Part shown: in pieces, positions 1 to 45,530 of the stretch
Layout: every line of letters begins with the position of its first letter
How positions within the stretch are numbered: position 1 is the stretch's first letter
NCBI GenBank assembly: GCA_943359345.1
Contig: CALRHE010000006.1
Location: 1-45,530, forward strand
Reading direction: 5' to 3'
Length of the DNA stretch: 45,530 bases
Origin: Candidatus Uhrbacteria bacterium
GTDB taxonomy: Bacteria > Patescibacteriota > Patescibacteriia > UBA9934
Made by a program: the position numbers and the translations under genes
Notes under the pieces: generated by a model
Told to the model about the DNA's origin: nothing
The model's database searches: none
The model's input: the letters and a program-made list of their open reading frames with translations, nothing else

Positions 1-4
1 AGAC

Positions 5-328
5 GTGTGGTGGCACGCCCGAAGCTACTGGATCTTCAGCCTGTTCCCGGTTGACTACCTGATCGGCTTTGGCCTGTCGATCCTGCTTGCGGGCACGGCT
101 GCCTGGGTGGCCACGGACGCGTGGCTAATCCAGAAACACCTGCTGACCCTGCTCGGCTTCGGTATTTTCACCGTCGGCCTCCACCTCGCGGCTCCGCTGT
201 ACCGTCAGTGGTACTGGCACATGCGGCGTCGAGGAACGGACGAGCGTAGATTGGCAGGCATATTCGAGACACCCTTCCCAAAGGAAATCTCCAAACACCT
301 GCGGTTCAGAAATGGACACAACCTCTGA
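5..328 (+). CDS. Hypothetical membrane protein, possibly 5'-truncated by the window edge
   Basis: ORF with two to three hydrophobic segments; GTG at the window edge. Confidence 0.5.
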   Translation: MWWHARSYWIFSLFPVDYLIGFGLSILLAGTAAWVATDAWLIQKHLLTLLGFGIFTVGLHLAAPLYRQWYWHMRRRGTDERRLAGIFETPFPKEISKHLRFRNGHNL

Positions 329-416
329 CCATCACCCTGCTCGGGAGTGCCTCAACAGCGCTCCCGAATCCCTCTGCCTTCATTAGCTCAAACTAGTGAC
401 TGCAGAGGGATTTTGT

Positions 417-422
417 TATACT
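417..422 (+). promoter_or_regulatory. Extended -10 (TGT-TATACT), leaderless-type promoter
   Basis: TATACT 6 nt upstream of ATG 429. Confidence 0.5.
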
Positions 423-428
423 GCTACC

Positions 429-1787
429 ATGCATCCCTTGGAATATTCTTCCGCTATACCTCCGCATATTCGGATAGGACGGTTTGTGGCTGACGAGCCT
501 AGACTCGGCTGGATGTTTAAGTATTTGCGGCACGTGCCTCGAGCCGAGGCTTACATTGTAGGCGGAACAACCCGTGATGCTGTGCGGGGTGTTTTGCCAA
601 AAGGCTTACATGTGGTTATTCGCAACGTCCCACTTAAGGATATCAACGAGACTCTTAGAAAGCTGGGCGTTACCGATGTTAAAGATGATTCCACCATCTG
701 CTTCCGTCCCGATCACTTTAAAAATGATGATGCGCTCGAGGTTTCGATCCCCCAAGACGGCCGCCCAGAACCTTACGCCCCAATTACTCATGACCTCGGC
801 CGGCGTGATTTCACCATGAATGCCATGGCTTACTCCTTAAACTCGGGCCTGCTAATCGATCCCTTCGGCGGAACCCACGACCTTCATCGCCGCGAGCTCC
901 GAGCTGTTGGTCGACCATCGGCCCGTTTTATTGAGCACCCCCGTAGGGCGCTGCGGGCACTGCGCTTAGCCGCCGAGCATAGATACGGCATTGAGGGAGC
1001 TACCTGGAAAGGCCTCAAGCAACATCTTCCCAACTTAAACCGCGTCATCACTAATGACGACGGTGCAGCAGTTTTTGAGACTCCTCGAGGGCACATCGGT
1101 CACGAATTTTTGAGAACCCTAGGTGGGCACCCAAACTACGGCCTGCAACTCTGGCGCGACAGCGGTGCCAACCTTTTATTTACTCCCGAGCTTGAGCGTC
1201 TGAATGGCATCCAGCATCGGAATGGTCAAACAGCTTTGCAACGAGCTGAAAAGACTCTAGATGACCTAGGACAACCTGTGCCCACCCTGGTATTCGCAGC
1301 CTTGCTAGCTCACCTTGAAGACCTGGCTCTCGACTCGGCCAAACAGCTCATTACCAAACTCCACCTGCACAACGCTCACCCGCATTTCAATCATGAAGAC
1401 GCACTCTGGATGCTTGAACACAAAAATATTTTGGAAGACGCTGAGCCTGAACACATGTCTGCTTCCGTGTTTGAACACATCTTTGGTAAAGATCGCGGTC
1501 AGCACCTACTCACCTTCTTGCATGCTACGCATCGATCAAGCGGTCAACACACCAAAACCCGCGAGCGTCTTCATCAAGCTACAAAACGGCGTCAGGAACT
1601 AGTCACCGACATTAAAAAACCTCAACTCCTACGTGGTCGTGACCTAGAAAACCTAGGTGTTCTTCCCGGTCCACAGTATCGAAAACTTTTGGCCAAGATT
1701 CGTGATGCTCAGCTTGATGGGCACGTTAGCGATCACGACGAAGCCATGAATTACGCCCGCAATCTACTGGCCACCCAGATGATATAG
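429..1787 (+). CDS. CCA tRNA nucleotidyltransferase / poly(A) polymerase family protein
   Basis: Motifs YIVGGTTRDAVRG, HDLGRRDFTMNAMAY, DPFGGTHDLHRRELRAVG and RALRALRLAA; start chosen at ATG 429 just downstream of an extended -10 (TGTTATACT). Confidence 0.88.
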   Translation: MHPLEYSSAIPPHIRIGRFVADEPRLGWMFKYLRHVPRAEAYIVGGTTRDAVRGVLPKGLHVVIRNVPLKDINETLRKLGVTDVKDDSTICFRPDHFKNDDALEVSIPQDGRPEPYAPITHDLGRRDFTMNAMAYSLNSGLLIDPFGGTHDLHRRELRAVGRPSARFIEHPRRALRALRLAAEHRYGIEGATWKGLKQHLPNLNRVITNDDGAAVFETPRGHIGHEFLRTLGGHPNYGLQLWRDSGANLLFTPELERLNGIQHRNGQTALQRAEKTLDDLGQPVPTLVFAALLAHLEDLALDSAKQLITKLHLHNAHPHFNHEDALWMLEHKNILEDAEPEHMSASVFEHIFGKDRGQHLLTFLHATHRSSGQHTKTRERLHQATKRRQELVTDIKKPQLLRGRDLENLGVLPGPQYRKLLAKIRDAQLDGHVSDHDEAMNYARNLLATQMI

Positions 1788-1834
1788 ATGTTTGACAACG
1801 AGCCATTTTTTACGTAAGCTACTGGCACTTTTAG

Positions 1835-1911
1835 GGGCGACTAGCTCAGTTGGTTAGAGCGTCACATTGACATTGTGAAGGTCACAAGTTCGAATCTTGT
1901 GTCGCCCACCA
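1835..1911 (+). tRNA. tRNA-Val(GAC), CCA encoded
   Basis: Cloverleaf: gggcgac acceptor, anticodon loop ttGACat, T-arm acaagTTCGAATcttgt, 3' gtcgcccACCA. Confidence 0.95.
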
Positions 1912-1916
1912 AAAAT

Positions 1917-1946
1917 GGTCTCCGCGTTTTGCGAAGACCGTTTTTT
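1917..1946 (+). terminator. Rho-independent terminator after tRNA-Val
   Basis: ggtctccgc-gtttt-gcgaagacc hairpin followed by gttttttg. Confidence 0.75.
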
Positions 1947-1947
1947 G

Positions 1948-2325
1948 TTAACGCGACCGCTCTGGTAGCCGCGACACAAACATTAGTGCGATGCCCACGG
2001 CTAAAAGTACGATGAACCACAGAATAGCGTTAGACACCATCATGGTTGTAGAGCAGCGGAACAAACCCGGGATAGCCTCGTAGGCAGCATCAATTTCAGC
2101 CAAACAACGCGCGTTAGTGCGAGCAGCCGCGGCGTAACCTGTCCAAGCGGCCACATAAGCGGCTGCAAATGACATGAGCGTGAACAAACAACTAAACCGA
2201 GCGGTATTAATACGTACAAAACGCACCAAACCAATAATCGCAAAGATCACACCGGCCACAATCCAGTACACAACGAACCACAACAGCGTCAAGGTCAGGA
2301 TAATCACCACCGGGCTAATTTGCAT
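1948..2325 (-). CDS. Hypothetical multi-TM membrane protein
   Basis: ORF with several hydrophobic helices. Confidence 0.6.
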   Translation of the reverse strand: MQISPVVIILTLTLLWFVVYWIVAGVIFAIIGLVRFVRINTARFSCLFTLMSFAAAYVAAWTGYAAAARTNARCLAEIDAAYEAIPGLFRCSTTMMVSNAILWFIVLLAVGIALMFVSRLPERSR

Positions 2326-2329
2326 AAGT

Positions 2330-2509
2330 TTAATCGAGGGTATTCAAGGCAAAAAAAGTGATCAAGCCAGTACCGAGGGCCGCAACAAACAATACGAACC
2401 CAAAAGCCACTATCTTGCCTTCATGATGTCGCTGACCGAACACGACGAAAAATACTCCTAGAACAAAACAAATGGCGGGCAGGAAAAACATAGGAATAGT
2501 ATACGTCAT
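2330..2509 (-). CDS. Hypothetical small two-TM membrane protein
   Basis: ORF; start placed at MTYTIP just downstream of the tRNA gene. Confidence 0.5.
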   Translation of the reverse strand: MTYTIPMFFLPAICFVLGVFFVVFGQRHHEGKIVAFGFVLFVAALGTGLITFFALNTLD

Positions 2510-2586
2510 TGGTAGGCCTGCTTGGATTCGAACCAAGGACCACCGAGGTATAAGCTCGGCGCTCTAACCAACTGAGCTACAGGCCC
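2510..2586 (-). tRNA. tRNA-Ile(UAU), CCA encoded
   Basis: Minus strand gggcctgtaGCTCagttggttaGAGCgCCGAGctTATacCTCGG...ggTTCGAATcc...ACCA; loop cttatac gives anticodon UAU. Confidence 0.92.
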
Positions 2587-2591
2587 GTAAA

Positions 2592-2711
2592 GAAAACAGG
2601 TTTAATTAAGCCAGCTTCGTCGTCGTTCACTCCGTCGGTCTCGCTGTAGCTCCACTACCACTTGACCTTACTTGTTCACTCCTAGAATCTAACTTAATTA
2701 AACCTGTTTTC
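2592..2711. repeat. Foldback element with 19-bp perfect inverted arms
   Basis: gaaaacaggtttaattaag (2592-2610) / cttaattaaacctgttttc (2693-2711). Confidence 0.85.
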
Positions 2712-2774
2712 CTGAGATAAAGGTAAAACGTCGTTAGTCTAGCAAAAAAATAGAATTTGCGCCATACTTGGGTT

Positions 2775-3683
2775 ATGAACACAAATTTTCTCCATGATTC
2801 AGCTCCAGAACGTCTAGATACTGCCTTAGCCAAACACCTAGGGGTTAGCCGTGCCAGAGCTCAACGCGCCATAAAAAACGGGCGAGTTTTTGTTAATGGC
2901 GTCATCATCAAGGCTCACACCAAGCTGGCTACTGGTGCAGAGATAACCGTGTCTCCAGAAATTATCCGCAAGGCTGATAAGCAAGAGGCTCCAGCGCTCG
3001 AAGTCATCTTTGAAAACAAAGATATCCTGGTGGTTAACAAACCGGCTGGCCTACTTGTGCACCCTACGCTAGCCAGCCAAGAGCCAACGCTCATGGATGC
3101 AATTATAAACTATGACAAAAAGATCAAAGGCGTAGGTGGCGATATCCATCGCTCCGGTATTGTGCATCGTCTTGACCGTGAGGCTTCAGGTGTGCTGATT
3201 GTGGCTCGGAATGAAAAAGCGCATCGTCATCTTAAGGAACAATTTAAGCAACGCCTGACGGAGAAGCACTATGTCGTGCTTGTGCTCGGTAAGGTTGCCG
3301 AACAGCACGGAACCATCAACTTCCCGATTGCGCGCTCATCAACGCGCGCACGTATGGCTGCTCGACCATTGTCTCAAGAAGGCAAAGATGCGATCACTCA
3401 CTACGAAGTAGTTAAGCACTTTACGACCTCTACGTTACTTGATGTACGCATCGTAACTGGTAGAACTCACCAAATTCGTGCTCACCTATTTGCGCTTGGG
3501 CACCCAGTAGCTGGCGACAAGCTCTACGTCCGCAAAGGTATTAAACCGGTTAAAACCACGCGCTTATTTTTGCACGCCAAAGCTTTGACAGTTACACTCC
3601 CTAATGAAGAGCGTCAAACCTTTAACGCTCCCCTGCCTGCCGAGCTTGAAGACGTACTTCTCGCTCTTAAACCATCGTTGTAA
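2775..3683 (+). CDS. RluA/RluD-family pseudouridine synthase with N-terminal S4 domain
   Basis: S4-like N-terminus; HRLDREASGVLIVARN; GRTHQIRAHLFALGHPVAGDKLY. Confidence 0.93.
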   Translation: MNTNFLHDSAPERLDTALAKHLGVSRARAQRAIKNGRVFVNGVIIKAHTKLATGAEITVSPEIIRKADKQEAPALEVIFENKDILVVNKPAGLLVHPTLASQEPTLMDAIINYDKKIKGVGGDIHRSGIVHRLDREASGVLIVARNEKAHRHLKEQFKQRLTEKHYVVLVLGKVAEQHGTINFPIARSSTRARMAARPLSQEGKDAITHYEVVKHFTTSTLLDVRIVTGRTHQIRAHLFALGHPVAGDKLYVRKGIKPVKTTRLFLHAKALTVTLPNEERQTFNAPLPAELEDVLLALKPSL

Positions 3684-3694
3684 GGATACGGCCT

Positions 3695-4243
3695 ATGATC
3701 ATCACTCTGGGCGGCTTGGCCGGTGCCGGGAAATCTACCATCAAGCGCTTGTTAGCTAAAAGCTTGCAACTCAAGTCATACTCCATGGGAGATATGCGGG
3801 GCGAGATGGCTAAGGCGCGGGGTATCACCATTGATCAGCTAAACGACATCGGACTAAACGACCCTTCAACCGACAACCAGGTTGACGAATTTCAAAAAAC
3901 TCTAGGCGAAACGCAGGATAATTTTGTCATCGACGGCTGGATGAGCTGGTATTTTATTCCGCACAGCCAAAAGATTTTTCTAACTGTTGATCCGGATATA
4001 GCCGCGGCCCGTATTTTTGCCGACCGACATAACAACCCCAGCCGCAGCGATGAACCAGAATACGCTGATGTCGAAGACACTAAAAAAACCTTAGCAGCCC
4101 GAGCCGCGCACAACGATACTCGCTATAAAAAATGGTACGGCGCTAGTTATCTTGATCTCAACAATTACGACCTCGTGATAGACACCACCAACCTGGCCAC
4201 TGAGAAAGTCCTCAAAAAAATCCTGGCATTCGTAGCAAAATAA
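3695..4243 (+). CDS. Cytidylate kinase-like P-loop kinase
   Basis: MIITLGGLAGAGKSTIKRLLAKSL Walker A; overall cytidylate kinase-like layout. Confidence 0.75.
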   Translation: MIITLGGLAGAGKSTIKRLLAKSLQLKSYSMGDMRGEMAKARGITIDQLNDIGLNDPSTDNQVDEFQKTLGETQDNFVIDGWMSWYFIPHSQKIFLTVDPDIAAARIFADRHNNPSRSDEPEYADVEDTKKTLAARAAHNDTRYKKWYGASYLDLNNYDLVIDTTNLATEKVLKKILAFVAK

Positions 4244-4477
4244 CTACCCATGCTGGCGAGCAGCCAGAGCTTCGTACCTCCGCACATCCATGACGATGAC
4301 ACCTACATCTCGCTCCTCCCAACGAATTTGGGAGGCTTCACGGTTTATTGAAGTAAAACAATGGGATATAAAATATCTTCATGTTCAAAGATCTGACTCC
4401 TCTATCCCCCCAGAAAACAAACTGAACTAGGCTTTGAGTTTTATTATTATATGAGCCTACCCGACCCACCGACTGAG

Positions 4478-5560
4478 TCATATTTTTTTAAAAAGTTCCG
4501 CGAAACGTTCTGATTCAAGTCCAAGAATGGTGTTATTCGTGATTTTCTCTGCGAGACCATATCCATTGGCGTGAGATAAAACGCCGAGGTATGAATTCAA
4601 GGTTTGCCGAAGAGTATTTGCTGATATCAATTCCGCATTGTAATCACTGACCCTCATTGCCAATTTCTTGATCATCCGATTCTTCGTTTTCGTACGAAGC
4701 ACACTGCTGTTTCGACGTAAAACGTATCCAAGAAAGTCGATGCCTTGATGAGGCTGGCAAATAAAAACTTTCTTCGGATGCAGTTCGAGATGTAACCTCT
4801 TACCGAGAAAGGATTTAATCTTCGGCAACAACCCAACGAGTGCGTCCCTATCACCAGAGACGACTACGAAATCGTCCGTGTACCTGGCGTAATGTTCGAT
4901 TTTGCATTCATGCTTCATAAACTGATCAAAGACGTTCATGTAGATGTTGACGAAAAGCTGAGACGTGAGATTCCCGATGGGAACGCCCTTACGCCGCTCG
5001 AAGATACTCAACTGACCAGCAGGAAAACTCTCGACGATTGTTTCGAGAAGATGCATCACATCAGTATCAGCAATGCGTTCCAGTAATATCTCAAGCAAAA
5101 CACTATGGTCAATCGAATCAAAAAATCGTCGAACGTCACATTTCAACACAAAACATGGACGCGTGTAAGTGCGACTCATTTTTCTCACCATGTACGAGAG
5201 CGCATCGACACCCTTATGCGATCCTTTTCCCACCCGACAAGAATACGAGTCCGCAATAAAAGTCGGCTCAAAGATGGGATTCAGCACCTGAAAGACGGCG
5301 TGATGAACAACTCGATCGCGCACCGTTGCTTTGTGAATATGCCGTTGCTTTGGATCAGCGATAAAGAAGGCAAAATACGCCGCATGTCTATATGCTTTGC
5401 TCTTAAGATCCCGATGCAGTGCAAAGATGTTCTCCTCCAGCTTCCATTCAAAATTCGCCACGTCTTCGCGTTCTGTTTTGCCAACCTTAAAAGCATTCCA
5501 AGCCGCGAACAGCGACTCCGGACTGATCATTCGCTCGTAAATATTCCCGTATCTTTTCAT
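4478..5560 (-). CDS. Diversity-generating retroelement reverse transcriptase
   Basis: MKRYGNIYERM N-terminus typical of DGR RTs; VPIGNLTSQLFVNIY (DGR-type GxxxSQ motif 4); ARYTDDFVVV (YxDD). Confidence 0.95.
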   Translation of the reverse strand: MKRYGNIYERMISPESLFAAWNAFKVGKTEREDVANFEWKLEENIFALHRDLKSKAYRHAAYFAFFIADPKQRHIHKATVRDRVVHHAVFQVLNPIFEPTFIADSYSCRVGKGSHKGVDALSYMVRKMSRTYTRPCFVLKCDVRRFFDSIDHSVLLEILLERIADTDVMHLLETIVESFPAGQLSIFERRKGVPIGNLTSQLFVNIYMNVFDQFMKHECKIEHYARYTDDFVVVSGDRDALVGLLPKIKSFLGKRLHLELHPKKVFICQPHQGIDFLGYVLRRNSSVLRTKTKNRMIKKLAMRVSDYNAELISANTLRQTLNSYLGVLSHANGYGLAEKITNNTILGLESERFAELFKKI

Positions 5561-5564
5561 ACCT

Positions 5565-5933
5565 ATGGATGAATTCGACATCCCCATCTTCAAGAAAAAC
5601 TACGAATTGTACAAGTCGCTTAATGGCTTGAGGGCAACTGTACCCAAACAAGATCGGTATGTCGTTTGGCAACGGGTTGAGAATACGAATCTCGACCTCA
5701 CGGAACTTCTTTTACATGCCACGGCTCTGTATAAAACAGAAAAGCTTCCCGTGCTTGATAAGGCGAGCGTGAAGCTAAACCTGCTCCGTGTACTTATTCG
5801 GCTTTCCCATGACACCAAGGCTATCGACGGAAAGAAATACACGACTATTCAACAGCAGATCGACGAGATTGGAAGAATGCTTGGTGGATGGATTAAGTCC
5901 ATAAAAGCCGAGGGTACGCAAAACGCCTCGTGA
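5565..5933 (+). CDS. avd: DGR accessory variability determinant (Avd-like four-helix bundle)
   Basis: PIFKKNYELYKSLNGLRATVPKQDRYVVWQRVEN...KASVKLNLLRVLIRLSHDTKAIDGKKYTTIQQQIDEIGRMLGGWIKS resembles Avd/S23-type proteins. Confidence 0.9.
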   Translation: MDEFDIPIFKKNYELYKSLNGLRATVPKQDRYVVWQRVENTNLDLTELLLHATALYKTEKLPVLDKASVKLNLLRVLIRLSHDTKAIDGKKYTTIQQQIDEIGRMLGGWIKSIKAEGTQNAS

Positions 5934-5944
5934 TCGAGGCGTTT
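5921..5944. terminator. Perfect 10-bp hairpin over the avd stop codon, between avd and TR
   Basis: aaacgcctcg-tgat-cgaggcgttt. Confidence 0.7.
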
Positions 5945-5960
5945 GCTCTGAAGAGAGACT

Positions 5961-6084
5961 TCGAAGAGAACCCGGAGGAAGACCCGTAGTTGTCGTTCGG
6001 GTTGGCAACGTCGTTCGTGTCGAACTTGAGATCGCCGTCGTTGAAGTTGAAGATCGGCGCGTTCGGGAACTGACCATCGGCCTC
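5961..6084 (-). repeat. DGR template repeat (TR)
   Basis: 124 bp, same length as VR 6531-6654; differs only at TR adenines (19 of 28 A, 0 of 96 non-A). Confidence 0.97.
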
Positions 6085-6346
6085 AGGATTATTGCCTCCA
6101 CCCATCCGTGGCACCGAAGGTTGAAATGGGAGTACAACCCATCTTTTCCTCCTGAATTTTATTTGGGAGCAGCCCTTTGATGATCAGAGGACACCTCCAC
6201 AAGGCGGAAGCAAGCAGTATCTCCTCAATCTGGCTCGCTCTTGGAAACCGTAATTCCCAAGATTCTGGCCAACGATCTTCTTTTTGAGAAGAGAGTATGG
6301 CGACGATCATCCGTGAACGATCGTGCATGAGCCTTACTCGTAAACA

Positions 6347-6374
6347 AGTATAGCTAATATACGATTTATCGCAA
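6347..6374 (-). promoter_or_regulatory. Candidate promoter for the TR RNA
   Basis: Minus strand TTGCGA-16 nt-TATACT, just downstream of the target-gene terminator. Confidence 0.45.
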
Positions 6375-6414
6375 AAAAAGAAGCGGGGCTGTCCACGAAG
6401 ATGTGGACAGCCCC
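6373..6414 (-). terminator. Terminator of the DGR target gene
   Basis: Perfect 12-bp stem ggggctgtccac/gtggacagcccc; followed on the minus strand by a T-run. Confidence 0.88.
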
Positions 6415-6503
6415 TGAAGCGCGCGGCCAGTTTTACCCAGCCTGATGTAGCGACTCGCCTTCGGCGAGAAGGACTCAAGGAACAAGGGTTCGAAAGGCTC
6501 AAG

Positions 6504-6521
6504 TCCTCGAGGCTTCGAGGA
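6504..6521. other. Candidate DGR hairpin/cruciform next to VR
   Basis: tcctcga-ggct-tcgagga: perfect 7-bp stem with 4-nt loop, 9 bp beyond the VR end. Confidence 0.6.
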
Positions 6522-6525
6522 TCGA

Positions 6526-7410
6526 CTACTGCGAAGAGAACCCGGAGGAAGACCCGCAGAAGGCGTGCGGGTAGGCAACGCCGCTCGCGTCGAACTCGAG
6601 AACGCCGCCGTCGAAGTAGAAGAACGGCGCGCCCGGGAACTGACCACCGGCCTCGTACGAGTACTCATCACCCGCACAGTCGATCCACAGGTCGTCGTAG
6701 TTCTTCAGGCGGTCGGGATGAGTGAGAAGCATGATGCCGTTCTCGAACGCCCCGAAGCCGAACTGTCCGCCGTCCTGCATCACGACGCGGGCGCGACGGA
6801 CGGAACGACCCCGGTGAAGGAAGCCGAACTGTCCATCGACCACGAGGAGGTCGAACCCCTTCTGCTCTTCTGCGAGCTTCCGGAACGCGGCCTTCTTGGC
6901 GATGCCTTCCCGCAGGTGCTTCGCGCCCAGCTTGCCCTCGATGTAGTTGACGAACTTCTCGCCATACGCCACCCGGAGCTTGTCGAGCACGATCTGCACC
7001 GCCTCGCCGTAGGTCGCGGCGACCTTCTGCCAGGGCGGGATGACGAACTTGCCCTCGGCACCCTTCGGCACCGGGAGATTCGCCAGCGCCTCGTTGGCGT
7101 AGCCGATACCGGGGAAGATCTCACGGAGGCGATTCGCCTGCTCGGTGACCGAACGGGGCTGACGGTACCCCGAGAGGTACCCGTAGCTCGATTCGACCTC
7201 CTCGTCGACGAACTCCTGCGGGGTCGCGAGCTGCACGAGAACCAACCGGAGAAGCTCCTTGAGCTGCTCATGGCAGGGCCTGCCGTTCTTGACGATCCGC
7301 TGAGCACCGTCCTTGCTGAGGCCGAGCTCCTCGATGACATCGTCGAACGCAAGCTCGACGAATCCCTTGATCTGACGCTTCTGACCGGGTGTGATCTGTT
7401 CGATCATCAT
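6526..7410 (-). CDS. DGR variable (target) protein, diversified at its C-terminus
   Basis: C-terminus EAGGQFPGAPFFYFDGGVLEFDASGVAYPHAFCGSSSGFSSQ is encoded by VR; RBS-like aagaggtgg before ATGATG. Confidence 0.92.
   Translation of the reverse strand: MMIEQITPGQKRQIKGFVELAFDDVIEELGLSKDGAQRIVKNGRPCHEQLKELLRLVLVQLATPQEFVDEEVESSYGYLSGYRQPRSVTEQANRLREIFPGIGYANEALANLPVPKGAEGKFVIPPWQKVAATYGEAVQIVLDKLRVAYGEKFVNYIEGKLGAKHLREGIAKKAAFRKLAEEQKGFDLLVVDGQFGFLHRGRSVRRARVVMQDGGQFGFGAFENGIMLLTHPDRLKNYDDLWIDCAGDEYSYEAGGQFPGAPFFYFDGGVLEFDASGVAYPHAFCGSSSGFSSQ
6531..6654 (-). repeat. DGR variable repeat (VR)
   Basis: Aligns gap-free to TR 5961-6084 with adenine-only substitutions. Confidence 0.97.
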
Positions 7411-7564
7411 CCACCTCTTGATTGATGCTGAGTGCCCGAGATGCTCGGGACCGACAACTAGTCTCGCGCACGAGACAAGTATCCTAAAGAGCTTCAAAAG
7501 CTCTGCAAAATACTTGCCTCGTACGGTCAGGGAGCGTACCTAACTCTTGAAAAGAGTAGGACTA

Positions 7565-7593
7565 ACTGTAGCATAAAAACGCAGTTTTGTCAA
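7565..7593 (-). promoter_or_regulatory. Sigma70-like promoter of the DGR target gene
   Basis: Minus strand TTGACA-17 nt-TACAGT with TGC before the -10; implies a leader of about 150 nt. Confidence 0.7.
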
Positions 7594-7700
7594 TGATTTT
7601 AAGTCAAAGTAGATTCAAACACGATAACAGCGGACTCAAGCAGTTGACCTTTCTAAAAACTATGGCTATACTCCTGCCATACTTTTTCATGTTTTAGGCT

Positions 7701-8051
7701 ATGAACAATGCAGTTAAGGCCTTGGAAATACTGAAACCCGAACAAATTGCTGCTGGTCAGATTCTCCGAGTCCACGAAAAAATCCAAGACGTTAACGCCA
7801 AGGGTGAAGCCCGTGAGCGTATTCAGGTCTTTGAGGGCATGATTTTGGGAGTGCGTGGTAAAGGCGCTTCCAAATCTTTCACTATCCGCAAAGAAACTGA
7901 TGGTTTCGGGGTTGAAAAAATCTTCCCAGTTAGCTCCCCTAACCTCACTAAAATCGAACTCGTTAAAGCCATGAAGACTCGCCGCGCTCGTTTGTCGTTT
8001 ATCAAGGGCTTTGGTCGCAGACTGCGTGAGGCGGTTACAAAAAAGAAGTAA
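7701..8051 (+). CDS. rplS: 50S ribosomal protein L19
   Basis: ERIQVFEGMILGVRGKGASKSFTIRKETDGFGVEKIFPVSSPNL. Confidence 0.97.
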   Translation: MNNAVKALEILKPEQIAAGQILRVHEKIQDVNAKGEARERIQVFEGMILGVRGKGASKSFTIRKETDGFGVEKIFPVSSPNLTKIELVKAMKTRRARLSFIKGFGRRLREAVTKKK

Positions 8052-8072
8052 GCATAAAATATTTTAAACGCA

Positions 8073-8098
8073 AAGACGAGCTTAGTGGCTCGTTTTTC
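8073..8098 (+). terminator. Terminator after rplS
   Basis: gacgagc-ttagtg-gctcgtttttc. Confidence 0.75.
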
Positions 8099-8107
8099 GT
8101 ATTTGTG

Positions 8108-8146
8108 CGAAATCTGTGTCACCGTTTCACTAATCTGTGTTAATCA
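8108..8146 (+). repeat. ATCTGTGT-family repeat, copy A
   Basis: CGAAATCTGTGTCACCGTTTCACTAATCTGTGTTAATC. Confidence 0.7.
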
Positions 8147-8191
8147 GAATAAGAATTATTGGCATTTAAATTAGGTAGAGGCTATAAAAAA

Positions 8192-8950
8192 TTATTCCAC
8201 CAAAAAGGCGTTGACGATATCTTTGAAGGTCGCAAATGGAATGGCGCCATCAATCTTTTCACCGTTCATAAAAAAGGTTGGCGTGCCTGTAACGCCAGCA
8301 GCTACGCCATCAGCCAAATCTTGAGCAACTTCACTAGCATACTTACCAGTCTCTAAACAGCCACGGAAGGAGTTAGTGTTTAAGCCTGCCTGACTGGCAT
8401 AATCAATGAGCAAATCTTCAGTAAAGGCTCCGGAATTTCGGAAGACAAGGTCATGATATTCCCAAAACTTACCTTGTTCGTTGGCACAGCCTCCAGCTTG
8501 AGCAGCCAAATCGGCTCCAGGATGAATATCCGTTAAGGGAAAATCTCGATACACAACCCGGACGTCATCAGGGAACTGCCTGGCTACAGCCGTCACAACA
8601 TAGCTCTCCTGTTCCGAAAACGGACAACCAAAGTCGGCAAACTGCACAATGGTAAGTTTTGCGTCTGCCGGACCGGTCGACGGGTCGTCCGGAGTGGCCA
8701 GCTCGCCACTCCCAGGTGCTGCTTGAGCAATGGCTATCAGACGGCTTTGCGTAGCTTGAGTGCTTGCAAAGGAATAGGTATCGGGATCAATAACGCCTTG
8801 CTGAATTTGCCGATAATAATTAAACACGCGGTAGCCAAAAAACATCAAGACTAACACGGCTAAAAAAAACAAACCTGTGCCCAAACGACGGCGTCTAGAT
8901 AAACTAGGTGGCTTAGCCACGGCTGGTAAGGGCGCGAATTGCTCGGACAT
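8192..8950 (-). CDS. DsbA-like thioredoxin-fold protein, membrane anchored
   Basis: N-terminal TM; KLTIVQFADFGCPFSEQESYVV...RVVYRDFPL; GVTGTPTFFMNG. Confidence 0.85.
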   Translation of the reverse strand: MSEQFAPLPAVAKPPSLSRRRRLGTGLFFLAVLVLMFFGYRVFNYYRQIQQGVIDPDTYSFASTQATQSRLIAIAQAAPGSGELATPDDPSTGPADAKLTIVQFADFGCPFSEQESYVVTAVARQFPDDVRVVYRDFPLTDIHPGADLAAQAGGCANEQGKFWEYHDLVFRNSGAFTEDLLIDYASQAGLNTNSFRGCLETGKYASEVAQDLADGVAAGVTGTPTFFMNGEKIDGAIPFATFKDIVNAFLVE

Positions 8951-9016
8951 ACAAACTGCCTACAGAATAGCATATATCTTTACTCAAACTGATGACTCTG
9001 CTATACTAAACTTGAT

Positions 9017-9232
9017 ATGATTCTCAATTTTATCCAAATTGCCCTAGCCGTACTCTTGTCGATAGCTATCCTCTTGCAGGCTCGTGGTACTGGGGTTGGT
9101 GTAGCTTTTGGTGGTGACGGTAATGTTTATCGCACTCGCCGCGGAGTCGAAAAGAAACTACATCTAGCCACGATTGTACTGGCCATTCTGTTCTTTGGCG
9201 TGTCACTTCTGAACGCTTTATACAGCTTCTAA
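9017..9232 (+). CDS. secG: Preprotein translocase subunit SecG
   Basis: ILLQARGTGVGVAFGGDGNVYRTRRGVEKKLHLATIVLAILFF. Confidence 0.92.
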   Translation: MILNFIQIALAVLLSIAILLQARGTGVGVAFGGDGNVYRTRRGVEKKLHLATIVLAILFFGVSLLNALYSF

Positions 9233-9280
9233 TTCTATAGGTCTCGGTAGTCTATACCTAAAGTTGGATTTTCAGACTTT

Positions 9281-11113
9281 TTGAACAGTGTTAAGCGACG
9301 GATACTCTCCGTACTGCTTTTGGGTAGATCAAAAGACGGTTCAAAACGTGCTATTGGAAGTGATCTGGCCATGCGCCAAGTTTTAGCCGTTAGGCCCACC
9401 AAACGTTTGCCAACGGTTAGTCAGTGGCTACAGTTGCCACGTTTTTTGTCAGCCTTTGAACGACGCGCCACCCTGGCTGGCCTGCTTTTAGTCATCATTG
9501 GGGTTGGTGCCCTAAGTTATCAATACATTACCAAACACGCTGCTAGCGTGGCGGCGGTTGGGGGTGAATACACTGAGGGTGTCATTGGCTACCCACGCTA
9601 TATAAACCCGCTCTATGCCAGCGCTAGCGACGTAGACGCTTCCCTCTCCCGCCTTGTTTACTCAGGACTGATGCGCTTTGATCCTCAATCAGGCTTGGTC
9701 CCTGATCTAGCCGAGAGCTATCAAATCTCTGCCGACGAAACAGAATATACTTTCATCCTGCGTGAGGGCTTAGAGTGGCATGACAAAGACCCCCTAACAA
9801 GCGAGGACATAGTCTTTACCACACAAGCTATTCAAAACCCTGACTATCGTAGCCCGCTCTACAGCAGCTTAGTAGACATTGGTGTTGAAGCTATTGATGA
9901 TAGGACGGTGAAATTTGTCCTGACCGAACCCTTTGCCCCATTTTTAGCCACCATGACTACAGGTATTTTGCCAGCTCATATTTGGCAAAATATTCCGGCT
10001 GCCAATGCGCAGCTCACCCAGTTAAACCTCAAACCAATCGGCAGCGGGCCATATATTTTTGAAAAACTCACTAAAGACAGTTACGGCAACCTCCGAAGCA
10101 TCGATTTCATCCGTAACTCAGATTATTACCGCGGTGCTGCTTATATTGAACGCTTGACCTTCAAGTTCTTTATCGACACCACTGAATTGGTGGCGGCACT
10201 CCGCAATCATAACGTCGAAGGCGCCGCTACCGTGCCTTATGAAGAAGTTGCTAAATTTGCCGATGACCGCGCCCTGAATATTGCTCGCCCCAGCACTCGG
10301 GAATACGTATCCGCTTTGTTTAACCTGAAATCAACTGGAGCTGTGGCTGATGCTAAGGTCCGTCAAGCCTTAGAACTTGCCACCGATCGCCAAGCCTTCG
10401 TAAATACAGTCCAGGCTGGTTATGCCACTCCGATTACGGGCCCGCTGGTGTTTGGAGTTCCTGGTTATGACAGCCAGCTACCCATCCCAAGCGTTGATAC
10501 CGCTGCTGCTGCTGGTTTACTTGAAGCTGCCGGCTGGACCATACCTGAAGGCGGCGGAGCCCGCACCAAGGCCGGTAAAAGTTTAAATATACCGATTACC
10601 ATTTTAGACACTCCAGAGCTCCGTGCCGTAGCCGAAGAACTGAAGCGTCAGTGGGAAGCCGTCGGTGCAGCCGTTAACCTGATTCCTGTCAGTGCGATTT
10701 CCTTGCAAAATGATGTCCTCAAGGGCAGATCATTTGATGTACTAGTCTCTGGCGAGTTGTACGGAATCTTCCCAGATCCTTACCCGTTCTGGCACTCCTC
10801 CCAGGTTCCCTACCCTGGCCTGAACGTATCTCAACTTATCAACAAAAACCTTGATGACGCCATTGTTACCATCCGCACCACCGCAGATCAAACAGCCCGT
10901 ACCCAAGCCTTTACCACCTTCGCTTCTGAGGTGACTGAATCCACACCAGCCGTGTTTTTGTATCAGCCAACCTACCCATACGCTCTGCCTGGCACCATTC
11001 AAGGTGTTAACTTACCAGCTATCATTAGTCCGGCCGATCGGTTTGCCAATGTCAACGAGTGGTACATTAAAACCAAGGCTATCTTCAGGAAGCAAACTAA
11101 GATTATTGACTAG
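9281..11113 (+). CDS. ABC transporter substrate-binding protein, oligopeptide (SBP_bac_5) type
   Basis: INPLYASASDVDASLSRLVYSGLMRFDPQSGLVPDLAESYQIS; exact start uncertain. Confidence 0.9.
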   Translation: MNSVKRRILSVLLLGRSKDGSKRAIGSDLAMRQVLAVRPTKRLPTVSQWLQLPRFLSAFERRATLAGLLLVIIGVGALSYQYITKHAASVAAVGGEYTEGVIGYPRYINPLYASASDVDASLSRLVYSGLMRFDPQSGLVPDLAESYQISADETEYTFILREGLEWHDKDPLTSEDIVFTTQAIQNPDYRSPLYSSLVDIGVEAIDDRTVKFVLTEPFAPFLATMTTGILPAHIWQNIPAANAQLTQLNLKPIGSGPYIFEKLTKDSYGNLRSIDFIRNSDYYRGAAYIERLTFKFFIDTTELVAALRNHNVEGAATVPYEEVAKFADDRALNIARPSTREYVSALFNLKSTGAVADAKVRQALELATDRQAFVNTVQAGYATPITGPLVFGVPGYDSQLPIPSVDTAAAAGLLEAAGWTIPEGGGARTKAGKSLNIPITILDTPELRAVAEELKRQWEAVGAAVNLIPVSAISLQNDVLKGRSFDVLVSGELYGIFPDPYPFWHSSQVPYPGLNVSQLINKNLDDAIVTIRTTADQTARTQAFTTFASEVTESTPAVFLYQPTYPYALPGTIQGVNLPAIISPADRFANVNEWYIKTKAIFRKQTKIID

Positions 11114-11218
11114 ATTACGTATCTGTGGTAAACTACTTTCTCGATTTAGTACCCATCGCGGTGCACGATACTCACAAATTTCTTCTGCATTTTCGAAGAA
11201 CAATTTATACACAGTGCA

Positions 11219-11319
11219 GCGAAACCTTTTAAAATTTCCAGATACGAGGCGCGGGACTATCCCGCAATCCTTCGCCAAGCTCAGGACAGGCTACGTAGCT
11301 GGAAATTTTAAGAGGTTTC
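11219..11319. repeat. Foldback element with 23-nt arms (22/23) touching the tRNA-Leu 5' end
   Basis: gcgaaaccttttaaaatttccag (11219-11241) / ctggaaattttaagaggtttcgc (11297-11319). Confidence 0.85.
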
Positions 11320-11406
11320 GCGGACGTGGCGGAATTGGTATACGCGTAGGTCTCAGAAGCCTATGGTTGCAAAACCTTGAGAGTTCGAGTCTCTCCGTCC
11401 GCACCA
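11318..11406 (+). tRNA. tRNA-Leu(CAG), CCA encoded
   Basis: gcggacg acceptor, loop ctCAGaa, long variable arm, gagagTTCGAGTctctc, cgtccgcACCA. Confidence 0.93.
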
Positions 11407-11465
11407 TTCGACTCGCTTCGCTTGCTCATGGTGTCCCACCACTAACCAGAGAAGCGAGGCGAATG
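11405..11465. repeat. Inverted repeat 3' of tRNA-Leu
   Basis: cattcgactcgcttc (11405-11419) / gaagcgaggcgaatg (11451-11465), 14/15. Confidence 0.6.
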
Positions 11466-11563
11466 CCAGTCATATGTCGTTGAGCTCGTCTCGACGCCAA
11501 GCGACTGTCATGATCGAAAGTACTTCTTTTATCTTTAAACTTTTCACTTTCATCTGATTTATT

Positions 11564-13387
11564 ATGGGTAACTTTAAACCTAGCACAACGCGCCAACCCC
11601 ACGGTCAGCAAAACCGTCGTCCGCGTGGCCCCTTCCGTCCTCAGGCTCCAAATCGTGAGGCGGGCGCCCCACAGGGCGAACCTGTGAAAACTACCACCTA
11701 CTCTAGCCCTACCGGCGAGGTGGTGCGCGTAATCGTTCTCGGTGGCCTCGAAGAGGTTGGCCGTAACTGTACGTTGATTGAGTATAAAAATGACATTATC
11801 TTCGTTGACATGGGTCTCCAATTCCCTGACGAAGACATGCCGGGTGTTGATTACATCATTCCGAACATGACCTACCTCAAGGGTAAGGAACAAAATGTTC
11901 GCGGTATCATCATCACTCACGGCCACTACGATCACATTGGTGCCATCCCCCACGTCATGACTGCGATTGGTAATCCGACAATCTATGCTCTGCCGGTAGC
12001 CGCTGGCATTATCAAGAAACGCCAAACTGACTTCCCAGAATCAAAGGTAACGGTTAAACCAATCACCATCGAATCTGAGCTGCAGTTAGGTGCCTTCAAG
12101 GTGCACTTCTTCCATATCAACCACAACATTCCAGACTCGGCCGGTATCGTTATCGAAACCCCAGCTGGAACTATCTGTCATACCGGTGACTGGAAGTTTG
12201 ATTACCACCCTGTGGGCACAGTCCCTGCCGACTTTCATAAGATTGCTCGGGTGGGTATGGCTGGGGTGTCGCTTCTCATGGGCGACTCTACCAACGCCGA
12301 CCGAGCTGGTCACCAAAAGTCTGAAAAAGGCATCGGTGAAGAGCTTCAGGGCATCATTGAAAAGGCTCCGGGCCGTGTCATCATTGGAACTTTTGCGTCG
12401 CTCTTGTCGCGCGTGAAGCAAATCATGGAAATCTCAGAAGCTAGCGGTCGTAAGATCGCTCTAGACGGATATTCCATGAAAACCAACGTCGAAATTGCCA
12501 AAGAGCTTGGGTACATTAAGGTGAATCAGAAATCAATTATCCCCATTGAGGAAGTCAACGAACATCCTCCAGAAAAGATCACCATCATTTGTACCGGAGC
12601 TCAGGGTGAAAAGCGTGCCGCCATGGCCCGCATCGCCAATGATGAACACCGTTATGTGAAAGTTGACCCTACGGACACAATTATCTTCTCGAGCTCGGTT
12701 ATTCCGGGTAATGAGTCGACGGTCCAGCGCCTGAAAGACACTTTGTACCGCAAGCGCGCCCGGGTCATTCACAAGGACATCATGGACGTACACGCCGGTG
12801 GCCATGCCATGAAGGAAGACATCAAGCTGATGCTATCCCTGTTCAAGCCTAAGTACTACATGCCCATCGAAGGCAATCATTTCTTGCTACGCGAGAACGC
12901 CGAAGTTGCTTATTCTATGCACTGGCCTGAGCAAAACGTCTTTGTGGCTGACAACGGTCAGATCATTGAGATGTGGAAGGACGCCAAGGGCGTTACCCAG
13001 GCCAAAATGACCTCTGACAAAGTCCCTACCGATTACGTCTTCGTTGACGGTCTCGGGGTGGGTGACGTGTCTCAAGTAGTTTTGCGTGATCGCCAAGCCC
13101 TCGCCGAAGATGGCATGGTGGTAGTCATTGCTCAGTTCGACAAAAAGGCTGGCACGCTTATGCATGCGCCCGACATTGTCAGCCGCGGTTTTGTGCAGAT
13201 GAAGGACAATAAGGAATTCATCCAAGCCACCCGTTTGCACCTTGAGCAAATGCTCAAAAAAACCAATACGGCCGCACCTATCGACCCCGACAACATCAAA
13301 AATACGATCCGCGACGAGCTGGGCAAATACCTGTTCCAGAAAACCGAGCGCCGTCCGATGATTCTGCCAGTACTGATCGAGGTCTAA
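11564..13387 (+). CDS. rnj: Ribonuclease J
   Basis: VIVLGGLEEVGRNCTLIEY...ITHGHYDHIGAIPHV...DVHAGGHAMKEDIKLMLSLFKPKYYMPIEGNHF. Confidence 0.97.
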   Translation: MGNFKPSTTRQPHGQQNRRPRGPFRPQAPNREAGAPQGEPVKTTTYSSPTGEVVRVIVLGGLEEVGRNCTLIEYKNDIIFVDMGLQFPDEDMPGVDYIIPNMTYLKGKEQNVRGIIITHGHYDHIGAIPHVMTAIGNPTIYALPVAAGIIKKRQTDFPESKVTVKPITIESELQLGAFKVHFFHINHNIPDSAGIVIETPAGTICHTGDWKFDYHPVGTVPADFHKIARVGMAGVSLLMGDSTNADRAGHQKSEKGIGEELQGIIEKAPGRVIIGTFASLLSRVKQIMEISEASGRKIALDGYSMKTNVEIAKELGYIKVNQKSIIPIEEVNEHPPEKITIICTGAQGEKRAAMARIANDEHRYVKVDPTDTIIFSSSVIPGNESTVQRLKDTLYRKRARVIHKDIMDVHAGGHAMKEDIKLMLSLFKPKYYMPIEGNHFLLRENAEVAYSMHWPEQNVFVADNGQIIEMWKDAKGVTQAKMTSDKVPTDYVFVDGLGVGDVSQVVLRDRQALAEDGMVVVIAQFDKKAGTLMHAPDIVSRGFVQMKDNKEFIQATRLHLEQMLKKTNTAAPIDPDNIKNTIRDELGKYLFQKTERRPMILPVLIEV

Positions 13388-13417
13388 CCAAATAAAATAT
13401 CAATAACTCACATTTTG

Positions 13418-13463
13418 ATTAACACAGATTGGTGAGTCAAGTGATACAGATTCAACACAGATG
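13418..13463 (-). repeat. ATCTGTGT-family repeat, copy D (inverted)
   Basis: Reverse complement ATCTGTGTTGAATCTGTATCAC...CAATCTGTGTTAATC. Confidence 0.75.
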
Positions 13464-13468
13464 CAATT

Positions 13469-13489
13469 AGCCCCGAAAGGGGCTTTTTG
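13469..13489 (+). terminator. Rho-independent terminator
   Basis: agcccc-gaaa-ggggctttttg. Confidence 0.85.
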
Positions 13490-13502
13490 TTATACTGTAG
13501 AT

Positions 13503-13913
13503 ATGGAAAAAATTGATCTCTTTCGGGAACTGAGCTATGAAATCGTAGGCTTGGCCATGGAGGTCCACAAAATTTATGGCTCGAATCATAAAGAGATTAT
13601 CTACCAGAGAGCCTTGGCAGAAAAACTCACCCTAGCCGGGGTAAAATTTGAACAAGAACCTCAAATACAAGTATTGTCTATTGATACTGGTAAAAAATTA
13701 GGCTGGTATCAACCGGATATCTTTATTGATAAAAAGATCATACTCGAGCTCAAAGCTACAAACTACCCGCTAAAAGTTCATGAAACTCAGCTTCGCGACT
13801 ACCTCAAGTGTTCCCAGATAGAACTTGGCTATATTCTCAACTTTGGAATGCCAAGCCTGTACTATCGACGCATCATCTATACAAATAACCAAAAGCTTCA
13901 TACTTCTGTGTAA
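13503..13913 (+). CDS. GxxExxY family protein (PD-(D/E)XK-like)
   Basis: LAMEVHKIYGSNHKEIIYQRALAEKL...PDIFIDKKIILELKA...QLRDYLK; start at ATG 13503. Confidence 0.88.
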   Translation: MEKIDLFRELSYEIVGLAMEVHKIYGSNHKEIIYQRALAEKLTLAGVKFEQEPQIQVLSIDTGKKLGWYQPDIFIDKKIILELKATNYPLKVHETQLRDYLKCSQIELGYILNFGMPSLYYRRIIYTNNQKLHTSV

Positions 13914-13948
13914 AATCTGTAGTCGCGTTTCACAATCTGTGTCAATTA
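13905..13948 (+). repeat. ATCTGTGT-family repeat, copy B, overlapping the GxxExxY stop codon
   Basis: TCTGTGTAAAATCTGTAGTCGCGTTTCACAATCTGTGTCAATT. Confidence 0.75.
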
Positions 13949-13978
13949 ATATATGAGGATGAGTAATGTAAATTTGTT

Positions 13979-14962
13979 ATGAGAGTCCTCACCGGCATAC
14001 AGCCCACCAACATTCTTCACATCGGTAACTACTTTGGCGCCCTTAAGCCCGCCATTGAGTTACAGCGTGAAGACGATCTGTTCATGATGATCGTAGACCT
14101 GCACGCCATCACCGTGCCGCAGAAGCCAGAGCAACTTCAAAAGAACATCGCTTTCGCCACAGCTGCTTATTTAGCGGCCGGTATCGACCCCAAAAAGGCG
14201 ACGTTATTCCAGCAGTCACGCGTACCGGCACATGCCGAGCTTGGCTGGCTTTTGCAAACCGTGGCTCGCATGGGAGAACTTGAGCGCATGACTCAGTTTA
14301 AGGACAAGTCGACGGCTAAGGGACAAAATGTTTCGGTAGGCTTATTTACCTACCCAGTTTTAATGGCGGCCGATATTTTGCTCTACGACACTCAAGCTGT
14401 TCCGGTTGGTGAAGATCAGAAACAGCATCTCGAATTAACCCGCGATCTAGCCGAACGCTTTAACCGAGATTTTGGCCAGACTTTTGTGGTACCCAAACCG
14501 ATCATCAATATCGCTAGCGGTCGTATTTTGGCTCTCGATAACCCAGACATCAAAATGAGTAAAAGCGCTCCCTCCCCCAAGAACTACATTTCTCTCATGG
14601 ATGACGCTGATACAATCCGTAAAAAGATCAAATCAGCAGTTACTGACTCAGAATCTGGGATTTCTATCGATGACGCTCGTCCAGGCCTTAAAAACTTGCT
14701 AGCGATCTTCCACTTGGTGACTGATGAACCAATGTCTGAAATTGCTACTAGATACGAGAACAAGGGCATGAAAAATCTCAAGGAAGACCTGGCCGAGGCC
14801 TTAGTAGCCCATTTGGAGCCTCTTCAAAAGAAGATAAACGACTATCTCAAGAACCCTGATGAGCTCGAAAAGGTAGTTTCTGATGGTAGCCTGAAAGCAG
14901 CCGAAATTGCCTCAGCTAAAGTCGCTCGGGTCAAAGAAGTGATGGGGTTACGACTTGCTTAG
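13979..14962 (+). CDS. trpS: Tryptophan--tRNA ligase
   Basis: MRVLTGIQPTNILHIGNYFGALKP; IKMSKS; PVGEDQKQHLELTRDLAERFN. Confidence 0.97.
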   Translation: MRVLTGIQPTNILHIGNYFGALKPAIELQREDDLFMMIVDLHAITVPQKPEQLQKNIAFATAAYLAAGIDPKKATLFQQSRVPAHAELGWLLQTVARMGELERMTQFKDKSTAKGQNVSVGLFTYPVLMAADILLYDTQAVPVGEDQKQHLELTRDLAERFNRDFGQTFVVPKPIINIASGRILALDNPDIKMSKSAPSPKNYISLMDDADTIRKKIKSAVTDSESGISIDDARPGLKNLLAIFHLVTDEPMSEIATRYENKGMKNLKEDLAEALVAHLEPLQKKINDYLKNPDELEKVVSDGSLKAAEIASAKVARVKEVMGLRLA

Positions 14963-14990
14963 TAGACAGTAGACCGTAGACGGTAGACAG
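14962..14990 (+). repeat. Left GTAGAC-type inverted repeat flanking the four-helix-bundle gene
   Basis: gtagacagtagaccgtagacggtagacag. Confidence 0.85.
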
Positions 14991-14992
14991 AT

Positions 14993-15349
14993 ATGGCTTT
15001 TCGATACGAAGATCTTGATGTTTGTAAGGATATTCAGGCTCTGATCCTTGAAATCTACAACTTAACGTCAAACTTCCCGTCAGATGAACGTTTTGGTCTT
15101 ACAACACAGGCCCGTCGAGCTGGAACGTCGATTTTACTCAATATTGCCGAAGGAAGCGCTCGTAGGACGAATAAGGAATTTAGTCGATTTATCACCTATT
15201 CCTTAGGATCAGTCACCGAAAGCCACTCAATCATGAAAATAGCTCTATCTTTGAAGTTTATTACCCAAATTCAATACGATTCTTTCTCGATAAAAGCCGA
15301 AAACCTCTGGCGACGGCTCTGTGCCCTTAGGACCTCACAAAGCACCTAA
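14993..15349 (+). CDS. Four helix bundle protein (23S rRNA intervening-sequence/S23 family)
   Basis: YEDLDVCKDIQALILEIYNLTSNFPSDERFGLTTQARRAGTSILLNIAEGSARRTNKEFSRFI. Confidence 0.93.
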   Translation: MAFRYEDLDVCKDIQALILEIYNLTSNFPSDERFGLTTQARRAGTSILLNIAEGSARRTNKEFSRFITYSLGSVTESHSIMKIALSLKFITQIQYDSFSIKAENLWRRLCALRTSQST

Positions 15350-15355
15350 AATCGG

Positions 15356-15384
15356 CTGTCTACGGTCTACAGACTACCGTCTAC
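15356..15384 (+). repeat. Right GTAGAC-type inverted repeat
   Basis: ctgtctacggtctacagactaccgtctac; 25/29 to the reverse complement of 14962-14990. Confidence 0.85.
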
Positions 15385-15422
15385 AATATGGCTAAAGTTA
15401 GCCTAAATATTGAGTTATTCAC

Positions 15423-15451
15423 TTGACAAAAGTCGGAAAAAATGCTATATC
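15423..15451 (+). promoter_or_regulatory. Sigma70-like promoter with extended -10
   Basis: TTGACA-17 nt-TATATC preceded by TGC. Confidence 0.7.
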
Positions 15452-15713
15452 ATAAAGGTAGTGAGTTAGTTCAAAACTCATGGGGAGAGAGACTTCTTGG
15501 GAAACCGAGTTGCCCCACCAATTGAAAGGCCCTGACAGGCTTTCTGCAGAATCACCGTACCCTTCGACTCCCACAGTGGGTCGCTCAGGGCCTACGGCCA
15601 CGACTCTCCCAGGAAACATGTCAGGGCTTTTCGTTTGTCCGTCATTGCGCATGACAATTGTCGTGTTCAGTAACGGGCAAATACCTGCTCACTCTAACCA
15701 TTTGAGGCTAACC

Positions 15714-16145
15714 ATGCCACTACACCCTGTTCGAGTTGCGCGCGACGCTGCCATTGAGCGCTTAGATGAGCTCGATGTGGTACTAGGCCAGCTAATCGAC
15801 CCCCAACAGATCAGCAGTCTGTTGAACAGGTTCGAAGCGGCTAGCCCTGACGAACTCGAAGAGCTTGAAAGCGAAGCACTGTTAGAGCTTTCACAGATGG
15901 GCGTGGACGAGCCCATCGCGCTGCAAGCAATCGCGGTTGTGCGTGAACTTAACCAGGTAACACACCAAAGGTTCGAGCTAGAAAACGAGCTCGTCCTGCT
16001 TGACCGTGAGTTTGCAAGAACGGATAAGCTCCAGAACAAGCCGCCTGAAATCTGGGTTATGCACGTCTGCGCAGGTCCTGCACGGTCCAGGCAACCTATC
16101 ACCGGGCTCGATCGACGCTTTGGGCTCAACCCCAAATACCGGTGA
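15714..16145 (+). CDS. Hypothetical protein, acidic and helical, with basic C-terminus
   Basis: ORF after a long structured leader; followed by a strong terminator. Confidence 0.55.
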   Translation: MPLHPVRVARDAAIERLDELDVVLGQLIDPQQISSLLNRFEAASPDELEELESEALLELSQMGVDEPIALQAIAVVRELNQVTHQRFELENELVLLDREFARTDKLQNKPPEIWVMHVCAGPARSRQPITGLDRRFGLNPKYR

Positions 16146-16190
16146 CCCTACGTGCGGACGGCGGCCTCAACTCTGCCGTCCGCCAAGACT

Positions 16191-16241
16191 CCCTGCGTTC
16201 TAAGCCTTCTTTCTGGCTTGGAGCCAGGGAGTCTTTTTTAA
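16191..16241 (+). terminator. Rho-independent terminator
   Basis: agactccctg...cagggagtctttttta. Confidence 0.85.
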
Positions 16242-16270
16242 TTGACAAAATTAGGATTTTCCTATATATT
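16242..16270 (+). promoter_or_regulatory. Sigma70-like promoter
   Basis: TTGACA-17 nt-TATATT. Confidence 0.7.
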
Positions 16271-16336
16271 CAGCTCGCGTTTCCAAGCGCCGTGCCTACA
16301 TTAGTAGGCGTGATACACCACAAAAGAGCGTGAAAA

Positions 16337-16966
16337 ATGTCACTCGTGACTCCTCAGAACCCCCCCAAGCGCACTAGCCGCAAGCCGAAGTCCCCGGCCC
16401 CCAAGCCGCCGGACACGCAGCAGACCTCGCTCCTCAGCCGCGACGACCTGATGCAGGCCGTCAGCAATTCGCCCACCGTCCCAGCGGCCTCCAAGCCGGG
16501 GATCATCCGCACCATCGAGCTCTACTACTGCGCTGCCACCCAGGCGGCGCTGAACCAGCTCTACAATGATGTGGCGACGGGCCAGTGTGAGTTCGCCTCG
16601 GCCTTCTGTGCCTTCGTCAAGGTCTGTCCGGTGAAGACGTTGCGGGAGCGCTACCATGCGCGCCTGAACGCCATCGCCAGCACCCACCCCAACCAGGCAG
16701 CGGCCATCCAGATCATGCGTGACCTGGATAGTCAGATGCCGGGCATAACGGCGGTACTCGAGCTCTTGGCCGTTGGCCAGGAAAGCGAACTGACGGTCGA
16801 GCGGCTGGCACGCCGCTTCAAGGGCAGCCACTTCAGCATGATCTCCACGACCTTGGCCGGAGCGATCATCGGGCTCGATCGGTCGCCTGAGCCAACGGCC
16901 ACCACCCGTCCCTGGTCCAACCGCCACGGGTCGAGCAGCCCGGTGCGCTTGAGCCACGGTCTGTAG
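16337..16966 (+). CDS. Hypothetical GC-rich orphan protein
   Basis: ORF between a strong promoter and a long inverted repeat; a shadow ORF runs on the opposite strand. Confidence 0.6.
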   Translation: MSLVTPQNPPKRTSRKPKSPAPKPPDTQQTSLLSRDDLMQAVSNSPTVPAASKPGIIRTIELYYCAATQAALNQLYNDVATGQCEFASAFCAFVKVCPVKTLRERYHARLNAIASTHPNQAAAIQIMRDLDSQMPGITAVLELLAVGQESELTVERLARRFKGSHFSMISTTLAGAIIGLDRSPEPTATTRPWSNRHGSSSPVRLSHGL

Positions 16967-17128
16967 CAGTCCGCTTTGCTCGGGCCCCGGTCAATCAGTT
17001 ATCCAGCGAAGCCGTATTCGCCTTTTGGCTAGAGTGCGGGTCTCCCTTCCTCCAAACTGGATCGATTGATTGACTGGGGCCTCTCCCCTTTCTTTACAAA
17101 CACCCCCAATTTTGCTATACTTTTACAG

Positions 17129-17632
17129 CTAGGAATACCAGACGATCGCCCTTCGACTCGGTCCGTAAAAAGATCGACCTCGCTCAGGGAGGAAAGTCCG
17201 AACACCCTCGTCACGGCAACGTGATGATGAGAGCAGCGTCGCTAACGGCGACCGGGCATAATTACGAACTCGGCCGTACCTTGCCTCAGCAATTGCAGGG
17301 AAGGGTATGATCACTAAGTTCGTTTGAAACCCAGGGAAAGTCTTCTTCAAACGCAAGAATGGAGAGGGTCACGACCAACTTGAAAAGGTTGGGAGGACGC
17401 AACAGAGACATTCTCGTCACCTACGTCTTAGGATATGGTGATCAAAGGTGAAACGTGAGGGTAAAAGCCCTCTCACCTGCACGGTGACGTGTAGGTGCGG
17501 CAAACCCGCTGTGGTGCAAGAACAAGATTTGGTCGTTCGCATGATCCAGTCAGCAATGGCTGGGCTAGAGAGATGATCGTCGCTTCTGATGAAAATCAGG
17601 GGAACAGAATTCGGCTTACAAGTATTTCCTGC
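17129..17632 (+). ncRNA. rnpB: RNase P RNA
   Basis: ACCAGACGATCGCC...CAGGGAGGAAAGTCCGAAC; distal GGGGAACAGAATTCGGCTTACA; aggaatac/gtatttcct terminal pairing; TATACT at 17116-17121. Confidence 0.93.
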
Positions 17633-17701
17633 CATAAAACCGTCCTAAGCGAAGCCGCGAGGCTGAGTCGAAGGGCGGTATTTATGTTAGAATACGCCCA
17701 T

Positions 17702-19123
17702 ATGAAGCGTGTGAATTTGGCCTTTGCGGCCATGCTGGTTCCCCTGGATTACCTGGCCCTGTTAGCGGCGGCCATGACTGCCTATTCACTCCGGTTTACA
17801 CCTTTCTTTGTAAACTTGAAGCCGATCCGCTTTGGACTCACGTTCAACGATTTTATACAGAGTGCCCTACCCCTTGGAGTCGTCTATCTTGGCCTATTTG
17901 CCTTTGCCGGCTTGTACTCAATTAGACCCCGGAGTATCGCCGAAGAGTTCTCGCGTGTCGTCCTGGCTTGCACCACCGGGCTCGCTACCATTCTCATTAT
18001 CGCTTTCTTTTCTAGAGCCTTGTTCGAGTCACGTTTCATTATTTTAGCCGTGCTGGCGCTCACTATCTCTTTTGTGTTCATTGAACGCATGACGGTTCGA
18101 GCTCTCCAGCGCGGCTTACGTGTTTATGGTATTGGCGGAATGCAGCTAGCAGTCATTGGTAAAACCAAGAGTGGTAACGCCTTGGTGTCCTGGTTTCAGC
18201 GTTTCCCCCGCTTTGGCTACTACCCGGTAGTTCACGTGTCTCACTTCACAGCAGACACCATGGAACGCCTTCTGGAACTCAAACATGCAGGCGGAGTTGA
18301 TGGCATTCTACTTGCCAATCCAGATGCCACCAAAGACGAGATCACGAGCATCAAGACCTTTGCCGATGTCAATCAACTCACGTTTTTCTACTCTGCCGAT
18401 CTCTTCCCTGGAAGCTCACTCCGTCCACTCGTACACACGCTGGCTGGCCGACCGCTGATTGAAGTACCCACCACCCCGCTTGATGGTTGGGGTGCTATTT
18501 ACAAACGAGCTTTCGACATTCTTGGCTCGCTGGTATTAATCGTCGTCACCTTGCCACTGCAAATTCTGGTGGCTATAGCCCTCTTCCTAGAACAACCAGG
18601 TGATGTCTTATGGCGTAAACTCCCGGATGGTAAAGCTGCACTTAGAATTGGACAGGGCGGCAAACCTTTTTACTACTTTAAATTTAGATCGATGATCAAA
18701 GACGCACACAAATATCGCTTTGATCCAAAATTTATACAAACCCATGGCAACCTGCGCGAAGGCACTCCACTCTTCAAAATAGAGAATGACCCTCGCGTCA
18801 CGCCGGTTGGCCGTTGGCTCAGAAAGTTTAGTCTAGACGAAATTCCTGAATTTTATTTAGTCCTCTTAGGGCGTATGAGCTTGGTTGGACCACGCCCTCA
18901 CCTACCCGAAGAGGTCGCCACGTACAAACCGGAACATAAAAAAGTCCTGACCATCAAGCCCGGCATCACCGGGCTCTCCCAGATCAGCGGACGCGCTAAC
19001 CTTGACTTTGATGACGAAGTCCGCCTAGATATGTACTATATTGAAAACTGGAACCCCTGGAGGGACCTGCTCATCCTCCTCAAAACCCCTTTGGCTGTTA
19101 TATTCCGCCGGGGTGCTTATTGA
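17702..19123 (+). CDS. Polyprenyl-phosphate sugar-1-phosphate transferase (exopolysaccharide biosynthesis type)
   Basis: RAFDILGSLVLIVVTLPLQ...YYFKFRSM...GRWLRKFSLDEIPEF...RMSLVGPRPHLPEEVA...KPGITGLSQISGR. Confidence 0.93.
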   Translation: MKRVNLAFAAMLVPLDYLALLAAAMTAYSLRFTPFFVNLKPIRFGLTFNDFIQSALPLGVVYLGLFAFAGLYSIRPRSIAEEFSRVVLACTTGLATILIIAFFSRALFESRFIILAVLALTISFVFIERMTVRALQRGLRVYGIGGMQLAVIGKTKSGNALVSWFQRFPRFGYYPVVHVSHFTADTMERLLELKHAGGVDGILLANPDATKDEITSIKTFADVNQLTFFYSADLFPGSSLRPLVHTLAGRPLIEVPTTPLDGWGAIYKRAFDILGSLVLIVVTLPLQILVAIALFLEQPGDVLWRKLPDGKAALRIGQGGKPFYYFKFRSMIKDAHKYRFDPKFIQTHGNLREGTPLFKIENDPRVTPVGRWLRKFSLDEIPEFYLVLLGRMSLVGPRPHLPEEVATYKPEHKKVLTIKPGITGLSQISGRANLDFDDEVRLDMYYIENWNPWRDLLILLKTPLAVIFRRGAY

Positions 19124-19130
19124 AGAAACT

Positions 19131-20246
19131 ATGCGTGTCGCCCTGATTCACGACCATTTAACCCAATACGGGGGGGCAGAACGAGTTTTAGAGGCTTTCC
19201 AGGCTATCTGGCCAGAGGCCCCAACCTATACCCTCAAGTACGACCCAATTGCCATGGGGTCAACTTTTCAACACAAAGTCATCCGCACCTCTTTTCTTGA
19301 AAAACTCCCTTTGGCACGCCTGGGTTTCCGCTGGCTCCTACCGTTAATGCCCATGGCTACAGAGAGCTATAATTTATCAGAGTTTGACGTGGTTATTTCC
19401 AACTCAAGTGCTTTCTCAAAAGGCGTCATCACCGCCCCACACGCTTTGCATATTTGCTATTGCCACACCCCAACAAGATATTTGTGGTCGGACTCAGGGA
19501 GTTATGTTGAAGAGTTACGCGTGCCTAGAATCGTGAAGTCGCTGTTACCGTTGGCGCTGCATAAACTGCGTACCTGGGATCAATTAGCGGCCAACCGCGT
19601 TGATAAGTTCGTCGCCAACTCCGAAACCGTGCAACGCCGTATTCAAAAGTATTACCGTCGTGACAGCCAGGTGATTTACCCACCGGTGGATATTGAAAAA
19701 TTCTCAATTTCTAACGAACCCAAGACCTACTACTTAACTGGGGGTCGCTTAGTGGCCTACAAACGTTTCGACATCGTAGTTGATGCCTTCACAAAAATCG
19801 GCAAACCACTTAAAATTTTTGGAACCGGTCCAGAAGAGGCTGAGCTTAAACGCTGCGCTGGTAAAAACATCGAATTTGTTGGTCGAGTCTCTGATGAGGA
19901 GCGAGCTCGACTATTCGCTAACGCGATCGCGTTTATCAATCCTCAAGAAGAAGACTTCGGCATCACACCGGTTGAGTCAATGGCTGCTGGACGCCCCGTT
20001 ATCGCCTATCGTCGTGGCGGAGCGCTTGAGACGGTCGTCGACGGGCTGTCAGGCGTCTTGTTCGATGAACAGAGCTGGGAAGAGCTAGCAGACACCGTGC
20101 TCCACTTTGACGAGCAGCAATTTGATCCCCAGAAAATTCGGGCTCACGCTGAACAATTCAGTACCAAAATATTCCGCAAAAAGATTTACGATCTAGTCCA
20201 GGGTTTGTGGCGGGACCATGAGCAGTCAACACTCGGCTCAGTCTAA
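19131..20246 (+). CDS. Glycosyltransferase family 4 protein
   Basis: MRVALIHDHLTQYGGAERVLEAF...EEDFGITPVESMAAGRPVIAYRRGGALETV. Confidence 0.9.
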   Translation: MRVALIHDHLTQYGGAERVLEAFQAIWPEAPTYTLKYDPIAMGSTFQHKVIRTSFLEKLPLARLGFRWLLPLMPMATESYNLSEFDVVISNSSAFSKGVITAPHALHICYCHTPTRYLWSDSGSYVEELRVPRIVKSLLPLALHKLRTWDQLAANRVDKFVANSETVQRRIQKYYRRDSQVIYPPVDIEKFSISNEPKTYYLTGGRLVAYKRFDIVVDAFTKIGKPLKIFGTGPEEAELKRCAGKNIEFVGRVSDEERARLFANAIAFINPQEEDFGITPVESMAAGRPVIAYRRGGALETVVDGLSGVLFDEQSWEELADTVLHFDEQQFDPQKIRAHAEQFSTKIFRKKIYDLVQGLWRDHEQSTLGSV

Positions 20247-20282
20247 GACAGGATCGTGCCCTGTCTCTACAGGTTAATGCCT

Positions 20283-21446
20283 ATGCGCATTGCAATTGAC
20301 ATCCGGTCACTCACTGATGAACGCATAACTGGCGTGGGTTTTTATACTCGCCAACTAGTTGAAGCTTTAGCCATCAGCTCGCCGCAAGACGAATTTATTG
20401 TCCTTGCTAGCGGCTCTTCGGGAGTTTTGGCTAGACTACCAATTTTCAAAGCTCCAAATATCAAGACCGTAAAACTGCACCTACCCAATCGTGTGTTATT
20501 TTTATTAATGATGCTTCCGGGTGGCCCAAAGCTAGAGAGTTTCCTACCTGTTAGGCCAGACGTTTGGATTTTTCCTAAATTTAACATTTTCAAGACTGCC
20601 CTGCCCTACTTTTTAACCGTGCATGACCTAGCTTTTGATATCTTTCCGCGCTTCTTGACCCTGAAAGATCGCATGCACAATCGTATCGCTGGTCCACGGC
20701 AACTGGCTGAGGCAGCCACCGGTATCTTAGCCGTGTCTCAAAGTACAGCTCTCGACGTCCACACCCGCTGGGACATAGACGCCTCAAAAATCCACGTCAC
20801 ACCGCTAGGTGTTGATCCGGCCGTCTTTCTACCGCGCGAACAGCCCTCGGATAGAACTTTTAGAGCTGCTTATGACCTCAATCGACCATACATTTTAGCC
20901 TTGGCTACCCATGAGCCACGCAAAAACCTTGAGTCTGTAATCGAGGGTTACGATATTTTCCGGGCCCGGGGAGGCAGACAGATCCCGCTGGTCTTGTCTG
21001 GGGCTGAAGGCTGGAAAACCAGGCTGCTGAACGAACGTCTCGAGCGCAGTCGGTACAAACACGACATCATCGTACTTGGCTATATTACCGACAAGCATAA
21101 ACCGGCCATCTACCGAGGCGCCCTAGCCTGTCTGCTACCGTCTTTCTACGAAGGTTTTGGCTTGCCAGCTCTTGAAGCCATGGCTTGCGGCCTACCGGTA
21201 ATCTCAAGCTCTACAAGCTCGCTGCCTGAAGTTATCGACACAGCCGGTCTGCTAGTTGACCCCTTCAATGTAAACGATATCGCGACGGCGCTACATGAGC
21301 TCATCGACGAACCTGGTGGCTCTGCCCTACGCCAACACTTATCCCAAAAAGCTCTGGCTCAAGCTAAACACTTCACCTGGCAAAAAACAGCTGAAGCCAC
21401 CTTGCGCTATCTTTTCTTAGCAGAAAAAAATAAACTGCATGATTAA
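20283..21446 (+). CDS. Glycosyltransferase family 4 protein
   Basis: MRIAIDIRSLTDERITGVGFYTRQLV...YEGFGLPALEAMACGLPVISSSTSSLPEV. Confidence 0.9.
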   Translation: MRIAIDIRSLTDERITGVGFYTRQLVEALAISSPQDEFIVLASGSSGVLARLPIFKAPNIKTVKLHLPNRVLFLLMMLPGGPKLESFLPVRPDVWIFPKFNIFKTALPYFLTVHDLAFDIFPRFLTLKDRMHNRIAGPRQLAEAATGILAVSQSTALDVHTRWDIDASKIHVTPLGVDPAVFLPREQPSDRTFRAAYDLNRPYILALATHEPRKNLESVIEGYDIFRARGGRQIPLVLSGAEGWKTRLLNERLERSRYKHDIIVLGYITDKHKPAIYRGALACLLPSFYEGFGLPALEAMACGLPVISSSTSSLPEVIDTAGLLVDPFNVNDIATALHELIDEPGGSALRQHLSQKALAQAKHFTWQKTAEATLRYLFLAEKNKLHD

Positions 21447-21447
21447 A

Positions 21448-23298
21448 CTAGTCGACAACCGTGCCCTTACCCACCGCAAAAGTATCCTCTGGAATTTCGG
21501 TGGTAAATGACTCGGACTCAGCTTCCACGGCCGCCCCGGTGTCAGCGTCAGTAGCGCTTAGGGCTGTGCCTGAAAGTAATTTTACAAATGTACCCACATC
21601 TTCTTCTCCCGGGATCAATTTGACCGTGAATTCGGCTGTAGCTTCCTCATTGGCTGGCAGACTTGAGGTCTCCCAACGCACGGTTCCTGTAGTAGCATCA
21701 AACTGGACGTTGCCGGTTGATGACAGGACACGATTATCCCAGCTAACGTCCGGTGGCAAGGTGGCTGAAACTGTAACGTCCTGAAGCTCATGTACAGCTT
21801 TAGCTATCTGCCAAAAAATCCGGTAAGTGGTGGCCTCACCAACCTCAGGCGGGAGTGGGCCTTCACCAATCGGAGCACCGGTGTCTGAATAAAAACTAGC
21901 CCGAGCTGAAACATCCGCACTGGCTTTCATAGAAATCGGAAACGGAGGCGTCTGGACCTGGGTCTCTCCCAAAGTCACATAAGTTGTAGCCGTCCATTCG
22001 TCGACCTCCGTCGCGGCCAATGTGTCCTTAATTGGAAATGACAAATTATAGGTTTTCTTTTCACCAGCCTTAACTGTGCCAACCACAGCGCTATCAAACA
22101 CGATCCCGGCCGGAGTAAGCTTGCCACCTGCCAAAGACGCTGAGCTCCAAATAATTGGAATACCGCTATCAGGCTTAAAGTCGATCAGAAAACTCCCACC
22201 GCTTAAGTCAGTGTCACCAGCGTTTTCTAGTCGCACAGTCAGGCGTAACGTCCCACCGGGTTCGGTGGTGGCCTTATCTGTATTCCCGTTTATAACCATG
22301 GTGGTTTGAAAATCACTACCAGCTACGTCCGTGAACCATTGAGCCGAGGCCTGTGGTAATTGACGATCACTTTCCGGCACGCTCACAACTGCGGCAAACT
22401 GTTGGACATCTTTCACATCAGCCGTAAACGAACCCGCCCAAGTGACTAGAGCCTCAGCCTCGGACATAAGGTTACCCAGCTCCCATTCTGGGTCAGCACC
22501 TGCTTCCAAACTAGGTGTGCTTGAGGTCAGCACAAATCCAGTCGGGAGTGTCAGGGCAAACTGAGCATTGTTCATGACTTCAAGACCAGTGTTCTTAATC
22601 TTGGCAGTGTAGGTTAGCGGCTGACCAGGTGTGCCGATTTCAGGTCCAGTAAGTTCAAGTGTCAAAACACTGCTTAACGTAGTCACTGTCGCAGTTGCGA
22701 TGTCACTGAAGTTAGAGTTGAAGTTACCGGGCCTATAAGCGGCTAGGGCTTGTACAGTGGTAGTCGATGGTACCCCGCTTAACCAGACTCCGTCTAAAAT
22801 AATCTGACCGTCAGAGTGTGAGCCCAGACTCCCGATTATCCATATCAGCTCTTCAGGGGTAGTGGGCTCAGGCTGAGCCATGGACAGTGCAAATGACGCG
22901 GGTAGATTGATGTCTAATTCAAGCGCAGCCAAGGGGATACCACTTGGGTTGGAATAATTGATAATAATTTGTGTCTGCTCGCCACTTTTTACTTCTGGTG
23001 GGGCCTCAATACTGAGGACGAGTGCTTGCTTTGAGGTATTTTGATCAAAAAAAGTAGTGTATAAGAAGAACCCACCAAAAGCCAAAACCGCAAACAGTGC
23101 CAGCCCTAGCACGATCCGGGTTAAAAGTCTGCTCAAACCTGAGCCATCACGCTCGACAACATGCAGATCGCTACGATCATCACCGTAAATAGCTTGCAAA
23201 CCATCTTGAATAGCGCTGTCTTCAGCACCTGCCTTCTGGCCGTGATGTTTGGCGGCATGTGGGGTGTGCCCCGGGGTGTGATCGTGATGCTTTGGCAT
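21448..23298 (-). CDS. Single-pass membrane protein with extracellular beta-sandwich/DUF11-like repeats
   Basis: One TM near the N-terminus, then repeated Ig-like segments (GTPGQPLTYTAKIKNTGLEVMNNAQFALTLPTGFV). Confidence 0.65.
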   Translation of the reverse strand: MPKHHDHTPGHTPHAAKHHGQKAGAEDSAIQDGLQAIYGDDRSDLHVVERDGSGLSRLLTRIVLGLALFAVLAFGGFFLYTTFFDQNTSKQALVLSIEAPPEVKSGEQTQIIINYSNPSGIPLAALELDINLPASFALSMAQPEPTTPEELIWIIGSLGSHSDGQIILDGVWLSGVPSTTTVQALAAYRPGNFNSNFSDIATATVTTLSSVLTLELTGPEIGTPGQPLTYTAKIKNTGLEVMNNAQFALTLPTGFVLTSSTPSLEAGADPEWELGNLMSEAEALVTWAGSFTADVKDVQQFAAVVSVPESDRQLPQASAQWFTDVAGSDFQTTMVINGNTDKATTEPGGTLRLTVRLENAGDTDLSGGSFLIDFKPDSGIPIIWSSASLAGGKLTPAGIVFDSAVVGTVKAGEKKTYNLSFPIKDTLAATEVDEWTATTYVTLGETQVQTPPFPISMKASADVSARASFYSDTGAPIGEGPLPPEVGEATTYRIFWQIAKAVHELQDVTVSATLPPDVSWDNRVLSSTGNVQFDATTGTVRWETSSLPANEEATAEFTVKLIPGEEDVGTFVKLLSGTALSATDADTGAAVEAESESFTTEIPEDTFAVGKGTVVD

Positions 23299-23302
23299 AG
23301 GG

Positions 23303-25900
23303 CTAGTTACGCTCTATCAACCAAGCGGCGAAGCCATCAGTCTGGTTGTTAGTGATAAAACGCAGGCGTTCGAGGCTACCAAGCGAGCTCCAGAGTGGGA
23401 GCAAACTCGGCGGCAAAGTGACATCGACCGTGGTCTCACGACTCTGAACACCAGATTGCTTCTGCACTAAGATAGTATAGTTGCCAAGTTCCGGAAGGCC
23501 GAGTTTTGACTTAGCCAACGCCAACCAACCAGAGGGATTGGCTTCGGTAAAAAGACTCAAGGGTAATCGATAAGTAAAGGTGACAATTTCTGTCTCTCCA
23601 GAAGCTGTTTGCATCCAATTACCAAACACGGTTTTACCATCTTCTGTCCAAATATCTGTGCCTGAGGCGGGATCTTTCTCAAGATTCTGCAGGTGGAGCT
23701 CAAGATCTTCGTCAATCGAAAGCGGAAGATCTGAAACCTCAAAGAGGGCATCATCCGGAATCTCAAAACCATTGGCTGCGATCAGTTGACTGCCCTTAGG
23801 TACATATAAGCGCAGATAATCAACGTTATTGTTACCCGTAAACAAGGCCGTCTTAAGGCCACGATGCGTCTTGGTGATTGTAACGGTGTTCTCTATGGTT
23901 CCATCTTCAGCAACCTGCACGTCGACATGGACGTCTTGGTCTATGACTCCGTCGGTTTTCCCACCGCCGAGATTGGTGTTCACGAGCATCAGGTAGTCGC
24001 CACTGGTCTGCTTGATGCTGCCAGACCAACCAAAATCCTCAACCGCCGTCTGAAGTTCATCGTCACGGAAATTGAGCTGAATATCCTTGTCTTCAAGGCC
24101 CCGAGCCACTAAATCGACCACTGACAGGAGTGTTTGAACATCGGCGGTCTTGATGCGCTCTAACAAAATCGGAGCCAGATCACCAATAATCTGCTTGGGC
24201 GTGTTTTCCGTCTTATCGTATTCGAGTTCAACCAGCTTTTGAGTTTCGAAAATAAAATTTTCAGCATCAAAGGTGCGTCCGTACTCCGGCATGTCAACTG
24301 GACCAAGCAAACGCAGCAGTTCCGCCACAAAGGTAGCGTTCACAGCTACCACACCATCAGAGGTTGGCCCACCGGCGGCTGAATAAAACCAACGCAGTTT
24401 TTTGGCAGAGCTAGGAAAATCTGGGAACCAGTTGGCATCCTGGAATTCCCAACGGGCTTTAAGGAGCTGGAGTGGTCCTGGAGCTGCCACAAAAGCTTGT
24501 AACTGACCCTGGACATCGTAAGTTCCACCACCGGGCACAAACATGCGTACCACCTCACCACGTTCTATATCCAGTTCCGCAAAACTCCCCATAAAACCAC
24601 CGGTCGGACGCAATTCAGTATTATTTTGGAAAACTGCCAGGTAGCGCATTTTCTCACTCTCACCGAGCATGACATTCAGTGCACCAACAAAACTTATGTA
24701 CTCCTGCATGGAAGCCACGAGCTGAGGTACGCGGGTCTGGAGTTCAACCACAGCGGCAGCATACGTAGACGGAACCACGCTCTGGTCAACCTCTCGCAAA
24801 GCCGTGGCCGCAAGCTTGGCGTGTGGCAAAGCATTTTCCATGTAAGCGCCCAAGAGCGCCAGCTTGCTCGTCAGATCGATCGAATCTTGGTTAGATAAAT
24901 CATTAGCAGCCAAACTCATACCCACAGCCGTTTCTGACAGCTCGCGACCTGCGGTTACTAAAGCACGCACCGACTCAACTGTACGATCGGTTTGCGGAAT
25001 AACGCTAGCCAGAGCCGTCACGCCCGCATTTAAATCATCAAGAGCAGACTCGGCCGCGGCAAAACCCTGAGCAGCTTCTGCAAAGTCTGCCCCGGCAGTA
25101 TCAAACTCTTCACTCTCAAGCGAAGTCGCGCCGCGCAGGAAGGTATCAAGTGCAGCCTTACTCTCAGCCTCGACCGCCACCCCATCCACTCGGACATCGG
25201 CCAGCACTTGGAGGGCGTGAAGAGGTAAAACAGCCGCCACCGCCAAGCCTACAAATGAAGCTAGAGCACGTTGCCAACCACTCTCACGACGTACATACAC
25301 GGCTACTTTAGACTCGGGGGTTAAGGGGGTTGATGGGGTTGAGGAGGTTTCCTGACCCAGGCTTGGCGACATTTCCGGAGTCACCAGTAATTCAATAACA
25401 TCAATCGGTTGCACGTTAGACCAGATATCAACTGGTGCGTTGTCGATCACGTCTCGGTGAAGTTGCGATAACGGACTTAGCCCCAAAAGTGGAATCTCAC
25501 GCTCAGTCTCACGCATCTGCTCCTTGAGGTCTGCGAGCGACAAGCGTAAACCGTCTTCGCTGGCGCTAACCAACATCAACGGGGCTTCATCGAGCACATC
25601 GTCGTGCTCGATGATGAAACTCTTGGCCAAAGCAGCAATCGGATCTTCCTGAAGAGTTTCAAGAACCGGCGTTGGCTTATTGCCACGCGACAATTTCACT
25701 ATGAACTGCGACGGCTCGGCTTCGCCGATGTGCAAATGGACTTTAGCCGAGGTTAGTTGGTTGGGCGCTAAACCAAGCAGGCGCTCAGGCAGAGCGTCGT
25801 CAAACTGCGCTGGCAGATTGTGCTTGGGAGTTTTCTTCACAGGCGGCGCAGACCAAAGCGGAGGTAAGTTTCTAAAGTTTGTTTGGCGACCGTGTCCCAA
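23303..25900 (-). CDS. DUF4012 domain-containing surface protein
   Basis: KMRYLAVFQNNTELRPTGGFMGSFAELDIERGEV...; start uncertain because it overlaps the upstream GT gene. Confidence 0.85.
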   Translation of the reverse strand: MGHGRQTNFRNLPPLWSAPPVKKTPKHNLPAQFDDALPERLLGLAPNQLTSAKVHLHIGEAEPSQFIVKLSRGNKPTPVLETLQEDPIAALAKSFIIEHDDVLDEAPLMLVSASEDGLRLSLADLKEQMRETEREIPLLGLSPLSQLHRDVIDNAPVDIWSNVQPIDVIELLVTPEMSPSLGQETSSTPSTPLTPESKVAVYVRRESGWQRALASFVGLAVAAVLPLHALQVLADVRVDGVAVEAESKAALDTFLRGATSLESEEFDTAGADFAEAAQGFAAAESALDDLNAGVTALASVIPQTDRTVESVRALVTAGRELSETAVGMSLAANDLSNQDSIDLTSKLALLGAYMENALPHAKLAATALREVDQSVVPSTYAAAVVELQTRVPQLVASMQEYISFVGALNVMLGESEKMRYLAVFQNNTELRPTGGFMGSFAELDIERGEVVRMFVPGGGTYDVQGQLQAFVAAPGPLQLLKARWEFQDANWFPDFPSSAKKLRWFYSAAGGPTSDGVVAVNATFVAELLRLLGPVDMPEYGRTFDAENFIFETQKLVELEYDKTENTPKQIIGDLAPILLERIKTADVQTLLSVVDLVARGLEDKDIQLNFRDDELQTAVEDFGWSGSIKQTSGDYLMLVNTNLGGGKTDGVIDQDVHVDVQVAEDGTIENTVTITKTHRGLKTALFTGNNNVDYLRLYVPKGSQLIAANGFEIPDDALFEVSDLPLSIDEDLELHLQNLEKDPASGTDIWTEDGKTVFGNWMQTASGETEIVTFTYRLPLSLFTEANPSGWLALAKSKLGLPELGNYTILVQKQSGVQSRETTVDVTLPPSLLPLWSSLGSLERLRFITNNQTDGFAAWLIERN

Positions 25901-26973
25901 CGGAAGTTTTTTACACGTTCATGTCCGCGTTCCACCTGACCCTTCAGGCTGGCCGGATTCTCAAGTGCGGTGAGCATAACCTCGGCCATCTTGACGTCAT
26001 CGTCAGGATCAACGAACGTGGCCGCGTCACCGAGAATCTCCGGCAAACATGAGGCGTCGGAAGACATGACGGGGGTACCTACGTGCATAGCCTCAAGTGG
26101 TGGAATGCCAAAACCTTCAATTCGCGAGGGAAAGGCCAGTAAACTAGCGTGTCGGTACAAGGCTCCGAGCTCGTCGTCAGCAGGTAAATCAACAAAACGC
26201 ACAGCGTGCTCAGGCAGGCCGAGCTTGTCGATAAGTTTCATGAGACGGTGCGTAAACACATCGTGACGACCAGCCAGCACAAGCGAGGCTGAGGTGTGCT
26301 TAGCAAATACCGGGACAAAAGCCTGAATAAGAGTCTCTAAATTTTTGTGCGGGTAACGATTCCCTACCGCCAGCACATACGGCTCAACCACACCCAAGCT
26401 TCTAAGCGACACTCCCCGGCCATCACTAGGCTCTTTAACGCCGTTATGAATGACCGTAATCTTTTGCGACTTAACCCTGAAGTGTTTGAGGATAGCTTGC
26501 TTGGTGTACTCGCTAACAGCAATAATATGACGGCTGCGATGGATAGCGTTTTCTATAACTACGCGAAAACCGGCGTACTTTACGCCGTGAACAAAGGCAT
26601 TGCGCGTAGTGGCATGGGCCGACATTGGATCTTCAATAAGGATCAGGTCATGTATGGTCACAAGGAACGGGGTGCGGGAGAAGATTGGCACGTTCCAGTG
26701 AGGAAAATGCATAAAGTTCACCTTGGCTAGAGCAATCTCCTGAGGCAAAACCCGTTGTTCCGCCAAGCTGTACCAAGGCACGTCAACCAAACGCTTAGTG
26801 AAGTTTGGTCGAGTAACGCGACACTCATGAAAATTCTCCTTGCGCAGGAACACAACGTACTCATTGTTACTATCAATCTGTTCCAGGTGTGTCACTAATT
26901 CGGCGACGTATCGGCCAAGGCCGCCCCCGCCTACCGTTGGTCCATAAAACCTAGCGTCAATTCCAATTCTCAT
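25837..26973 (-). CDS. Glycosyltransferase family 4 protein
   Basis: MRIGIDARFYGPTVGGGGLGRYVAELV...IEGFGIPPLEAMHVGTPVMSSDASCLPEILGDAA. Confidence 0.9.
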   Translation of the reverse strand: MRIGIDARFYGPTVGGGGLGRYVAELVTHLEQIDSNNEYVVFLRKENFHECRVTRPNFTKRLVDVPWYSLAEQRVLPQEIALAKVNFMHFPHWNVPIFSRTPFLVTIHDLILIEDPMSAHATTRNAFVHGVKYAGFRVVIENAIHRSRHIIAVSEYTKQAILKHFRVKSQKITVIHNGVKEPSDGRGVSLRSLGVVEPYVLAVGNRYPHKNLETLIQAFVPVFAKHTSASLVLAGRHDVFTHRLMKLIDKLGLPEHAVRFVDLPADDELGALYRHASLLAFPSRIEGFGIPPLEAMHVGTPVMSSDASCLPEILGDAATFVDPDDDVKMAEVMLTALENPASLKGQVERGHERVKNFRWDTVAKQTLETYLRFGLRRL

Positions 26974-27087
26974 GTCACGTATTTTATCATGATTGTGGAC
27001 AAATTGTGTTCAAACTAATCACAGGGTGAATACACAAAAATTGATGGAGCCAAAATAACCTTCATCGACTATCTGAGTCCCGACCCT

Positions 27088-27248
27088 CCCGCCGTAGTCT
27101 GTCGAGGATACCGACTCAGAAGTTCGGCGGTAGCGAAGGCATAGCAAAACAAACACCATCGATACTATTTCAGGTAGACAAGAATCGGTGGTGCCTTGTT
27201 TTGCCCGCAGCGACGACGAACTTCAACCTCGACAGACTTTAAGGCGGG
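27088..27248. repeat. Long imperfect foldback element
   Basis: cccgccgtagtctgtcgagg / cctcgacagactttaaggcggg with nested inner arms gcaaaacaaacaccatcga / tcggtggtgccttgttttgc. Confidence 0.65.
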
Positions 27249-27262
27249 GAAAGGTTTCTTTG

Positions 27263-27290
27263 GGTACTTTCTTTGCATAAAGAAAGTACC
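27263..27290. terminator. Perfect 12-bp hairpin
   Basis: ggtactttcttt-gcat-aaagaaagtacc. Confidence 0.6.
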
Positions 27291-27372
27291 TCCCACCGAA
27301 GGTGTTGGGGCCGACAGGCCGATGAAAAACCGTAGGGCTACTGATCCTTCGTTACCTCAGGATGGTGAAAAT

Positions 27373-28002
27373 CTACAAACACGGCCTAATAATTGCCTCA
27401 ATTTTAGCAAAAACCTCATCAATCGGGCCATTAGCCTCAACCCGATGCCAAACATTTTTCAAAAGTGGGTGCTCCGACATCACGCGGTAACCCTCGGTCA
27501 CCTTTTCAAAAAATTTGGTATCCAATGATTCGAACTTGTCGCCAACTCGATCACTGGTTCTGGCCAAGGCTAGCTCAAGCGGAACATCTAAAAACACTAC
27601 CATGTCAGGCGCGCAGCACTTTATAGCCTCAGCATTAATGGCTAAAATAGTCTCTAGGCCCAGATCTCGTCCAAAGCCCTGAAAAGCCACGCTACTGATA
27701 TAATTTCGGTCTGCAATGACAATCGCTCCCCTCTCAACCGCCGGCTTGACGATTGATCGCAGTGACTGGGCTCTGGCCGCGGCAAACAAATAAGCCTCAC
27801 ACACGGGCTCCATGGTGACTGTAAACGATCTGGTTTGAACAAGTTTCCGAATGGCTTCAGCAATGGCATCACCACCTGGCTCCCGCGTCCAAATAATCTC
27901 GCGATCAGGAAAATGTTCCTGCAAAGACTCAGCAAAACGCTTTGACTGGGTAGTTTTACCAGCTCCAACAACCCCCTCAAAAACGATATAGCAACCCGAC
28001 AT
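27373..28002 (-). CDS. tmk: Thymidylate kinase
   Basis: IVFEGVVGAGKTTQSKRFAESL...WTREPGG...DRNYISSVAFQGFGR. Confidence 0.92.
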   Translation of the reverse strand: MSGCYIVFEGVVGAGKTTQSKRFAESLQEHFPDREIIWTREPGGDAIAEAIRKLVQTRSFTVTMEPVCEAYLFAAARAQSLRSIVKPAVERGAIVIADRNYISSVAFQGFGRDLGLETILAINAEAIKCCAPDMVVFLDVPLELALARTSDRVGDKFESLDTKFFEKVTEGYRVMSEHPLLKNVWHRVEANGPIDEVFAKIEAIIRPCL

Positions 28003-28005
28003 AGG

Positions 28006-28947
28006 CTAACGACGAACTTTTTTAGCTAGCTGATACAAAGTAAACATAACCCGATTTTTTGAAACGTCAATTGTGCCTGGCATGCGTACAACCGCGCCGC
28101 CAAAACCATTTTTAAACCTAGAAATACCGGCCCAAGCATGGTCGTCACCCGCCTCAGGAGGAGCTATACCCCAAAAGTCGTAAGCTACTAAGCCCTTGGC
28201 TTTAGCGTCCCAGATCAAAAAGTTGTGCAAGGCGTAAGGAGCCATGACGTTGCGATACAAATTGCTCGAGGCACCATGCAAATAAGTACGCACGCCAAAA
28301 GCGTCAATCATGATGTTGGCCGCCAAGGGTCGATCTTCGTAAAAGGCCATGGCCATAAAGGCTTTGCAGTCTGGACCCCTCAGCATCTTAAGCATGGTTT
28401 TATAGCGCTCAACCTCATGCAAGCTAAATTTATCGCGTTCAGCGGTTTGCTGCATCAAGCGCACCAGGTCTTCGAAACGGTCGATCTCGACAATGCTCGC
28501 CGTGACCCCTTTTTTCTCTGCCAAACGGATGTTATAGCGAGTTTTTTGCTTCATGTTCTCAACGATCTTGGCTTCCGGTTGTGTGAGATCGATAATCGTC
28601 GTCACCGAGGGCTGGCGATCTTTAGCTTTCACGCCGCGGCGCGGTCGGGTTACGGGTTCGAGCTTCAAAAAGGCACCCCCGCGAAGTTTTTTGGACAATA
28701 AATCAATGGCCACCTTGGGCGTAGCATCGCCAAGCGGACCTTTGGGAACGTGCCAGTAGCTCGACTTGAGCGGCAGCGGATATTCAATAGCTTGAGCAAC
28801 CACGAGCTTATCTTTCACTTGTTCATGAAGACGCACGACCTTAAAACCGAGCGCCGTTTGAAAATCGCCCCACTCCCAAGATTGCAAAAAGGCCCCAAAC
28901 GGCGGGGTGTACTCTGCCACTAACTTGTTCCACGAACTCTGGTCCAC
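28006..28947 (-). CDS. FemAB/FemX-like peptidoglycan bridge-forming aminoacyltransferase
   Basis: FLQSWEWGDFQTALGFKVVRL; MKQKTRYNIRLAEKKGV; YDFWGIAPP. Confidence 0.88.
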   Translation of the reverse strand: MDQSSWNKLVAEYTPPFGAFLQSWEWGDFQTALGFKVVRLHEQVKDKLVVAQAIEYPLPLKSSYWHVPKGPLGDATPKVAIDLLSKKLRGGAFLKLEPVTRPRRGVKAKDRQPSVTTIIDLTQPEAKIVENMKQKTRYNIRLAEKKGVTASIVEIDRFEDLVRLMQQTAERDKFSLHEVERYKTMLKMLRGPDCKAFMAMAFYEDRPLAANIMIDAFGVRTYLHGASSNLYRNVMAPYALHNFLIWDAKAKGLVAYDFWGIAPPEAGDDHAWAGISRFKNGFGGAVVRMPGTIDVSKNRVMFTLYQLAKKVRR

Positions 28948-28950
28948 AAA

Positions 28951-29502
28951 TTAACGATGCTTACCAATCATCTGTAAGGCTGATTTTACTCTCTCTGCCG
29001 AGGTCTCGCCAATGACATGCGGCAAAACTGCTGCTATGTCATCTTTGGTATAACCCAAATTCTCGAGCGCATCGGTCACGTCGTCGCGAACCATGGGCGA
29101 GCCAGCCGTGTCGCCGACGAGTACACCTTTCAAATCAAGAATGATTTTCTGAGCCGTCTTCTTACCAACGCCCGAGATACTGGTAAAAAAGTCGAGATCG
29201 CCAGTTTGAATATGCTTACGCAGTGAGTCTGACGAGGCCGCAGCTAAAATTTTCTGGCCGATCTTTGGACCCACGCCCTGGACATCAGTTAAGAGCACGA
29301 ACAAATCTTTTTCGTCACGCGTCAAAAAACCGTACAAATCATGTTTATCTTCCCGAATAACTTCAGACACATAAAACTTCACCTTGTCCCCTACTTCAGC
29401 TGCGACTCGAGTAGTGAAGATCCGATAGCCAATGCCAGCGACGTTGATGATCACAGCGTCGGATTCATGTTCAGCGAGAATGCCCTCTAAAAATGCGATC
29501 AT
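28951..29502 (-). CDS. ruvA: Holliday junction branch migration protein RuvA
   Basis: MIAFLEGILAEHESDAVIINVAGIGYRI; VQGVGPKIGQKIL; SISGVGKKTAQKIILDLK. Confidence 0.95.
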   Translation of the reverse strand: MIAFLEGILAEHESDAVIINVAGIGYRIFTTRVAAEVGDKVKFYVSEVIREDKHDLYGFLTRDEKDLFVLLTDVQGVGPKIGQKILAAASSDSLRKHIQTGDLDFFTSISGVGKKTAQKIILDLKGVLVGDTAGSPMVRDDVTDALENLGYTKDDIAAVLPHVIGETSAERVKSALQMIGKHR

Positions 29503-29503
29503 A

Positions 29504-30694
29504 TTAGTCCAATGTCAGATGGCGATCATGCAAGAACTTTTGGGCTAGGCGAGCACGGCGGCGGAGCTCGTTGATATGCTCGCCGAAGTTGGCTTTGCGG
29601 TCTGGATCGCGGATCAAATCGTGAACCTTCGCCATGACTTCGCCACGCACGGGTCCGTAGGGCGTCTTCAGGAGGTCGAAAACCGTATCGGCATCTATCT
29701 GAGCCTCTTGTAAAGCCTCACGTAAAGCGTTTTTCTTGCCTCGGCGCACGGCTTCTTCGCGAGCCGCGTGTCGCTCAGGCATAGCCTCACGCTCAGACTT
29801 AAACAAGTTTAGGAGGATATGCAGGTCAGCGCTATAGACCCTGTTCACATACACCAAACTACCCAGGATAGCGTCGAGAAATATGGTGGCCGGTAGGAGA
29901 TCTAGAAAAACCGCGGAGTTCAGCCCAGCCCGTTCGGCAATGGCAGCAAAAGCTCGATATTTTATAGGGTCCGGGCCCTTATTAAAGGCCTGAATCACGT
30001 CAATGTGACACCGAATAAGCTCAGTAAAAAGCTTGGATTTGGTAGCTGGGATATCAAGTGCCTCAAGCACTGCCTCACGCGTACTAGCGTACTCGTCAGC
30101 AGCGCTCTGATGGGCATGCTCCGGGTAATGCACCCGAATGCCGTAAGCCTCGTAAAAAGTCTGGGCGCTACCCGAAGCCTGGTGAGCGCGACGCAGCTTA
30201 TCGTAACGGGTCTTCATGGGCTCGGTGGCTAACTTAAGCTGCGAGGCAAAGCCCTCAGCCTCGCCCCGACTACCAGGTAGAGCCTCGAACGATACAGCTT
30301 CGTGCTTAGCTAGGTCATGGCACAGAGCATAGGCCGACAAAAAAGCTACTTGCGACCGGAGCGTTTCCTCCAGTGCATGGGCCTCGAGGACATAAGCTTT
30401 CTCACGGATTAACTCTTCGATCTCGGCTAAGCTCGCACCTTGCTCGATGGCCCCGAGCCCCGCCAAAATACGTTTGACGTGATCGGACACAAAGTCTCCT
30501 TCAGCGTGAAAAGGTGGGGTTTGGGGAGTAGTTTTGAGCCGACCTACGGGCGCAACAATGTTCACGAAATGCTCGAAAACTTTATCGGCTCGGACCCGAG
30601 CTGTTGGGGTCAACAAGCACTCTATCCAATCTACAAAATACCTCGCCGTTGGTCTCGGGATAAGCTTTGGTGCTCGGAATACAGGCTGAAACAT
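29504..30694 (-). CDS. Hypothetical protein, possibly HD-domain-like
   Basis: Histidine/HD-type motifs: FHAEGDFVSDHV, YALCHDLAKHE, YPEHAHQSA, RCHID. Confidence 0.5.
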   Translation of the reverse strand: MFQPVFRAPKLIPRPTARYFVDWIECLLTPTARVRADKVFEHFVNIVAPVGRLKTTPQTPPFHAEGDFVSDHVKRILAGLGAIEQGASLAEIEELIREKAYVLEAHALEETLRSQVAFLSAYALCHDLAKHEAVSFEALPGSRGEAEGFASQLKLATEPMKTRYDKLRRAHQASGSAQTFYEAYGIRVHYPEHAHQSAADEYASTREAVLEALDIPATKSKLFTELIRCHIDVIQAFNKGPDPIKYRAFAAIAERAGLNSAVFLDLLPATIFLDAILGSLVYVNRVYSADLHILLNLFKSEREAMPERHAAREEAVRRGKKNALREALQEAQIDADTVFDLLKTPYGPVRGEVMAKVHDLIRDPDRKANFGEHINELRRRARLAQKFLHDRHLTLD

Positions 30695-30697
30695 AAA

Positions 30698-31525
30698 TTA
30701 AGCCCGATTAATTTGCTCCAAAATCGCCTGCACACTCGGGGCTGGTCGACCCGGCTCCGGCTGAAAACCCCAACACCGGTCCTGTCCAAACGTGAAGCCA
30801 CCAAATGTTTGGTGGAGCTTGGGTGCTAAATCTGAGTCTTGGAGCGAGACTCGACCCGTACCTTCAAAAATTAGCACCTGCGGCGGTTGTTCGTACAAAT
30901 CCGCCAGTACAAAACTAAGTGACTCACGAATTTTAATATCAGCACGACGTGATTTTACAATAAAAATGTTGCCGGCTTGCTCGCGAGCATCCCAAGCCCG
31001 CTTAGCTTCCTCAACTGAGCCAGCGGCTGGACTGCCAAGCTCGTTCATGAGACTAACATAGTAGTCGCGAATGCGCTTTTGATCGGCTGGCGCGATCCCC
31101 TCTTTCTTAAGCTCCCACACAAACCCTCTATCGATCATGCCCACGCCGCGTACGAGTACTGGATCAAAACCAAGGGCCTGTAAACGCTCATCGGTCAGTT
31201 CATATATCTGCAAAAACTGCTCAAGCGAGCTTAAACGTTGCATGCGGTCGAGATTGTCGTAGCGGTGATGATCGATGATCACCACCTCATAACCAATTAA
31301 ACGGAGCTCGGCCTCAACTGTTGGACCTGGAATTTCAACAATGGCCACTCGAATGGCCTCATGATCAGCGTACTTGAGGCGAGCTATCAAGTTAGGCTCG
31401 TTGTACAGGCGAGCCCCGTGAGGTTGTTCAGAAATAACCGTTGGGTATCCGGCGACTTGAGCAATTTTCAAAATCAGCAGTGACTCCTCATCATTCTTTG
31501 GACAAACTAAAATCGGAGTCAACAT
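30698..31525 (-). CDS. Hypothetical DHH-like protein
   Basis: YEVVIIDHHRYDNLDR motif; weak overall similarity. Confidence 0.45.
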   Translation of the reverse strand: MLTPILVCPKNDEESLLILKIAQVAGYPTVISEQPHGARLYNEPNLIARLKYADHEAIRVAIVEIPGPTVEAELRLIGYEVVIIDHHRYDNLDRMQRLSSLEQFLQIYELTDERLQALGFDPVLVRGVGMIDRGFVWELKKEGIAPADQKRIRDYYVSLMNELGSPAAGSVEEAKRAWDAREQAGNIFIVKSRRADIKIRESLSFVLADLYEQPPQVLIFEGTGRVSLQDSDLAPKLHQTFGGFTFGQDRCWGFQPEPGRPAPSVQAILEQINRA

Positions 31526-31581
31526 ATATGCCCTAGTTTACAGCATATTCAAAACTGGCACGAAAATACAAACGCATTGCC

Positions 31582-32340
31582 TTATTGCTCAAAAGCATCG
31601 CCGATCAGGTCTTGTTCACACTCCTTTAAGGCCGTGTAAAAGTCGTGTTCATCATCAATGGTTGCGAACTCTGGATATTTTGCTAATACCGGTATGTAAA
31701 ACTCATCTCGTCGCAGACTCTCCGATTTTGCCCCGCCCAACATCTCAATCTTGGCTATATTTAAAATCACGTCATCCATCAACATGAACTCGTATGAAAC
31801 ATCAAGATCGATATACACGAGACGGTTAAGCTCTTTATTAAACACCAGATTGTCACCGTTAAGATCAACGACTACCGCTGGTTCACCAGCCTTGAGTTGT
31901 TGAATATTTTTCTTGAGCGTATGAATAAAACTAGTGATTTTAGTTTTAACTGCTTCATCCTCAATATCTACTGGATAATACTCAGACACCCGGGCAGGGT
32001 CTGCTAGTTCTACGTATTCTTGAGCAAGCAAGTTTAGGTCTGGATGATCAGGATTTTTAATAAACCGGGAGCGCGCGATCACGTCACCATATTCTGACCG
32101 TAAAGCGCGATAGCGTATTTGCAATTCGGCCTTAAACTCGTCATCAAAACCACCCACGTCGTTATAGCTCAAAACTCTCTCGGGTTGGCCTGATTTTTCT
32201 GGGCCGAGCGCAAAATCCTTAACCACGAGGCGCTTTGGGCCTTGGGACTTTTTACGATTCCGGGCAGTATAAACATTGGTCTCGGCGCCTTGGCCTACGT
32301 GGCGCAAAGCATAATCTCCCATGCGCTTATTTTCACCCAT
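31582..32340 (-). CDS. Protein kinase/APH-like fold protein
   Basis: VVDLNGDNLVFNKELNRLVYIDLDVS resembles kinase-like catalytic and metal-binding segments. Confidence 0.45.
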   Translation of the reverse strand: MGENKRMGDYALRHVGQGAETNVYTARNRKKSQGPKRLVVKDFALGPEKSGQPERVLSYNDVGGFDDEFKAELQIRYRALRSEYGDVIARSRFIKNPDHPDLNLLAQEYVELADPARVSEYYPVDIEDEAVKTKITSFIHTLKKNIQQLKAGEPAVVVDLNGDNLVFNKELNRLVYIDLDVSYEFMLMDDVILNIAKIEMLGGAKSESLRRDEFYIPVLAKYPEFATIDDEHDFYTALKECEQDLIGDAFEQ

Positions 32341-32343
32341 AAT

Positions 32344-35241
32344 TTAGAAACCAATCCAAATATCTTGTTCAGCTACCCGGAATTGTAGCTGGTGAGTAGC
32401 ATCAGGATCCTCGGCAAAGTCGAGCTGGCTTGAAAGTGTGTCGACTGTTAAGTCGTTAACATGCTCTTCAAACATGAGCTTAACCTCAGCTGAGGTCGAC
32501 CAGACTTTAAGGTTGATACGCTCAGCAATAGTAAGTCCGGCATCCTTGCGCAATCCATTAACACGGCGTGTGAGCTCGCGAGCCATGCCTTCGCGGACAA
32601 GTTCGGGTGTGAGGGTCAAGTCGAGCTCAACTGCGAGCTCAGCGCCCTGTTTGACCGTAGCTTTTTTAACGTTGACTTCGTCGAGGATGACGGCGAGCAG
32701 AGCCTTTGAGAGCTTGCCGCTTGGGGTCGAGATCGTAACCTGGCCGAGGACCTGTTTTACAGCCTTACCAGCCTGGTCGCGCACCTCCATGATACGTGAC
32801 ACGATAGCCCGGACCTCGCCCATGGCCTCAAGTGACTGCTTGTTGATCTTGGAAGCCTCTGGCCAGCCTGCAAGATGCACCGACCCACCGCTAGACCCTT
32901 CGCCTTCGCTCAGGGTTTGGAGTTCGAGCCAAATCATCTCGGCCAAAAATGGCATAAACGGGGCTAGCATCTTTGCGAAAGTCGCTAGAACTGTGCGCAG
33001 AGTAGCCAGGGCCTCAGAGCGGTCCTCCCCCGCTGTCTTCATACGGTCACGTGAACGACGAACATACCAAGTAGACAAGTCGGTCACGAACGACTGCAAA
33101 ACGCGGGAGGCGTCGGCCAGCTCGTAGGCTTCCAAGTCCTTAGTCTCGGTTTCGAGCGTCTCGTGCAATCGAGCCATAATCCAAACATCGAGCACGTGCT
33201 TCTGGTTTGGTACTCGCCCGTCGTCCTGCTCGGCGTACAGCTTGTAGAAGCTCAAGCAGTTGCGTAAAATCGTAATAAACTTCTTGCCGACCTCGTCAAC
33301 ACCCGCTTCCGTAAAGCGAATATCGCCGGCGCGGACAACTGGGGTCGACATCAGGTAATAACGCACAGCATCAGCCCCATATTTTTCCATCACCGCCATG
33401 GGGTCTGGATAGTTATTCAAACGCTTGCTCATTTTCTTGCCATCTTCAGCCAAAACCGTGCCGTTTACAATCACGTTCTTGAAGGCTGCCTTACCAAATA
33501 ATGCATTGGCGAGGACATGGAGCGTATAGAACCAGCCACGAGTCTGATCTTGACCTTCGGCAATAAATTCAGCTGGGAACTTTTTGGCAAAATCACGTTC
33601 GTGCTCAAACGGATAGTGCAGCTGAGAGTATGGCATGGAGCCTGACTCAAACCAGCAGTCGAGCACTTCAGGAATGCGCTTGTACTCACGCCCGTCGACA
33701 GTGAAAGTCAGATTGTCGATGACGTGTTTGTGAAGGTCTTTGACCTCGTGGCCAACTAATTTTTCAAGCTCGACTTTTGAACCGACCACGTACACGTGAC
33801 CGTCCTCAGATTTCCAGACTGGCAGCGGTGTGCCCCAAAACCGGGAACGCGAAATGGACCAGTCGCGGGCCCCTTCTAGCCATTTCCCAAAGCGCCCCTG
33901 CTTCATGTTGTCCGGCACCCAGTTGATGTTCTGGTTATTTTTGACGAGCTCATCGTTCATGCTTGCAACCTTTACAAACCAAGAACTAGCGGCGTAGTTC
34001 AAAAGCGGCGTATCGCAGCGCCAACAGTGCGGGTAGCTGTGTACGACTTTCTCTTTGGCAAAGAGCTTGCCCTCGTGGGCTAGCCATTTAATGATCTGGA
34101 TGTCGATATCGCTGTATGAGCCCTTGGCTTTCATCGGAATGTCTCCGACCTTATAGCCTTCGGCCTCAAGAGGTTCGGCGACCTCGGGCACAAACTGGCC
34201 GTTCATTTTTACATGAAAGAGCGGTTTCACGTTCTCGGCTTCGCCAAGCATCATGTCATCCTCACCAAAGGCGGGAGCAATGTGCACAATGCCTGTACCG
34301 CTGTCGTCAGACACAAAATCAGCGGCTACCACGCGATACGCATTAGCGTGCTGAGGGAAATACGGAAAAATCGGATCGTAAGTCGACTCGGACAGCTGGT
34401 TACCGATGAAGGTTTCAACAATCTTATGCTGCTTATCCTTAAAAACATGCTCGACACGCAATTTGGCAACGATGTACTTGCCTCCCTCATGCTCGACCAA
34501 GCAATATTCCATGTCAGCACCAACGGCTAGCAAAACGTTACCTGGCAAAGTCCAAGGGGTCGTCGTCCAAATCAAAACTTTGGCACCCACGTACGGTCCG
34601 CTTGTGAGCTCGACCGCCACCGTGACAGTAATATCGGTAACATCTAGGTAACCCTGAGCAACTTCAAAGTTGGACAAGGTCGTCTCGCAGCGTGGACACA
34701 TGTGCATGGGCTTGTAGCCCTCGTAGATAAGGCCTTTGTCCCAGAGCGTCCGGAAGACCCACCAGATAGATTCCATGAACGGCACGTCCATGGTGCGATA
34801 GGCATTATCCATGTCTACAAAGCGACCCAGGCGGCGAATAACTTGCTTCCAATCTTCAGCGTAAGCTAAAACCTGAGCTTCACAACTCTCATTAAACTTA
34901 CCGACCCCGTAATCTAAAATGTCCTGTTTGGATTTCAGGTCGAACTTTTTCTCCACGATGTTCTCGATCGGCAAACCATGACAATCCCAACCCCAACGCC
35001 GCTCGACGCGGTACCCTTTCATGGTCCAAAAACGGGGTACCACGTCCTTAATCACACTTGCCACAATGTGTCCGTAATGTGGCAAACCAGTAGCAAACGG
35101 AGGGCCGTCGTAAAAAGTATACGGCTTTGAGCTAGGCCGTTCGCTAACAGAACGCTCAAAAATATGGTGTTTCTCCCAATACGCCAAAATTTCGTGTTCC
35201 TCAACGGCGTGAACAGAAATAGAAACTTCAGACATAGACAA
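32344..35241 (-). CDS. ileS: Isoleucine--tRNA ligase
   Basis: FYDGPPFATGLPHYGHIVASVIKDVVPRFWTMKGYRVERRWGWDCHGLPIE; DGKKMSKRLNNYPDP. Confidence 0.97.
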   Translation of the reverse strand: MSMSEVSISVHAVEEHEILAYWEKHHIFERSVSERPSSKPYTFYDGPPFATGLPHYGHIVASVIKDVVPRFWTMKGYRVERRWGWDCHGLPIENIVEKKFDLKSKQDILDYGVGKFNESCEAQVLAYAEDWKQVIRRLGRFVDMDNAYRTMDVPFMESIWWVFRTLWDKGLIYEGYKPMHMCPRCETTLSNFEVAQGYLDVTDITVTVAVELTSGPYVGAKVLIWTTTPWTLPGNVLLAVGADMEYCLVEHEGGKYIVAKLRVEHVFKDKQHKIVETFIGNQLSESTYDPIFPYFPQHANAYRVVAADFVSDDSGTGIVHIAPAFGEDDMMLGEAENVKPLFHVKMNGQFVPEVAEPLEAEGYKVGDIPMKAKGSYSDIDIQIIKWLAHEGKLFAKEKVVHSYPHCWRCDTPLLNYAASSWFVKVASMNDELVKNNQNINWVPDNMKQGRFGKWLEGARDWSISRSRFWGTPLPVWKSEDGHVYVVGSKVELEKLVGHEVKDLHKHVIDNLTFTVDGREYKRIPEVLDCWFESGSMPYSQLHYPFEHERDFAKKFPAEFIAEGQDQTRGWFYTLHVLANALFGKAAFKNVIVNGTVLAEDGKKMSKRLNNYPDPMAVMEKYGADAVRYYLMSTPVVRAGDIRFTEAGVDEVGKKFITILRNCLSFYKLYAEQDDGRVPNQKHVLDVWIMARLHETLETETKDLEAYELADASRVLQSFVTDLSTWYVRRSRDRMKTAGEDRSEALATLRTVLATFAKMLAPFMPFLAEMIWLELQTLSEGEGSSGGSVHLAGWPEASKINKQSLEAMGEVRAIVSRIMEVRDQAGKAVKQVLGQVTISTPSGKLSKALLAVILDEVNVKKATVKQGAELAVELDLTLTPELVREGMARELTRRVNGLRKDAGLTIAERINLKVWSTSAEVKLMFEEHVNDLTVDTLSSQLDFAEDPDATHQLQFRVAEQDIWIGF

Positions 35242-35303
35242 CTCAAAGTCTAAAGCCGAAAGCCGAAAGTGGCAAGTAACGGTGACGCCAAAATAAAATC
35301 AGC

Positions 35304-36416
35304 TTAGAGACTGTACTGCTCAAAGAATGGCCAAAATATATCGGCCACGTCAAAGTTGAAGTTCTTGCCATTAGGGTAGATATGTTTTAAGCCATCAACG
35401 ATGATGAGTTGATATTCGTTATCGTCTGCAATGAGAGACTGCGCATACGTGAAGCTAACCGTGTCCGATGTCGAGCTGTAGGTGTACTCATCGGCTAACT
35501 GTTCAAAATCTAAAAACCCATTAACATAATTTTCTTTCAACGGACTACCCTCACTCACGGCCGATTCGTCTAAGGGAAAGGCTTTAACACCGGCGCCGTT
35601 TGTGAGGCTTGGATCAACCGCCCCGATAATTTGAATGACTGGTCGCGGAGTCACCTCGATTCCGTCCGCAGCAAGCGTAGTTTTAATCTGGCTACTGGCT
35701 CGACCCAAGGCACCGGCGGCTGTGGGGGCAAAGGCAGCAAACACGTCAGACATCTCTAGGGCTAGACGGCTAGTAAAACCGGCGCCGTTAGAAAATCCGG
35801 TCGCATACAACCTGTCCGTATCGACGGCATACTTTTCGTCGACAAACTCAACCATGGCTCGCGTAAAGGCCACGTCGTCATACAGTTTCTGATCGGGATA
35901 TTGGCTATCCAAAACGCGGGGTAATTCGTATGAATTCCATTTGGTCTGATAAGTGGTGCGAGACTTTTTAGCCGGGTTGGTGCTGGTCTGCTCAACTGAA
36001 CCAACATAATATTTCAGGGCGGTTGGAAAAATCACCATCAAACCCTCGGCATCGGCCTTAGCCTTCCAACCAGTTTCGCCGTAAGCCAGGTCTCCCCCGC
36101 CACCAGAACCGTGGAACATAAACACGACCGGAACTTTTAGCTCGTCCGACAAATTGGTTGGACGGTAAGCAATGAACTTACGCTCGACGCCATCAACCTG
36201 GAGCGTGTAGTCCTGTTTGCCAGCAGCGGTGACTAAATGATCCGGCTGGTCAGTTTTTTGTGTGGGGGGCATCGGATAACCTGTCTGGTCAATTTTATAA
36301 TCAGGAGAGAAAGGGGCAACGGGAGAAAAAGGGGCAAACATCAAAATACCGACTCCGATGCCAATCACAAAGCAAACAATAATCACCCCAATCGTTATTT
36401 TACCCAATTTAAGCAT
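35304..36416 (-). CDS. PHB depolymerase/LpqC-like secreted alpha/beta hydrolase
   Basis: VPVVFMFHGSGGGGDLAYGETGW; YATGFSNGAGFTSRLALEMSDVFAAFAPTAAG. Confidence 0.85.
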   Translation of the reverse strand: MLKLGKITIGVIIVCFVIGIGVGILMFAPFSPVAPFSPDYKIDQTGYPMPPTQKTDQPDHLVTAAGKQDYTLQVDGVERKFIAYRPTNLSDELKVPVVFMFHGSGGGGDLAYGETGWKAKADAEGLMVIFPTALKYYVGSVEQTSTNPAKKSRTTYQTKWNSYELPRVLDSQYPDQKLYDDVAFTRAMVEFVDEKYAVDTDRLYATGFSNGAGFTSRLALEMSDVFAAFAPTAAGALGRASSQIKTTLAADGIEVTPRPVIQIIGAVDPSLTNGAGVKAFPLDESAVSEGSPLKENYVNGFLDFEQLADEYTYSSTSDTVSFTYAQSLIADDNEYQLIIVDGLKHIYPNGKNFNFDVADIFWPFFEQYSL

Positions 36417-36515
36417 AGATTTGAACTATTAATTAACCACATTTACTATAGTTTAGCACGAATCATCCAATTCGTCTCAAGCCCCTCGCCATAGCCGGCG
36501 AGGGGTTCGGTATTT

Positions 36516-37130
36516 TTATAGGCGTCCGTATTCATCGGCAAAATAAGTCCCGGTCTGAACCTCGATAATTTCAAGCGGCACAACTCCGTGGTTACGAATA
36601 GTGTGTTTGGTGCCAGCAGGAATCGTGATATGGTCACCGGCTTTGACCACTGACTCGACGTCGTTCAAGGTGACCGTGCCCTCTCCGTTCGTGATTGTCC
36701 ACTCCTCGCTACGATGCTGGTGACGCTGGTACGACAATAATTTACCCGGATGCAAGAGTAAACGCTTGCTCTTAAAATTATCGGAGTTGAGTAAGATCTC
36801 AAAGCGTCCCCAAGGACGCTCCTCAAAGGTATGCTCTTTGAGCTCGGGAGCGTTCTCATCGCGCAACTGTTGCACGATGTGTTTTAGGCCTTGGCCAGTC
36901 CCCTTCTTCATGATTAAAATAGCATCTGGGGTATCAACGGCGATCAAATCATCGACGCCCAAAAAAACCGCACGCTTGGCTTGAGGAATAACGGAAATGT
37001 AAGCATTGTGAGCACCGTCATGCTCGAGCACCTGCGATGAGCTACCACGGCGCCCCACCACGTCTTCCCAGCTCCCAACATCGGCCCAGTCACCGACATA
37101 CGGCACGCACAAAATACCCTCAATCTTTTC
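36516..37130 (-). pseudogene. Mannose-1-phosphate guanylyltransferase, C-terminal remnant
   Basis: GDWADVGSWEDV...ERPWGRFEILLNSDNFKSKRLLLHPGKLLSYQRHQHRSEEWTITNGEGTV; in-frame TAG at the junction upstream of 37130; N-terminal half absent. Confidence 0.8.
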
Positions 37131-37194
37131 CTTCTAGATCACTGGGCGCAGACGCATCCTAGGCCAACCGGTTCCCACACCCATGGGTCGCATT

Positions 37195-37664
37195 GGCCGC
37201 ACCCTGAATTTTATGCGGAAATCGTCGGTTGGCATATTGGCAACCACCACACCACGGCACTCATCATGGAGGCCTTCCAAGATGCCGCTAGGCGAACCAA
37301 TACAGCTCCAAAATACTTCCACTCAGATCAGGGTAGCGAGTACGTCTCGGGGGCCTACGAATCACTGCTTGCGAGACACGATATGACGCCATCCCATAGC
37401 CGGAAAGGCAGCCCCTGGCAGAATGGTTACCAGGAATCCTTTTACTCTAACTTCAAGCTCGAGCTAGACAACGTAAAAAGATTTGAGCATGTCGGACAAC
37501 TCGTTGAGGCTGTCCACTACCAAAAAAGTTATTATAACAACAAGCGAATACACTCAGCTCATAGGATGCCACCGGTAGCCTTCCGGATACATCACGATCA
37601 AAAGATTAATGACCGACTATTTAACTCCAATTTACAAACTTCCCTCCTTCGTTCAAGTGTCTAA
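37195..37664 (+). mobile_element. IS3-family transposase C-terminal remnant
   Basis: EIVGWHIGNHHTTALIMEAFQDA...YFHSDQGSEYVSGAYESLL...SPWQNGYQESFYSNFKLEL...YNNKRIHSAHRMPPVAF. Confidence 0.88.
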
Positions 37665-37783
37665 AAAATGGGGTCCTTGCCAAAGACTTCAGTATAGCAT
37701 AAAATTAGCAAAAAGTCAAGGTTTTGACCAAAATTGACGCTGACTCGGCAAGAAGTGTATATAAGCATAAACTAAGTTGCATT

Positions 37784-38767
37784 ATGCATATTCTATTGAC
37801 TGGTGGCGCAGGCTTTATAGGCTCAAATTTGGCTCGTCACTTAATTAAGCTCGGGCATCAGGTGACAATTTACGATTTGTTCACCACCGGGCATGAGAAC
37901 AACCTAAATGGCATCGAGGCACCCGTCATCCGCGATGCCATCAGTAATTTTGATAAACACGACATGAGCAAGGTTGATGCCATTATTCACCTGGGCATGC
38001 CATCAACCATGATGTTATATCGCAATGACCCAGTTGGTTGCATGCACGAGGCCGTAATCGGCATGAACAAGATTCTAGAGGCTGCTAGAATTCATGGCTG
38101 CAAACTTATTTTTGCTAGTTCTTCAAGTGTCTACAATGGTCTGGAGGCTCCCCACACTGAAGACCGAGAGGTATTGATTAAAGATTTTTACACTGAGGCT
38201 CGGGTAGCCATGGAGCGACTAGCTAAAGTTTACAGTGACCTATACGGAGTAAGTGCTATAGGCTTCCGTTTTTTTGCAGTCTACGGCCCACACGAAGAAG
38301 CTAAGAAAGGTTACGCCAACATGATCTCCCAATTCATGTGGTCGATTATGAAAGATGAAGCCCCTAGAATTTTTGGCGACGGTAACCAGACCCGTGATTT
38401 TACTTACGTGGATGACGTGACTCGCATCCTTACTGAGGCTCTGGATAAAACTTTTGAGTGCACAGAAATTTTCAACATCGGCACAGCTCACACCTATACC
38501 TTTAACGATATCGTTAAGGTCATAAATCAGGAACTCGGCAAGCATATCCAGCCCGTTTACATCCCTAACCCCATTCGCAATTACGTACCTTGGCTACTCG
38601 CAGATATCACTAAACTAAAACAACACTTCGCAGCTCCGCAAATAGAACTAGCTGAAGGCGTGCGTAGACTGCATGAGTATTACAAAACTGAATCCAGGCC
38701 GCCGAACATGGACAATATGGAAACTTACTACGTTTCTAGTATCAAAACTAAAGGTCCGAATGAATAA
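37784..38767 (+). CDS. NAD-dependent epimerase/dehydratase (UDP-glucose 4-epimerase-like)
   Basis: MHILLTGGAGFIGSNLARHLIKLGHQVTIYD; FASSSSVYNG. Confidence 0.9.
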   Translation: MHILLTGGAGFIGSNLARHLIKLGHQVTIYDLFTTGHENNLNGIEAPVIRDAISNFDKHDMSKVDAIIHLGMPSTMMLYRNDPVGCMHEAVIGMNKILEAARIHGCKLIFASSSSVYNGLEAPHTEDREVLIKDFYTEARVAMERLAKVYSDLYGVSAIGFRFFAVYGPHEEAKKGYANMISQFMWSIMKDEAPRIFGDGNQTRDFTYVDDVTRILTEALDKTFECTEIFNIGTAHTYTFNDIVKVINQELGKHIQPVYIPNPIRNYVPWLLADITKLKQHFAAPQIELAEGVRRLHEYYKTESRPPNMDNMETYYVSSIKTKGPNE

Positions 38768-39683
38768 TTTCATGCTGACGACTTTGATCACGCACCACCG
38801 CGTTATGATTGACAATACAACCTTCGAGCGTAGAGTTTTCGATCACGGTGCCAGCCAATAAAATCGAATTACTAATCCGGCTATTTAAAATCTTGCAGCT
38901 GGGATCGATGTGATTGATGCCTTCAAAAATATTTTTTAAAGTCTGTTCAGCTAATCCAGCTGGAACTGCTAAATCGCCTCCTGCTTGCTGATGGGCGTGC
39001 AAATAAGCGTCAAAAGTCCCGATATCGTTCCAGTAGCCTGGTAAACGATACCCTCGCACTTCAAGGCCTTGCGCCAGTAAATACGTGAACACGGCTCCCA
39101 GCTTATCGGGTGTGTGCTCGGCCGCTGCAAGCACGTGTGGTAGAACCGCGGCTGGAAAATAAAAACATCCAGTGGCTATAAGCGTAGTTGGTGGCTCGAC
39201 CGGCTTCTCCAAAAAGCTGGTGACACGCTCCCCGTCCATGTCTACCACTCCCAAGCGCTTAGCTAAGTCTTTATCCTGAATATCGTAAACGACTAAGCGA
39301 GCCTGTTTAAGTTCTGGTGATAAAAAATCTGCAAGCGAAAAGGTGAAAAAATTGTCGCCGCCAATGACTAACCAATCGTGATCTGCTCCATAGGTTTTAA
39401 TTGCGAGCCCAACGGCCGCCAAGGCCCCGCGCTTTTCAGATTCGGAACGCGTAGGTTCAACAAAAATTTCGATCTGACGATCCGGATGCAGCTGCCGCCA
39501 AGCCCGAAAATCAGGAGCAAAAACCTCGTTTGTGCTCACAATAATATCTGCCCCAGCTGGGAGCTTATCTAGAATGTGCGACAAAACTGGCCGACCAGCA
39601 ATCGGGAGCAGGGCTTTTGACTTGTCTAAGGTCAATGGCCACAAACGTTTTGCAAAGCCGCCGGCTAAAATGAGGACTTTCAT
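38748..39683 (-). CDS. Sugar nucleotidyltransferase
   Basis: MKVLILAGGFAKRLWPLTLDKSKALLPIAGRPVLSHIL; 3' end overlaps the convergent epimerase by 20 bp. Confidence 0.9.
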   Translation of the reverse strand: MKVLILAGGFAKRLWPLTLDKSKALLPIAGRPVLSHILDKLPAGADIIVSTNEVFAPDFRAWRQLHPDRQIEIFVEPTRSESEKRGALAAVGLAIKTYGADHDWLVIGGDNFFTFSLADFLSPELKQARLVVYDIQDKDLAKRLGVVDMDGERVTSFLEKPVEPPTTLIATGCFYFPAAVLPHVLAAAEHTPDKLGAVFTYLLAQGLEVRGYRLPGYWNDIGTFDAYLHAHQQAGGDLAVPAGLAEQTLKNIFEGINHIDPSCKILNSRISNSILLAGTVIENSTLEGCIVNHNAVVRDQSRQHEIIHSDL

Positions 39684-39743
39684 GCGCCCTAGAGTACAAA
39701 CAATAGAAACTTTTATCAAGCTACCGCTATACTATGTACAGCT

Positions 39744-40193
39744 ATGGTGATGACTGTATACATTGGTGCCGATCATGCTGGCTTGGCACTCAAAAATAGT
39801 CTCAAGGAACACCTTGAGATGAAGGGTTTTGTAGTTGATGACCTTGGCGCTCATGAGCTAGACAATGATGACGATTACCCCAAGTATGCTACCGCAGTCG
39901 CACAAGCGGTCCGGGGTCATGTCGGGTCATTTGGAATATTGTCATGCGGCAACGCCGAAGGTATTGCCATGGCGGCCAACAAATTCCAGGGTATTCGGGC
40001 CGGCATTGGGTACTCTATTGAGGCGGCTAAAACCATGCGCAATGATGATGACGCTAATGTACTAGCCTTGCCTGGTCGGGTAGCTATTGCTGACGACCCA
40101 CTTGAAATAGCCGACGCCTTTTTAGCTACTCCGTTTTCACAAGCAGAACGCCACAAACGACGTTTGCGGCAAGTAGCTGAGCTCGAAACCTAA
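39744..40193 (+). CDS. rpiB: Ribose 5-phosphate isomerase B family protein
   Basis: VYIGADHAGLALKNSLKEHL; GILSCGNAEGIAMAANKFQGIRAG. Confidence 0.88.
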   Translation: MVMTVYIGADHAGLALKNSLKEHLEMKGFVVDDLGAHELDNDDDYPKYATAVAQAVRGHVGSFGILSCGNAEGIAMAANKFQGIRAGIGYSIEAAKTMRNDDDANVLALPGRVAIADDPLEIADAFLATPFSQAERHKRRLRQVAELET

Positions 40194-40195
40194 AT

Positions 40196-40837
40196 ATGGA
40201 AATCCTACCCGGGGTGCTAGCCTATAACCAAGACGATTTTCGTAAACATCTGCTGCATCACGACTTGCGTGCAGTGGCTTCAATGTTTCACGTTGATGTT
40301 TTAGACAATAGCTTGTTCCCTTTTAAAAGCTGGGCTGACCCGAGCGTCATTGGCAGATGGAAAAATTTACCTGAGATCGAGCTCCACTGTATGGTCGCAA
40401 GGCCGGTTCAACTGGTTGAAGCCTGGCAGACCAACGTGCCAACACTAAAACGCGTAATCGTACATTTTGAAATTGGTCGAAGCTTGAGCAAGGTTATCAC
40501 ACAACTCAGGGCTTTCAAGCTCGAAATACTCGTAGCCGTAAACCCGAGCACGCCGATAGATGAGCCGGCACAATTATCTGTCGATGGCCTGCTGATTATG
40601 GGAGTGGAACCAGGCCGGAGCGGTCAAAAGTTTTTGGGAGAACCCATGCTGGCTAAAATGCGCCGAGCCAAAGCTCTGTTCCCAGACCTGTCTTTAGCTC
40701 TGGATGGAGGTCTTTCTGAGGCTAACATCAAAGACATATCACGAGCTGGAGTAAGTCACTGCGTAGCCAGCTCAGCCCTCTGGAAATCTGCCTATCCAGC
40801 CGAGGCATACATCAATTTACATAACAAAATCTCGTAA
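40196..40837 (+). CDS. rpe: Ribulose-phosphate 3-epimerase family protein
   Basis: MFHVDVLDNSLFP; MGVEPGRSGQKFLGEPMLAKMRRAK; LALDGGLSEANI. Confidence 0.82.
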   Translation: MEILPGVLAYNQDDFRKHLLHHDLRAVASMFHVDVLDNSLFPFKSWADPSVIGRWKNLPEIELHCMVARPVQLVEAWQTNVPTLKRVIVHFEIGRSLSKVITQLRAFKLEILVAVNPSTPIDEPAQLSVDGLLIMGVEPGRSGQKFLGEPMLAKMRRAKALFPDLSLALDGGLSEANIKDISRAGVSHCVASSALWKSAYPAEAYINLHNKIS

Positions 40838-40901
40838 TGGGTGTTTGATTATTTGTGAGTTGTGCTATACTTAGCTTATCAACCATTTTTTACCTTTAAA
40901 T

Positions 40902-41714
40902 TTGGCTATGACATTGACACGAACCCGTCTAACCCTCAGCGCTGCGGCCTTTTTGTGCGCCATCGGGGCGGCCGTCTTGGCCCTAGCCGTGCCTCGAACA
41001 CAGGCTGTAACTAGCGTCGATAGTGGCGACCTGATCCGAGGTGAATCCTTTTCTGCCGTTTACTATGTCGGCATGGATGGCTTCCGCTATGTTTTCCCTA
41101 ATGACAAGGCCTACTTCACCTGGTACACCGACTTTGATGATGTGATAGTTATCACTGACGCTGAACTATCTAAAATTCAGATCGGCGGCAATATCACCTA
41201 CAAGCCAGGTGTCAAAATGGTAAAAATCAACACTGACCCCAAGACCTACGCCGTTGATGCTGGAGGTACGCTCCGCCACGTCACCACTGAAGCTGCCGCA
41301 GTAGCCCTTTACGGCACTGCCTGGAACACCTTGATCGATGACATCGCTGACGGCTTCTTCCCTAACTACACGATTGGTGAGTCAGTCTCATCACTCACTG
41401 ATTTCAATCCTGCCAGCGTTACAGCTGAAGTGGTTGATATCAATACTGACAAAAGCCTAGTCGAGTCCCTCGACTTTGTTATCAACGATGATGGTTATGA
41501 GGAGATTGAAATCACCGTTGAACCAGGCCAAGGCGTGCGTTTTGTAAACGAAGGCGCTGTAAATCACACTGCCACAGCTGATGACTTGACTTGGGGCACT
41601 GGAACGCTTATGACTGGCGACGCCTTCATCCGTAAGTTCGAAACCGAGGGCACCTTCACCTTCTTTGATAGCTACGATAGTACCAATACTGGGGCCGTTT
41701 ACGTTGAAGAGTAA
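40902..41714 (+). CDS. Secreted protein with C-terminal cupredoxin-like domain
   Basis: Signal peptide-like N-terminus; EIEITVEPGQGVRFVNEGAVNHTATADDLTWGTGTL...FETEGTFTFFDSY. Confidence 0.6.
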   Translation: MAMTLTRTRLTLSAAAFLCAIGAAVLALAVPRTQAVTSVDSGDLIRGESFSAVYYVGMDGFRYVFPNDKAYFTWYTDFDDVIVITDAELSKIQIGGNITYKPGVKMVKINTDPKTYAVDAGGTLRHVTTEAAAVALYGTAWNTLIDDIADGFFPNYTIGESVSSLTDFNPASVTAEVVDINTDKSLVESLDFVINDDGYEEIEITVEPGQGVRFVNEGAVNHTATADDLTWGTGTLMTGDAFIRKFETEGTFTFFDSYDSTNTGAVYVEE

Positions 41715-41760
41715 ACAGCGCATCGCAACACCTCATCTTTACATTCACACAGATGCAGGA

Positions 41761-41785
41761 AACGAGTCTAAAAGCTCGTTTTTTG
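41761..41785 (+). terminator. Rho-independent terminator
   Basis: aacgagtctaaaagctcgttttttgc. Confidence 0.7.
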
Positions 41786-41792
41786 CTTCACT

Positions 41793-41836
41793 ACATCTGT
41801 GTAAAATCTGTGAGCGTTTTTTATCTGTGTCCATCA
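41793..41836 (+). repeat. ATCTGTGT-family repeat, copy C
   Basis: CATCTGTGTAAAATCTGTGAGCGTTTTTTATCTGTGTCCATC. Confidence 0.7.
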
Positions 41837-41869
41837 AAACAAGAGTAAGTGATGTATACTTTAACCAAT

Positions 41870-42259
41870 ATGAAAATCATTCATTGGATAATTTTTGGCC
41901 TGGCTGGCTGGGTCATGCTCGTCCCCTTTCTAGGTGACGATATCTTTCAGGTAATTTTTCCACTCAGCACCGTAACTGATACCGAACTCGTCGGCTTATT
42001 GCGTTGGGATGACCTCTTCGTTGGTCTAGCCATTGGCCTGTTAGCACTCGTAGTCGTGACACTCGAACAACCTACCGTACGCACAGCTGGATTGCGGTCC
42101 ATGCACTGGATGCAATTTGGTTTAGGCGCTTGGATTGCAACTGCTCCCTTTGCACTTGATTTCGATATGACAGCCTTTACCTGGTCACATTTTGTAACAG
42201 GTATGTTCGTAGCCGTATTCGCACTCATCCAAATAAATCTAGAGGGGGCTAAACACTAA
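41870..42259 (+). CDS. SPW repeat-like membrane protein
   Basis: Two similar halves, MKIIHWIIFGLAGWVMLVPF and MHWMQFGLGAWIATAPFAL. Confidence 0.65.
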   Translation: MKIIHWIIFGLAGWVMLVPFLGDDIFQVIFPLSTVTDTELVGLLRWDDLFVGLAIGLLALVVVTLEQPTVRTAGLRSMHWMQFGLGAWIATAPFALDFDMTAFTWSHFVTGMFVAVFALIQINLEGAKH

Positions 42260-42265
42260 ACTCAA

Positions 42266-43150
42266 ATGCCGCACGTTAGACAAACTCTCGCTCCGCTAAC
42301 CGACGCCAAGCTGCGCAAGCTTGAGCTTCAAGCTAATGCCATTCGTCAAGATCTTTTAAAAATGCTCACTCAAGCTGGAAGCGGTCACTCAGCTGGCCCA
42401 CTTGGCATGGCCGATATTTTTACGGCCCTATATTTTCACGTACTCAATCATAATCCCCGTAAACCAGAATGGTCCGAACGTGATCGCCTGTTTTTGAGTA
42501 ACGGTCATATCGCACCTATTCGTTACACAGCTATGGCGCACGCTGGCTACTTCCCGAAGAGCGAGCTCAGCACGCTGAGACAGTTGGGCTCACGCCTTCA
42601 GGGCCACCCCGAATACCGCCTCTTGCCAGCGCTCGAGAATACCTCAGGGCCGCTCGGCGATGGCTCTCCCCAGGCCGTGGGTATGGCTTATGTGGGCATG
42701 CTAGAAAAAGCCCCGTGGCACGTATATTGCTGTATGTCAGATGGCGAACTAGCCGCCGGTATAACCTGGGAGGCCGCCTTATTTGCTGGTAAACATAAAC
42801 TGCACAACCTGACTTGGATTATTGATAGAAACAATATTCAGATTGATGGCTACACTGAAGACATCATGCCGCTCGAACCCCTGCATGATAAATTCGCCGC
42901 CTTTGGCTTCACAGTCCTCGAAATCGACGGCCACAACATTCGTGAATTTGTTGAGGCTTGTGACCGCTCAAAAGCCACCTGGGAGACCCCAACTGTGATC
43001 ATTGCTCACACCATCCCTGGCAAAGGCGTGAGCTACATGGAGTTTGAACCCGCCTGGCACGGCAAACCACCGCAACAAGGTGACGAGCTCAACTCGGCTT
43101 TAAAAGAACTACGTACACTAAACGGCAAGATCCAATCTGAAATGGAATAA
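42266..43150 (+). CDS. Transketolase, N-terminal subunit
   Basis: GSGHSAGPLGMADIFTALYFHVL; SDGELAAGITWEAALFAGKHKLHNLTWIIDRNNIQIDG. Confidence 0.94.
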   Translation: MPHVRQTLAPLTDAKLRKLELQANAIRQDLLKMLTQAGSGHSAGPLGMADIFTALYFHVLNHNPRKPEWSERDRLFLSNGHIAPIRYTAMAHAGYFPKSELSTLRQLGSRLQGHPEYRLLPALENTSGPLGDGSPQAVGMAYVGMLEKAPWHVYCCMSDGELAAGITWEAALFAGKHKLHNLTWIIDRNNIQIDGYTEDIMPLEPLHDKFAAFGFTVLEIDGHNIREFVEACDRSKATWETPTVIIAHTIPGKGVSYMEFEPAWHGKPPQQGDELNSALKELRTLNGKIQSEME

Positions 43151-43161
43151 GATAAAACCTT

Positions 43162-44160
43162 ATGCCACTCGTCAAGGCGGCTAAACTCTCACCCAAAATC
43201 TTCCATAAAGACATCGCCAAAATCCCTACCCGTAACGGTTTTGGCGAAGGTTTAGTTTTGGCTGGTGAAGCTGATGAACGAGTAATGGTGTTATGTGCTG
43301 ACCTGACCGAATCGACGCGGACTGAAGCTTTCAAACGCGCCTTCCCAGATAGGTTCGTACAGCTAGGGGTCAGCGAACAGTCGCTGGCAGCCATAGCTGC
43401 TGGTATGGCCCTGGCGGGTCGTATTCCCTTTATTGCTAGCTACGCCTGCTTCTCCCCGGGTCGTAACTGGGAGCAGATTAGAACCACTGCTTGCCTACAA
43501 GAAGTCAACGTAAAAATTGCTGGTGCCCACGCTGGAGTTTCAGTTGGCCCGGACGGAGCCACCCACCAAATGCTTGAAGACATAGCCCTCATGCGCGTAC
43601 TCCCCAACATGATCGTCCTTGTGCCCTGCGATGCCATCGAAACCCGCAAAGCCGTGCTAGCCGCGGTTCAACACGAAGGTCCGGTATATATACGTTTTGC
43701 CCGAGAAAAAACTCCTGTCTTCACCACCGACAAATCCCCTTTCGCTATTGGTAAAGCTCAAATTCTAAACACCGGTAGTGACGTGGCGATTGTGGCTTGC
43801 GGACCGCTAGTGTACGAGGCCTTATTAGCAGCCAAGGAGCTCGAAACACACGGCGTGAGTGCCAAAGTCATCAACTGCCCGAGCATTAAACCGCTCGACG
43901 AGGCCACCCTCATAGCCGCCGCTAAGCAATGCGGTGCGGTGGTAACCGTTGAAGAAGCCCAGGCTGCCGGTGGACTAGGCGGCGCAATGGCCGAGCTTTT
44001 GGGGTCGAATTACCCCGTCCCCATCGAACGCGTGGGGCTTGAAGACACCTTTGGCCAATCCGGCACCCCTGACGAGCTGCTGGAGCATTACAAACTAACA
44101 GCGCCGTGGATAATAAAGGCGGCAAAACGAGTCATCAAGAGAAAGTTACATCTGTATTGA
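43162..44160 (+). CDS. Transketolase, C-terminal subunit
   Basis: FVQLGVSEQSLAAIAAGMALAGRIPFIASYACFSPGRNWEQIR; GPVYIRFARE. Confidence 0.94.
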   Translation: MPLVKAAKLSPKIFHKDIAKIPTRNGFGEGLVLAGEADERVMVLCADLTESTRTEAFKRAFPDRFVQLGVSEQSLAAIAAGMALAGRIPFIASYACFSPGRNWEQIRTTACLQEVNVKIAGAHAGVSVGPDGATHQMLEDIALMRVLPNMIVLVPCDAIETRKAVLAAVQHEGPVYIRFAREKTPVFTTDKSPFAIGKAQILNTGSDVAIVACGPLVYEALLAAKELETHGVSAKVINCPSIKPLDEATLIAAAKQCGAVVTVEEAQAAGGLGGAMAELLGSNYPVPIERVGLEDTFGQSGTPDELLEHYKLTAPWIIKAAKRVIKRKLHLY

Positions 44161-44192
44161 CATTGTCACTACACTAGATATACTGACAACAT

Positions 44193-44471
44193 ATGGCCAC
44201 TATTCAAATTCGTATTGACGAAAAAACTAAACGAGCTTCAAAAAAAACCTTTGAAAAGATGGGGCTCGATTTAAGCGGCGGCATTAAGTTCATGCTAACT
44301 CAGATCAATCTATACAAGAGTATCCCCTTTGAACCGCTAACAGAAAATGGATTTACGATTAGAAGGGAGAGGGCCTTGCTCAAAATTGCTGAAGAAGCCG
44401 AGGCCGGTAAGAATCTTTCAGGGCCAATGAATGGTAAGGAAGCTGTGGAATATCTCAGAAAACTCATGTGA
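44193..44471 (+). CDS. RelB/DinJ-family antitoxin
   Basis: MATIQIRIDEKTKRASKKTFEKMGLDLSGGIKFMLTQI. Confidence 0.85.
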   Translation: MATIQIRIDEKTKRASKKTFEKMGLDLSGGIKFMLTQINLYKSIPFEPLTENGFTIRRERALLKIAEEAEAGKNLSGPMNGKEAVEYLRKLM

Positions 44472-44725
44472 TAATTGATTATCACAGAACGTTCAAAAAA
44501 GCCTTTGCCAAACTGCCAAAAGATTACCAAAACAAAACCGTAATTTCGATTGAGAAATTCGTAAAAAATCCCCGTGATCCATCGCTCGGAGTGCATCCCT
44601 TAAAAGGAATGATGTCAGGCAGGAGCGCTTTTTCAGTTACTGGATCGATCAGAGTCATCTTTACACGTAGAAATAACACGATCGTTCTCATGCTTGATGT
44701 TGGCGGGCACGATCAGGTATATTGA
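44468..44725 (+). CDS. RelE/YafQ-family toxin
   Basis: YHRTFKKAFAKLPKDYQ...HPLKGMMSGRSAFSVTGSIRVIFTRRNNTIVLMLDVGGHDQVY; ATGA overlap with the antitoxin. Confidence 0.88.
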   Translation: MIIDYHRTFKKAFAKLPKDYQNKTVISIEKFVKNPRDPSLGVHPLKGMMSGRSAFSVTGSIRVIFTRRNNTIVLMLDVGGHDQVY

Positions 44726-44742
44726 GTCTTTTATAGGCGTCT

Positions 44743-45450
44743 ATGGAACCAATTCGTATCAACAAATACCTCGCCGACCGTGGCATCTGTTCCCGCCGCG
44801 AAGCTGATAAGCTGGTGGCTGATGGTAAAGTTACGATTGATAGCAAGGCGGCTGTCATGGGTCAAAAGGTTACTGGCCAAGAAACTATTGAGGTCGAGGG
44901 TAAACCGATCGCTGCTAGTAAGCCGACCCGGGTTTACATCGCCTACAACAAACCGGTCGGGATTATTTGCTCGACCGACCCTAACGCCAAAGATAATATT
45001 GTTGACGCCGTTGGCTACCCTGAACGTATTTTTAACATTGGACGCCTGGACGTGGCTTCATCGGGGCTAATTCTGCTCACCAACGACGGTGGCATCGTGA
45101 ATAAAATTCTACGTGCCGAAGGTAAGCACGAAAAAGAGTACACCGTAACAGTCGGTCATAAGCTGACACCGGACTTTTTGAACAAAATCAGTAAAGGTTT
45201 ACTGCTTGAAGATGATGATAAGAAAACCTTGCCGGCTCGGATTGAACACATTAACGACACCACCTTCAAAATCGTACTCGTTGAAGGTCGCAACCGCCAA
45301 ATTCGCCGGATGTGCGAGGAGCTCGGCTATAGCGTCGAGTCACTCGAGCGAATTCGCGTTATGAATATCAAACTCGGCAAACTGAGAACTGGAGAGTGGC
45401 GACATTTAACAGAAGTAGAGGAAAAAGAACTCATGACAACCTTGGTATAG
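44743..45450 (+). CDS. RsuA/RluB-family pseudouridine synthase
   Basis: MEPIRINKYLADRGICSRREADKLVADGKV; NIGRLDVASSGLILLTNDG; GRNRQIRRMCEELGY. Confidence 0.94.
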   Translation: MEPIRINKYLADRGICSRREADKLVADGKVTIDSKAAVMGQKVTGQETIEVEGKPIAASKPTRVYIAYNKPVGIICSTDPNAKDNIVDAVGYPERIFNIGRLDVASSGLILLTNDGGIVNKILRAEGKHEKEYTVTVGHKLTPDFLNKISKGLLLEDDDKKTLPARIEHINDTTFKIVLVEGRNRQIRRMCEELGYSVESLERIRVMNIKLGKLRTGEWRHLTEVEEKELMTTLV

Positions 45451-45454
45451 GGCT

Positions 45455-45530
45455 ATGTCGACAATCATTGGGATCATCATTTTACTGATTGCCGGCTCGG
45501 CGGCTTTAGCAGGACTTTCAGCTGCGCCTT
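45455..45530 (+). CDS. Partial membrane protein (possibly an RNase Y-type N-terminus, uncertain)
   Basis: MSTIIGIIILLIAGSAALAGLSAAP; runs off the window. Confidence 0.3.
   Translation, partial: MSTIIGIIILLIAGSAALAGLSAAP

What the first reader, a model, noticed from the sequence alone, without database searches (positions are those of the whole stretch)
5961..6654. Diversity-generating retroelement with clean adenine-specific TR-to-VR mutagenesis
Seen directly: TR 5961-6084 and VR 6531-6654 (both read on the minus strand) align gap-free over 124 bp. There are 19 substitutions, every one at a TR adenine (10 A>G, 6 A>T, 3 A>C), with 9 adenines unchanged and 0 changes at the 96 non-adenine positions. 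Outside these limits the similarity stops. This is the defining signature of DGR mutagenic homing and implies the VR was rewritten with little later drift. In TR the reading frame is EADGQFPNAPIFNFNDGDLKFDTNDVANPNDNYGSSSGFSSK, rich in AAC and GAC codons; in VR it is EAGGQFPGAPFFYFDGGVLEFDASGVAYPHAFCGSSSGFSSQ. DGRs as a class are known, including in CPR bacteria, so the novelty lies in this locus and its layout.
Basis: partly seen in the sequence, partly recalled or inferred. Interest (0 to 1): 0.93.

Follow-up and report, generated by a model that had tools for sequence, protein, structure and literature searches.

The report
Bacterial protein-diversifying retroelement with separate template RNA
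This tiny uncultured bacterium (Candidatus Uhrbacteria) carries a cassette that repeatedly rewrites the end of one protein gene by error-prone copying of an RNA template; cassettes of this kind are known, but here and across its phylum the template RNA has a conserved folded head, the helper gene runs backwards, and the target site carries a repeat array not seen in the textbook elements checked.

Summary
It is a complete diversity-generating retroelement (DGR): DGR-type RT 4478-5560(-), Avd 5565-5933(+) above NCBIfam's cut-off, target gene 6526-7410(-). DGRs in CPR bacteria are known. (2) TR lies in its own RNA, with a three-way-junction domain directly 5' of TR (window 6086-6234), supported by massive covariation, restricted to DGR genomes (48/49), 507-601 nt from RT, absent from 15 non-CPR controls, not in Rfam except sub-threshold RT-16. 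A terminator follows TR, where the BPP-1-type 3' spacer should be. (3) A 7-8-nt CCTTGGN repeat array directly follows VR (52/60), never TR (0/60). (4) Two viral contigs with a relative of this DGR are identical over 7.5 kb except 20 changes in VR and 2 beside it. In passing, many related RT genes contain (GA)n or G(n) tracts, apparent phase-variation switches. Verdict: a real DGR, new variant of a known kind.

The parts
4478..5560 (-). DGR reverse transcriptase (360 aa; YTDD active site, IGNLTSQ = (I/V/L)GxxxSQ motif)
   Evidence: PF00078 2e-23, phrog_1423 1e-114; best PDB match 8ub7 = BPP-1 DGR RT, 2.6e-39
5565..5933 (+). Avd accessory protein (122 aa), head-to-head with RT; start codons 4 bp apart
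   Evidence: NF033474 DivGenRetAVD 89.5 bits over cut-off 80; PF22296 bAvd; layout shared by all Patescibacteria loci with avd on the contig
5914..5944 (-). intrinsic terminator of the TR transcript (10-bp stem 5921-5944 plus T run), overlapping the end of avd
   Evidence: terminator-like hairpin just after TR in 40/60 loci vs 5.4 expected
5961..6084 (-). template repeat (identity with VR starts at 5958)
6086..6234 (-). structured TR-leader RNA domain (three-way junction P1/P2/P3), ending 1 nt before TR
   Evidence: covariance model R1: 32.3 bits, E 6.8e-5; covariation
6235..6352 (-). 5' part of the TR transcript with -10-like TATACT (6347-6352); transcript start near 6340 inferred
   Evidence: promoter by consensus only
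6373..6414 (-). terminator of the target gene (12-bp stem 6385-6414 plus T run), separating it from the TR transcript
   Evidence: sequence
6454..6468 (-). GC hairpin with GAA loop (CTCGCC-GAA-GGCGAG), counterpart of the DGR VR hairpin/cruciform, displaced by the array
   Evidence: GNA/GRNA-loop hairpin in 9/60 VR flanks vs 0.1 expected, 0/60 TR flanks
6466..6520 (-). 7-8-nt quasi-repeat array (CCTTGGN-like, 7 copies) directly after VR and stop codon
6531..6654 (-). variable repeat (3' end of the target gene; identity runs to 6528)
6526..7410 (-). target (variable protein) gene, 294 aa, no known domain; GC3 0.85
   Evidence: relatives
7470..7522 (-). long near-perfect hairpin in the target gene 5' UTR (CCGAG-CAT-CTCGG hairpin follows at 7435-7449)
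   Evidence: upstream folding z = -5.9
7565..7593 (-). predicted target-gene promoter: TTGACA (7588-7593), 17 bp, extended -10 TGC-TACAGT
   Evidence: sequence; aligned with relatives; by consensus only

Best explanation
A complete, recently active cellular DGR of the Patescibacteria (CPR) type. A short stand-alone RNA is made from its own promoter: a structured 5' leader, then TR, then a terminator. The RT with Avd copies TR into cDNA with errors opposite adenines, and the cDNA replaces VR at the 3' end of the target gene, changing up to 28 adenine positions (shown: anatomy and the adenine-only footprint; copying and homing inferred from the known DGR mechanism). Inferred, about 60%: RT-Avd recognises the template through the 5' three-way-junction leader, the job done in BPP-1 by RNA 3' of TR, and the repeat array plus hairpin after VR marks VR as recipient. 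The target protein is probably a hypervariable ligand-binding protein; its ligand is unknown.
For: Adenine-only TR/VR footprint here and 344/350 in 20 pairs. RT and Avd family matches. Same layout VR gene > TR > antisense avd <> RT across the loci checked. Leader: 15-sequence MAFFT alignment 96.5% paired with 21 of 25 pairs doubly changed; 57 sequences 94.4% paired, 436 double-change cells vs 121 shuffled, slid controls 34-50%; found again in 20 of 35 loci not used for the model; 48 of 49 leader-bearing genomes carry a DGR RT vs 86/287 baseline, Fisher 1e-29, spacing to RT 507-601 nt in 22 of 22. Terminator after TR 40/60 vs 5.4. Array after VR 52/60 vs TR 0/60. Population variation in L125/L126: 20 of 22 differences over 7,516 bp lie in VR.
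Against: No transcript, cDNA or read-level data for this locus. Only one VR allele of the window was seen; population evidence comes from a relative about 38% identical in the target protein. The window's own leader score is moderate (32 bits). In the L125/L126 contrast 5 of 20 VR changes are not at TR adenines. The AlphaFold model of the target failed (pLDDT 33.5), so the C-type lectin fold usual for DGR targets is not shown. Binding of RT-Avd to the leader and use of the array are inferred.
Confidence: 0.86

Rival explanations
1. An ordinary BPP-1-like DGR in which TR and RT are co-transcribed, the RNA 3' of TR (antisense to avd) acts as the spacer, and the leader is merely an untranslated region.
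For: Order VR-TR-RT on one strand is as in BPP-1; an RNA could read through the terminator into RT.
Against: Terminator-like hairpin directly after TR in 40/60 loci; avd antisense lies between TR and RT; the covarying RNA is 5' of TR. In the nine phage controls TR is on the RT strand just upstream of RT, with about 110-160 nt from TR to the annotated RT start in L110-L112.
Confidence: 0.12
2. A decayed DGR: VR was rewritten once in the past and the element is no longer active.
For: Single VR in the genome; related RT genes are often out of frame.
Against: RT, Avd and target are open; 0/96 non-adenine changes between TR and VR, so little time has passed; leader, terminators and promoter-like elements are intact.
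Confidence: 0.07
3. The leader is an independent regulatory RNA (such as a riboswitch or sRNA) that happens to sit beside DGRs.
For: Rfam's RT-16, which matches weakly at the same place in L107 and G166, is filed only as an sRNA gene without stated function in the output.
Against: It ends 0-4 nt before TR in the loci examined, has a near-fixed distance to RT, and occurs almost only in genomes with a DGR RT (48/49).
Confidence: 0.1
4. TR and VR are a chance or gene-conversion duplicate with unrelated mutation.
For: None beyond the existence of a duplicate.
Against: All 19 changes at adenines (P 6e-16), neighbouring RT and Avd, identical pattern in relatives.
Confidence: 0.005

Closest known systems
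Bordetella phage BPP-1 DGR (mtd-avd-TR-brt; checked on its relative vB_BbrP_003, L110)
   Same: RT, Avd, TR/VR with adenine-only changes, VR at the 3' end of the target gene, TR upstream of RT on the same strand.
   Different: BPP-1 type: all genes co-directional, TR abutting the gene upstream of it, about 160 nt between TR and RT, hairpin a few bp after VR, no R1 leader (PMC3240598). Here: avd antisense and head-to-head with RT, structured RNA 5' of TR, terminator 3' of TR, repeat array then hairpin after VR.
CPR/Patescibacteria DGR clade 2 (Roux et al. 2021, PMC8144416)
   Same: Cellular, in Patescibacteria, target protein without recognisable domain; the window almost certainly belongs here.
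   Different: A text search of that paper found no mention of avd, gene orientation or non-coding RNA. Membership in the RT tree clade was not computed.
Rfam RF03019 RT-16 RNA
   Same: Full-length sub-threshold matches exactly at the leader position in L107 (30.4 bits) and 509 nt upstream of an RT in G166 (30.2 bits).
   Different: No match in the window or in nearly all leaders; its paper was not held, so its stated context is unverified.
Nanoarchaeal DUSEL4 DGRs (PMC4372165)
   Same: VR hairpins with GRA triloops; the window has a GAA-loop hairpin after VR.
   Different: There the hairpin lies inside the target gene; here it lies after a repeat array beyond the stop codon.

Membership tests
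Diversity-generating retroelement (DGR) | TR/VR pair with substitutions confined to TR adenines | tested here: met
   19/19; 344/350 in 20 pairs
Diversity-generating retroelement (DGR) | RT of the DGR group with (I/V/L)GxxxSQ motif | tested here: met
   IGNLTSQ; phrog_1423 1e-114; PDB 8ub7 best
Diversity-generating retroelement (DGR) | VR at the 3' end of an open target gene | tested here: met
   VR 6531-6654 is the C-terminal end of CDS 6526-7410
Diversity-generating retroelement (DGR) | Avd-type accessory protein (common, not universal) | tested here: met
   NF033474 89.5 > 80 bits
Diversity-generating retroelement (DGR) | Target domain of C-type lectin (or Ig) fold | tested here: inconclusive
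   AlphaFold model pLDDT 33.5; no Pfam or PDB match
Diversity-generating retroelement (DGR) | Active mutagenic retrohoming (variants in a population) | tested here: inconclusive
   Shown for relative L125/L126 (20 of 22 differences in VR, 15 at TR adenines); not testable for the window itself
BPP-1-type DGR architecture | avd co-directional with RT | tested here: not met
   avd 5565-5933(+) vs RT (-); divergent in all Patescibacteria loci with avd
BPP-1-type DGR architecture | spacer RNA of about 140 nt between TR and RT | tested here: not met
   terminator about 16 nt after TR, then antisense avd
BPP-1-type DGR architecture | GRNA-loop hairpin a few bp after VR | tested here: inconclusive
   GAA-loop 6-bp hairpin 62 nt after VR, behind the repeat array
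Rfam RT-16 RNA (RF03019) | match at or above the gathering score | tested here: not met
   no match in the window or G000; sub-threshold matches in two relatives

The most novel reading that the evidence does not exclude
Patescibacteria DGRs form a mechanistically distinct branch: the template RNA is recognised (and perhaps primed) through a structured 5' leader instead of a 3' spacer, recipient sites are marked by a heptad/octad repeat array absent from TR, and in many lineages the mutator itself is switched on and off by repeat-tract phase variation in the RT gene.
Probability: 0.5. Interest if true: 0.88.

Novelty: new variant of a known kind. Interest (0 to 1): 0.7.

Why it matters
How DGRs choose their template RNA and tell the recipient VR from the donor TR is known in detail only for the BPP-1 system. 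CPR bacteria are strongly enriched in DGRs but mostly uncultured. A covarying RNA domain tied to TR, a repeat array tied to VR, and a mirrored avd/RT layout give concrete, mutable parts for reconstitution in E. coli, a genome-wide probe for finding template RNAs (model R1), and a marker for finding recipient sites. If the RT tracts really switch, a bacterium would be phase-varying its own mutator.

Tried and rejected
Second TR or VR in the own genome: none. VR-protein structure: AlphaFold failed, so no fold search was run; hhalign against the putative BPP-1-type target: no relation. Rfam at gathering score: nothing on the DGR. RT protein scan of IMG/VR: no relatives; the VR-protein profile found three. 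A strict genome pattern for the repeat array was too rigid: 4 hits, none shown to be at a VR. RT-16 as the family of the leader: rejected as membership, kept as probable distant relative. The target-gene 5' UTR hairpin is strong in the window's group but not general: median upstream z -1.7 over 21 genes. For remote VRs a strict motif count was uninformative (0.33 vs 0.38) although the 7/8-nt periodicity was clear (z 8.3). The paper behind RT-16 and the main CPR DGR papers of 2017-2018 were not held or not found, so prior description of the divergent avd cannot be excluded.

Full report
OBSERVATION. Recomputed from the sequence, TR 5961-6084 and VR 6531-6654 (minus strand) align without gaps with 19 mismatches, all at TR adenines: 10 A>G, 6 A>T, 3 A>C; 9 adenines unchanged; 0 of 96 other positions changed. 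The identity runs three bases further (5958/6528). The probability that 19 randomly placed changes all fall on the 28 adenines is about 6e-16. TR and VR each occur once in the 732-kb, 24-contig assembly. The nearest named relative found is Candidatus Uhrbacteria UBA12070; the window is therefore taken to be an Uhrbacteria (CPR/Patescibacteria) genome.

CASSETTE. RT 4478-5560(-): RVT_1, PHROG 1423 (1e-114), best solved relative the BPP-1 DGR RT 8ub7; it carries IGNLTSQ and YTDD. Avd 5565-5933(+): NCBIfam DivGenRetAVD 89.5 bits over a cut-off of 80. Its start codon is 4 bp from that of RT, on the other strand. The target gene 6526-7410(-) has no known domain. The cassette sits between a cytidylate-kinase-like gene and rplS (L19). 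In four congeners the kinase-L19 neighbourhood is kept, and in the three read in colinear order (G007, G008, G009) the gap is about 30-590 nt, without the DGR; one of these gaps holds a different small GC-rich ORF. So the DGR is a recent gain here or a loss elsewhere.

SAME DESIGN ACROSS THE PHYLUM. Family, order and phylum searches gave about 75 RT loci. Wherever an Avd was on the contig (about 70 loci, a few of them repeats of one locus) it was divergent from and next to RT. TR was found on the RT strand, ending close to the avd stop, in 60 loci. In 20 aligned pairs of the family, the window's included, 344 of 350 substitutions are at TR adenines. Most of these pairs were found with a scan that favours adenine changes, so the pooled figure is partly by construction; the window's own pair was given beforehand. 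In fifteen non-CPR elements (nine phage, six plasmid), avd, where annotated, is co-directional with RT.

TEMPLATE RNA. Directly 5' of TR lies a conserved RNA domain: a 12-bp helix P1 whose 3' strand ends at TR, enclosing hairpins P2 and P3. In a plain MAFFT alignment of 15 leaders 96.5% of cells pair, 21 of 25 pairs have double changes, and sliding the partners by 1-3 columns drops pairing to 32-50%. A covariance model (R1) finds it in 57 of 73 loci, 0-4 nt before TR where TR is known, including the window at 6086-6234 (E 6.8e-5). On those 57 sequences there are 436 double-change cells against 121 in shuffles (this alignment was fitted to the structure and leans towards it). It was found again in 20 of 35 loci fetched later and in three viral contigs. 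In a fresh scan of 287 phylum genomes, 49 have it, 48 of them among the 86 with a DGR RT (Fisher 1e-29), 507-601 nt upstream of RT in all 22 measured. It is absent from the fifteen controls apart from one non-significant hit downstream of RT. A terminator-like hairpin follows TR in 40 of 60 loci against 5.4 in shuffles; in the window it overlaps the end of avd. In the nine phage elements TR also lies on the RT strand just upstream of RT; in the three whose annotated RT start leaves a clear gap (L110-L112) it is about 110-160 nt. Rfam has no family for the leader at gathering score, but RT-16 (RF03019) gives full-length sub-threshold matches exactly at the leader position in L107 and 509 nt upstream of RT in G166; RT-16 is probably a distant form of the same element.

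RECIPIENT SITE. After VR and the stop codon comes an array of 7-8-nt quasi-repeats, consensus CCTTGGN: lag-7/8 self-match 0.401 against 0.277 shuffled (z 25); TR 3' flanks show none (z -1.8). With a learned weight matrix (trained on the same flanks) 52 of 60 VR flanks and 0 of 60 TR flanks exceed the 99th percentile of shuffles. Remote VR genes in G019 and the viral contigs have the periodicity too (z 8.3). Phage controls show a weak form (z 4.8). Behind the array the window has a GAA-loop GC hairpin (6454-6468); strict GNA/GRNA-loop hairpins occur in 9 of 60 VR flanks against 0.1 expected and in no TR flank. In BPP-1 a hairpin a few bp after VR is required for efficient homing (PMC3240598). 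I infer that array plus hairpin mark VR as recipient.

ACTIVITY. IMG/VR contigs L125 and L126, from two metagenomes, carry a relative of this DGR with the same avd/RT/TR layout next to a portal-like gene. Over 7,516 aligned bases they differ at 22 positions, 20 in VR and 2 within 40 bp of it; TR and RT are identical; 15 of the 20 are at TR adenines. For the window itself no second allele was available.

MECHANISM. Shown: anatomy, adenine-only footprint, conserved RNA structure, site marks, population variation in a relative. Inferred from the known DGR mechanism: error-prone reverse transcription of TR by RT-Avd and replacement of VR. Inferred here (about 60%): recognition of the template through the 5' leader; the recipient mark. 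The fold and ligand of the target protein are unknown; the model failed.

KNOWN OR NEW. DGRs in CPR are known and form a clade (PMC8144416); separate transcription of TR was proposed in 2012 (PMC3521204). I found no mention of the divergent avd, the leader or the array in the papers I could search, but the principal CPR-DGR papers were not held, so priority is not established. Filed as a new variant of a known kind.

Noticed in passing
L131-L143, L152, L162 (broken); L070, L085, L091, L107, L109 (open): DGR RT genes of many other Patescibacteria contain a simple-sequence tract, (GA)n, (CT)n or G9-G11, at one protein position just before the GIPIGNLTSQ motif; 16 of 25 tract-bearing full-length RTs are out of frame, others in frame. 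This looks like phase variation of the DGR mutator. The broken set was picked because the RT was split, so frequencies are biased. The window RT has no such tract; the top hits of one literature search did not mention DGRs.
   Followed up: partly
L157, L160: (AC)10 and (AC)14 tracts in two more distant broken RT genes at about residue 123-130.
   Followed up: no
window 6526-7410: The target gene is far richer in GC (63%, GC3 0.85, A3 0.03) than RT, avd or neighbours (45-51%); several related target genes share this.
   Followed up: partly
window 7435-7522: The target-gene 5' UTR holds a long near-perfect hairpin and a small CCGAG..CTCGG hairpin before the ribosome-binding site, kept with compensatory changes in the closest relatives.
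   Followed up: partly
L124, L125, L126: Viral contigs with terminase-like, portal-like or recombinase genes (judged by eye) carry the same DGR type, leader and target-protein family, a possible vehicle for transfer. [quoted passage not shown]
   Followed up: partly
G019 contigs C15, C16, C19, C20, C23, C28: Ca. Uhrbacteria UBA12070 has several dispersed target genes of the same family; three contigs end within such a gene, as if assembly broke at VR.
   Followed up: partly
G355:C7:106393-106506: The one leader-bearing genome without a DGR RT match at E 1e-30.
   Followed up: no
L175 (G009), CMK-L19 interval: The site that holds the DGR in the window carries a different small GC-rich ORF in a congener, suggesting a variable locus.
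   Followed up: partly
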